41,880 nt of DNA. Source: a virus. This document shows positions 1 to 41,880 of the stretch, piece by piece. The notes under the pieces were generated by a model that saw nothing but the letters and a program-made list of their open reading frames with translations, was not told the DNA's origin and did not search any database. The stretch spans positions 1 to 41,880 of IMG/VR virus record IMGVR_UViG_3300031512_000003; one strand, written 5' to 3'. Position numbers and translations under genes: made by a program. How positions within the stretch are numbered: the first letter of the stretch is position 1; the number at the start of each line of letters is the position of its first letter.

Positions 1-84
1 ATTCTTACTAACCTCCACAGATGTAGGTCCTAATAATCTTGGATAGTTATAAGGTATATGATTTAACCATAAGCAACTTTTCAT
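1..84 (-). CDS. 5' end of a gene cut by the window edge, unknown function
   Basis: An ATG at 84-82 is preceded by a strong ribosome binding site (AAAGGAG, five bases upstream) and opens a frame without stop to the window edge, giving 28 codons that begin MKSCLWLNHIPYNY. It lies 17 bases downstream of the stop of the propeller adhesin gene and so continues the same transcription unit. Too little is visible to name a function; the position, after a chain of fibre genes, makes another fibre, adhesin or fibre-assembly protein the likeliest guess. Confidence 0.6.
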   Translation of the reverse strand, partial: MKSCLWLNHIPYNYPRLLGPTSVEVSKN

Positions 85-101
85 GCAAACTCCTTTTATC
101 C

Positions 102-1250
102 TCACACAAAAATATATGCTTTGCCCGCTTTTGTAATTCCACCTGGGGAAGCAAGATACGCACCTACAATTGCTACGTTTCCTGAAATTGAAACAGAGTA
201 GCCGAACCAGTCACTTGCTGCTTTGTCAGAGGCTATCAGAATGGCTTCCTGTATCCATGAGGTTCCATTGTATCTAAAAATGTAAGCTTTGCCCGCTTTT
301 GTAATTCCACCTGGGGAAGCATAATACGCACCTACAATTGTTACATTTCCTGAAATTGAGACAGAGAAGCCGAAATGGTCAGTTGCTGCTTTGTCAGAAG
401 CAGTCAGAATGGCTTCCTGTATCCACGAGGTTCCATTGTATCTAAAAATGTACGCTTTGCCCGCATTTGTAATTCCACCTGGGTCAGCAAGATTCGCACC
501 TACAATTGCTATGTTTCCTGAAATTGAGACAGAGTTGCCAAACCAGTCACTTGCTGCTTTGTCAGAGGCTATCAAAATAGCTTCCTGTATCCATGAGGTT
601 CCATTGTATCTAAAAATGTACGCTTTGCCTGCATCTTCAGTTCCACTTGGGTCAGCCTTATATGCACCTACAATTGCTACGTTTCCTGAAATTGAGACAG
701 AGTTGCCAAAACGGTCATCTGCTGTTTTGTCAGAGGCTATCAAAATAGCTTCCTGTATCCATGAGGTTCCATTGTATCTAAAAATGTAGGCTTTGCCTGC
801 ACGTGTAGTTCCACCTGGGTTAGCCCTATCTGCACCTACAATTGCTACATTTCCTGAAATTGAGACAGAGTTGCCAAACCAGTCACTTGCTGCTTTGTCA
901 GAGGCTATCAAAATAGCTTCCTGTATCCATGAGGTTCCATTGTATCTAAAAATGTACGCTTTGCCTGCATCTGTAGTTCCACCTGGGTCAGCACGACTCG
1001 CACCTACAATTGCTACGTTTCCTGAAATTGAGACAGAGAAGCCGAAGAAGTCATTTGCTGCTTTGTCAGAAGCTATCAAAATAGCTTCCTGTATCCATGA
1101 GGTTCCATTGTATCTAAAAATGTAAGCTTTGCCCGCACGTTCAGTTCCACCTGGGCTAGCATAAAAGGCACCTACAATTGCTACGTTTCCTGAAAGTGAG
1201 ACAGAGTAACCAAAACGGTCATCCGCTGCTTTGTCAGAGGCTGTCAAGAT
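102..1250 (-). repeat. Seven tandem 168-bp repeats encoding propeller blades
   Basis: The same sequence block (for example the segment starting ggcttcctgtatcca on the plus strand) recurs at about 243, 411, 579, 747, 915 and 1083, a strict 168-bp period. Units are close to identical in DNA, with differences concentrated in two short windows per unit: around the FG motif, and in the 8-10 residues after IVGA. The first and last units are more degenerate at their outer ends. Confidence 0.95.
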
Positions 1251-2177
1251 TTGAAACTCACTGTTTGGAATTACATTAACGTTGAAACTCACTACACTTG
1301 ACCATTGTGAATACTTATTATTTGAATCTTTATATCTAACTCTAATATAATATGTATTTTCAGACGGAACTGTAATTTGAATTGAAGTTTTATTAGTTGT
1401 GTCATTCAAACTTTGAAAAACAATGTTTGAAAAAGCAGAATCAGTTGCAACTTGCCAATCAGAAGAAACATGCAGTGAACCAGAAGGAGACGAAAATGGA
1501 GACGAAGTTGCAGTGAATGTAAAATCATTAATAGTCAAGCCTGTAGTTGGATATGTAATTGAGGGTGTTCCTGGTGGAAGAATACTAATAATGAAACTAG
1601 ATGCGTTTGACCATTGTGAATACTTGTTATATGAATCTTTATATCTAACTCTAATATAATATGTATTTTCAGACGAAACTGTAATTTGAATCGAGGTTTT
1701 ATTAGTTGTGTTATTCAAACTTTGAAAAACAATGTTTGAAAAAGCAGAATTAGTTGCAACTTGCCAATCGGAAGAAACATGCAGTGAACCAGAAGGAGAC
1801 GAAAATGGAGAAGAAGTTGCAGTGAATGTAAAGCTATTGATAGTCAAGCCTGTAGTTGGATACGTAATTGAGGGAGTACTAGGAAGTAATAGTACAGGTA
1901 ATGTATATATGTCATACACACCATCAGTATTAATAATAACCACAATAGAATCTCTAACTGCAGTGAGCTTTATGCGTATAGTATCATTTATAACTGTAAT
2001 CTCTACACTTGTATCTGGTGAGTACACTTCATATGTTGAAAAAGTAGAGTAGTTAACAATGGTATAATCAACCCATTCTCCTAACGAACTAATATTTACT
2101 GGTCCATCTAAGATAGTATGATATGATTTGTATTTATACTTTAATGTATATTCATTTTTAAGTAGTAGTGAATGCAT
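102..2177 (-). CDS. Adhesin-like virion protein: FN3-like repeats plus seven-bladed FG-GAP-like propeller
   Basis: A 691-residue protein, probably a receptor-binding or decorating component of the tail or baseplate. Residues 1-97 form a beta-rich N-terminal region. Two nearly identical FN3-like domains of 103 residues follow (about 98-200 and 201-303), each with the motif WQVATxSAFSNIVFQS and ending YIRVRYKDS.NKYSQWS. Residues 309-691 are exactly seven tandem 56-residue units, each with ASDKxAxDxFGxSVS, GNVAIVGA and GKAYIF; the last unit ends at the stop. Seven FG-GAP-type units are the expected number for one closed beta-propeller like that of integrin alpha chains. The canonical calcium-loop DxDxDG is not present. 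The ATG has an AGGT ribosome site. Role in adhesion is inferred from fold, end-of-operon position and repeat structure. Confidence 0.75.
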   Translation of the reverse strand: MHSLLLKNEYTLKYKYKSYHTILDGPVNISSLGEWVDYTIVNYSTFSTYEVYSPDTSVEITVINDTIRIKLTAVRDSIVVIINTDGVYDIYTLPVLLLPSTPSITYPTTGLTINSFTFTATSSPFSSPSGSLHVSSDWQVATNSAFSNIVFQSLNNTTNKTSIQITVSSENTYYIRVRYKDSYNKYSQWSNASSFIISILPPGTPSITYPTTGLTINDFTFTATSSPFSSPSGSLHVSSDWQVATDSAFSNIVFQSLNDTTNKTSIQITVPSENTYYIRVRYKDSNNKYSQWSSVVSFNVNVIPNSEFQILTASDKAADDRFGYSVSLSGNVAIVGAFYASPGGTERAGKAYIFRYNGTSWIQEAILIASDKAANDFFGFSVSISGNVAIVGASRADPGGTTDAGKAYIFRYNGTSWIQEAILIASDKAASDWFGNSVSISGNVAIVGADRANPGGTTRAGKAYIFRYNGTSWIQEAILIASDKTADDRFGNSVSISGNVAIVGAYKADPSGTEDAGKAYIFRYNGTSWIQEAILIASDKAASDWFGNSVSISGNIAIVGANLADPGGITNAGKAYIFRYNGTSWIQEAILTASDKAATDHFGFSVSISGNVTIVGAYYASPGGITKAGKAYIFRYNGTSWIQEAILIASDKAASDWFGYSVSISGNVAIVGAYLASPGGITKAGKAYIFV
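1270..1890 (-). repeat. Tandem duplication of a 309-bp FN3-like module
   Basis: Two copies of about 309 bp lie head to tail (matching landmarks near 1551 and 1860, and near 1423 and 1732). They encode 103-residue FN3-like domains that differ at only a handful of residues, which suggests recent duplication or continuing homogenisation. Confidence 0.9.
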
Positions 2178-2188
2178 AGTACAACCTG

Positions 2189-2851
2189 TTAGTTAAATGT
2201 AAGTGGAATGGAAAGTAGTTGTTCATATGTTTGAGCTGACTTGATTAAAGCCTCTCTCTCAAACTTTTGTTGAATTAAACTAACAATCTTTGCTTCCATT
2301 TCTTGTTTAAGAGCTTGTAGTTGCTCCTTTTCTACAAGTATAAATGAGTTATCATATATTCTAAATAGTATCGTAGATTCTGGATTACTTAATGTGTTAA
2401 TAATACATTGTACATTATATAAAGCAGAATAGCTAAAATCTACATCTGTATTAAGAACTGTAGATGATAGTTTTGGTTTATTTCTACTTATAAAGGTAAA
2501 GGATTCAGGTACTTCTTCAAATATTGCAGGTGTTTCATCACTTGAAGCATTCAAAAAATTAAGTAAGTTTTTCTTAAGTACTTGTATTCGCGCTTGCTTT
2601 TCCTTCTCCAGATCTTGCTCTATTTGAGCAGCTGATTTTTCAACAATATCATACTCAATAATAACAAAGTTACCAAATGGTTCAAAGTACATTCTAGGAA
2701 CTGCTATATGATAAAAATCAACAATTGGTTGTTTTCTATCTACTACTCTAACATAGTCTTTCACATCATGACCACGTGTTTTAATATGTACAAGATATAC
2801 AGGATACTCTACAATCTGTCCATTAACAACTTTTGCATATACTTCTTCCAT
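2189..2851 (-). CDS. Putative tail fibre assembly/fibre-associated protein
   Basis: A 220-residue protein whose N-terminus, YAKVVNGQIVEYPVYL followed by RGHD, resembles the YxKVxNGxVVEYPV opening common in phage tail-fibre-assembly-like proteins (DUF4376 type). Residues about 68-95 and 175-205 are strongly helical and charged (AQIEQDLEKEKQARIQVLKK; KEQLQALKQEMEAKIVSL) and probably form coiled coils. It sits between a fibre gene and the adhesin gene, with a GAGGTG ribosome site. It may act as a chaperone for trimerisation of the neighbouring fibre or adhesin, or be a fibre subunit itself. Family resemblance is by eye only. Confidence 0.5.
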   Translation of the reverse strand: MEEVYAKVVNGQIVEYPVYLVHIKTRGHDVKDYVRVVDRKQPIVDFYHIAVPRMYFEPFGNFVIIEYDIVEKSAAQIEQDLEKEKQARIQVLKKNLLNFLNASSDETPAIFEEVPESFTFISRNKPKLSSTVLNTDVDFSYSALYNVQCIINTLSNPESTILFRIYDNSFILVEKEQLQALKQEMEAKIVSLIQQKFEREALIKSAQTYEQLLSIPLTFN

Positions 2852-2854
2852 ATA

Positions 2855-3235
2855 CTACACCTCAACTCTTGTTATTGTTTCTAGATTTCCGTTAGTATCA
2901 TATGTATATGATATTGTAAGTAATAATGATGTTCCATCTTGGTTATAATATTTTTCTTCTATTAGCTTGTTACTTGTATTATATGTAAATGTAGCTTTAT
3001 GCCCTGTTGCTGCAATAATCTCTGTTATATTACCATATGTATCATATGTAATACTTGTAATAGAAAATGTTTCAAATAATATATCAGGAGGTGCAGCAAA
3101 GCCGCCACCTCCGAACTCTAACCCATCTTCAGTAGCTTTGACAACAAGTGATTTGCCTGCAGAACCAGTATATGAGTGAGGCACATCGCTCAATTCCGTA
3201 AACTTAGTTCGCTTGTTTAAAATAGTTATGGACAT
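2855..3235 (-). CDS. Short tail fibre protein with YD-like repeats
   Basis: A 126-residue protein. The N-terminal third carries the phage fibre signature FTELSDVPHSYTGSAGKSL followed by LVVKATEDGLEF, which in many phages links a fibre shaft to its tip. The C-terminal half has two or three YD-type units (ITYDTYGNITEI, FTYNTSNKLIEE, YTYDTNGNLETI) like the beta-strand repeats of RHS/YD proteins. Start ATG has an AGAAGG site eight bases upstream. Likely a fibre tip or a small homotrimeric tail fibre; ligand unknown. Confidence 0.65.
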   Translation of the reverse strand: MSITILNKRTKFTELSDVPHSYTGSAGKSLVVKATEDGLEFGGGGFAAPPDILFETFSITSITYDTYGNITEIIAATGHKATFTYNTSNKLIEEKYYNQDGTSLLLTISYTYDTNGNLETITRVEV

Positions 3236-3257
3236 ATGTAGTACCTTCTCTTATTCT

Positions 3258-3287
3258 ATTATAATATATAAACAATAGAACATACAA
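3258..3287 (-). promoter_or_regulatory. Candidate sigma-70/A-type promoter before the last fibre genes
   Basis: On the minus strand TTGTAT (3287-3282) is followed after 18 bases by a perfect TATAAT (3263-3258), in the 53-base gap between the membrane protein gene and the fibre gene at 2855-3235. It could drive the fibre, fibre-assembly and adhesin genes separately from the rest of the operon. The -35 box matches consensus only partly and AT-rich DNA yields such matches by chance. Confidence 0.35.
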
Positions 3288-3288
3288 G

Positions 3289-3558
3289 CTAGAATAATAA
3301 GTAGTATCCTACAATACTTCCAAGAAGCCAAAAACATAAATCTCTGATAGAATCCTCAATCTTGTGGTTACCATGAATCCATTGATTAATCTCAACTATA
3401 CAACCTATAAGAAATCCTGCAAACATAGTAGCTATATACCCGTGAGTAAACCAGGCAAGTATGTAACTAACAGCAGCGGCATTAGTAAAATGTACATACT
3501 GATATGAAATTTCTTTTTTGGACCAAAACTCCTTATTTACAAATTTTTTAATATCCAT
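3289..3558 (-). CDS. Small membrane protein, possible holin-like or VanZ/DUF2279-type protein
   Basis: An 89-residue protein with a basic N-terminus (MDIKKFVNKEFWSKKE) and two or three hydrophobic segments (about 25-39, 42-56 and 70-89). Between them is a polar stretch with EINQWIHGNHKIEDSIRDL, followed by WLLGSIVGYY. The E..Q plus D..D plus G...G layout resembles small membrane proteins of the VanZ/YfiM type often found in phage genomes. Size and topology would also fit a holin, but no endolysin is nearby, so this is unproven. The start has a GAGGTGAG site. It is the only clear membrane protein in this structural block. Confidence 0.6.
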   Translation of the reverse strand: MDIKKFVNKEFWSKKEISYQYVHFTNAAAVSYILAWFTHGYIATMFAGFLIGCIVEINQWIHGNHKIEDSIRDLCFWLLGSIVGYYLLF

Positions 3559-3566
3559 AACTCACC

Positions 3567-3881
3567 TCACTCTCTTAGTTTACTTCTAAGTTGTTTTCGT
3601 GTTATTAGTTTCTCCTTTACTTTATCTGGTAAATCTTGAAATGTAATTATGTTCTTACTAATTAAAAGGTCAGCAAGATCTTCTATAACACGAACAATAG
3701 ATAAATCTGTTAACTCAAGCTCAGAAATTGTTTCTAACTTACTAACATCAACCTGGGAAGAAAAAGGTTGTGTGATGTCTAGTGGACAATCAACTTTATA
3801 GATGTTATACTTCCCACCATTCTTATACTCTACCTCATTCATTATGCTGATAATCTGGTCATTTCTTACTTTCACGATCAT
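3567..3881 (-). CDS. Small virion-region protein of unknown function
   Basis: A 104-residue protein. The N-terminal half appears beta-rich. The C-terminal half is helical with VRVIEDLADLLISKN followed by IITFQDLPDKVKEKL and a basic end. This 'V.EDL.DLL..K..ITF.DLP' pattern recurs in small proteins near phage tail-fibre genes, but I know no assigned role. It starts at an ATG with an AAAGAG site and is followed after eight bases by the membrane protein gene. Calling it a real gene is safe; its function is not recognised. Confidence 0.6.
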   Translation of the reverse strand: MIVKVRNDQIISIMNEVEYKNGGKYNIYKVDCPLDITQPFSSQVDVSKLETISELELTDLSIVRVIEDLADLLISKNIITFQDLPDKVKEKLITRKQLRSKLRE

Positions 3882-3884
3882 AAT

Positions 3885-3974
3885 TTACTCTTTCATTAAG
3901 TTTTTCTTGTAACTATATAAATCCAAGCATAGAAAGAGATTTGCAGTGATTGTCATCTGCTGTAGCTTATACAT
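3885..3974 (-). CDS. Possible 29-residue ORF, unknown
   Basis: ATG at 3974-3972 opens a 29-codon frame (MYKLQQMTITANLFLCLDLY, then basic) whose TAA at 3887-3885 ends three bases before the next ATG at 3881. Its start lies one base after the stop of the upstream 43-codon ORF, so the two small frames tile the gap between larger genes exactly. The only ribosome-site candidate, AAAGAG, lies inside an inverted-repeat arm. The evidence is mostly arrangement, so it remains uncertain. Confidence 0.35.
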   Translation of the reverse strand: MYKLQQMTITANLFLCLDLYSYKKNLMKE

Positions 3975-3990
3975 TTTAAAATCTCTTTCT
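3931..3990 (-). repeat. Perfect 12-bp inverted repeat in a small-gene region
   Basis: AGAAAGAGATTT at 3931-3942 is the exact reverse complement of 3979-3990, separated by 36 bases that contain a smaller GCAG/CTGC pair. In the minus-strand RNA it overlaps the end of the 43-codon ORF and encloses the start of the 29-codon ORF. No T-run follows, so a terminator is unlikely; control of translation or RNA stability is possible. Confidence 0.6.
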
Positions 3991-4107
3991 ACATATCACT
4001 TTTCTATCAGATTTACGTAGTATCTCAAGCTTTATAACTGTTTCTAATACAGACTCAACTGGTATTGAAACTGTGGTAAGAAGTTTTATGTCTGGCTTTT
4101 GATTCAT
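3976..4107 (-). CDS. Small 43-residue protein, unknown
   Basis: ATG at 4107-4105 has a very good ribosome site (AAGGAG, six bases upstream: AAGGAGTATATATG) and opens a 43-codon frame beginning MNQKPDIKLLTTVSIPVESV and ending in a basic tail (RKSDRKVICRKRF). The stop TAA is at 3978-3976. No domain is recognised. The strong initiation signal and fit in an otherwise empty 269-base gap support a real gene. Confidence 0.55.
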   Translation of the reverse strand: MNQKPDIKLLTTVSIPVESVLETVIKLEILRKSDRKVICRKRF

Positions 4108-4150
4108 ATATACTCCTTATAATACTATATATTATATCAAAAAATCTTAG

Positions 4151-4432
4151 TTATACAACAATTACATAGTCATAACATGTTGTTATATAATTCTCTACAT
4201 TGAATGTTGCATTATTTTGTATATCTGTGGAATATACATACAAAGGAATAAGTAAACTTGTTACTTTGTACCTAAGACCAAGCTTTTGTACTAGTAGTGT
4301 GAACCAACTTTCTTTTAACTTTACTGTAGAATCTGTAACAGATATCGTATATAGTTGTGGTTCTGTACTTGGTAGAAAACCTTCTAGTGTTTCATTTTCA
4401 TCTATTGTTTTAAATGCATGATAAATAAACAT
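4151..4432 (-). CDS. Small virion-region protein of unknown function
   Basis: A 93-residue protein beginning MFIYHAFKTIDENETLEGF, rich in beta-type segments (LYTISVTDSTVKLKESWFTL; LRYKVTSLLIPLYVYST). It lies in a run of small genes after the large baseplate/fibre gene and 18 bases after the 86-residue gene. The ribosome site (AAAGTGAG) is modest. I do not recognise the family; a small fibre- or baseplate-decorating protein is the contextual guess. Confidence 0.55.
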   Translation of the reverse strand: MFIYHAFKTIDENETLEGFLPSTEPQLYTISVTDSTVKLKESWFTLLVQKLGLRYKVTSLLIPLYVYSTDIQNNATFNVENYITTCYDYVIVV

Positions 4433-4450
4433 AATCTCACTTTTATAATA

Positions 4451-4711
4451 TTAGATAAGTAACCCAGATATAATTACATTTACACTACCTGAAACGGGAG
4501 AGCTAACTTTAACTGTATCTCCTGCCTCTAATATTAGTTTAATAGAAAGTGTGGTAGATAGTGGCATAGAAACACAAACTATATCATTGATTTTCAGTAT
4601 AGTCTCAGCTGAATCATTTGAGCATAAATAAATCTCAGCTATAGCTTTTTTGTTTGCAGGGCATGTAAAAACTGTTGTCTCAGTTGTGATATTGGATGCT
4701 GTAGCTATCAT
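4451..4711 (-). CDS. Small beta-sandwich-like virion protein
   Basis: An 86-residue protein made almost entirely of predicted beta strands: TTETTVFTCPANKKAIAEI, ILKINDIVCVSM, LSIKLILEAGDTVKV and VNVIISGLLI. The order 'VYTCPANKKAxIxxIxLCN' then 'LxAGDxVxV' is typical of small jelly-roll proteins encoded among phage tail-fibre genes. It overlaps no neighbour and starts with a GGAGG site three bases past the stop of the fibre gene at 4715. Probably a virion decoration or fibre-tip module; ligand unknown. Confidence 0.55.
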   Translation of the reverse strand: MIATASNITTETTVFTCPANKKAIAEIYLCSNDSAETILKINDIVCVSMPLSTTLSIKLILEAGDTVKVSSPVSGSVNVIISGLLI

Positions 4712-4714
4712 ATA

Positions 4715-5125
4715 TTATCCTCCAAAGAAAAATGCGATTGCATAAATTGTATCAATAGTATGACCACCAATTTTCTCTGCATTTAAGTTCTGAATCATTT
4801 CTGAAGACGCAATAGTAATTGGTGTAGTAGTTGTATTAGTTAAATGTAATGTTCCTGAAACAGTAATATCGGGTGTTTGTACAGTAGTTAACGCATTTAA
4901 CGTACCTTCAACCTGCATATCTTTCTTAATTGTTGCACCACCCTCAACAACAAGTGCAGTGAGGTTTGTTGTATCAAGTATATGTTTTTTACCTGATAAG
5001 TCAATATCAGAGTTTAACCAGTCATGTAAATTGATACCAGGCTGTCCATACACAGGTAGAAACTTGGTGCTAAGTTCTTGTAATGAAATATTAACATGAA
5101 ATCTTGTTGCAAGTTGTATAGCCAT
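4715..5125 (-). CDS. Short tail-fibre-like protein
   Basis: A 136-residue protein. Residues 1-50 form a distinct N-terminal part containing GQPGINLHDWLNSDIDLSG. Residues about 60-115 look like a repetitive beta shaft (ATIKKDMQVEGTLNALTT, PDITVSGTLHLTN). The segment MIQNLNAEKIGGHTID matches the LNAxKxxGxxxx motif widely found at the end of fibre shafts in tailed phages. The ribosome site is GTAGGAGGTTATT. It probably forms a trimeric fibre or a spike attached to the 948-residue protein encoded just upstream. Confidence 0.65.
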   Translation of the reverse strand: MAIQLATRFHVNISLQELSTKFLPVYGQPGINLHDWLNSDIDLSGKKHILDTTNLTALVVEGGATIKKDMQVEGTLNALTTVQTPDITVSGTLHLTNTTTTPITIASSEMIQNLNAEKIGGHTIDTIYAIAFFFGG

Positions 5126-5134
5126 AATAACCTC

Positions 5135-7981
5135 CTACGGAGTATTAATTAAATTATATGCATCTGTGCTAAATTTAATACGACCTGTTATGTAATCGAT
5201 ACCTACCCCTAAACCAGGATAATCCCAGTTGTTCCAAGTAGTATCATTTGAAAAGTCGACAGGAATAGGGAATAACATTCTTTCATCTGGTGGTATATTA
5301 TTAGAGAGTACATCATCAGAAGTTTGTGTTTCAGGAATTAAGAGTGTGTTATCAAGTTTGTATAAACGAATTGAGTCATTTGATGGATATAAGCCAGGAT
5401 TAGGTGTAATATACAATGCATATAGACTTTCTGAAAGACTAGGAGTTGACACAGATGAGGTTTTAATCTTTGTAGCATCTCCTGATAATTCTGCCCTTTT
5501 AACATGTATATGAAATGGTAACCCTGTCGCAATAGTATAATTCAATACAATATATGTATAACTTCCATCTGTAAGAATATTACTAGTAGATATTGATGTT
5601 TGAAAAAGTATCTGCGAACTATCTTCATTATGAATAATAACTTGTAGCTGTTGGGATACACCACCAGAAGCAGAAAAGTTGAAACGTAGCCATTTCAAAT
5701 TAACAAAAGAACCTAATGTAGTTGGGAGTATAAAAGATATCTTATCCCGTGTATTTTCTGAGATAGCGTTAAATAGAACATTATAATCATTAGAAGTAGG
5801 CGTTTGAGCATTCCAACTTATCTTACGTGAGATAGGATGTTGTGATTCAGCATCTGAGCGTTGTAAGTATACTCCTGACGATGTACAAAAATGCTTTGTT
5901 GTAGAAGAGGATATAGGTTCAGTAAGTAAAACACCTTTTCTATCTCCTACAATTTCTATCTTTGTAGAAAGTGAATCAAACTTAACAAGTTTCTCTGTTC
6001 CAGAAATATCAACTTCAGGTACAAAACCTTTGTAAAATACACTTAAGTCCCCGATTATAAAACCATATACACCAAAATTGCCTGTACCAGATGCAATGAC
6101 AAATTTATGATACCCTCTAGTAATACCTGTTTTTAACCTTTGCAAGTAAGGGCCTTCTGCTGTACCAGATATTCTAGGAACTGAAATTATTGTAGAAGAA
6201 AATGCATCTTGTGTAGGGTCGTCTTGAAAATATAATGTAATTGACCCTGAATCAAAAAACTTTTCTCTTAATATCCATAATTCAGAATTTTGAGGACAAT
6301 AAACATACCCATGTACTTGAGAGTTTGGCACAGATGTTTGAATCCTCTTATCACCAGAAACTATTACTTGTGACCAGTAACCATTACTTATAGTAGGGTT
6401 AACTACATTATCAAGATTATCTCTATACGTTAACTTATTAGTTTGATAAATAGGATTAAGTATGTAACTATCACTTGGTAAAAATACTATATCTCTCACA
6501 GGTTGTATCATTGTACGCAAATCAATGATGTCACTTGAAGTGATACTTGTTGCAAATGGTTTAACATGTATAGCAGCAAGCAACAACACTGAATTTGAAG
6601 GTGGATTAGGAATTGGTGGTATAGTTTTATTACTAGCTAATGGCGCACCTTGAACTATCTGGAATTGATTATCATATGTAACATAAATAAGATCACACCT
6701 TGCACGACCATACCGATATGAAACTCTAAGGGGTTGACCAGGGTCAGTAGCTTCAGTACTAACACGAATCCTACCATCTGATGTATAATCCACTGAACTA
6801 TCTGATAGTGTATGCCACTCTCCTAAGTAATATACTTCTACAGTTGGTGTGTTATTGCCTTCAAGTGGACCAATTGTATAACCTCCAGAAGAGTTTCTTG
6901 ATAACTGAAAATACAGAGACCAACCAGGTTCTCCATCTGGGGGAACAGTATATCCTGTTTCTTGATTAACTACTGTTAATGGCACAGGAGTAATTGTAAA
7001 TTGTGGTAGTGTAGTACTAGGTGTTGAAACAACTTTTCCGTGTATAAGCCCTTTTCCAGATTGTACTCTTACTGTATAACCAGAGACAACTGTAACTTTC
7101 ATTGAATTAGCATTTTGATTATCTACACCATTACTATGTAACGAATCTCCTAATGGGTCTAAGTTTGCAAGTGAACCAGAAGCTTGGTCTCTATACGATG
7201 CTGTTCCTTTAATTAATCGTATCTGCGTTCGTAGATCGTTTAAATCATCTACTAATGTGAACTTTTGGTTTATATCAGATATAATATAATTATCATTTTC
7301 AGCTACACCCATGGTTTTAGATGTAGACTTCACCCAGTACTGTGGCATACGTATAGTATCAGAAATGTTACTCTCTGTTATCTGTCCTTCTGTTTGTCTT
7401 GCTGCAGCATAGATACGTGGAGGAGAAGAAACATTTAGATCAGTTAATGCATTACCAACTCCATGTGCTGTAACAGTACCCAAACATATTAAATTCTTCT
7501 TTTCCTCAAGTGTAAGTGCATTGTATTCACTTTGTGTATAAACAGCAGGTTCGTAATCTATAAATTCGGTATCATAAACATAATCATATGTTGAAAAATC
7601 AAGCCTGCGTGGTTGTGATACATATGTTCCTGTCTGTGGATCAAATGATTTTTGTGTAATAACAACTTTAGCATATATATAATATATTTCATTTTCAACA
7701 TATTCTGGTAATGAAAATGCAACATATGTTTTTGAGGATTCAAGAATATTATTATCCCCTGTAACAATAGCACCAGTATTTGAGATGTGATAAATATCTA
7801 TTTTTGTAGCATCTATACTATTAATAGCAAGTTGAAATCCTCGTATGATAGCAGGTTGGTCAGGATTATTGACTGTAACTTTATATAGTGTCTTGAGATT
7901 TGCGTCAATTGTATCTTGCAAACGCTGATAGTCTTCAGCATATAAGTTAGTGACCTTGCCAAGGAATAACAACTTATTCAT
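5135..7981 (-). CDS. Large baseplate/tail-fibre structural protein (948 aa)
   Basis: A 948-residue, beta-rich protein following the baseplate wedge genes. It begins MNKLLFLGKVTNLYAEDYQR, has a DUF-type N-terminal region with a DLNDLRTQIRLIKG helix (about 245-260), a GKGLIHGKVV strand pair (about 318-330), and a middle domain ending LLLAAIHVKPFATSITSSDI then IDLRTMIQP. That pattern is seen in the proteins which anchor fibres to baseplates of large myophages. Later regions (about 510-620 and 680-860) look like jelly-roll or lectin-type modules. No enzymatic motif was found. It starts with a TTGAGGT site and most likely is the proximal long-fibre or outer-baseplate protein carrying the small fibres encoded downstream. 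Confidence 0.6.
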   Translation of the reverse strand: MNKLLFLGKVTNLYAEDYQRLQDTIDANLKTLYKVTVNNPDQPAIIRGFQLAINSIDATKIDIYHISNTGAIVTGDNNILESSKTYVAFSLPEYVENEIYYIYAKVVITQKSFDPQTGTYVSQPRRLDFSTYDYVYDTEFIDYEPAVYTQSEYNALTLEEKKNLICLGTVTAHGVGNALTDLNVSSPPRIYAAARQTEGQITESNISDTIRMPQYWVKSTSKTMGVAENDNYIISDINQKFTLVDDLNDLRTQIRLIKGTASYRDQASGSLANLDPLGDSLHSNGVDNQNANSMKVTVVSGYTVRVQSGKGLIHGKVVSTPSTTLPQFTITPVPLTVVNQETGYTVPPDGEPGWSLYFQLSRNSSGGYTIGPLEGNNTPTVEVYYLGEWHTLSDSSVDYTSDGRIRVSTEATDPGQPLRVSYRYGRARCDLIYVTYDNQFQIVQGAPLASNKTIPPIPNPPSNSVLLLAAIHVKPFATSITSSDIIDLRTMIQPVRDIVFLPSDSYILNPIYQTNKLTYRDNLDNVVNPTISNGYWSQVIVSGDKRIQTSVPNSQVHGYVYCPQNSELWILREKFFDSGSITLYFQDDPTQDAFSSTIISVPRISGTAEGPYLQRLKTGITRGYHKFVIASGTGNFGVYGFIIGDLSVFYKGFVPEVDISGTEKLVKFDSLSTKIEIVGDRKGVLLTEPISSSTTKHFCTSSGVYLQRSDAESQHPISRKISWNAQTPTSNDYNVLFNAISENTRDKISFILPTTLGSFVNLKWLRFNFSASGGVSQQLQVIIHNEDSSQILFQTSISTSNILTDGSYTYIVLNYTIATGLPFHIHVKRAELSGDATKIKTSSVSTPSLSESLYALYITPNPGLYPSNDSIRLYKLDNTLLIPETQTSDDVLSNNIPPDERMLFPIPVDFSNDTTWNNWDYPGLGVGIDYITGRIKFSTDAYNLINTP

Positions 7982-7994
7982 ATACTAACCTCAA

Positions 7995-10097
7995 CTAATA
8001 AAGTATATAACTACTAGAATCTGATGCATATAAAACTGTGTATATAATTTCAGGTGGAACAGCATAACGCAACAATGATACTATTCTAGTTAAATGGTCA
8101 TCAGAAATTTCTTGAGAAGGTACCGCATATAAAATAATAACAATTACATTATTTTTCTTAAGACGAGTTTCAAACTTGCTTAGATGTGTATGTATATAAT
8201 TTCTAAGATTCTGAGGTTTTTGCAAATCAGTAAAGTTATAAAAGATAGGTTTAATAGATGTATTTGGTACTAGTGTACCATAATCACAAAAGATTGTACC
8301 TCGGATGGTTGTTAGATAATACAGTTCTTTCTCAGTTTGACCTTTATATATAACATACTGCTCTGCTCCTTTACTATGATCCCACATTAAGATTGTATAA
8401 TATGTTGCACCTACTGGCCACCATCTAGTATCAACAAGTATAGTTTCTGGGTCAGTTTCTTCTCCTGTTAATGTAGATGCAGATATTCCATACACATATC
8501 TTCCTCTAGGTTGCTTTGGATCTGAAACTGCAAATGAATATCCTGTTTTTAGACTTTGGTATATATCATAGTTATAGTGTATTTCATAATGATCTAAGGT
8601 AGGTAAGTTATCCGTAATAGAATCAAGTAATAATGTAAGTGATTTACGCACACTTGAATACTCAAACATGCGAAATACAGTTTGGGATATGTTACGAAAT
8701 TCTGTATCAGATTCATTCTTAAGTTTATACATTCCTGTAAAAGGTACAAACCTATCTATAAAGCTTGAATAACGGCTTTTTGTTAATGAGATATCAGTAT
8801 GTAGTAATTGCACTTCATTGCGAATATTATGCAGCTGTTCGCCTAATACCGAAAGAAATGTATACAAATAAACAGTTCGTACTTTATATGTACTACTTAC
8901 ACGTGAAAATAAAGTATTATCTTGACTACGAGCCTGAAACTTAAAATATGACTCACCGTATGGTAGTACAAATGTAAATATGAATTCTCCATAATCATTA
9001 GTAACAAGTGTTGTATACAGATCCTCACCTAAAAATACATCAAGCTTTGCCCTTGCAATTCCTAAATATCCACGAAGTGTATATGTATAGTTATAGAAAT
9101 AAGGAATAGTGAAAACATCTTTGTCATAGTAATTACCATCTACAAGTGCCTTTTTTATTAATCTCCATTCTATCTGTGAGATCTTAAAATCATTAGTATC
9201 ATGCGGTGCACGTAGATAAGGATAAGAGAAATCAAATGCGAGTGTGTATACTGGTAAACCACACCTTAAACCATGTGTACCGTCAAATGTAACAGCTTGT
9301 ATCTCATAAAAATAATATGTATTCGTATTAAATGTAGTATCAGTAATAAACATTGATGATGTTGCATCTAATACTGAAATATCATCTGCACCAGAAGTTG
9401 TATAAAATAGCAATGATTCTAGATTAGGTGCATATTCTTCTGTACTACAACTTTTCTCTTTTATTAAAGTAGTTGAGTCTAATCTAAATTTACCTTCCTC
9501 AGTTACTATACCAAACCAGAAACTGTGCATACCGTTATCTACAACATATATATACTCTCCAACAACAAACTTAGTGCAGAATGCTATTGAGTTTACAATA
9601 TAAACTTCAGATGTGGGTATCTCTTTAGCAACTCTTCTTGATACTAAGTATGAATTTACCGCACTATTTTTAACACCTTCTGTATCAATTTCCCAAGCTA
9701 ATTGAACCTCTTGACCTGTATACACAAGTTTGCTATTAGTAACTGTAGAGGGGAAACATGTAGTTGTAACAATATTTGAATCAGCAGAAAGCTCTTTCTT
9801 AGTAGATATGCAAACAACTTTAAAATATAGTAGTGAACCTGCATATTCAACAGGAACATTATATGTAAAATATACAGTGGAGCCCTCTTGTGTTGTCGAC
9901 AATGAAGAATCTTCTGGATTATGAGAGGAATCAATTCTTACAGCAACTTCAGAAAATACACTACCATCAATACTACTATATAATATATAACCACCCACAT
10001 CACCAGACGGCTTTGTGAAAGAAAATCGTAACACTGTTACATTATTAAGTTGCTGTCTTTTTTCAAATATTGCTAGATCTGTTATCGGATCTATCAT
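7995..10097 (-). CDS. Baseplate wedge/tail protein I-like protein with FN3-like domains
   Basis: A 700-residue protein. Residues about 15-110 and 112-290 look like FN3-type domains (TVLRFSFTKPSGDVGGYILY; LYFKVVCIST). Residues 345-400 form an Ig/transthyretin-like module (YTLRGYLGIARAKLDVFL, TNDYGEFIFTFVLPYGESYF). A helical region (about 405-500) includes FTGMYKLKNESDTEFRNI, reminiscent of the 'GESDxEFR' segments of P2 gpI-like tail proteins. A further FN3-like module is at about 530-620. It sits where gpI normally follows the J/gp47 wedge protein, though here a glycosyltransferase lies between. Likely a wedge component linking the baseplate to fibres. Confidence 0.55.
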   Translation of the reverse strand: MIDPITDLAIFEKRQQLNNVTVLRFSFTKPSGDVGGYILYSSIDGSVFSEVAVRIDSSHNPEDSSLSTTQEGSTVYFTYNVPVEYAGSLLYFKVVCISTKKELSADSNIVTTTCFPSTVTNSKLVYTGQEVQLAWEIDTEGVKNSAVNSYLVSRRVAKEIPTSEVYIVNSIAFCTKFVVGEYIYVVDNGMHSFWFGIVTEEGKFRLDSTTLIKEKSCSTEEYAPNLESLLFYTTSGADDISVLDATSSMFITDTTFNTNTYYFYEIQAVTFDGTHGLRCGLPVYTLAFDFSYPYLRAPHDTNDFKISQIEWRLIKKALVDGNYYDKDVFTIPYFYNYTYTLRGYLGIARAKLDVFLGEDLYTTLVTNDYGEFIFTFVLPYGESYFKFQARSQDNTLFSRVSSTYKVRTVYLYTFLSVLGEQLHNIRNEVQLLHTDISLTKSRYSSFIDRFVPFTGMYKLKNESDTEFRNISQTVFRMFEYSSVRKSLTLLLDSITDNLPTLDHYEIHYNYDIYQSLKTGYSFAVSDPKQPRGRYVYGISASTLTGEETDPETILVDTRWWPVGATYYTILMWDHSKGAEQYVIYKGQTEKELYYLTTIRGTIFCDYGTLVPNTSIKPIFYNFTDLQKPQNLRNYIHTHLSKFETRLKKNNVIVIILYAVPSQEISDDHLTRIVSLLRYAVPPEIIYTVLYASDSSSYILY

Positions 10098-10112
10098 TAA
10101 TATCCTCTCATA

Positions 10113-11354
10113 CTAAAAACTTGAAATATATGAAACAAGTGGTTTTGTAACTTGCTCCCATGCATAGCTTTGCTGTAAGAAATGGATTTGTTTTTCATCT
10201 CCATTAAGTACATGCTTATTATTTTTCAGATTATTGAATACTAAAGGTAAATCATCATATGTTGTTTCAATAATATAATCTTTTGCATAGAACTTAAATT
10301 CCTTAACACACTGTAAACCTGCATTACAAATAACAGGAATACCATATGAGATAAGTGTTAAAATTCTAACATATAGAGCATAGTTGTTAATAATCCAAGG
10401 TTTAGTAAGAACAATACTTGCATCAAACTCAGAAAGTGTTTCTGGAAGAGATGTTACATAGTGATTATCAATAAAGAAATTTTTATTACCTTCTATAGAC
10501 TCAAAATACTTACTAAAATAGTTAGTAAATATTTTCTTGTTATTAGGTGAAAAAGCATGCAAAAATGTTATATAAACACTACTAAGATCTTTTTGATCTA
10601 AGGAAAATAAGAATTCAGGGTAGTACCAAGGCTTTATTTCACCTAACCATACAAGATTAAGGGCAGAGGAAGATCCTAGTGGTTTTCTTGTTACTGTTGT
10701 TGTTTTATCAACTCCAAATGGAACTTTCAATAGTGTGGAAAACTGAAATGCTTTCCAATCAAGTTTTTCAATCATAAAAAACTGACCTTCATAGCCGAAA
10801 CGCTGTGAATCAAGTGCATATAAAACGCAGTTTGCCCTTTTAAGTAAAGGTACATGTTGTTGTATGAACCTATCCCAGGCTATCTTTTTATATACCCTAG
10901 AAAATCCTAATAGATTGCAAGGCTCTTCACTTGGTATAAAATTCCAACCGTCTACAATGAGATTAATATCATATGGCAATACTGCACCATTTAGCATACC
11001 AACTAAGTTGTGTGTTGGTAATATAACAACATTGAACTTTTTAAGTTTACGGTCTAGCTCCTCAGACCATAACCCTCTTGCAGCTTTTAAACTATATGTC
11101 TGTATTGAAAAAGGTAGCTGTCTAGTATAAACAAACTCTTTATTATAATATAAATCAGGTACAAATAATGTAACACCAAAATCTTTTTGTTGTGAAAGCT
11201 GAAGTGCAATATTCCAAGAACGGATACCAAAAGCATTTGCATAAGAATATAAATGGCGCACCTCTTCTTGTTCTTCTTGCGTAAGTTTACTGAGATTATT
11301 TTGATCTAATTGGAAAGGCACTGTTGATGTACTTATAACAGCAATAGTTTTCAT
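10113..11354 (-). CDS. GT-B fold glycosyltransferase
   Basis: A 413-residue protein with the two-Rossmann layout of GT-B enzymes. The N-terminal domain begins MKTIAVISTSTVPF, with a polar region at 15-60, VTLFVPDLYY and FNVVILPTHN. The C-terminal domain begins LNLVWLGEIKPWYYPEF (about 230) and contains SIVLTKPW, then VRILTLISYGIPVICNAG (about 328-345), the usual C-terminal nucleotide-sugar site of GT4-like enzymes. It presumably transfers a sugar from a nucleotide sugar to an unknown acceptor. Placement between the J/gp47 wedge gene and the next baseplate gene, with its own GGAGT site, suggests modification of virion proteins. Modification of host surface or phage DNA is possible but less supported. 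Confidence 0.75.
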   Translation of the reverse strand: MKTIAVISTSTVPFQLDQNNLSKLTQEEQEEVRHLYSYANAFGIRSWNIALQLSQQKDFGVTLFVPDLYYNKEFVYTRQLPFSIQTYSLKAARGLWSEELDRKLKKFNVVILPTHNLVGMLNGAVLPYDINLIVDGWNFIPSEEPCNLLGFSRVYKKIAWDRFIQQHVPLLKRANCVLYALDSQRFGYEGQFFMIEKLDWKAFQFSTLLKVPFGVDKTTTVTRKPLGSSSALNLVWLGEIKPWYYPEFLFSLDQKDLSSVYITFLHAFSPNNKKIFTNYFSKYFESIEGNKNFFIDNHYVTSLPETLSEFDASIVLTKPWIINNYALYVRILTLISYGIPVICNAGLQCVKEFKFYAKDYIIETTYDDLPLVFNNLKNNKHVLNGDEKQIHFLQQSYAWEQVTKPLVSYISSF

Positions 11355-11383
11355 ATGTTATACTCCTTTATACAAAGTTGAAT

Positions 11384-12841
11384 TTACACCCATTCAGTTA
11401 ATGTAATAGTACCTGTAACTGCATATTCTTTAGATGATAGTAATATATCCCCAAATGCAGTTAACGTGCCTCCTCCTACAGGTGTTAGTACACAGCTTGC
11501 AAGATTAATGTTATCTACACCAGAATCTTTGCCAACTGCAGTTACAATATCTGATTTTTCAATCGAACCAGACAACGCATTTTCATCAATAACATTTGCA
11601 ATAATAAGTTCAAGAGAGGATTTATATGAATTAAAATCATACCCTTTTCGTAGTGCTAAAGAAAGTTGTACATTGATTTGAACCTTCGTGAAGCCAAATA
11701 CTAAATAATCCCTGTTAATATAATAATTTTCTTCTGCTTCTAGAGCTTGTTGTATATCGTTAAGTAGCTTGTTATAAATATATAACAATGTTACTGTTTG
11801 TCCGCTTAAGAAAGTACCAAAATTTGTCTGACCTTCAGAAGTTAAAACAAGCTTATCAAACCCCTTTGTAGAGTTTGCTAAAATTCCTGTATCTTTTTGA
11901 AGTGTATAATATGTTGGAGGTAGGGGTACACCATCAACAAGACATGAAATAATAGATAACACCGGTTGTTTACTGAAACGAATTGATGTTGAAGTATATT
12001 GTAGATTTGTAGGATCATTCAAGCCTAGTGTTGTAATCTGTAGTTCTTCTGTGTATGGCTCGGACGTTTCACCGTATACATATATATCAGTACACCCACC
12101 AAATCCCCCATCACGTACCATTAAAGGATGTCCAGAAGGAACAACAATAACAGATTTTGAAAATTGCTTTACAAAAGAAATTAAGCCGGCTTGTGTACCT
12201 AAGTTACGACCTTGAAATTTTTCTCTTACACGGTTCAGTTTAGATGAAACTGATTCTCCATAAGAACCACCTGTAATTGGTGCAGTATTAATACATCCGT
12301 CTATACCTGAGATTGATCCTGTAATTTGTGTAACTGTGTTTGAGCCTGCACTATATTCTGGACCAGCACCAAGTGATTCAACTAATGCTTGTATTTCCCA
12401 CCTATTTGTACTAGAATTAAAAAATGCAGTTTTAGTTGCTGCATAGAGTGTGTATGTTGCAATAACCCTAAACTGTAAAGGTTCTGTACCACCTGTTGAG
12501 ACGAGTGTACCTTCAGGGATTACAATATCTTGAGTTGGTTCTGTGTATGTATAAAATACAACTAAGCCTGTTGATTTTGTTGGTTCATAAGGAGTAACAC
12601 CATAATTTTCACAAAACTCATCTACATCTGCTTCATCCAGTTCATTATAGTAAATAAAGGGTGCGTGTAGTTTATACATATATGTAAGAGATTGGTATAG
12701 ATAATACAATATACCTGCTATTGGAGCTTCTATAAACAAATCTCTTTCAGGAGTACCTTCAGTAAGGTCTAGTTGAGGTAATCTCTGCAAATAAGCAGAG
12801 ATAAGATCAGTACGAATAGAATCAATCGTCTTTTCTAGCAT
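11384..12841 (-). CDS. Baseplate wedge protein, gpJ/gp47 family
   Basis: A 485-residue protein with the layout of the P2 gpJ/Mu gp47/T4 gp6 wedge family: an N-terminal helical region with DLTEGTPERDLFIEAP and AGILYYLYQ, then the G-V-T-P segment VDEFCENYGVTPYEPT, a beta domain with VIPEGTLVST, LGAGPEYSAGSNTVT, and the characteristic GGSYGESVSSKLNRVREKF followed by GTQAGLISFV. The family forms the wedge ring that clamps the hub and triggers sheath contraction. The start overlaps the stop of the gp25-like gene by one base (TAATG), a sign of coupled translation. Length fits the family. Confidence 0.88.
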   Translation of the reverse strand: MLEKTIDSIRTDLISAYLQRLPQLDLTEGTPERDLFIEAPIAGILYYLYQSLTYMYKLHAPFIYYNELDEADVDEFCENYGVTPYEPTKSTGLVVFYTYTEPTQDIVIPEGTLVSTGGTEPLQFRVIATYTLYAATKTAFFNSSTNRWEIQALVESLGAGPEYSAGSNTVTQITGSISGIDGCINTAPITGGSYGESVSSKLNRVREKFQGRNLGTQAGLISFVKQFSKSVIVVPSGHPLMVRDGGFGGCTDIYVYGETSEPYTEELQITTLGLNDPTNLQYTSTSIRFSKQPVLSIISCLVDGVPLPPTYYTLQKDTGILANSTKGFDKLVLTSEGQTNFGTFLSGQTVTLLYIYNKLLNDIQQALEAEENYYINRDYLVFGFTKVQINVQLSLALRKGYDFNSYKSSLELIIANVIDENALSGSIEKSDIVTAVGKDSGVDNINLASCVLTPVGGGTLTAFGDILLSSKEYAVTGTITLTEWV

Positions 12842-13287
12842 TATAATACCTCTTCAAATAATCCTAGATTTTCTGTTTCTCCAGTAGCTAATGACAATTG
12901 TATATCTACAACTATTTTGCGTCCAAGTTGGGGATCTGTAACCATATATGTATTATGTGTTATGCTAGTAATAATCTCACCTACACTAAGATTTTTTCTT
13001 GCTTCTTGTAAACGTATGTAATTTTGTATACTTTGTTTTATTAAGATTTGTGCAAGCTGTAAGGCTTCTTTATCTGTTAGCTCATAAAAGAGATCTTTTC
13101 TATGAAGCTCAGTTCCATAAAGTGGATTATATCTATAAAACCCTGTAATATTTTCTTCTGATTCTACTTCAGTACAGAGCATTTTATAGAAATCTCTACT
13201 TGCTTTTTCTTTACCAGTTACAAAGTTAAAATGTCCAGAAGGTAAAAAAACAAAGTCTCCGTTACGTATCTGTAAACCAACAGCCAT
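12841..13287 (-). CDS. Baseplate wedge protein, gp25/W-like
   Basis: A 148-residue protein with the size and position of gp25-like wedge proteins, directly before the J/gp47-like gene. It contains DFVFLPSGHFNFVTGKEKAS and RDFYKMLCTE, where the region before the helix matches the start of gp25-like proteins. Next are FYRYNPLYGTEL (the family often shows 'P.YGS.L') and a C-terminal beta section IVVDIQLSLATGE. The ribosome site AAGGGAG is about 13 bases from the ATG, longer than usual; a small GAGT/ACTC stem could shorten the distance. Its partner is the J/gp47 protein in the wedge. Confidence 0.75.
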   Translation of the reverse strand: MAVGLQIRNGDFVFLPSGHFNFVTGKEKASRDFYKMLCTEVESEENITGFYRYNPLYGTELHRKDLFYELTDKEALQLAQILIKQSIQNYIRLQEARKNLSVGEIITSITHNTYMVTDPQLGRKIVVDIQLSLATGETENLGLFEEVL

Positions 13288-13355
13288 AGTTGAGTATACA
13301 CTCCCTTAATAATATTTACATAAACAATAAGAATAAAATTAGAAATATTAAGATA

Positions 13356-13850
13356 CTAAACACTTTGCAAGGCTGATTTATATGCATCTAAATCTCCTTT
13401 TGATTGTTCTAACTTTTCAATTAACATTGTAAGATTAGCAATCTGATTTACAAGCCTCATACGATTTATTCTTAGTTCATATATAGTTTGAAATATTTTT
13501 AAACCCGATAGATTCATTATAGAATGAATTGAAGCAATCTCTATAGTAGAAGAATTTTGTAAATCTTGTGTGTTAGAAGTAAATATACTATAAATAATAT
13601 CTTTATTACTATCAGAGATTGAATTTTCTAGCCTTTCAATTCTTTTAGAAAGTATAGTTAGTTGTGTGCTTTTTACACCCTTTAAATGTTTATATAGTTC
13701 TATTTTCTTGTCAATTTGCTGTTTTGATATATCTATAATAACTTCAGCTGATTTTGTTGCTTTGTATGGAACATTGTCTACTATAAATATTCTCTGTGAA
13801 AATTGCTTAATATATTTTTTTGTTTCAGGTGAAGAGAAGTTTAAAGCCAT
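13356..13850 (-). CDS. Baseplate-region coiled-coil protein, unknown
   Basis: A 164-residue, mostly helical protein beginning MALNFSSPETKKYIKQFSQR. Predicted coiled coils span about 42-80 (QQIDKKIELYKHLKG; LTILSKRIERLENSISD) and 125-160 (LRINRMRLVNQIANLTM; LIEKLEQSKGDLDAY). It lies between the spike-tip gene and the gp25-like wedge gene with an AGGAG site, so it is probably a baseplate component or an assembly chaperone. No family was recognised. It is followed by a 68-base gap before the gp25-like gene. Confidence 0.55.
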   Translation of the reverse strand: MALNFSSPETKKYIKQFSQRIFIVDNVPYKATKSAEVIIDISKQQIDKKIELYKHLKGVKSTQLTILSKRIERLENSISDSNKDIIYSIFTSNTQDLQNSSTIEIASIHSIMNLSGLKIFQTIYELRINRMRLVNQIANLTMLIEKLEQSKGDLDAYKSALQSV

Positions 13851-13852
13851 TG

Positions 13853-14263
13853 TTAATCTCCTGATACTTTAGTTTGACCAGCATTAGTAACAGCCATTGT
13901 ACATGAGCAAGGTACAGGTGAACCTGTATTTGTATTTAACCATTGTCCTGAACATGTACCTGAATCATTTAATCGGATAATACTTTTACCTTCAATTTGA
14001 CATTTAACACTAGTACCCATTAAACTACCTGAACCTGCAATAAACTGAAAAGGTCCTGCAGGAGCAAATGGACAAGGTGCACCGGGATTCCACACAAATT
14101 GTATCTTATCGATCATTAAAAACCCTTCTGGTGAAGAGCACTTAGATGAAGGTGTATAAATAACCCCAGGTCTTGGTAGTGTCACAGGACCAGTTGGAAC
14201 ACAAGGTCCAGAAACTAATGTAAATGTAATTACAAGTTTATCATTAGCAAATAGAGTACCCAT
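13853..14263 (-). CDS. Cys-rich PAAR-like spike-tip protein
   Basis: A 136-residue protein rich in Gly, Pro and Cys. Seven cysteines lie at GPCVP, SKCSSP, APCPFAP, VKCQIEG, GTCSGQW and PCSC. The order 'VKCQIEGKSIIRLNDSGTCS' then 'VPCSCTMAVTNAGQTKV' resembles PAAR-like (DUF4280-type) tips. These form the sharpened, metal-stabilised end of the membrane-piercing spike in contractile injection machines. It follows the spike gene by nine bases and has an AGAGGAAAT ribosome site. The seven Cys may bind a metal or form a tip cluster; this is inference. Confidence 0.65.
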   Translation of the reverse strand: MGTLFANDKLVITFTLVSGPCVPTGPVTLPRPGVIYTPSSKCSSPEGFLMIDKIQFVWNPGAPCPFAPAGPFQFIAGSGSLMGTSVKCQIEGKSIIRLNDSGTCSGQWLNTNTGSPVPCSCTMAVTNAGQTKVSGD

Positions 14264-14272
14264 GATTTCCTC

Positions 14273-15565
14273 TTAAGAAATTGTTAATGCACCATTAATA
14301 CTTACAGGAGAACCTGTTAGTGTAATCCCACCAGATGATTGTATTTGCACAGGACCATTTGACTGTATTTGTAGTCCACTAGATGTAAGCTGTATCGTAA
14401 CAGCATTATTACCACCTTTGATAGTCATATCGCCACTACTTGCAATTTGTATGCTACCTTTATCATTCTTAATTGTAATCTGATTTTCTTTTGTTATTTC
14501 GATTGAAGACTTTTGATTATAAATCTTTACAACTTGTTCCTTATCAATGAAAAATGTAAAGTTTGTATTTTTAATTGTTATACAATCTTGTGGATTTATA
14601 ATAACTTCAGCATTCTGTATCTTCAAATGTAATTGTGTTTTTGGTGTATTATCTTGTTTCCCAGTTTGAAATGATACATAATCTTGTGTTGCATAATCAT
14701 ATAAAAGAAACTCACCTTGGTCTGTGATACCTATACCTATACCACTTGCCATTCTTAAAAGAAATTGTAAAATCTTGGATTGTATTTTCTCTTGTTGTCC
14801 TCTTACATCAGTTACTTCTGTACTAAGAGATAATACTCCAATTGTAGGATATTTATTAACATTAGTGGATGAATCTACAATTTCAGGTTCAAGTCCTGTT
14901 TCTGGATCTACAGCTGTACCAACAAAAACAGAAAACTCTCTTAATTGCTTAGGATCATTATATTTTGATTTGTATTCTTCTTCCTTAGGATCAGAATCCG
15001 CATTTCTAAGAATATCCCCTGCACGTAGTCTAACTCCTGAAAACTCAAACTTACCAGTACTAATAAATAAATTTAGTAATGAAGAAACTGAATCAAGAAG
15101 AATATAATCGTTGTATCCTGTTTCAATTAAAACATCACCTGACTTATTGAGATATAATTTCGACCCTCCAATACTTGTAACTTCAACTTCCCCAGGATTA
15201 AGTGAGATAAAGGGCTTATACGATGTAACTTCTTTTGTATCTTTAGGAAATGTACCATTTTCAATACCCTCAAGAAAGTATCCTAAATGTACCCATCCTT
15301 TCATTCCTCTTCCTAAAATAACATATGTTACCTCTGGGATAGGTACAAATCTAAAACCTGCTCCAACAGTTGTTACAGGCAAGTTTATATTAATACCAGT
15401 AACTTTACTATTTATTCCAAGTATAGGAATATCCACGGTCATTTTCATAGTGTAAGGATCAACAGACAACACTTTACCTATTGTAATCTCAGAAAAATCT
15501 TGTGCAGTTGTATAATCACTCTGCACACGGGGTAAAAATGAATCATAAAGCTTATTTATATTCAT
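14273..15565 (-). CDS. Baseplate spike protein, gpV/gp5/VgrG-like
   Basis: A 430-residue protein. Residues about 25-115 form an OB-fold-like N-terminal domain (ITIGKVLSVDPYTMKMTVDI, YVILGRGMKGWVHLGYF). Residues about 330-430 are strands of regular length suggesting an intertwined triple-stranded beta-helix needle (SSIEITKENQITIKNDKGS, GGNNAVTIQLTSSGLQIQSN, then PVQIQSSGGITL). This is the order seen in P2 gpV, T4 gp5 without lysozyme, and VgrG. No lysozyme domain lies between the OB-fold and the helix. The spike sits under the hub and carries the PAAR-like tip encoded next. Confidence 0.8.
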   Translation of the reverse strand: MNINKLYDSFLPRVQSDYTTAQDFSEITIGKVLSVDPYTMKMTVDIPILGINSKVTGININLPVTTVGAGFRFVPIPEVTYVILGRGMKGWVHLGYFLEGIENGTFPKDTKEVTSYKPFISLNPGEVEVTSIGGSKLYLNKSGDVLIETGYNDYILLDSVSSLLNLFISTGKFEFSGVRLRAGDILRNADSDPKEEEYKSKYNDPKQLREFSVFVGTAVDPETGLEPEIVDSSTNVNKYPTIGVLSLSTEVTDVRGQQEKIQSKILQFLLRMASGIGIGITDQGEFLLYDYATQDYVSFQTGKQDNTPKTQLHLKIQNAEVIINPQDCITIKNTNFTFFIDKEQVVKIYNQKSSIEITKENQITIKNDKGSIQIASSGDMTIKGGNNAVTIQLTSSGLQIQSNGPVQIQSSGGITLTGSPVSINGALTIS

Positions 15566-15577
15566 AATCCTGCCTCA

Positions 15578-18500
15578 TCAAGATTTAGGTTTAGGTGTCC
15601 TCTTAAGATACGTTTCTACAGTAACTTGTTTTGTTTTTTTGCTCTTACCTTGTTCTGAGGGTTCAGGGATATCAAATGTTAGTTTATTCTTTTTTGTATC
15701 CCATTCATTCTCTACAAGCTCCCATATAGAAGAATTATCAAAATTATATGCTAGTTCATATAACTGGCCAAAATAACTGTCTTCAGTTACCTCACGAAGA
15801 TTATCAGGTCTCTTCTCATGACCTTGACCATATAGTTTCCTAATGATATTTTTCTTATTATTTTTTAGTTGTATAATTAATGATTTTACACCTTCAAGCT
15901 CTGCATTTTTTAATCTTAATCTGTGTAACTCTTCGTCAATCTGTAAACCTGATGTAGTGTTCTTTAACTTATCTGAAATTTCTTTAATGTCTTTTTCAAG
16001 ATTTTTACTTTTTTCTTCCTGTTTATATAGTTCAGAATCTTTTCTTGATCCATTGCCAATATTAATATACTGATTTTTTAATTCTGTAATTGTAGATGTT
16101 AAATCATTAATAACATTAATAAATGATTCTATATTACTTGCGCCAACAGCAGCAATAGAAGTATATGTAAAAGGAGAATCATTATAATTTATATGTCCTA
16201 TCATAGGATGAACAGAGAATAAACCTCCAGAAACTTTTGTTTCAAGTAATTTCTTCACAGCACTACCTGCCAGCTGTGCAAGTGGTGCACCTACAATAAC
16301 GGAAGCTTTATTGCTTACCCTTCTTGATGGTACAGTAACACCACCAGAAAATGGGATATAACTAGTACTGTAATAGGGTTCAACAGGATGGGTTTTATCA
16401 GATGGATTTTTCCATGCTTCTCGAATATTAACATCTGCATAACCAGAAAAAGCTTCTTTTGTTTGATGTATAATCCCTGTAGTATCATTTTCTAATGAGG
16501 TTATTCTACCACGTTTTGTAACTGTAGTATCAGCATAAGAAACATCAACAGTTGCATCAATTCTAGAAATAACTGAGTTAGAAGGATGATTAGATGATAA
16601 TGAACTTGTTAGTGTAACTTGTGTAGTTGTACCATTATACACTACACTCTGCACAACTTTTTCTTCTACAGATTTACCAGATAATGTAAAGTGAATAGCA
16701 TTATATAAATCATGATATGATTGCACTTTAATTTCTTTATCTCCAGGATTACAATCCTGAGACAAAGTATATGTTTGGGGTATATCTTGAAAATCTGAAA
16801 CTACTGTATTTGCTTGATACTTATGTTTTAAAGGTACAGTAAGTACAATGATATCATCTGATCCACTAGTGTAAACATCACTAATAGTTGAGTCTTCTAC
16901 AACATCTTGATTAATTGTTAATCTAGTAGCATTTCGCAAGAAGTTATAATTACCAGAAGGTTGTAAACTGATCTCAACACCATTCAGTTGCAAAGTGGAA
17001 CTTAGTTGATAAGTAGTACCTTCTTGATCTACAATAGTTGTTACACTATCAAATGAGTCTTTCAGTGGTGAATCAATAAGAAATGAAGTAGCAGAAGACC
17101 ATCCATTAAATTTTACAGTCTGTTTGAAAACAGAATGTAATGTAACATTAGTTAATGCAGAAAGATCTTTAACGTCAAGTAATAGGATAACCCTCTGACC
17201 AGTTAACGCATCTAGTGCAAGCTGGTAGAATACAGGTATATCTTGATTATCAGATACAACCGCAGATGTTGTGAAGTTATGCAATAATGCTTCTTGTAGT
17301 CTAATATAGTTCCCTGAAACAAACTCTACTCTAACTGTTTGTGTAAAACCACCTTCTTTAAATACTAACGTTAGTTTTCTTTCCAAGTCACGTGTATGTG
17401 CATACAGCAGATTGTTTCCTGTTACAGATATATCTTCTGAAAGATAAAATTTTTCACCCAACTCATTTTCAATGTAAGAAACATCTTTTAATGATTTAAA
17501 ATGAGGAAACTTTAATGAACTTGGTTCTATAATTGAAACTCGAGTGCCTGTTATATTTCCAATCCTAAATGATTCAGTTTGTGTTCGTTCCAATATAAAT
17601 GTAAGGTAACGAGGTAGTGATGAATTTCTTAAGTCAACAGGTATAAATCTAGAGGATTGAGACAATGTAGAAGTTACAGTGTATGATGTAGAATTTCCAT
17701 CCGTAACAGAAATCGGAGATACTGAAGTCGGAATATATGTATCTTGTAATGCTTCTTGTAAGATAATTCCATTAGATGCAACTGATTTTATGAACACATT
17801 CTCCTCTTGGTGTTTTGAAAATCGTAGTTTAAGTTTTTTAAGTAAGTTACTTATTACTCCATTAGTGTTAGCACAAACAAGAAATGTATTTCCTGATCTA
17901 GGTTCAATTCTAATAGAATAATGTGTGCCTAAACCATCAACAAGTGAGATTTCATCAAGCTGATAGGAGTACATGAGTGGTGCTGATAGCATCAGTGTAG
18001 TATTGTTACGCACACACGAAACTTTTATATTTTCTGTTTGGTTACTACTAATCACAATAGCATTAGATATTGCTAAGACAGGTGAAAGGTCTCCTGTACA
18101 TTCAATATAAAACTGCCCTAAATTTGCAGGAGATGCTAATGTACCAATAGGTTCTAATATTCTAGTAAAACGAAATGCAATTTTATTACCAAGTGCACCT
18201 TCAAGTGTACTAGTAAGTGTTGCTAAAACAATACTTTTATATTGTTTACCGTTAATAACACTAGTTGCAGACTTGGTATATCCTTTCTGTGGCACCATTG
18301 TAGTAGATGTAGGCTTCACAACTCCAATAAGTCCTGCAACACCAGCTTGTGCTGCTAACGGTAAAACTGATTTTCCAGCAGATTTCAAAAGTGATGTAAG
18401 TTTTGTGCCACTTTTACCTTTACCAGTTACTCCTATGGACTCAAAATATTCTTCTTCTTTTTTGCGTAGCTTTACTATATCTGATTTAGAAACAAGGGTA

Positions 18501-21500
18501 AAATCATCTTCTTCTCCATATGCATATGTTAGTGCATTCTTTCTAATATATGTTAGCTGTATACCTGAATTAAATGTACTACCGATTTGAAACTCAAGCG
18601 TATACTGTGATAATCTCCCAATAATATCCTTGGCCTCAAGATAAATAGGTCTATTAAGAAACAATTCGGGTCTTCCAATAACAGTTGCAGTTGTTTGATA
18701 TACTTGACCTAAAAATCGCTTAAATATAACCTCAGCATATTTTAGTGCTTCTTCACCTGATTGTATAAATAAGTTTGTTACTTGCGGACCAGAATTATAT
18801 CCATACAACCTTACATAATCTTTACTAGGTTGATATAACCCTGCTTTCGCAAAATCCTTCAATGCTCCTAATGTAACAGGTGCTTGTAGTAATTTTGGAA
18901 GATAATCTTCAACAATTTCTTTCTTCAAATCAAGTAAATCGCTATTATCATGTAGTAGTACTATTTCACTACCTTTTATGAGATCCATAATAATGTTTGC
19001 ACGAGGTACACCGTTAATTTTAACTGTATATAAATCTGATTCTTTATTGTAAAAACGGTTAAAGAAGTCTTGTGCTAACTGAGAAGTAATTGGTTTAGTT
19101 GTATCAATTGCACAAATATCTTTGATAAGAGAACGCTTTGTAAACAACCTCCCTTCAGGACTACTACCCGCATACTCTTCTAGTGCTTTAAATAGAGATG
19201 GGAATATAGTACCAATAACTAATTCTTCTTTTTCTTGCTTTTTAAAGACTTTCCATATAGCTGTATCTGGTATAATAGATGGGAGTTGTATATCCATATA
19301 AGCCCATATCCCTTTAACGTCACCTGTATATGAATCAAGCTTTGAAATAGTATCATCTACAAGCTTAGAGAATGGTTCAGTAGTATATGTCTTAAAAAAT
19401 ACTAAAGGTAATTGTACAAAATAATATTCCATATGCTGTTTTTCATATTGTTTTTTCTTAAGTTCATATGCTGGACCAAGTCGGTTGTACAAGTCAGGAG
19501 GAAATCCATCTGCAATATAAGCTTGCATACCTAATCTATTTGATGATAAATCAGATTGACTTAATGCAAACAGTGTGCGAGCAAATTCATCATTTTGTAA
19601 AAGTGTGTTTTCTAAAGGAGGATATCCAGACATTGTTTTCCCTGCTTGTACAGATACAGATGTTTTAATATACTCAGGCTTAAAATCCATTGTAACAGAG
19701 ATTCTATCTTTTTCCATGAAAAGATAAGGATGTGATGCTTTGCGATTGTATGCGTATGCAGTTGTTGTATATGACATAGCATTATTTTCTGTACCCTTAT
19801 TATTTTTACCAATCTCTCCAAAACTATTAATTGTTACTTTTTCTTGTGCATAGGTAACATCATCTTTATCAGCTTTACTATAAAAATCTAAAGGATGCAT
19901 ATCATACAATGCAGGTTCAATAAAAATATCCCCCATTGGAGAAGAAAATAAATCAAATTCAATAGCACCTACTAGTTTTTGTAGTGCATCAAATACTGTA
20001 ATCATGTTGGCTACGGATAATGAGAAATTTCCAAAATCTCCTGCAAGGGGGGAACGTTCAATCTGAAATCGCTTCGGTAGTAGTAAAAACACACGGGGCC
20101 TGAACAAGTTAATGTTTGTTCCTTTATCAGCACCTCCCCTAATTTCAACACAAGAACCAAACACTGATTCGCGTATCTTTTCAATTGGGGATACAACTAA
20201 TTTATCAATTGCTTTAGTACCACCAAGATAGCACTGTTCCCATATCAATTGTCCTTGATCAAAGCAGTTAACAACTTCATACGTTAAAGCAGGGTGTATA
20301 CCTGCAACACCAAAACATTTATTATCATACCATCCAGTACCCATATCTTTTGAGGTAGGAACAACTGATTTACCTTTAGGCGGTTGCAAAAGAGGTGCGT
20401 ACTCCCAATATCTAGTACTAAGATTATAATAATGCTCAAGCATAAGTTTACTACTGGAATCAGTAGAAGACATTAGTGAAGGTATAGGTATAAAATTAAG
20501 TTGAAAATACGCAAGATTCCAAGGGCTGTAGGTTAATGAGTTTAACTCCTTCATAGGAGTTTTAGCAATATCAATTATTGGATCAATCCCAGAAGATCCT
20601 GTCATAAAGTTAACAACAGCTGATCCAGCTTTACGAGCCACATCTATAACTTTACTAGTTGCACTTGTTAGATTTTTTGATGCTGATTCCTCCCTTTTTT
20701 CTGTGAACATAAAATTCTCATGGAAACTAAATGATTTGACAAGAGTGTCTTTCGCACTTTTATAATCTTTTATTTTATCCCCTGTTTCCTTATCTTTACC
20801 TATTAAAGATGCCTTTATCTTATCATCTTGGCCATAAAGATAGCAAGATTCAGTAACTAATGCATAGTCAGGACCAAATAGTACTGATTTAGATACAACA
20901 TCAACTCCTGATCTCTGCAATACAGAACCTAAAATATCAAATGTTCTGGATGTGCTAGCGTTTCTAAAACGCATTTCCATATTACCTGCAGATAATATAG
21001 AACCTCTCTCTGTAATATTTTGTTTCTTAAGTAAACCTAAAATATCTGTACACTCTAATGTAATTACATCCTCTTGTGGATATACCATTGATTCACTGAT
21101 TGTAGAAATCATTCCAGTGAATGCAAAATACCAGAAATTAGAAAAACGACCTTTCATGAAAACATAAACAGGATCACGATAATCAAATACACAATCATTT
21201 ACATATTTTGTAAAACCACTAAAATGTTTAATCTCAAATATAACTCTAGTTACACCTTTAATAGAAGGAACAGGTACACCTCCTGAAAGAGCACTTTTTA
21301 CAGTACTAAATGTTCCTTTAACTAGTTTCGATGCTTCTTTTACCGTAGCAAGTAATCCTGCGCCACCTACTTTCTGGAGTATGTTATCAACATCAAATCC
21401 AAGATTTTGTCGTTGTCTAATCCACTCATAATCATATGCAGAAAGTATATCTTTATCCTCCCTCCAATTTTTATGCAAATCAGATCTAGAGATACAATAA

Positions 21501-21775
21501 CGGCCTCTAGGATTAGCAAGTTTTATTGTACACCTGCTTGAACCTTCTAGATTATGAGTTATACTACAGGAAATAACATCTTTTGTAACCTCACAGCCAC
21601 TGATAAAAATACGACAACCAGGATTTAAGTCTATAATGCATCTACCTGTAGAATCATATCTTTCAATGCCAACATAGCTTAAATCAGAACTCAGGTCCCA
21701 TGTGCCAGGAACAACTCCTGAGTTGTTGGAAAACATCTTATCAACTATATTTGAAATAGTTTTAACAAACTCCAT
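15578..21775 (-). CDS. Giant baseplate hub protein (2065 aa)
   Basis: A 2065-residue protein between the hub adaptor and the spike gene, the place of gp27/gpD-like hub proteins. Residues 1-280 contain a hub-type beta domain (PGCRIFISGCEVTKDVISCS, SRCTIKLANPRGRY, YVFMKGRFSNFWYFAFTGMI). Residues about 560-1080 look like further hub domains. Residues about 1160-1740 hold a series of degenerate beta repeats of roughly 85-95 residues. Residues about 1890-1985 form a long coiled coil (KSKNLEKDIKEISDKLKN). The end is basic. The ATG lies three bases after the upstream stop and has only a distant AGG site, so coupled translation is likely. Typical hubs are 350-450 residues, making this an extreme expansion. 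Confidence 0.7.
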   Translation of the reverse strand: MEFVKTISNIVDKMFSNNSGVVPGTWDLSSDLSYVGIERYDSTGRCIIDLNPGCRIFISGCEVTKDVISCSITHNLEGSSRCTIKLANPRGRYCISRSDLHKNWREDKDILSAYDYEWIRQRQNLGFDVDNILQKVGGAGLLATVKEASKLVKGTFSTVKSALSGGVPVPSIKGVTRVIFEIKHFSGFTKYVNDCVFDYRDPVYVFMKGRFSNFWYFAFTGMISTISESMVYPQEDVITLECTDILGLLKKQNITERGSILSAGNMEMRFRNASTSRTFDILGSVLQRSGVDVVSKSVLFGPDYALVTESCYLYGQDDKIKASLIGKDKETGDKIKDYKSAKDTLVKSFSFHENFMFTEKREESASKNLTSATSKVIDVARKAGSAVVNFMTGSSGIDPIIDIAKTPMKELNSLTYSPWNLAYFQLNFIPIPSLMSSTDSSSKLMLEHYYNLSTRYWEYAPLLQPPKGKSVVPTSKDMGTGWYDNKCFGVAGIHPALTYEVVNCFDQGQLIWEQCYLGGTKAIDKLVVSPIEKIRESVFGSCVEIRGGADKGTNINLFRPRVFLLLPKRFQIERSPLAGDFGNFSLSVANMITVFDALQKLVGAIEFDLFSSPMGDIFIEPALYDMHPLDFYSKADKDDVTYAQEKVTINSFGEIGKNNKGTENNAMSYTTTAYAYNRKASHPYLFMEKDRISVTMDFKPEYIKTSVSVQAGKTMSGYPPLENTLLQNDEFARTLFALSQSDLSSNRLGMQAYIADGFPPDLYNRLGPAYELKKKQYEKQHMEYYFVQLPLVFFKTYTTEPFSKLVDDTISKLDSYTGDVKGIWAYMDIQLPSIIPDTAIWKVFKKQEKEELVIGTIFPSLFKALEEYAGSSPEGRLFTKRSLIKDICAIDTTKPITSQLAQDFFNRFYNKESDLYTVKINGVPRANIIMDLIKGSEIVLLHDNSDLLDLKKEIVEDYLPKLLQAPVTLGALKDFAKAGLYQPSKDYVRLYGYNSGPQVTNLFIQSGEEALKYAEVIFKRFLGQVYQTTATVIGRPELFLNRPIYLEAKDIIGRLSQYTLEFQIGSTFNSGIQLTYIRKNALTYAYGEEDDFTLVSKSDIVKLRKKEEEYFESIGVTGKGKSGTKLTSLLKSAGKSVLPLAAQAGVAGLIGVVKPTSTTMVPQKGYTKSATSVINGKQYKSIVLATLTSTLEGALGNKIAFRFTRILEPIGTLASPANLGQFYIECTGDLSPVLAISNAIVISSNQTENIKVSCVRNNTTLMLSAPLMYSYQLDEISLVDGLGTHYSIRIEPRSGNTFLVCANTNGVISNLLKKLKLRFSKHQEENVFIKSVASNGIILQEALQDTYIPTSVSPISVTDGNSTSYTVTSTLSQSSRFIPVDLRNSSLPRYLTFILERTQTESFRIGNITGTRVSIIEPSSLKFPHFKSLKDVSYIENELGEKFYLSEDISVTGNNLLYAHTRDLERKLTLVFKEGGFTQTVRVEFVSGNYIRLQEALLHNFTTSAVVSDNQDIPVFYQLALDALTGQRVILLLDVKDLSALTNVTLHSVFKQTVKFNGWSSATSFLIDSPLKDSFDSVTTIVDQEGTTYQLSSTLQLNGVEISLQPSGNYNFLRNATRLTINQDVVEDSTISDVYTSGSDDIIVLTVPLKHKYQANTVVSDFQDIPQTYTLSQDCNPGDKEIKVQSYHDLYNAIHFTLSGKSVEEKVVQSVVYNGTTTQVTLTSSLSSNHPSNSVISRIDATVDVSYADTTVTKRGRITSLENDTTGIIHQTKEAFSGYADVNIREAWKNPSDKTHPVEPYYSTSYIPFSGGVTVPSRRVSNKASVIVGAPLAQLAGSAVKKLLETKVSGGLFSVHPMIGHINYNDSPFTYTSIAAVGASNIESFINVINDLTSTITELKNQYINIGNGSRKDSELYKQEEKSKNLEKDIKEISDKLKNTTSGLQIDEELHRLRLKNAELEGVKSLIIQLKNNKKNIIRKLYGQGHEKRPDNLREVTEDSYFGQLYELAYNFDNSSIWELVENEWDTKKNKLTFDIPEPSEQGKSKKTKQVTVETYLKRTPKPKS
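16560..18290 (-). repeat. Degenerate beta-module repeats within the giant hub
   Basis: Protein-level repeats, not DNA-level. Segments such as MLSAPLMYSYQLDEISLVDG, LQEALLHNFTTSAVVSDNQD and LTVPLKHKYQANTVVSDFQD recur every 85-95 residues, joined by alternating strands. The pattern is 'L..PL.H.Y....VVSD.QDIP..Y.L', with five or six units visible by eye. Boundaries are approximate. Confidence 0.6.
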
Positions 21776-21778
21776 GAA

Positions 21779-22525
21779 CTATAAACCTAACCCCCTCATT
21801 AAATCACCTGCACCGGAACCTAGTCCAGCAAACATACCTAATGTACGTTCAATCATACCAACTGGTCGTATGTTTTCTACATTGTATGTAAAACGATAAG
21901 AAATAGTTTGTGCATCATCGGAACTCTCAGGTATCTCAAAGCTTGTAAAATATCCTTCACATACAACACCTTCAGGATAACGTTTTGTAAAAATCTTAAT
22001 GTATTTAGTATTGTAATGCTCTACACCTGATCTATCAATAAAATACATAGGTTCGTTAGCAAGGTCTTGTAGTCTCTGTAAAAACTCCCTTGGTGAGTTA
22101 TTGATTGCAACAGATTTTCCTGTATATGTAGAATAATTACGTATAAGTGATTGTTTATTTGTGAGGTTCTTTACCATATCACCTCCAAATGCTTTTGTAG
22201 CTTTCATGCTTCTCTGAAACAAACCTTGCATAGCCATATTAGCAAGTGCTGAGGATTCTGATTGTATTGCAATCCACCCACATACACCCTCAACAGTCAT
22301 TTCTGTGATAGTACGTCCATAGTGAAATGTAACAATACTACCTGCAGTATATTGTACATTTTGTTGAAAGTTATATTTCAAAGTTAATTTCTGAGGATTT
22401 ATCCACATTTCATACCAAGAAAGTAATGCACTAAGTTGTTCCCCAACTACATTATTTGCAAGGGAACCTAGTGTTTGCATCTGTAGCTTTCTTGAAGAAA
22501 ACTGAAAAGGAGTAAATCCTGCCAT
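21779..22525 (-). CDS. Hub adaptor/distal tail-type protein
   Basis: A 248-residue protein directly after the tape measure gene and before the giant hub. It contains WYEMWINPQKLTLKYNFQQN, VTFHYGRTITEMTVEGVCGW and a C-terminal FTSFEIPESSDDAQTISYRF. 'W.NP..L...Y....' followed by 'GR...EM...G..GW' is a pattern I associate with tail proteins that connect the tube end to the hub in large myophages (analogous to T4 gp53/gp48 or LysM-type adaptors). No LysM motif is clear. A GAGGTAAG site precedes the ATG. Family placement is inferred from position and motif. Confidence 0.6.
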   Translation of the reverse strand: MAGFTPFQFSSRKLQMQTLGSLANNVVGEQLSALLSWYEMWINPQKLTLKYNFQQNVQYTAGSIVTFHYGRTITEMTVEGVCGWIAIQSESSALANMAMQGLFQRSMKATKAFGGDMVKNLTNKQSLIRNYSTYTGKSVAINNSPREFLQRLQDLANEPMYFIDRSGVEHYNTKYIKIFTKRYPEGVVCEGYFTSFEIPESSDDAQTISYRFTYNVENIRPVGMIERTLGMFAGLGSGAGDLMRGLGL

Positions 22526-22529
22526 ACTC

Positions 22530-25500
22530 TTACCTCAACTCCTGTGATAATTTTGAACGAATAGCTTCAAAAATTAAATCTTTATCCATTGTATCTGCTT
22601 TTATATTGATAACAATCTGTGGTTTAGTTTCAACATTAACAATAGGAGATATTTCTTTCTTTGAACTATGAATAAGTGTATCTAACGAACCCTTAGCAGC
22701 TTCATTCATTTGTGAAGGTGTTAATACATCAATAGAACCATGTCCTATCATGAAAGCTTCATTCTTACCTAAAGAAGGTAATATATATTCAGAAATATCA
22801 GTAACAATTCCTGACGATAAAGAGACACCTTTTGCACCTGAATGGTGGTGCGTTACTTTACCACTAATCAAATCTGCTGTTGCACCTATCATCTTACTCA
22901 CTGTTTCTGAGCCTTGCCCAGATTTTTGAAGTGCAACTTTCATTGTGTTCCCTATTTCCGTCATAGACGTTGTAAACCCTGTAGTTAATTGAGTTTGAAA
23001 TTGCGTTAGTACTGCTTTATCACTAGCTGCTCCCCACCCTGGAACAGCACTTTTGATAGCCCTGTAGATGATAAATGGAAGTCCAACCATAACACTAGCA
23101 ATAAGAACTATTAAATTAAATGCAGCAAGTTGTATCTTCTGATTATACTCAGTTAAGCCAGCAACTCTAGCAATATTACGTGAGATCTGTTCTTGTACTG
23201 GTAGCGTTTTCCCTTGCAAGGTCTTAACTACTTCCTCATTTTTCAATTCTTTTTCACTTACAGACAATAACGCAAGTATACCTTCCTTACTCATACCAAA
23301 CATCTGTTGTCCTGCTATTATTGCAGCTACAAGTGCTTCATCTTTAGATTTCCCTTTCATAGCCTCTTTTAATGTATCTAGCTTAACAAGTACATCTCGC
23401 TGTGCTGTTATGCTTTCTAATCCTTGGAATATACCTCTTGTACCCTTTTCTGATAGCTTTCCAATAGACAATACAGGTTGTGCCCCTCCTTCAAGATTAA
23501 TTGTGTAAGATTTAGCAACCTCAGCACCTAGTAATTCTTGTACAATACCTTGAGTTGGCGTAACACCAGCTTTCCCACCTTTAGTACCAAGGTATGCAAG
23601 CATAGAGAGACTATATTGTGATCTATCAAACCAGTCTTTCATAATTCGTTGTTGTGTTTGAGCATCACCTATATTAATACCTAACGCTCCTAATTGACTT
23701 GATTTTTCCACAAGTTTTACTAACGAAGATGTAACTATTGTTGTATCTATATTAAACATACGCATTTGTGGAGCTAAATTAGATATGGTCTGCAACAAGG
23801 AAGATGTTGTTACAAGTGTACCTTTAAGTTTACCTCCTAGATTTTCTGTTACATATAATACAGTACGAAATGAATTAGTAGCATCACCAAGACCTGTTAA
23901 GATACCCTTAAATGCTTCTGTACCATACTCGCCAAGTTCTTTATACAAGTTTGCATATTGAAATAACAAAGGGGAACCCTGTGCTAACTGTGTTGTTGCA
24001 TCAAGTCCTGTTTTAGCAAGCTCTTGGGCTAGCCTAAGTGCATCCTCTCTTGTTATATACATGCTTGAATACAGTGCTTCAATGTTAGCAGCACTTCCCC
24101 ATCCACCCTGGGTAGGTGAAGCTGCATATCCTTTCTCAGAAGCAAATGCTCTAGCAGCAAGGGCTTTCTGCTGTGCTACACCAACTCCAAATACTATGGC
24201 ATTTATAACAGCATCTACCATTGTACCTGTTATTTTACCTGCTGATTCACCTAATGCTATACCCGCTAAGGTTGATATACCACTACCCACTGTCTTAAGT
24301 GCACCTGTTAAACCAGTTGATAGCAAATCATTTGCTATTCCTATACCTGTACCTAATATACCATATGTACTTTTAACAGCCATATGTGCAAGTGAAGATA
24401 TAACTGAACCTAACGCCCCTAAAAAAGAACCAAAAGTAGGTTTTCCTATCCCCTTCCCCTGTTCTACTTGTTTCTGTGACATTTCTTCAGGTAGCTTAGT
24501 TAGCATAGTCATAGACTCTTCTTGTACATCAAGTGTGTCCCTACTTATACTTACTTGTTTCTTAGATTGTTTATTTAAGTCATCTAGTGTATTTGCTTGT
24601 TGTACCAGAATTTTCTGTTGTGAAGTTCCAGACATCTCTGCTACTACCTGAGAGGCGGTTTTAAACGATTCTGCTACAACATTCTTAAATGGGACAAACT
24701 CTTCTGGTAAAGCTACTTTAGCTTTTCTCTTCCGACTAGATATAGTTTCCTCTTCAGGTAGTCCAGCTAAACTTAATCCTAGTACATCTGCTGCAATTGA
24801 GTACTTATCTCTACCTAGAAAAGGAAATAATGAAGGTAGTGTTTCTTTGAAACCTTCAGCTACTTCTGGTACTGATGTTTTTGCACCTTCAGTTACCGCT
24901 TTTATAGCATTTCTATGTCCTACACCAAATAGAAACCCAAAAGCTTTTTCAGCAAAAGTAGGTTCCCTTTTTGGTACTCCTGCCGCAGTCATTTCAAAAT
25001 CTCTATTTATCTTTTCAAGTTCTTCTTGTGTTCTCTCCTGTTCTCTTTGTTGTTTTGTATATCTGATCTTAGCACCTACAAATCCAAGAATCCTTTCAGT
25101 AGAAGAAGCATCATATCGTAAATTGCCTTTGTAAGCTTCAACAAAACTTTCTACCCCTAACGCTTTTGCGGATCGTTCTGCTATTCCCCCTATCTTTTCT
25201 TTAACATGTGTGCTAAATGTATAAGGAGAACTAGCTTGTTCTACTTTTTGTATGTCTTGTAGTCTCTTTTTATATTCCTCTAATAATGCAGTTTTCTTTT
25301 GCAATTGCAAAATTTCAAGAACATGTTCATAATTAGTATCTGCTGTTATATCAACTTTAAACTTGTTATTTTTTATCCAGTTATTAAGTTTTTCTTTTAA
25401 ATCATCTAAACTTTTAATTTCAGATAAACTAAAGTCTAGTTGTAACTTAGTATGCTGCCCTAACCATTCATCTAGTAACTTTTTTGACTTTTCTAAATCA

Positions 25501-25976
25501 GAACCTTTGAGCTCAATACCTACTTGAGCGCCCCATTGCTTCAGAATATGTAATAGTTTGCTAGCATCATCTTGCACACTTTTCAACTCTTGCTTTAAGT
25601 TGCGTATAGATTGAATATGATTTTCAACAAGCTTGATTGAATCTGTAGTACTAAGATTATATTGTTTTTGTAAAGCTGATAATTGCGCTTGTACTCCTGT
25701 AATAAGAGCTAAGGAGGATCTTAAAGAACCTAAATACTCTACAGAATCTTTAATAACATTCTGAAACGATTGTGATTGGTCTAGTAGCTGCTTTGCTTTC
25801 TGGTTTGTGCCACCAAAAAGTGAATAAATTGATTGAAGTGCACGCTCTACTTCTGCTATATCTCCTCTCAGTGCAGATATCACTTTTGTAGGGTCACCTG
25901 TTTCAGTTGCTAGTGATTTGATTCTTTCAAGTAAGATATCTCGCTTCTGCTGTTCTGTACTTTGTTCTTCAGGCAT
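22530..25976 (-). CDS. Tail tape measure protein
   Basis: A 1148-residue protein in the invariant tape-measure slot after the frameshifted chaperones. Residues 1-330 are largely coiled coil (RDILLERIKSLATETGD; SIRNLKQELKSVQDDASKLL; EQERTQEELEKINRDFE). The middle contains hydrophobic Gly/Ala-rich segments (about 545-610), and a strong membrane-like segment lies at about 955-980 (FNLIVLIASVMVGLPFIIY). The C-terminal part has THHHSGAKG (about 1040) and a helical end. At 0.15 nm per residue a tail of about 170 nm is expected. No peptidase or lytic transglycosylase motif was noticed. The ribosome site is AAGGAG. Confidence 0.9.
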   Translation of the reverse strand: MPEEQSTEQQKRDILLERIKSLATETGDPTKVISALRGDIAEVERALQSIYSLFGGTNQKAKQLLDQSQSFQNVIKDSVEYLGSLRSSLALITGVQAQLSALQKQYNLSTTDSIKLVENHIQSIRNLKQELKSVQDDASKLLHILKQWGAQVGIELKGSDLEKSKKLLDEWLGQHTKLQLDFSLSEIKSLDDLKEKLNNWIKNNKFKVDITADTNYEHVLEILQLQKKTALLEEYKKRLQDIQKVEQASSPYTFSTHVKEKIGGIAERSAKALGVESFVEAYKGNLRYDASSTERILGFVGAKIRYTKQQREQERTQEELEKINRDFEMTAAGVPKREPTFAEKAFGFLFGVGHRNAIKAVTEGAKTSVPEVAEGFKETLPSLFPFLGRDKYSIAADVLGLSLAGLPEEETISSRKRKAKVALPEEFVPFKNVVAESFKTASQVVAEMSGTSQQKILVQQANTLDDLNKQSKKQVSISRDTLDVQEESMTMLTKLPEEMSQKQVEQGKGIGKPTFGSFLGALGSVISSLAHMAVKSTYGILGTGIGIANDLLSTGLTGALKTVGSGISTLAGIALGESAGKITGTMVDAVINAIVFGVGVAQQKALAARAFASEKGYAASPTQGGWGSAANIEALYSSMYITREDALRLAQELAKTGLDATTQLAQGSPLLFQYANLYKELGEYGTEAFKGILTGLGDATNSFRTVLYVTENLGGKLKGTLVTTSSLLQTISNLAPQMRMFNIDTTIVTSSLVKLVEKSSQLGALGINIGDAQTQQRIMKDWFDRSQYSLSMLAYLGTKGGKAGVTPTQGIVQELLGAEVAKSYTINLEGGAQPVLSIGKLSEKGTRGIFQGLESITAQRDVLVKLDTLKEAMKGKSKDEALVAAIIAGQQMFGMSKEGILALLSVSEKELKNEEVVKTLQGKTLPVQEQISRNIARVAGLTEYNQKIQLAAFNLIVLIASVMVGLPFIIYRAIKSAVPGWGAASDKAVLTQFQTQLTTGFTTSMTEIGNTMKVALQKSGQGSETVSKMIGATADLISGKVTHHHSGAKGVSLSSGIVTDISEYILPSLGKNEAFMIGHGSIDVLTPSQMNEAAKGSLDTLIHSSKKEISPIVNVETKPQIVINIKADTMDKDLIFEAIRSKLSQELR

Positions 25977-25985
25977 ATATACTCC

Positions 25986-26411
25986 TTATAGTATATCTTT
26001 CTTAACTACAGATTCAGGTAACACAACCTTATGTGTCTCTATATCTACTAATCCTACTCCTGGAACGTATTTAGAGTTTGCAGATACATGTTCTATTCCA
26101 CCAATAAGAGCACGACCAGATTCCTTTAGGTTCTTCTGTTTTTCTTTATATTCAGAGTACACTTTATAAATTTCTGGATGAGTTAAATAACCAACTAACT
26201 CTGCAGCAGGTTCAAACAGAGATTGCCATTCTTTTAACATGCGAATGCGTAAGAAATGGAAGAGCATCAACCATTGCACATCTTTTAAGCTTTGTACTTC
26301 ATTTGAATTTGGATTCCAACCATTCATTGCGCACACCAGGTATTTTAGGAATTCAAAGTCACCCATCAACTCCTGGAGTGTTTTTTCATCTGATGATGGG
26401 TGACTTAGGAG
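25986..26411 (-). CDS. Tail assembly chaperone C-terminal part, made by -1 frameshift
   Basis: A 141-codon frame downstream of and in the -1 frame to the chaperone gene. It reads LLSHPSSDEKTLQELMGDFE from the slip site. The rest is helical (LKDVQWLMLFHFLRIRMLKE) with a C-terminal VDIETHKVVLPESVV. An ATG at 26366 has AGGAG only three bases away, poor spacing, so independent translation is doubtful; the main product should be the fusion of 262 upstream residues and these 141 (403 in total). This corresponds to the T part of lambda gpGT and to P2 gpE+E'. It should bind the tape measure, encoded next. Confidence 0.85.
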   Translation of the reverse strand, partial: LLSHPSSDEKTLQELMGDFEFLKYLVCAMNGWNPNSNEVQSLKDVQWLMLFHFLRIRMLKEWQSLFEPAAELVGYLTHPEIYKVYSEYKEKQKNLKESGRALIGGIEHVSANSKYVPGVGLVDIETHKVVLPESVVKKDIL

Positions 26412-26417
26412 TTTTTT
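26356..26417 (-). promoter_or_regulatory. Programmed -1 ribosomal frameshift signal
   Basis: The heptamer A AAA AAC (26417-26411) is in the correct register with the upstream frame (codons CTA AAA AAC). Four bases later a 13-bp perfect stem (26406-26394 pairing with 26368-26356, arm AAGTCACCCATCA) closes a 25-base loop. The loop contains ACTCCAGGAGT, and its AGGAG could also pair with TCCT of the spacer, giving pseudoknot topology. The zero-frame stop comes two codons after the slip site. All elements of a canonical -1 site are present. Confidence 0.93.
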
Positions 26418-27196
26418 AGTTTATCCAATGCTTCATTTCTTCTTTTATCTACTTCAACATATGCTGCATAAAGGCTATCTATTACTGATGGTGGAAAGTG
26501 CTCAAGATATCTGCGTAATGCTTTTTTAACTGCAATAATATACGCCATTTGTGTAGAATAATCGGATGCTTTTATTGTATCTTGGAACATTTCATAAATA
26601 GTAACACCATTAATACCTTCCAGCGCATATACAATCTGTGCAAATGCAATAGCAGACAACCTACCTACTGTGCTGTTAATCATATCGTCTACTTCATCAA
26701 GTACTAGTAGCATATCAGATTGGTCTAACGCACGTAAAGTCCACTTCTGCTGATACAGTAAAACATCCTCTTTATACTCACCTTTAGCAATCAAAGACTT
26801 CAAAACATCAAGTGGTTTTTGTAAACCCTGTACAGCAGGTTTTACTTTTTGTAAATCTTCAGTGATTTTCTCTTCAATGATTGATTCTTTGGAAGGACCA
26901 GTATTTGTAACCGTTTGAGAAATACGAGAACGCTGCTGTGCATTAGGCATCTCTACATTTGGATCTTGATGCAAATCAGGTATATTAGGTTGTTGTGTAT
27001 ACGTGTTAAGTTGTTGTGTATACGTGTTAGGTTGTTGTGTATACGTGTTAAGTTGTTGTGTATATGAATTGTCTTGTGCTTGTGCGTGCTGAAAATTTTT
27101 TACTTGATTTTGCAACTGCTGTGCTTGTCTTTCAAGTAACACCTGTTCTACAGGCATGAACTCATCAGATAGATTAGGGTTTGTTATAGGTTTCAT
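26405..27196 (-). CDS. Tail assembly chaperone (gpG-like), zero-frame product
   Basis: A 263-residue protein beginning MKPITNPNLSDEFMPVEQ. I choose the ATG at 27196 because AGGAGGTTACA precedes it; an in-frame ATG at 27223 has no ribosome site. Residues 43-72 hold four 7-residue repeats (TYTQQLN/TYTQQPN). Residues about 125-263 are the helical chaperone domain (KWTLRALDQSDMLLVLDEVD; IAFAQIVYALEGINGV; RRYLEHFPPSVIDSLYAAY). It precedes the tape measure gene, is joined by a frameshift to the next frame, and is probably made in excess over the fusion. It should keep the tape measure soluble and recruit tube subunits. Confidence 0.8.
   Translation of the reverse strand: MKPITNPNLSDEFMPVEQVLLERQAQQLQNQVKNFQHAQAQDNSYTQQLNTYTQQPNTYTQQLNTYTQQPNIPDLHQDPNVEMPNAQQRSRISQTVTNTGPSKESIIEEKITEDLQKVKPAVQGLQKPLDVLKSLIAKGEYKEDVLLYQQKWTLRALDQSDMLLVLDEVDDMINSTVGRLSAIAFAQIVYALEGINGVTIYEMFQDTIKASDYSTQMAYIIAVKKALRRYLEHFPPSVIDSLYAAYVEVDKRRNEALDKLKNS
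26984..27067 (-). repeat. Four tandem 21-bp repeats in the chaperone gene
   Basis: Near-identical 21-bp units (plus strand gttgttgtgtatacgtgtta) encode YTQQLNT/YTQQPNT four times. The Gln/Asn/Thr-rich linker lies between the N-terminal segment and the helical domain. The period keeps frame, so copy number could change without breaking the gene. Confidence 0.9.
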
Positions 27197-27241
27197 TGTA
27201 ACCTCCTGTCTTAGTACAGACATTAAAGTTTATAGCATAAC

Positions 27242-27278
27242 AGCAGATACGAATATATTCACTATATCCGTATCTGCT
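27242..27278 (-). promoter_or_regulatory. 16-bp RNA hairpin between tube and chaperone genes
   Basis: Arms 27242-27257 and 27263-27278 flank a five-base loop. The only non-Watson-Crick pair is A/C in plus-strand DNA but a G-U wobble in minus-strand RNA, so the fold is perfect in the transcript. No U-run follows, so complete termination is unlikely; partial attenuation or protection of the abundant tube/sheath mRNA 3' end is more plausible. Confidence 0.65.
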
Positions 27279-27286
27279 ATACTATA

Positions 27287-27955
27287 TTATACATAATACT
27301 TAATTGGTCGAATTCTAGTTGCTATTACAGTACCTTCTTCTAATATTGCTTCATTCCTTTCTGCTGTAGGTATTCTTTCACCTAGTTTAGTTATCCAGCA
27401 TTCAAAAAATACTCTACCAAAGATAATAGCACCAGTTGTTGGTGCATAATATACTTCAAATATATCAATTGGTCTAACCTGCTGCAGCAAACTTACATAC
27501 GTATTAAGTAAGGTTGTATCATTAGAGTTTGGATCGCGTGAAACATCTCCTTCAGTTCCTGCTAAGTCAGCCCTAACCATCGCTGCGAGTAAGTTAGAAC
27601 TATACAAAGCATAGCGTTTTAAGTTAATAGTAATTTCCTTCTGCTTTCCAGGTATAACTTCACATGCTTCGCCAGGCCAGTAGTTGGTTTGACCAAAAGT
27701 TTGTTCAGTTAACGCACCCCAACCTGTACCAAATGTATTATTAGGGAAAGGTTCAATCTGGTGTATAGTTTGAGCGTCACGTGTTAAATCATAACTAAAC
27801 TCATTTATGTAACCAATTGCCATGTGCTCAGTTCCGAATCGTACCCCCATTGTAATGGACTGTATTGCAGATCTTGGTACAGGTGTTTCAACACCAGGTA
27901 CTCCTCCACCTGCCATACCCCAGTTAATTGGAAGTATTCTATTAGGAAGTGCCAT
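27287..27955 (-). CDS. Tail tube protein
   Basis: A 222-residue protein immediately downstream of the sheath gene, the usual place for the tube subunit. It begins MALPNRILPINWGMAGGGVP and contains EFSYDLTRDAQTIHQIEPF, GEACEVIPGKQKEITINLKR and a C-terminal FFECWITKLGERIPTAER plus EGTVIATRIRPI. The alternation of strands with a conserved 'I.E...V..GT......I' ending fits the gp19/tube fold. The ribosome site AGGAGG is ideal, fitting high expression. A stable hairpin follows the gene and may set its mRNA level relative to the chaperones. Confidence 0.8.
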   Translation of the reverse strand: MALPNRILPINWGMAGGGVPGVETPVPRSAIQSITMGVRFGTEHMAIGYINEFSYDLTRDAQTIHQIEPFPNNTFGTGWGALTEQTFGQTNYWPGEACEVIPGKQKEITINLKRYALYSSNLLAAMVRADLAGTEGDVSRDPNSNDTTLLNTYVSLLQQVRPIDIFEVYYAPTTGAIIFGRVFFECWITKLGERIPTAERNEAILEEGTVIATRIRPIKYYV

Positions 27956-27968
27956 AGATTATTTCCTC

Positions 27969-30269
27969 CTACAGTAATATAGTGTAATATCCTTCAGTAT
28001 ACTTATGCGTATAAACAGCATAGTATGAATACTTAATAACAACTGTATCAGGTTTTTGTGAAGAAACTGCTACATTTATATCCCCAATTGACTCAATAAG
28101 TCTATTGTTAAGGTATGAGATAAAGAGGTTGGATAAGTAACCTTTAATCATTCCAGCATATCCACCTCTATTATAAATCAAAGAACCTCTAAATGTTCTA
28201 TCCATCTGGATAGCAACATCTCTTGCAATATAATCTTTAGCGGTAATGATATTAATGTTATTGCGTTTGACTGTGCTGTTATCGGTTGTCAAATCATCAA
28301 CAACTTTAAACACACCACCTGAAGAAGTAAGCAAGAAGCAACTATCGCTACCAGCTTGCTGTAACATATAATCTGTATAGTAACTATCGTAATCATCTTC
28401 AAATGGTTCTAATCCAGGTACTACACGACCAAGCAATGTTGTTGTTGGACTTGGGAAAGAATCCCTAAAAGCCATTACAGCTGCACCAATGAAAGCACCA
28501 TCAACAACAGTTGTTGCTTGTTGTCCTGTTGTTGGATCTGTATAGTAATATTTTGCACGAGTGGCATTAACAAACACAACCCGTTCACACTTTAATGTTG
28601 TAGCTATTCCACGAAGTGAATTCGGATCTGAGCTATCCCCAACTGGTGTTAAAGCTGGTGCACCTGTCCAAGCCATACGATATCGACCATTATCTGGTAA
28701 ACTGCGTTCAACAACATGTGCTTGTAATGCTGCACGACATAATGGTGAAGAATTAAGTATAGCAACATCTTGTACATCCCTATACTTGATAACATCAAGT
28801 GCATTAATATAATCAGAAATAGTTGCAGTGGGTCTGACCTGAACTATCGCAATTCTTGGAACATTGTAGTTCTTGAGTGCAAGTTTTGCAATCATCACTA
28901 AATCATTTTGTGGTATTTCTTCACCAAGATCATCTAAGACATCCTCAAAAGTCCAGAATTCTTTATATTTCATGAAGTCTGTACTTGGTCTATTAATTTC
29001 ATAAGAAACATAATATGTACCACCAGTTGCAACCTTCGGTGTATTTTGTATTGTAATACTTTGACCTATTTTCAGTAAATCAAGATTGGCAGGATCACCT
29101 GTTATAGTAATAGATGTTCCTCCAACAAGCACTTGTACTTTTATAACAAACATATAGTCAGTACCACTGATATTAGCAACAATCTGTGAACTATTAGCAG
29201 CACGTGCTATTGTTACAGGGGAAGCAAGCCTTAATTCTAACTGACCTGATGTGCTTGTTATTGTCTGACCATTCGTTATTGTAACAGTACTAGAACTTCC
29301 TGGAGTTGTAGCTGAAATCCTAATGTCTCCTCCAACGATTGCAACATTAAATCCATCACTAGATATAGCTGCATTCAGTTTTGAAACTAAATCACTGTAT
29401 GTAGTAGCACCTGTATCTAACATGATGCCATATTGTTTAGAATTGACGTTAATATAGTAAACATTACCTGCTATCAATCCAGAAGAAGTCCCACCTACAA
29501 TACCTGTTAAGCCAAATTCCTGATAAGCACTTGTTGCATCTTGTCCAGCAACTGCTGTTTCAGGTGTTGCACTGAGTGCAGCTAACAAGTCATTTGAAGT
29601 TCCTGCACCTATTGAAACAGTAGAACTTGAACCAGTAGTAGTATTGGTGACACGAATATCTCCACCAACAATAGATACAGCAAAGCTAGTTGATGAAAGT
29701 TGTGTATTAATTGCGTCAACAAGACCTTGATATGTCATTCCACTAGTAACAACCACTGAATAATTTACTTGTGAACCAGATGTAGTACCTATCTTGATTT
29801 CATATGCACCTACAGATAATCCACATCCAGCTGTTCCTACAATACCAGTTAACCCAAATTCCTGATAACCTGATGTTGCATTAGAACCAGGTACACTTGG
29901 ATCAGGTGTTGTACTTAATGCACCAAGTAATCCTGTACCTACAACCCCACCTGTAATAGTGTTACTTTCACTATTCACTAACCATGTAATATCACCAGTT
30001 GTTAAGTTAACTGAGATATCTACACCTTCAATTATGTCATTCAATCCACGTTGTGTTCCGCACTGCAGTATACGATATATACCAGTAGAATACTGCTCAA
30101 GTTTATCAACTGTTCCAGCAACTCTTGTAACACTTTCAAATAAGATTTTCTTATAAGGACTTGCTTTACCTATAAAACATGGTTTTCGCTGGGTGCTAGT
30201 TGGATTCGGTGCACCAGGTATCTCTATTTCCTCAATAACAGTCCCAGGTAATCTATAACCTAATGCCAT
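27969..30269 (-). CDS. Contractile tail sheath protein with duplicated insertion domain
   Basis: A 766-residue sheath protein. The start MALGYRLPGTVIEEIEIPGA is typical of phage sheaths (exposed N-terminal strand that links to the neighbour subunit). The C-terminal half has IAIVQVRPTATISDYINALD, DVAILNSSPLCRAALQAHV, a surface region, then DDLTTDNSTVKRNNINIITA (sheath C-terminal linking domain), RDVAIQMDRTFRGS and VVIKYSYYAVY. Residues about 113-336 are an insertion of two about 113-residue repeats. The protein is longer than common 400-650 residue sheaths because of this insertion. It pairs with the tube gene 14 bases downstream. AGGAGATAAAAT precedes the ATG. Confidence 0.9.
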   Translation of the reverse strand: MALGYRLPGTVIEEIEIPGAPNPTSTQRKPCFIGKASPYKKILFESVTRVAGTVDKLEQYSTGIYRILQCGTQRGLNDIIEGVDISVNLTTGDITWLVNSESNTITGGVVGTGLLGALSTTPDPSVPGSNATSGYQEFGLTGIVGTAGCGLSVGAYEIKIGTTSGSQVNYSVVVTSGMTYQGLVDAINTQLSSTSFAVSIVGGDIRVTNTTTGSSSTVSIGAGTSNDLLAALSATPETAVAGQDATSAYQEFGLTGIVGGTSSGLIAGNVYYINVNSKQYGIMLDTGATTYSDLVSKLNAAISSDGFNVAIVGGDIRISATTPGSSSTVTITNGQTITSTSGQLELRLASPVTIARAANSSQIVANISGTDYMFVIKVQVLVGGTSITITGDPANLDLLKIGQSITIQNTPKVATGGTYYVSYEINRPSTDFMKYKEFWTFEDVLDDLGEEIPQNDLVMIAKLALKNYNVPRIAIVQVRPTATISDYINALDVIKYRDVQDVAILNSSPLCRAALQAHVVERSLPDNGRYRMAWTGAPALTPVGDSSDPNSLRGIATTLKCERVVFVNATRAKYYYTDPTTGQQATTVVDGAFIGAAVMAFRDSFPSPTTTLLGRVVPGLEPFEDDYDSYYTDYMLQQAGSDSCFLLTSSGGVFKVVDDLTTDNSTVKRNNINIITAKDYIARDVAIQMDRTFRGSLIYNRGGYAGMIKGYLSNLFISYLNNRLIESIGDINVAVSSQKPDTVVIKYSYYAVYTHKYTEGYYTILL
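29262..29933 (-). repeat. Duplicated 339-bp module in the sheath gene
   Basis: Two 113-residue units share ATSxYQEFGLTGIVG, a beta hairpin, a helix (LVDAINTQL / LVSKLNAAI), VGGDIRVT/VGGDIRIS and TGSSSTVSI/PGSSSTVTI. The strand-helix-strand pattern 'TYxxLVxxINxxxxSxxFxVxIVGGDIRI' resembles the flagellin hook IN motif. Expected to project from the outer surface of the sheath. Confidence 0.8.
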
Positions 30270-30377
30270 ATTTTATCTCCTCTATACTGTTTACAATTTC
30301 TCCTATACAGAAAGGATTTTCTTATTTACATCACTATAATAATAGAAAACTAATATAAATTTTATAGTATAACAAAA

Positions 30378-31076
30378 TTACTTTATTTTAGTCTCACCTG
30401 AAATATCTATACTAGAAAGTTGTACAAATGTTTTACTATAATCTTTAAATCTATATTCCACTAAAACAGATAACTCAATTGTATTTGTACAAATATATTG
30501 TAAACCTTGTTCATCTGCAATTTCTTTTTCACTACCTACTCGTATAGGTTCCATTGTTGGTGAGATAGCAAAGAATGATTTATCATCATCTTGATAAATA
30601 AATGTAGTTTTAAAAAAATGTATAAAACAGAATCTAACAGCATCAATCAGTTTTCTACGTTCTTCAGGTGATAACGTAGCAATAAGTAATGTTACTTGTA
30701 AGTTATCCATACCACCAAATACTTCTTGACCATACAATAACCCATCAACACCTATATACTTATCAATATACACCAGATTATCTGAACCGATGTATACAGG
30801 TTTCTCTTGATGTTGCATAACAACAACAGCAATCATAGGAAATTTTCTAGTTGTATAGGAAAATACTTTCGAAACAAATAACTTTTTCTTGTCCTCAGAA
30901 TTTTGAAAGCTTTCAATTGAAGGAAACACAACAGAAAAATAGCTACTATTTTGGTTAAAAAAAGTTTTAAGAATTTCAACAATAACAGAAGATGTCTGCG
31001 TCTCAATAAAAGACCAATGAAAATCCTCAAGAGGTGCACCTATGACATCAGGATGTTGTCTTGCAAATAAACTCAT
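30378..31076 (-). CDS. Putative tail terminator/completion protein
   Basis: A 232-residue protein just upstream of the sheath gene. It contains VIVEILKTFFNQNSSYFSVV, FPMIAVVVMQHQEKPVYIG, LQVTLLIATLSPEERRKLID, VRFCFIHFF and a C-terminal ELSVLVEYRFKDYSK. A helix-strand layout with long central strands and position before sheath and tube match tail-terminator or neck proteins (T4 gp15-like, lambda gpU-like in role). It overlaps the preceding gene by four bases (ATGA) with a weak ribosome site, so translation is probably coupled. The assignment rests on gene order. Confidence 0.5.
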   Translation of the reverse strand: MSLFARQHPDVIGAPLEDFHWSFIETQTSSVIVEILKTFFNQNSSYFSVVFPSIESFQNSEDKKKLFVSKVFSYTTRKFPMIAVVVMQHQEKPVYIGSDNLVYIDKYIGVDGLLYGQEVFGGMDNLQVTLLIATLSPEERRKLIDAVRFCFIHFFKTTFIYQDDDKSFFAISPTMEPIRVGSEKEIADEQGLQYICTNTIELSVLVEYRFKDYSKTFVQLSSIDISGETKIK

Positions 31077-31324
31077 TTTTCTATACTTATAACATTACAG
31101 AGTATTGTTTTATTCCTTAAAGAGCTTGTAACATATACTTTATCAAAGTATAGACAAGGAGAATCTTTAAATATACAACAAGGTTGTTTTTCCTCATCAT
31201 ATACTAGATCTTCTACTCTACCTGAACCAGGGCACTCAGATGGTCGGATGATAACACCATCATCATCAATCAAGATTTCTGAAAACAGTACTTCAACACT
31301 ACTATTTTTTATCCTCACACTCAC
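31073..31324 (-). CDS. Small Cys-containing protein, unknown
   Basis: An 83-residue protein starting at a GTG (31324) placed after AGGAGGAGG. Its 5' end overlaps the preceding gene by 23 bases and its stop overlaps the next ATG. It has a beta-rich look, and five Cys at SECPGSG, QPCCIF, SPCLYF and LCNV, which could bind a metal. Position in the neck region suggests a small connector or adaptor protein. No family recognised. Confidence 0.5.
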   Translation of the reverse strand: MSVRIKNSSVEVLFSEILIDDDGVIIRPSECPGSGRVEDLVYDEEKQPCCIFKDSPCLYFDKVYVTSSLRNKTILCNVISIEK

Positions 31325-31988
31325 CCTCCTCCTCTATACGTGCAAGATGTAGCTGGTCGTTGTCAACGATAATTTTCCACATCACACCACCTACTTTACT
31401 TTGATAATGTGTACTACTAACTTTGTCTACTAACCTTTTTACATAGGGAGTTAATGGTATTACTCTCTTACTGTTAAGGTAACTATATGCTCTTTCAGTA
31501 TCAGCAATCTTTTCAGAATATAAATCTTCACTCTGATATGCCATTTTCTTGGCAAGAGAAAGTAGATAAGCAGCTTCACGAGGGCATAAGTTAGTATGAA
31601 CATCACCTTTAACTAACTCTTGAACATCTGTAACAGTTAAATTGTTTTCACCCCATACACGAAGTGCTTTCATTAAATCCATTCCTTGTTTTCGATATCG
31701 CTGATTCAAATCAAGTAAGAAAGGTACTGCATCTTTCAACACTTGAGTTGACTTTTTGTTCTTCAAATCTTGTTTTAGCTTTTCTTCCATATCAAGTAAT
31801 CCTCCTTTACCTGTATAATAATTAGGTATTTCTTCAATATGATCTTTTGCAATATCTTCTACATATTCAGATATGCTATTCTTAGCTTTTTCACTATCAT
31901 TTTCAGCATCAGTAATAATTTTCTTAATAGTATCTTTATGCTCTTGTTCTATCATTTTACCAACTTCTAGTTCTTTTTCTTTTGACAT
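31302..31988 (-). CDS. DUF5661-like helical protein in neck region
   Basis: A 228-residue, highly charged helical protein. Its N-terminal third contains EVGKMIEQEHKDTIKKI, then a helix ending IAKDHIEEIPNYYTGKGGLL. This 'G..IE.EH...... IA.DH..E.P.YY' layout resembles the DUF5661 family, common next to phage capsid and protease genes, though here an insertion separates the halves. The C-terminal two thirds are helical and lack a recognisable motif. A GAGGTGAATT site precedes the ATG. Role unknown; it could be a neck or minor capsid component. Confidence 0.5.
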   Translation of the reverse strand: MSKEKELEVGKMIEQEHKDTIKKIITDAENDSEKAKNSISEYVEDIAKDHIEEIPNYYTGKGGLLDMEEKLKQDLKNKKSTQVLKDAVPFLLDLNQRYRKQGMDLMKALRVWGENNLTVTDVQELVKGDVHTNLCPREAAYLLSLAKKMAYQSEDLYSEKIADTERAYSYLNSKRVIPLTPYVKRLVDKVSSTHYQSKVGGVMWKIIVDNDQLHLARIEEEGECEDKK

Positions 31989-32005
31989 AGTAATTCACCT
32001 CACGA

Positions 32006-33016
32006 TTACAATAAAGTATAAATTACACCACCAACATCTTCTATTGCACGTATTAACTCAGTATCAAATTCAGTATGTAACAATTGAAGTTGCGGACCAT
32101 ATGTATACTTTGTGAGTTTAACAGCCCTGTATCGCTGACCTGAAAACGTACCAGTTAAGAACTCAATTACATCAGTTTCTTCAACTCTTACTTCAGGCAT
32201 AACCCACCAACGCAATGGCTTCTTAACAGTCCAACCATATTCACCTTGTGCTACTTCTTCAGTTGGAGCAACACGAGAGGCTAAAAATGCAGGTATATGT
32301 ATATTAAATCTATTATCAATCTCCCAAAGAGTTGGATGGTTTCTATATCTAAATCGTATTGAATTAAACTTACTACTAGGAGATGTAGAAGTTTTTCTTT
32401 CAAATACAACTCTAAACTTAATTTGTGTAGGATATGGTTCAGTAAATACAAGCGATTGTGCTTTACGATTACTTAACAAATCAGTTGAAGGTACCATTGT
32501 TAGTTCTGTCCATGTAGTACCATCTATAGAGTAATAATATCTTACTCTATTTATACTAGGATCAAACTGATCTGCTACAAGAAAATAATCTACCTCACAA
32601 AATTTTTCTAATGATAACCATGTAGTTTCTATATAACCTGTCAATGCTGTACCTGATAGTGTAAATGCTTTTCTATCAGCTTGGACAATAACCCCTGGAG
32701 ATTGATAATCATATTTTGATGGGGTTGACAGTGTATACTCTTTGTAACCATATTTTTGATAACCTTCTAAGTAGCCTGTTCCATCACATAAAATATGTGT
32801 TTTATCAGGAGTATTTGTTTGAGAGTTCCAGCAATAGCATCTAGTAAGCCCAGGCACAACATTACCTATTGGAGTAATAGTGGAATTCTTAAACAATGTA
32901 CAAGGAGAGCCAAACCCATTCATAATAATACGATTACGGTTTAGTAGTCTGTTGTAGATATTATATTTATCTACAACCCCACGTATATCATTTCTGGTTG
33001 TATTAGTCCATCTCAT
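32006..33016 (-). CDS. Putative neck/head-completion protein with Cys cluster
   Basis: A 336-residue protein beginning MRWTNTTRNDIRGVVDKYN. Residues about 55-90 contain LTRCYCWNSQTNTPDKTHIL followed by CDGTGYLEGYQKYG: four Cys in a C-x-C-x15-C pattern with GTGY..GY, which recalls a zinc-knuckle seen in neck proteins of several large phages. The middle is a jelly-roll-like domain (about 110-230; YYYSIDGTTWTELTMVPS). The C-terminal part includes WWVMPEVRVEETDVIEFLTG. It overlaps the Nudix gene by 14 bases. Its place between head and tail genes suggests a connector. Confidence 0.5.
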   Translation of the reverse strand: MRWTNTTRNDIRGVVDKYNIYNRLLNRNRIIMNGFGSPCTLFKNSTITPIGNVVPGLTRCYCWNSQTNTPDKTHILCDGTGYLEGYQKYGYKEYTLSTPSKYDYQSPGVIVQADRKAFTLSGTALTGYIETTWLSLEKFCEVDYFLVADQFDPSINRVRYYYSIDGTTWTELTMVPSTDLLSNRKAQSLVFTEPYPTQIKFRVVFERKTSTSPSSKFNSIRFRYRNHPTLWEIDNRFNIHIPAFLASRVAPTEEVAQGEYGWTVKKPLRWWVMPEVRVEETDVIEFLTGTFSGQRYRAVKLTKYTYGPQLQLLHTEFDTELIRAIEDVGGVIYTLL

Positions 33017-33563
33017 ACAAGCTCTTCTTGAAGATAAAATAAACCAATGATAACATAGATATAATTTCCATACTTGTACTAGAAGTGATAAGTTTTTCTA
33101 TAGCAAAGAAATCGACCCACAAGTTTGTGCTTAACTGCTCAAAATAATCATCACCAGTAGTTGGTGTTGCAGGTTCCAAGTAAGACGACAAATCAACTAA
33201 GTATACATAAAATTCCTTTTTGATACAAATATAAGGAAAGAGAATTTTCTTAATAAGTGCTACATCATTTTCAGAAACTTTATAACCAGTTTCCTCTTGT
33301 AATTCTCGTATTGCTGTTATAACAGGATTAAACTCTTCTCCTCTATCTATCGTCCCTGAAATAGGTCTAAGCACCATACCTAAGTGAGGTGTATATTCTT
33401 GTCGGATTAGAAACCGAACACTATTTTTATGCAAAGACTCATTATAATACACTTTAAATGGAAGAATATAAACTCCACCAGGTTCAACAATATACTCATA
33501 TCCTTCTGAACTCTTAAATACTTCTAGATACTTACCTTTATATTCAAGTTTATCACTCACCAA
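33003..33563 (-). CDS. Nudix hydrolase
   Basis: A 186-residue protein with a Nudix box at about 83-107: SGTIDRGEEFNPVITAI then RELQEETGY. The catalytic REUxEExG core (R-E-L-Q-E-E-T-G) is intact, while the loop between G and R is one to two residues longer than the canonical Gx5Ex7REUxEExGU. Such enzymes hydrolyse X-linked nucleoside diphosphates (for example ADP-ribose, NADH, dinucleoside polyphosphates or mRNA caps). The start is TTG at 33563 or GTG at 33560, both after AGGAGG, overlapping the preceding stop. It lies among neck genes, unusual for an enzyme. Substrate cannot be inferred. Confidence 0.85.
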   Translation of the reverse strand: MVSDKLEYKGKYLEVFKSSEGYEYIVEPGGVYILPFKVYYNESLHKNSVRFLIRQEYTPHLGMVLRPISGTIDRGEEFNPVITAIRELQEETGYKVSENDVALIKKILFPYICIKKEFYVYLVDLSSYLEPATPTTGDDYFEQLSTNLWVDFFAIEKLITSSTSMEIISMLSLVYFIFKKSLYEMD

Positions 33564-33889
33564 TTTGTATTACCTCCTGAAGGAGATTCACCTGTGATAG
33601 GTGCACTGATAAGACCTTCAAGTGTGCAAGTATCTTGATCAGGAACCAGTATTTTCTTCTTAAAACCAATAACAGGTATACTAATAACATACTCAACATT
33701 TTTTAACAATGAAATTGTAAACAAACCATTGCTATCTGTAACTGAACTTATAACATCTTGCGAAATGAATGCATTAAGTTGTGCATGGACAGTTCCAATC
33801 TGATAAGGCCTAGCAAAAACCAATACACCAGTAACACCAGCACCTGTACCAGATATTACTGCTCCTGATATTATACATGTATTCGCCAT
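33557..33889 (-). CDS. Carboxypeptidase-regulatory-like (transthyretin-fold) domain protein
   Basis: A 110-residue protein consisting of one beta-sandwich: MANTCIISGAVISGTGAGV, then TGVLVFARP, SSVTDSNGLFTISLLKNVEY and VISIPVIGFKKKILVPD. The order 'I.G.V....G..V.GV.V.A.........S...T..NG.F.I.L....EY...I...G' is the hallmark of CarboxypepD_reg-like domains, often virion-surface modules. The C-terminus is a flexible ISAPITGESPSGGNTNW tail. It has an AGGTGTGTT site and precedes the Nudix gene with a short overlap. It may decorate the capsid or neck. Confidence 0.65.
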   Translation of the reverse strand: MANTCIISGAVISGTGAGVTGVLVFARPYQIGTVHAQLNAFISQDVISSVTDSNGLFTISLLKNVEYVISIPVIGFKKKILVPDQDTCTLEGLISAPITGESPSGGNTNW

Positions 33890-33896
33890 AACACAC

Positions 33897-34073
33897 CTAA
33901 TCTAATTTGATTCGATCTTCTAAGTAAGCTTTTATAAGCAAATAGAAACCTTCTTGTATAGTATACCCTTCTTCTTTAAGTTTCTTCTTAAACGCATCAT
34001 AAATATCTATAGGTACTCCTGAAATACTTAAACAAGTTAACCCTTTTTTCTCACTTTTAACTCGTACAGGCAT
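33897..34073 (-). CDS. Ribbon-helix-helix DNA-binding protein candidate
   Basis: A 58-residue ORF with ATG at 34073 and AAGGGGG upstream. It begins MPVRVKSEKKGL, has a strand TCLSISGVP, a first helix IDIYDAFKKKLKEEG and a second helix TIQEGFYLLIKAYLED. The strand-helix-'G.T..E'-helix order and size match Arc/CopG-type ribbon-helix-helix proteins, which act as dimers on palindromic operators. It overlaps the end of the upstream 56-codon ORF by 37 bases in another frame. Potential regulator within the structural operon, or an RHH module used for protein binding. Confidence 0.55.
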   Translation of the reverse strand: MPVRVKSEKKGLTCLSISGVPIDIYDAFKKKLKEEGYTIQEGFYLLIKAYLEDRIKLD

Positions 34074-34207
34074 TGGTATAACAACCCCCTTAATACAGGA
34101 TCACTAACTGTAGAAACTAAAGCAGAAGCAAGTAGTTCTAAGACTCTATTACTATAATAAATCTGCTTTACTTCTCTATTACTTTTTCGTACGTTAAATT
34201 TTAACAT
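34037..34207 (-). CDS. Small 56-residue protein, unknown
   Basis: ATG at 34207 opens a 56-codon frame that begins MLKFNVRKSNREVKQIYYSN, continues with a helical LELLASALVSTVSDPVLRG and ends in a basic tail (ELKVRKKG). It starts nine bases after the stop of the preceding gene; the ribosome site (AAAAGAAAA) is weak. The predicted pI is high. No family recognised. Together with the RHH candidate it fills the only larger gap in this region. Confidence 0.45.
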   Translation of the reverse strand: MLKFNVRKSNREVKQIYYSNRVLELLASALVSTVSDPVLRGLLYQCLYELKVRKKG

Positions 34208-34216
34208 ATTTTTCTT

Positions 34217-34468
34217 TTACTTAACACTAGACATTGTATTATCATGTACCATTCCTAAAAGGTTTCGTCTAATTGATTCATACTTTAATATTTCAACAGT
34301 AGCATCTCCATTACGTAAATCTAAACTAAGAGAAGCACATTCAACTGGGTCATAAAATACCCAAGAACCTGTTTCTTTATCATAACCTTTTGCAAGTTTT
34401 ACACCTGAATAAACTAAAAAAGTTGCTAGCACTAAATCTCTAGTGTAAAACAAAGAATCATCCTTCAT
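34217..34468 (-). CDS. DUF5659-like small protein
   Basis: An 83-residue protein beginning MKDDSLFYTRDLVLATFLVY then SGVKLAKGYDKETGSWVFYD. The arrangement 'FYT.D..LA.FL...G..L..........F.F.D' followed by LDLRNGDATVEILKYESIRR and a short helix is that of DUF5659, a family of small phage and Bacillota proteins without assigned function. The ATG has GAGGTGG upstream and overlaps the end of the preceding gene by 11 bases. Confidence 0.6.
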   Translation of the reverse strand: MKDDSLFYTRDLVLATFLVYSGVKLAKGYDKETGSWVFYDPVECASLSLDLRNGDATVEILKYESIRRNLLGMVHDNTMSSVK

Positions 34469-35423
34469 CTGTCCACCTCTGTTTTATACGTTGGGTAAGC
34501 CATTGCGATAGCTCTGGTAGACTTACTTCCTGTAAGTTCTTGTTTGTATCAACTGGATACATCTTTTGAGTATCCTGCTGCCGATGATGCATAGTTTGCG
34601 TATTACTAAACAAGTTAGGTTTTGTAACATACTCAGGTTCAACTTTACTAAATGACATTGATTCAAGTTCACTGTGTATATCCTGTTTTGTAAGAGGTAT
34701 CAGTTTCAATCCTCTTTGTAAATACAATGGAGCAAGAGCAACTCCGTTTACAATAGGAACATCTGCTTTAAAATCGTACTTGTATCCTTCATAAACAATA
34801 CTTACAACAACACTTACAAGTGCATTACATATCGTTCCATCTTCAAACAATTTTGATACCTGGCTTGAAATAAATGTATAGCGAGGCACTTGATCTACAA
34901 GTTGTGTTAAAACATCATCAAGTACATATTCAACAACTTTAAATACATGTTCTTTGTAAACACCTGAAGAATCATATTGTTTGCGTTTAGGGACATTTCG
35001 ATTCATAAAATCTTCTAGCTTTTTATCAAGCTCTTTAATTTTATCTTGTATGTAAGAATCAACCTCATCTAGTACCTTTTTCAACTTCTGCTGAAAATCT
35101 ATATCTTGTACTAGAGTTTTAATCTGTAAAACTTCAGCCCATATCTTTTGAAGCTCTTCAGGTGATATTCCTACAGTAGTATCCGTTGATAGTGTAAGAT
35201 TATCAATCGATACATCTGTTTTTGCTGGACTAGATTTTGCAGTCTGGTCAACAGGAGGTATATCTATAATCTTCTCACTATCAGCTTTTCTACTTAGTTT
35301 ATACTCTTGACGAAATTTTTCCTTTTCATCCGCTCCAAGTATATCTTTACGAATATCCCTATCATAAACTTGCTGAAAATAATCCTCTATAGAAGAAACA
35401 GAAGGTATTTTTATCTTACCCAT
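34458..35423 (-). CDS. Coiled-coil virion-region protein, unknown
   Basis: A 321-residue protein. Residues about 1-45 are charged helices, 46-85 a low-complexity linker (PPVDQTAKSSPAKTDVSIDN), and about 88-142 a long coiled coil (LQKIWAEVLQIKTLVQDIDF, KVLDEVDSYIQDKIKELDKK). Residues about 150-240 form a mixed domain with NALVSVVVSIVYEGYKYDF, and the C-terminus is polar. Ribosome site AAGGATT. Position between capsid genes and neck genes suggests a minor structural or assembly protein. No family recognised. Confidence 0.5.
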   Translation of the reverse strand: MGKIKIPSVSSIEDYFQQVYDRDIRKDILGADEKEKFRQEYKLSRKADSEKIIDIPPVDQTAKSSPAKTDVSIDNLTLSTDTTVGISPEELQKIWAEVLQIKTLVQDIDFQQKLKKVLDEVDSYIQDKIKELDKKLEDFMNRNVPKRKQYDSSGVYKEHVFKVVEYVLDDVLTQLVDQVPRYTFISSQVSKLFEDGTICNALVSVVVSIVYEGYKYDFKADVPIVNGVALAPLYLQRGLKLIPLTKQDIHSELESMSFSKVEPEYVTKPNLFSNTQTMHHRQQDTQKMYPVDTNKNLQEVSLPELSQWLTQRIKQRWTDEG

Positions 35424-35441
35424 GTTATATAATCCTTATTG

Positions 35442-35654
35442 TTAAGAGATAACAACCTCATTCTCAGTCTCATAAGCAACTTTAAGGTCTTTCTTGTAAT
35501 CATACGATATAATAGAATCACGAGTAGTCGATGAAAAATCAGCTTTGATTCTTCTATAACCATCTAAATAATCAGCACCTTGCTCTTGTTGTTTTACCAA
35601 AGCTGTCTGCTTGCTACTAGAAATAAATCGTACTAAACCTGTATATTTCGCCAT
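35442..35654 (-). CDS. Small basic protein, unknown
   Basis: A 70-residue protein beginning MAKYTGLVRFISSSKQTALV. I choose the ATG at 35654 because GAGGTGAATACT precedes it; the in-frame GTG at 35663 is part of that ribosome site. The segment GYRRIKADFSSTTRDSIISY may be a beta region. It lies 18 bases before the coiled-coil protein gene and follows a 63-base gap after the endonuclease gene. Function not recognised. Confidence 0.5.
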   Translation of the reverse strand: MAKYTGLVRFISSSKQTALVKQQEQGADYLDGYRRIKADFSSTTRDSIISYDYKKDLKVAYETENEVVIS

Positions 35655-35717
35655 AGTATTCACCTCATTATAGTTTATAATATAGTTGAAAAAATAATAG
35701 AATACTAGAAGTATTTA

Positions 35718-36221
35718 TTAAGAAAGGAAATCAATCTTTACAGTGGAATTTTCTCTGTATAAAACAGAGCCATTGTTTGAAAAAATATGTTGTATATCTT
35801 TTAACAAGGTCTGTTTACTAGGTAAACAGTTAACATAATGCATTACTCTATAACCTGCTTTAACTAACCGCTTATCCCTTTCATTATCATGTTCTTGTGT
35901 ATGAAAATAAGAACCATCATACTCAATAACAAGTTTCATACTTTCAACTAGAATATCAGGATTTAAAGCACGACCTGAATCAACAACAAGTGATGATCCT
36001 GTAGTAGCATCTGAATAAATACTTTTAACAATCTTAAAAAGCAGTTGTTCTTTAGTAGAATACTTACGAGAACCTAATGTAGTAGCTGCTTTTTTCATAA
36101 GCTTACTTTTACAGGTTCTACAAATGTTTGTAACAGATTCTCTCATATTGTTTTTTGAGTTACCAACTTTAGTAACAAAAAGATCTTCTGTTGTGCCACA
36201 ATATTTGCATTTATGAATCAT
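35718..36221 (-). CDS. Vsr-like homing-type endonuclease with zinc ribbon
   Basis: A 167-residue protein. Residues 1-45 contain two Cys pairs, CKYCG and CRTC, consistent with a zinc ribbon. Residues about 85-150 hold the nuclease core: NPDILVESMKLVIEYDGSYF, then HTQEHDNERDKRLVKAGYRV, followed by MHYVN. This D...E-x-D...H...RD..L...G.RV order is that of Vsr/DUF559-type PD-(D/E)XK-related nucleases, the fold of phage EDxHD homing endonucleases such as I-Bth0305I. It would cut double-stranded DNA at a specific site. It overlaps the upstream gene by four bases (ATGA) and looks like a recent insertion among head genes. Confidence 0.75.
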   Translation of the reverse strand: MIHKCKYCGTTEDLFVTKVGNSKNNMRESVTNICRTCKSKLMKKAATTLGSRKYSTKEQLLFKIVKSIYSDATTGSSLVVDSGRALNPDILVESMKLVIEYDGSYFHTQEHDNERDKRLVKAGYRVMHYVNCLPSKQTLLKDIQHIFSNNGSVLYRENSTVKIDFLS

Positions 36222-37147
36222 AGCGGTGTATAACCTCTGCTAAAGAAACCTACTAGCGTATTCATAGGCAATACACCATGTTCTTGTATCATATTTGTTG
36301 CAGCACCGATAATACCTAAAGCAGCAAAAGGTACAGTACCAACACCTACACCATAAGAATTAACACAATCCCACTTAACAAGGTCTTTCTGTTTTGCATA
36401 CTCAGCAAGTAGTGTATCATGCCAACCCTTAACATGAGAAGCTCTATCATATGTAATCTGTAACCCAGAATCGGAAGCTGTAAAGTGTATATCCACCTCT
36501 AAGATGCCCCAAGAAATAAGGGCTCGTATAAGCGCACCTTGTATTATTAGATCAAACATCTTGTAAGGTACACCATTATAAAAGGAGTAAGGATTAGTGT
36601 ATAAAGTCTCCTCTTGTACACTTGTAAAATACCAATAATATGTACTTGCAGGGGGATGAATGTTTATCTCAACTAACGCTCCTTCAATAAATTGCATGAG
36701 TTCATCTACTGAAAATTTCTTATCAAAACCTCCTGCGAAAGAAACTACACCACCTTGACCCACACCATCTGTATCAGAAATAACACTACCTGGATTTGGT
36801 AATCTACGTCTCACAAGATCTAATCGTGTTAGAAGTGATTGCAATATCTCATATTCCATAAAAGTTAAAACTTTAAATCCCCTATCTCTCAACACAAGAT
36901 AATCTGATATAGGTGTTGTGTATGAAGGAAATAAACAAGAATTCGTAGCTTTAAAAACAACAGTATCAAGTGTAGTGTCTAATTCACTTAATGATCGCCA
37001 CGTAATATAATCTGGTAACTGAGATTGAGCCTCTTCAGGATATGTATCATATAGTATATATGCTACCTTATCTACACTATCTAACTCAATACTCTTGAAA
37101 ATAATTCCAGTTGTTTCTTTAGACACAATATCAAGCAACCGTATCAT
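36218..37147 (-). CDS. Putative head-tail connector/head-region protein
   Basis: A 309-residue protein. The ATG at 37147 is preferred because AAAGGTGTTGTGT precedes it; a GTG at 37156 in the same frame overlaps that ribosome site. It contains WRSLSELDTTLDTVVFKATN, YWYFTSVQEETLYTNPYSFY and VPYKMFDLIIQGALIRALI, plus GVGTVPFAALGIIGAATN near the end. No enzymatic motif is visible. Its place shortly after the capsid gene and before neck genes favours an adaptor or minor capsid protein. Family not recognised. Confidence 0.5.
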   Translation of the reverse strand: MIRLLDIVSKETTGIIFKSIELDSVDKVAYILYDTYPEEAQSQLPDYITWRSLSELDTTLDTVVFKATNSCLFPSYTTPISDYLVLRDRGFKVLTFMEYEILQSLLTRLDLVRRRLPNPGSVISDTDGVGQGGVVSFAGGFDKKFSVDELMQFIEGALVEINIHPPASTYYWYFTSVQEETLYTNPYSFYNGVPYKMFDLIIQGALIRALISWGILEVDIHFTASDSGLQITYDRASHVKGWHDTLLAEYAKQKDLVKWDCVNSYGVGVGTVPFAALGIIGAATNMIQEHGVLPMNTLVGFFSRGYTPL

Positions 37148-37173
37148 ACACAACACCTTTGCTAAACAAAAGA

Positions 37174-38016
37174 TTAAAGTAATTGTTTTCGTTGAATTAC
37201 ATACATTTTTACATCAGTGTCTTGAACTAAACTAAGTATATGATCAAGTTCATCAACAGTAAAGTTCTCACTCTCCATCCACTCAATAAATTCAAGCGGA
37301 GTAATACCTTGAGCTTTTGTTTCCGGTTTCTTACCAAGAGAAAGTTTTTCTAGCTGTGCAAGCACAACAGGCCTAATAGGATTAGTAACATTTTTACCTT
37401 CTTTCTTGGCTTCTTCAACATAAATCTCTTTTTTCATCTGAGAGATTTTAGATTGAGTGAAGGATTTTAATTCTTTCTCCTTTCTATACTGCTCTACTGT
37501 TAGCCGTTTTAACAAAGGTTTACCTGAGTTTTCTGATAAAGCGCGTCTTAAGTGGTAGGATTCTTTTAATGTTTTCAAATCTGTATACTCAAGCAAATCT
37601 ACAACAGAACCTTTTGGTATTGAATCTATACCAATACCCGTTATAATAACATGACCATTTGTTATATTCTTCACATAGAATGTTTCATTTCCAAATTCAT
37701 CATGATAAGGTGTAAGAGTATTTTCTTTTACCCTCTCCCTTTGTACTGAAGGTGATGCTGAAACTTGAGATTCAACAGTTGTATTAATAACAGAGTCAAC
37801 TTTTTTGTTAAGTTCTTCTAGTACTTTTTGATGATCCTTAGGTATACTTGAAGCTGTTGTAGTTGGAGTAATAGCAAAATCTTCTAAAACAAACTCACCT
37901 TCAAGACCTCCAGGAAGTCCCTCTACATTAACAGCACCTTGTTGAATCTTTTCCTTTAGCAACCTTTCTTGGTTTTGTAGCTTTTGTAGTAATTCATCTT
38001 GAATGTTTAAAGTCAT
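37174..38016 (-). CDS. Head-region structural protein, unknown
   Basis: A 280-residue protein with an N-terminal coiled coil (LLQKLQNQERLLKEKIQQ), a Thr/Ser/Pro linker (about 45-100), a small beta domain about 110-145 (NETFYVKNITNGHVIITGIG) and a basic helical C-terminal half (TVEQYRKEKELKSFTQSKIS). The ribosome site is AAAGGAG. It is the first gene after the capsid terminator and has its own candidate promoter. The 'F.VKNI..GHV.I..I' segment recalls phage proteins of unknown role often placed beside head genes. Confidence 0.5.
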   Translation of the reverse strand: MTLNIQDELLQKLQNQERLLKEKIQQGAVNVEGLPGGLEGEFVLEDFAITPTTTASSIPKDHQKVLEELNKKVDSVINTTVESQVSASPSVQRERVKENTLTPYHDEFGNETFYVKNITNGHVIITGIGIDSIPKGSVVDLLEYTDLKTLKESYHLRRALSENSGKPLLKRLTVEQYRKEKELKSFTQSKISQMKKEIYVEEAKKEGKNVTNPIRPVVLAQLEKLSLGKKPETKAQGITPLEFIEWMESENFTVDELDHILSLVQDTDVKMYVIQRKQLL

Positions 38017-38075
38017 ATCATCTCTCCTTTAATTTAATTTCATTTAATGTGATGTAACATACTATATAATTAATA

Positions 38076-38103
38076 ATTATATGACTAACACCTAAAATGT
38101 TAA
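38076..38103 (-). promoter_or_regulatory. Candidate promoter after the capsid terminator
   Basis: A perfect TATAAT (38081-38076, minus strand) lies 16 bases downstream of TAAACA (38103-38098), directly after the capsid terminator. It could restart transcription into the connector and tail genes. The -35 match is partial. An AT-rich palindrome (38064-38081) overlaps the -10 box. Confidence 0.4.
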
Positions 38104-38106
38104 CTA

Positions 38107-38146
38107 AAAAATTAAAGCTTAGCCCTGTTATAGGGCTAAGCTTTAT
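38107..38146 (-). terminator. Rho-independent terminator after the major capsid gene
   Basis: A 14-bp perfect stem (38133-38146 with 38114-38127, arm TAAAGCTTAGCCCT) with a five-base loop is followed on the minus strand by ATTTTTTAG (U-run at 38112-38107). It lies 35 bases after the capsid stop codon. It would end most transcripts and so give excess capsid mRNA. Confidence 0.9.
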
Positions 38147-38180
38147 TAAACAACAAAAGGGGGTTCTTATAGTATTATAA

Positions 38181-39320
38181 TCAATCTGTCAACCATGCAG
38201 GTACAGAAGCAGTCTGTTTAATAGCAACTGCAACTGAACGTGGGTTCAATACAGCCATTGAAATCTGTTCAACAAACAACCATGCATATTTAGGTTTGCC
38301 AAATACAAACTGATCAGCAGGAAGAACCTGTAAGTTGATACGAATCGGCATTACACCTAATGTACGACCGCCAGTTACTGCAAATATAACTCCTGGAGGA
38401 ACAGAAACATTTTCTAATCCTCGCTCGTCTACACCTGCAGTTACAAAAATGTCAATACCCCAGATTGACCCAAATATACCAGTCAACAAGAAATCGCGTG
38501 AGGTCATCGGATCAAAATCCATTGCATTCATCGCTTTCTTTAAATCGCCAAATTCCTGACGATTCATGATGAATTTTTCAACCTGCAAACGATGCCTTTC
38601 AACCTGGAGCTGTAAGTTTTCAAGAGCTTCTTTACCTAATGCACCAGTGAGATAAAGAGGAGAATTTTCCACTGTGCTTGCCTGATACAATTCACGCATT
38701 GCAGCCCTATCTTCCTTCAGCATAATCTGATAGAGCGTCTTGTTGTGAATACGATCAATAATATCAAACTGGCGCTGATAAACTTCACTTAATGTAACCT
38801 GAGGCATTGAAGTTACTAAGAATTCATATGGAAATACACGGTCCCCCTTTACCTGGGTTTCAACTGTGTAACCATCTTCCTGAATAACTAGCGCAGCAAC
38901 ATTAATATCCTTCTCGTAGCAGTTAATCTGACCCTGTGCAAGCTCGTGTGTATAGAAAATTTGACGGCAAAATCCCTGATAATCGAGCCTTTCAAGAATC
39001 AGTGGAACCATTTCAGCACCAAATTTCAATCTCTCTTCAGGACCAGTTTCAAAAGCGTATGATAAAATACGCTGTTTATCCTCATACGTATAAGGTGACT
39101 GATTTTTATTTGCATATTTGCTACGAAGACGCCCAAACTTATCTATATTCTCCATGGCATCTTTAACACTATATGCATTCAACTCACCTTTTGCATTGAA
39201 CATATCATCTTTACTATCAACTTCTTTTCCATCAGAACGGAAGCCGCCGAAACCTTTCGGATTCATCAGCTGTTCTGGAGCACTTGCAACCTTCTTAGGT
39301 TTCATGTTAGCAGACCACAT
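38181..39320 (-). CDS. Major capsid protein (putative, HK97-fold)
   Basis: A 379-residue protein. The N-terminal third (about 1-90) is charged and could be a delta-like region. Then come RILSYAFETGPEERLKFGAE, ERLDYQGFCRQIFYTHELAQ, an E-loop-like region with TVETQVKGDRVFPYEFLVTS, a long spine helix (YQRQFDIIDRIHNKTLYQIM), and the A-domain end FVEQISMAVLNPRSVAVAIK. The 'MAVLNPRSVAV' ending is seen in capsid proteins of large myophages. An ideal ribosome site (AAGGAGGTGATAGAAT), the decoration-like gene upstream and a strong terminator downstream support high expression. No clear cleavage site was identified. Confidence 0.8.
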   Translation of the reverse strand: MWSANMKPKKVASAPEQLMNPKGFGGFRSDGKEVDSKDDMFNAKGELNAYSVKDAMENIDKFGRLRSKYANKNQSPYTYEDKQRILSYAFETGPEERLKFGAEMVPLILERLDYQGFCRQIFYTHELAQGQINCYEKDINVAALVIQEDGYTVETQVKGDRVFPYEFLVTSMPQVTLSEVYQRQFDIIDRIHNKTLYQIMLKEDRAAMRELYQASTVENSPLYLTGALGKEALENLQLQVERHRLQVEKFIMNRQEFGDLKKAMNAMDFDPMTSRDFLLTGIFGSIWGIDIFVTAGVDERGLENVSVPPGVIFAVTGGRTLGVMPIRINLQVLPADQFVFGKPKYAWLFVEQISMAVLNPRSVAVAIKQTASVPAWLTD

Positions 39321-39334
39321 ATTCTATCACCTCC

Positions 39335-40024
39335 TTACAGTCTCATCTTAATATGAAGTTCTGGATCATCAGCTGTAGGGGGTTTAGTGACGATACCAAT
39401 TATCGCACCCGAACCACCTACAGTTAATAAACCATCATTACCTGCTCTTACTGTAGCACCTAATGTCCAAGCTGCTGCTGTGTTATACACTAATGTAGCT
39501 AACTCAGCATTTCCTTCAAGCACAGATACTTTGCCGCTCATCGTCTGGTCGATACCAGCCTGATTAGGATCTTTGTATCTGTATGTTACTAAAACAGTAG
39601 CAGGCACATTAGTAGTACTTACTCGTGTTAAAACACCATTAGTTTCATCAATAGTCCAGTTATTACCTGAATCTGATGAAATAGCAGCACCTGTACTTGG
39701 GTTTATAACAACAAGTGATCCTGTAGCAATGTAAGGCTTCAAGTAAGCCTTCTGGTCAGAACCAAAAGTCACCTCAGCATTTACAACAGGGCGATAAAAC
39801 CAAGTAGTCTTATGGCAGTAAAATAAACCTATAACAGGTTCATTACCACTATACTTAGTAACAACAACTTTATTACCTACCATTTTCAAACCTGCAACCA
39901 TACCTGCCATAAAATCAGTTGCACTATCTACATCACGCCAACCCGGGGTTTCTCCACCAGCCAGACGACGAACTGTGTTTGGGATTCCACTCCTGCCAAT
40001 AGGCGGAAGCATATTAGATACCAT
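39335..40024 (-). CDS. Putative capsid decoration/head protein
   Basis: A 229-residue, Gly/Thr/Val-rich beta protein beginning MVSNMLPPIGRSGIPNTVRR. It includes FMAGMVAGLKMVGNKVVVTK, EPVIGLFYCHKTTWFY, IDETNGVLTRVSTTNVPATV and a C-terminal LLTVGGSGAIIGIVTKPPTA. An AAGGAGG ribosome site and position one gene before the major capsid protein match decoration or stabilisation proteins. The repeated 'V.A...G.L......G..IGIV..P' end resembles lambda gpD/Hoc-type functional analogues by position rather than sequence. Confidence 0.55.
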   Translation of the reverse strand: MVSNMLPPIGRSGIPNTVRRLAGGETPGWRDVDSATDFMAGMVAGLKMVGNKVVVTKYSGNEPVIGLFYCHKTTWFYRPVVNAEVTFGSDQKAYLKPYIATGSLVVINPSTGAAISSDSGNNWTIDETNGVLTRVSTTNVPATVLVTYRYKDPNQAGIDQTMSGKVSVLEGNAELATLVYNTAAAWTLGATVRAGNDGLLTVGGSGAIIGIVTKPPTADDPELHIKMRL

Positions 40025-40036
40025 AGTGTATCCTCC

Positions 40037-41386
40037 TTACTTACTTAAATTTTCCATCTGGTATGCACGCCAGAAGTCTGCATATAATTTTCTTGAGTCA
40101 TCTTTCTTATCAGAAGGAGTTCCTCTTAAAGGAACAGATGCTTGTTTTACTTTAACATCACTTTCTTCTTTTCTAGGTTCTGCATTCTTTGATACCAGCT
40201 GAGAACCATCATACGCTTTTACAAACTTAACAATCTCACCAAACTTGTTGAGATCTTGATGATATAAGAAGTCAAATGCTTCTTTGATAACATTTACCTG
40301 GCTATCCTCATAACCTTTCAAGAAAGCATTATGTACAATAGCATCAGCAACATCTGCAGATACATTTAATGTAGAAGTAATCTCTTCAATTAATGCATCC
40401 TTCAGAGGATTAGGAATAAGCCCTTTTAGTTGCTGCTGACAAGCTAAAGAAGTTGCAAGCCTAGCTTTCATTAAGGAAGCTTTAACAGCTCTCTTAATAG
40501 CATCAGCTGCATACTGTTCGTCTGTTGCACTTGCTTTTTTAGGTTTTGGAAACTTAGCTTTGAATTCAGAAATATCTGTCCTCTTACCCAATGAAATAGG
40601 AGAATTTTCATCTGGTAAATTATCCCCGGTACCTTTTAATGGAGCTACTTCTTTATTGTTAAGCTTAGTATCCTGTTTCTGTGTACAAAGGTCTTTCCAA
40701 GAACCATACAACTGACCTTCTTTTTTCTGTTCCATCCTATTTTGCCTAAGTGCAGCTAACCTTTCTCTCAATCTAGATATAGTTTCTTCTCTTGAAGATT
40801 TTTCTTGTAGCTTTCTCGTAGGCTCTTCTTTTAAAGGAGCTTCTTTACCTTCCTCTTTTTTACCTTTTTCTTCTTTCTCTTTACCTTTTTCTTCTTTCTC
40901 TTTACCTTTTTCTTCTTTCTCTTTACCTTTCTCAAGCATTTTACTTTCAGATTCTAAGGCTTTATTACCTTCTTCTAAAAAGTTGTTTCCTTCCTCAATT
41001 GCATTATCAATATCTGAAAGTTCATCAACAGAAAGGTTTTTCTGATTCTGATCTCTAAAGGAAACACCTTGGCTAACAGCTTCAAGTACCTGGTTTAACA
41101 AATCTTTTACAGTTTCAAGTTGCTGTTGAATATCAGAATCCGAAGGTTTCGGTTCATCTAAGAATTTTAATGCACCAAGATCTTCATTAGCTGAACCATC
41201 ACTTACTTCATCTACTGCCCCTTTTGCTTTTTTTAAGTTTGTAAAAAAAGCATGTTTTACTTTCATCTGTGCAAGTTTTCTAAAACCTGACTTTGCTTGA
41301 TGTACAGAACCTTTGATTTGATTAACAACATTCTGTGATGTTAAAGAAGCAGTTGAGATAACACCATCTTGAATTTTAATGTCCAT
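40037..41386 (-). CDS. Nested in-frame scaffold-like protein (internal start)
   Basis: Inside the larger frame an ATG at 41386 is preceded by TAAGGAGAGACAT, a ribosome site as good as those of stand-alone genes here. It would give a 449-residue protein beginning MDIKIQDGVISTASL and sharing its C-terminus with the longer product. This arrangement matches lambda C/Nu3 and similar pairs, where a full-length head protein carries the scaffold domain and an internal start makes free scaffold. Both products are plausible; which is used is unproven. Confidence 0.6.
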   Translation of the reverse strand: MDIKIQDGVISTASLTSQNVVNQIKGSVHQAKSGFRKLAQMKVKHAFFTNLKKAKGAVDEVSDGSANEDLGALKFLDEPKPSDSDIQQQLETVKDLLNQVLEAVSQGVSFRDQNQKNLSVDELSDIDNAIEEGNNFLEEGNKALESESKMLEKGKEKEEKGKEKEEKGKEKEEKGKKEEGKEAPLKEEPTRKLQEKSSREETISRLRERLAALRQNRMEQKKEGQLYGSWKDLCTQKQDTKLNNKEVAPLKGTGDNLPDENSPISLGKRTDISEFKAKFPKPKKASATDEQYAADAIKRAVKASLMKARLATSLACQQQLKGLIPNPLKDALIEEITSTLNVSADVADAIVHNAFLKGYEDSQVNVIKEAFDFLYHQDLNKFGEIVKFVKAYDGSQLVSKNAEPRKEESDVKVKQASVPLRGTPSDKKDDSRKLYADFWRAYQMENLSK

Positions 41387-41880
41387 ATGTCTCTCCTTAC
41401 TTACAGTTGATTGTTTACTACCTGTTGGTACAACAGTTTGATTCTTGTTTTCTAAGAGTTTTTTAAAAAACTCTTTTATTTCATCTTCCTTTCGGGATTT
41501 AATATAATCCCTAAGCAAGATATCTATATCCCAACCTCTTGAAACAAGGTTTTCAAGGATAGATACAACATCAATCTGATTTAGAACTTCTAATAGTAAT
41601 TCAAGTGAGCTTTCCCTTTCATCTGCTGAATTTTTAATCTTGGATGCTCGAGTAAACATTGGTTGATAAGTAAAAGTATTCTCTGTAGAAATATCCTCTA
41701 CATTACGATTGGAATTGATTTTTATATATTGATCATATAAAATGTCCTTTAAATCCTTGGAAAGTGAATCAATTGCTCTTACGTACAGCTCTTGTTCTGG
41801 TGTTAATTCCACCGGTTCTCCTGCAGGAGGCCGACCTAGCTCAAGTGCACCTGTATCTCCAAGATCTAGCCCACCTTCTC
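40037..41880 (-). CDS. 3' part of a head gene cut by the window edge, with scaffold-like C-terminal region
   Basis: The frame is open from the right edge (613 residues visible) to a stop at 40037. At the edge it reads GLDLGDTGALELGRPPAGE, resembling the flexible end of a portal or protease protein; the true start is outside the window. A GTG at 41812 with AGGAG five bases before it could also start. The visible part is highly helical: about 20-60 and 60-140 charged helices, a Glu/Lys repeat (GKEKEEKGKEKEEKGK), then RERLAALRQNRMEQK, and a basic C-terminal region with LYADFWRAYQMENLSK. Charged, repetitive, helical composition directly before decoration and capsid genes fits a scaffold. Confidence 0.65.
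   Translation of the reverse strand, partial: EGGLDLGDTGALELGRPPAGEPVELTPEQELYVRAIDSLSKDLKDILYDQYIKINSNRNVEDISTENTFTYQPMFTRASKIKNSADERESSLELLLEVLNQIDVVSILENLVSRGWDIDILLRDYIKSRKEDEIKEFFKKLLENKNQTVVPTGSKQSTVSKERHMDIKIQDGVISTASLTSQNVVNQIKGSVHQAKSGFRKLAQMKVKHAFFTNLKKAKGAVDEVSDGSANEDLGALKFLDEPKPSDSDIQQQLETVKDLLNQVLEAVSQGVSFRDQNQKNLSVDELSDIDNAIEEGNNFLEEGNKALESESKMLEKGKEKEEKGKEKEEKGKEKEEKGKKEEGKEAPLKEEPTRKLQEKSSREETISRLRERLAALRQNRMEQKKEGQLYGSWKDLCTQKQDTKLNNKEVAPLKGTGDNLPDENSPISLGKRTDISEFKAKFPKPKKASATDEQYAADAIKRAVKASLMKARLATSLACQQQLKGLIPNPLKDALIEEITSTLNVSADVADAIVHNAFLKGYEDSQVNVIKEAFDFLYHQDLNKFGEIVKFVKAYDGSQLVSKNAEPRKEESDVKVKQASVPLRGTPSDKKDDSRKLYADFWRAYQMENLSK
40855..40935 (-). repeat. Tandem 24-bp repeats encoding EEKGKEKE
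   Basis: About three and a half copies of a 24-bp unit (plus strand tttaccttttt, cttctttctc) encode the eight-residue unit EEKGKEKE in the scaffold-like protein. The unit keeps the frame, so expansion or loss would only change the length of a charged helix. Confidence 0.9.

Follow-up and report, generated by a model that had tools for sequence, protein, structure and literature searches.

The window, the whole stretch of viral DNA analysed here (41,880 nucleotides; 41.9 kb from IMG/VR), carries on its minus strand a gene (2177..102) for a protein of 691 amino acids. The open reading frame and Pfam matches divided this protein into an N-terminal domain, two FN3-like repeats and seven FG-GAP_2 blades; all features of the gene given below are on the minus strand. 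The N-terminal domain (residues 1-100; 1878..2177) is a putative anchor. It is 30% identical to the N-terminal domain of a related gene on another contig, G001, and the PHROG search of these residues returned no match. Two copies of a 103-aa (309-bp) tandem FN3-like repeat follow. Repeat 1 (residues 101-203; 1569..1877) has 89% DNA identity to repeat 2 (residues 204-306; 1260..1568), which has 94% DNA identity to the single FN3 copy in G001, and the region of repeat 2 matched the minor tail protein family phrog_5287 (E 4.6e-15). The seven-unit array comprises residues 310-691 (1250..105), and the stop codon is at 104-102. In a Pfam profile search, PF14312 (FG-GAP_2) matched seven stretches of the protein, with a whole-protein E of 7.7e-120 and 391 bits against a curated cut-off of 23. 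The preliminary description of this locus, made from the letters of the window, concerned the array; the N-terminal domain and the two FN3-like repeats were absent from it.

The window contains contractile-tail genes, a sheath-like gene and a baseplate wedge gene, and also a gene for the major head protein. The baseplate wedge (J-like) gene (11384..12841, minus; phrog_6, E 1.8e-35) belongs to the same strand and module as the propeller gene. Three genes upstream of the propeller gene (within 2189..5125, minus; 220, 126 and 136 aa) gave weak tail or tail-fibre matches in Pfam and PHROG: DUF4376 at E 0.003, which is under the Pfam cut-off, the tail protein family phrog_11660 at E 2e-5, and the tail fiber family phrog_4549 at E 1e-3. 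The head and baseplate proteins matched Virus Rctr197k and Bacillus phage G. For the 948-aa neighbour, a strict scan of IMG/VR found no close relatives. Other repeats were also seen in the window. The sheath-like protein (27969-30269, minus) has an internal duplication, with two segments of SAYQEFGLTGIVG-like sequence read from the translation, and 21-bp tandem repeats in two other genes (40859-40930; 26985-27064) give KEKEEKG and NTYTQQ-type peptide repeats.

The units of the array lie at 1083..1250 (unit 1), 915..1082 (unit 2), 747..914 (unit 3), 579..746 (unit 4), 411..578 (unit 5), 243..410 (unit 6) and 102..242 (unit 7), the last of which ends in KAYIFV and the stop codon and is without an outer strand. 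The start-to-start distance is exactly 56 residues throughout, and Tandem Repeats Finder reported a period of 168 with 6.8 copies at 108-1247. Together with the seven Pfam matches, these results confirmed the count of exactly seven 56-residue units that had been made from the sequence. The units had also been called near-identical. High similarity was indeed found, and the term needs a number: pairwise DNA identity is 78-91%, with a mean of 87.3% over HMM-aligned columns. Codons 43-55 are the same in units 1-6 except for a single silent substitution at codon 51. The unit positions at which the units show three or more amino acids are 10, 12, 15, 29, 30, 32 and 38. All seven of these codons fall inside codons 8-16 or 28-39, the first window flanking FG and the second following IVGA (hypergeometric p 0.003, with windows drawn after the data had been seen), so that the two variable windows per unit proposed earlier were borne out. 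Six of the seven also belong to the set of seven most variable sites in other arrays (p 6e-6).

The units are mosaic across the two variable windows. Units 3 and 5 are identical in DNA at codons 8-16 and have 10 base differences at codons 28-39, and units 6 and 7 have 2 base differences at codons 28-39 and 5 at codons 8-16. Distances in the two windows were uncorrelated (rho 0.13). The blade count itself rests on a single assembly, because the longest exact repeat inside the array is 123 bp and because the only other contig found of the same phage, G003, covers 10301-41880 of the window at 99.85% identity and does not include the array. These two facts would also fit an array mis-assembled from repeats of several loci. 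We regard such an artefact as highly improbable, since the unit count equals the family norm of seven and each unit carries its own loop residues.

For structure prediction, AlphaFold2 was given the window propeller together with 48 seven-unit relatives from viral contigs (49 sequences). The model is a seven-blade propeller with a mean pLDDT of 94.3 and a pTM of 0.93; a single-sequence AlphaFold2 run of the whole protein was set aside (pLDDT 38). The PDB structures closest to the model are integrin alpha chains (Foldseek E 3.5e-20; VIA-align Z 39-43), and the best VIA-align match was 3v4v_C (Z 42.7, 2.7 A over 352 residues). At the sequence level, phmmer with the propeller against PDB sequences gave no match, and the integrin matches of the A1 profile were all weak. 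The seven-bladed, FG-GAP-like propeller of the preliminary description is thus supported by the model and by its nearest structures.

Each blade of the model has four strands, in unit numbering A (16-20), B (23-28), C (40-47) and D (52-56, continuing into residues 1-2 of the next unit). Sites 10, 12 and 15 are in the D-A loop and sites 29, 30, 37 and 38 are in the B-C loop; the A-B and C-D loops have zero amino-acid changes among the units. In a four-strand meander, the D-A and B-C loops share one face of the propeller, and the A-B and C-D loops are on the other. The variable residues, which had been expected on equivalent loops, therefore map to a single predicted face: by topology, about seven hypervariable residues per blade, 49 in total, make one variable face of the model, while the strands and the opposite loops are constant. 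The share of aromatic residues is 0.29 at the variable sites versus 0.10 in the framework. A strand at model positions 4-8, corresponding to EFQIL (residues 307-311; 1245..1259), is located ahead of blade 1, and the last unit lacks the outer strand D. EFQIL probably completes blade 7 as its outer strand, in a velcro closure; this pairing is proposed because the last unit lacks strand D and by analogy with integrin-type propellers (PMC3192720). The calcium-binding motif DxDxDG is absent, and the A-B (1-2) loop is SGN in 7/7 units.

By family, the window protein is an FG-GAP_2 integrin-type propeller minus the calcium motif. It shares with bacterial FG-GAP_2/integrin-alpha-type propellers the repeat profile, the seven blades, the strand before blade 1, the last blade that is one strand short, and the FG and GA motifs at one blade end (PMC3192720). 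Integrin blades carry their FG-GAP segments at one end and their calcium-binding loops at the other (PMC3192720). Unlike the integrin-alpha-type propellers described there, the window protein is phage-encoded and has SGN in place of DxDxDG.

Selection on the loops was measured at seven test sites per blade, which were predefined from other arrays and then applied to the window array. Nonsynonymous difference at these sites (pN 0.53) was far above silent difference in the framework (pS 0.17), the framework pN was 0.04, and dN/dS was about 4.6. The bootstrap interval for pN minus pS was 0.23-0.48; the bootstrap was taken over the columns of one array, in which unit pairs are not independent, and therefore such intervals are a guide and not a formal test, and codon bias could lower pS. 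The four-unit array of G001 gave a similar result (pN 0.47 versus pS 0.16). In the majority of the homogeneous arrays examined from viruses and bacteria, pN also exceeded pS; the intervals of L022 (four units) and L217 include zero. The earlier reading of a homogeneous framework with diversified loops was therefore borne out, with loop change exceeding the silent rate.

Those values bear on the simplest account of the array, in which blades were recently amplified and the loops differ solely because constraint on them is missing. Amplification has precedent: according to PMC9218822, highly repetitive beta-propellers were amplified from single blades, continuously and in all major lineages, including FG-GAP/alpha-integrin members in bacteria and archaea, and the high identity between blades in the window array is like theirs. 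In the main text of PMC9218822 the words phage, gene conversion and positive selection do not appear, and no fixed set of diversified sites was met with in the passages covered. Codons free of constraint would be expected to change about as fast as silent sites do. Because pN at the sites is 0.53 and framework pS is 0.17, a roughly threefold excess whose bootstrap interval excludes zero, relaxed constraint alone is insufficient for the variable sites, and the same direction in most homogeneous arrays examined argues against it as well. We consider this account improbable.

A diversity-generating retroelement, or a similar targeted mutagenesis, could also write the loop codons. At several variable codons the third base is fixed in 11/11 units of the two arrays (NNT at codons 10 and 29; NNC at codons 15 and 32), a pattern that AAY codons would take on if their adenines were mutagenised, but fixed third bases are also expected under selected amino-acid change. 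In codons 12, 30 and 38 the third base is variable, and adenines within the variable windows are invariant in GAC at codon 11 and GGA at codon 35. No match to a reverse transcriptase was found in the four contigs, all of which are fragments. Since the substitutions do not follow adenines, retroelement writing is disfavoured, and we give it very little credence.

The related protein was found on two contigs, G001 and G002 (36.4 kb identical), and has a different N-terminal anchor, followed by a single FN3 repeat and four blades. It is intact in G001 (35701-36990; 429 aa), and the G002 copy is cut by the contig end. The break of G002 inside FN3 was considered as a sign of both arrays in one sample; this was dropped, as no 21-mer at the break is common with the window. 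Along the gene, identity between the window and G001 rises from about 30-57% to 93% at the FN3 start and is lost after the stop codon; within the FN3+propeller module, DNA identity is 87-95%. Because the modules are this similar while the anchors are 30% identical, and because the G001 copy has one FN3 and four blades, these sequences suggest that the FN3+propeller module moves as a cassette between N-terminal anchors.

As a metagenomic variant, the G001 array agrees with the expectation of diversified loops: it shares the framework of the window array and differs from it in loop residues and in blade number (four versus seven). The units of the two arrays differ about as much from each other as units do inside each array, with a pS of 0.21 between the arrays and of 0.20 and 0.18 within them. 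The four blades of the G001 copy are too few by themselves for a canonical ring; a dimer of it would be in keeping with WD40 fragments of four blades, which form eight-blade assemblies (PMC6805158). The gene content of the two contigs is complementary, structural in the window and replicative in G001, as would suit two parts of one phage, but the G001 terminase and helicase have best-listed phages other than Virus Rctr197k and Bacillus phage G. Two further G001 genes were recorded. One (L012:4253-8134, minus) encodes a 1293-aa protein in which a uracil-DNA-glycosylase domain is joined to a 3'-5' exonuclease and to a family A DNA polymerase that an intein-like segment interrupts. The other (L011:11807-12877, minus) encodes a Tubulin/FtsZ-family protein (Pfam E 2e-17), for which tblastn gave no match in the isolate-phage collection.

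To place the array within its family, FG-GAP_2 repeats were surveyed in viruses and bacteria. Strict scans of genome contigs found no close relatives. FG-GAP propellers had been described as uncommon in phages. This holds for isolates, in which 20 of 50,697 records match, but one strict degenerate pattern found 92 stretches in IMG/VR viral contigs, some of them probably from algal giant viruses. BFVD matches of the viral arrays include giant viruses, and the surveyed viral arrays are not all phage. With the degenerate pattern, at least 114 stretches were found in bacterial genomes. Viral arrays have 7, 14 or 21 units, and nearly all other counts are cut by the locus end; L002 and L026 are uncut exceptions with four units. 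L026:2236-3042 is a second uncut viral ORF with four FG-GAP_2 units only. Among the bacterial matches listed, 60 of 110 arrays have seven units.

Within-array difference is highest at the same seven columns in the viral set and, among the matches listed, in the bacterial set (0.81-0.88), and the neighbouring column, unit position 9, is also high in both (0.75-0.78, the bacterial value again among the matches listed). Few viral arrays are as homogeneous as that of the window: its mean DNA identity is 0.873, and the top value, 0.876, belongs to the array of G001. Bacterial arrays reach 0.867 among the matches listed. Loop diversification, which had been presented as a feature of the window gene, is thus present there and not special to it, as the same sites vary in other viral and bacterial arrays. 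Because seven (or 14, or 21) blades are the norm and variation in other FG-GAP_2 arrays of viruses and bacteria peaks at these same sites, we place the window array within a family-wide pattern, of which it is an extreme case, resembling the fungal hnwd WD40 propellers.

We think it reasonably likely that, in a contractile-tailed phage, the gene encodes a binding protein associated with the virion or tail, built from an anchor, an FN3 stalk and a C-terminal integrin-type FG-GAP_2 propeller with a diversified face. A receptor-binding role is hinted at by the tail context and by weak matches to tail proteins, and the pattern of change suggests a fast-changing surface for gripping the host. The partner of the variable face would be a glycan or protein on the host surface that itself varies. 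Blades would have been amplified from one another, unequal crossing-over or gene conversion may keep the framework DNA alike, and selection would favour new residues on the variable face. Recombination as the homogenising process is what the mosaicism of the units and the cassette boundary point to; in such a scheme the FN3+propeller module may pass between N-terminal anchors, and the blade number can change.

The propeller could instead be a virion part or a moron-encoded protein that binds no receptor, and its variable face would then track another partner. Genomic context lends this some weight. The related G001 gene adjoins a ribonucleotide reductase gene, not tail genes, and FG-GAP genes of isolate phages are surrounded by metabolic or hypothetical genes. 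Two tailed phages, Vibrio phage nt-1 and cyanophage S-TIM5, have an FG-GAP repeat region like that of the window (35% and 32% identity), but their genes have a different genomic context, away from obvious tail modules, and the S-TIM5 gene is annotated 'virion structural protein and packaging', a label that is silent on receptor binding. Because of the G001, nt-1 and S-TIM5 locations, the term tail adhesin is not certain for this protein. Against a non-receptor role, the window gene comes after baseplate and tail-fibre-like genes on the same strand, and aromatic and polar residues abound on its diversified face. We judge that role unlikely and retain the binding protein as our reading of the gene.

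The nearest way of working to the window array, by analogy, is the Podospora hnwd family, in which the repeats undergo concerted evolution and positive selection acts on four codons of each, in surface loops atop the propeller (PMC2873952). The window array is like the het-d/het-e/hnwd WD40 propellers in its homogenised framework and in having few diversified codons per blade, in surface loops on one face (PMC2873952), and it has the hnwd-like property that amino-acid change at a small number of equivalent loop sites exceeds silent change in the framework. It is unlike them in that blade family and organism are unrelated and in that about seven positions are concerned here versus four selected positions there (PMC2873952). 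The repeats of het-d/het-e/hnwd are unstable, and rearrangement was observed in them (PMC2873952), whereas in the window array we only infer it.

In the literature searched, which left subscription journals and preprints mostly outside, no description of such a pattern was found for phage FG-GAP repeats. As a wider and more tentative idea, to which we give somewhat less than even chances, FG-GAP_2 propellers of phages and bacteria may be a general variable-receptor scaffold, with one face of about 49 positions under diversifying selection, a framework homogenised by recombination and an FN3+propeller module passed between anchors, as a prokaryotic counterpart of fungal hnwd. If the family-wide pattern is true, the seven sites per blade would mark the binding face of FG-GAP_2 propellers in phages and bacteria straight from sequence, and would yield a map of host recognition that can be tested at the level of residues. 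FG-GAP_2 would also become a second blade family, outside fungi, that pairs a homogenised framework with a diversified propeller face.
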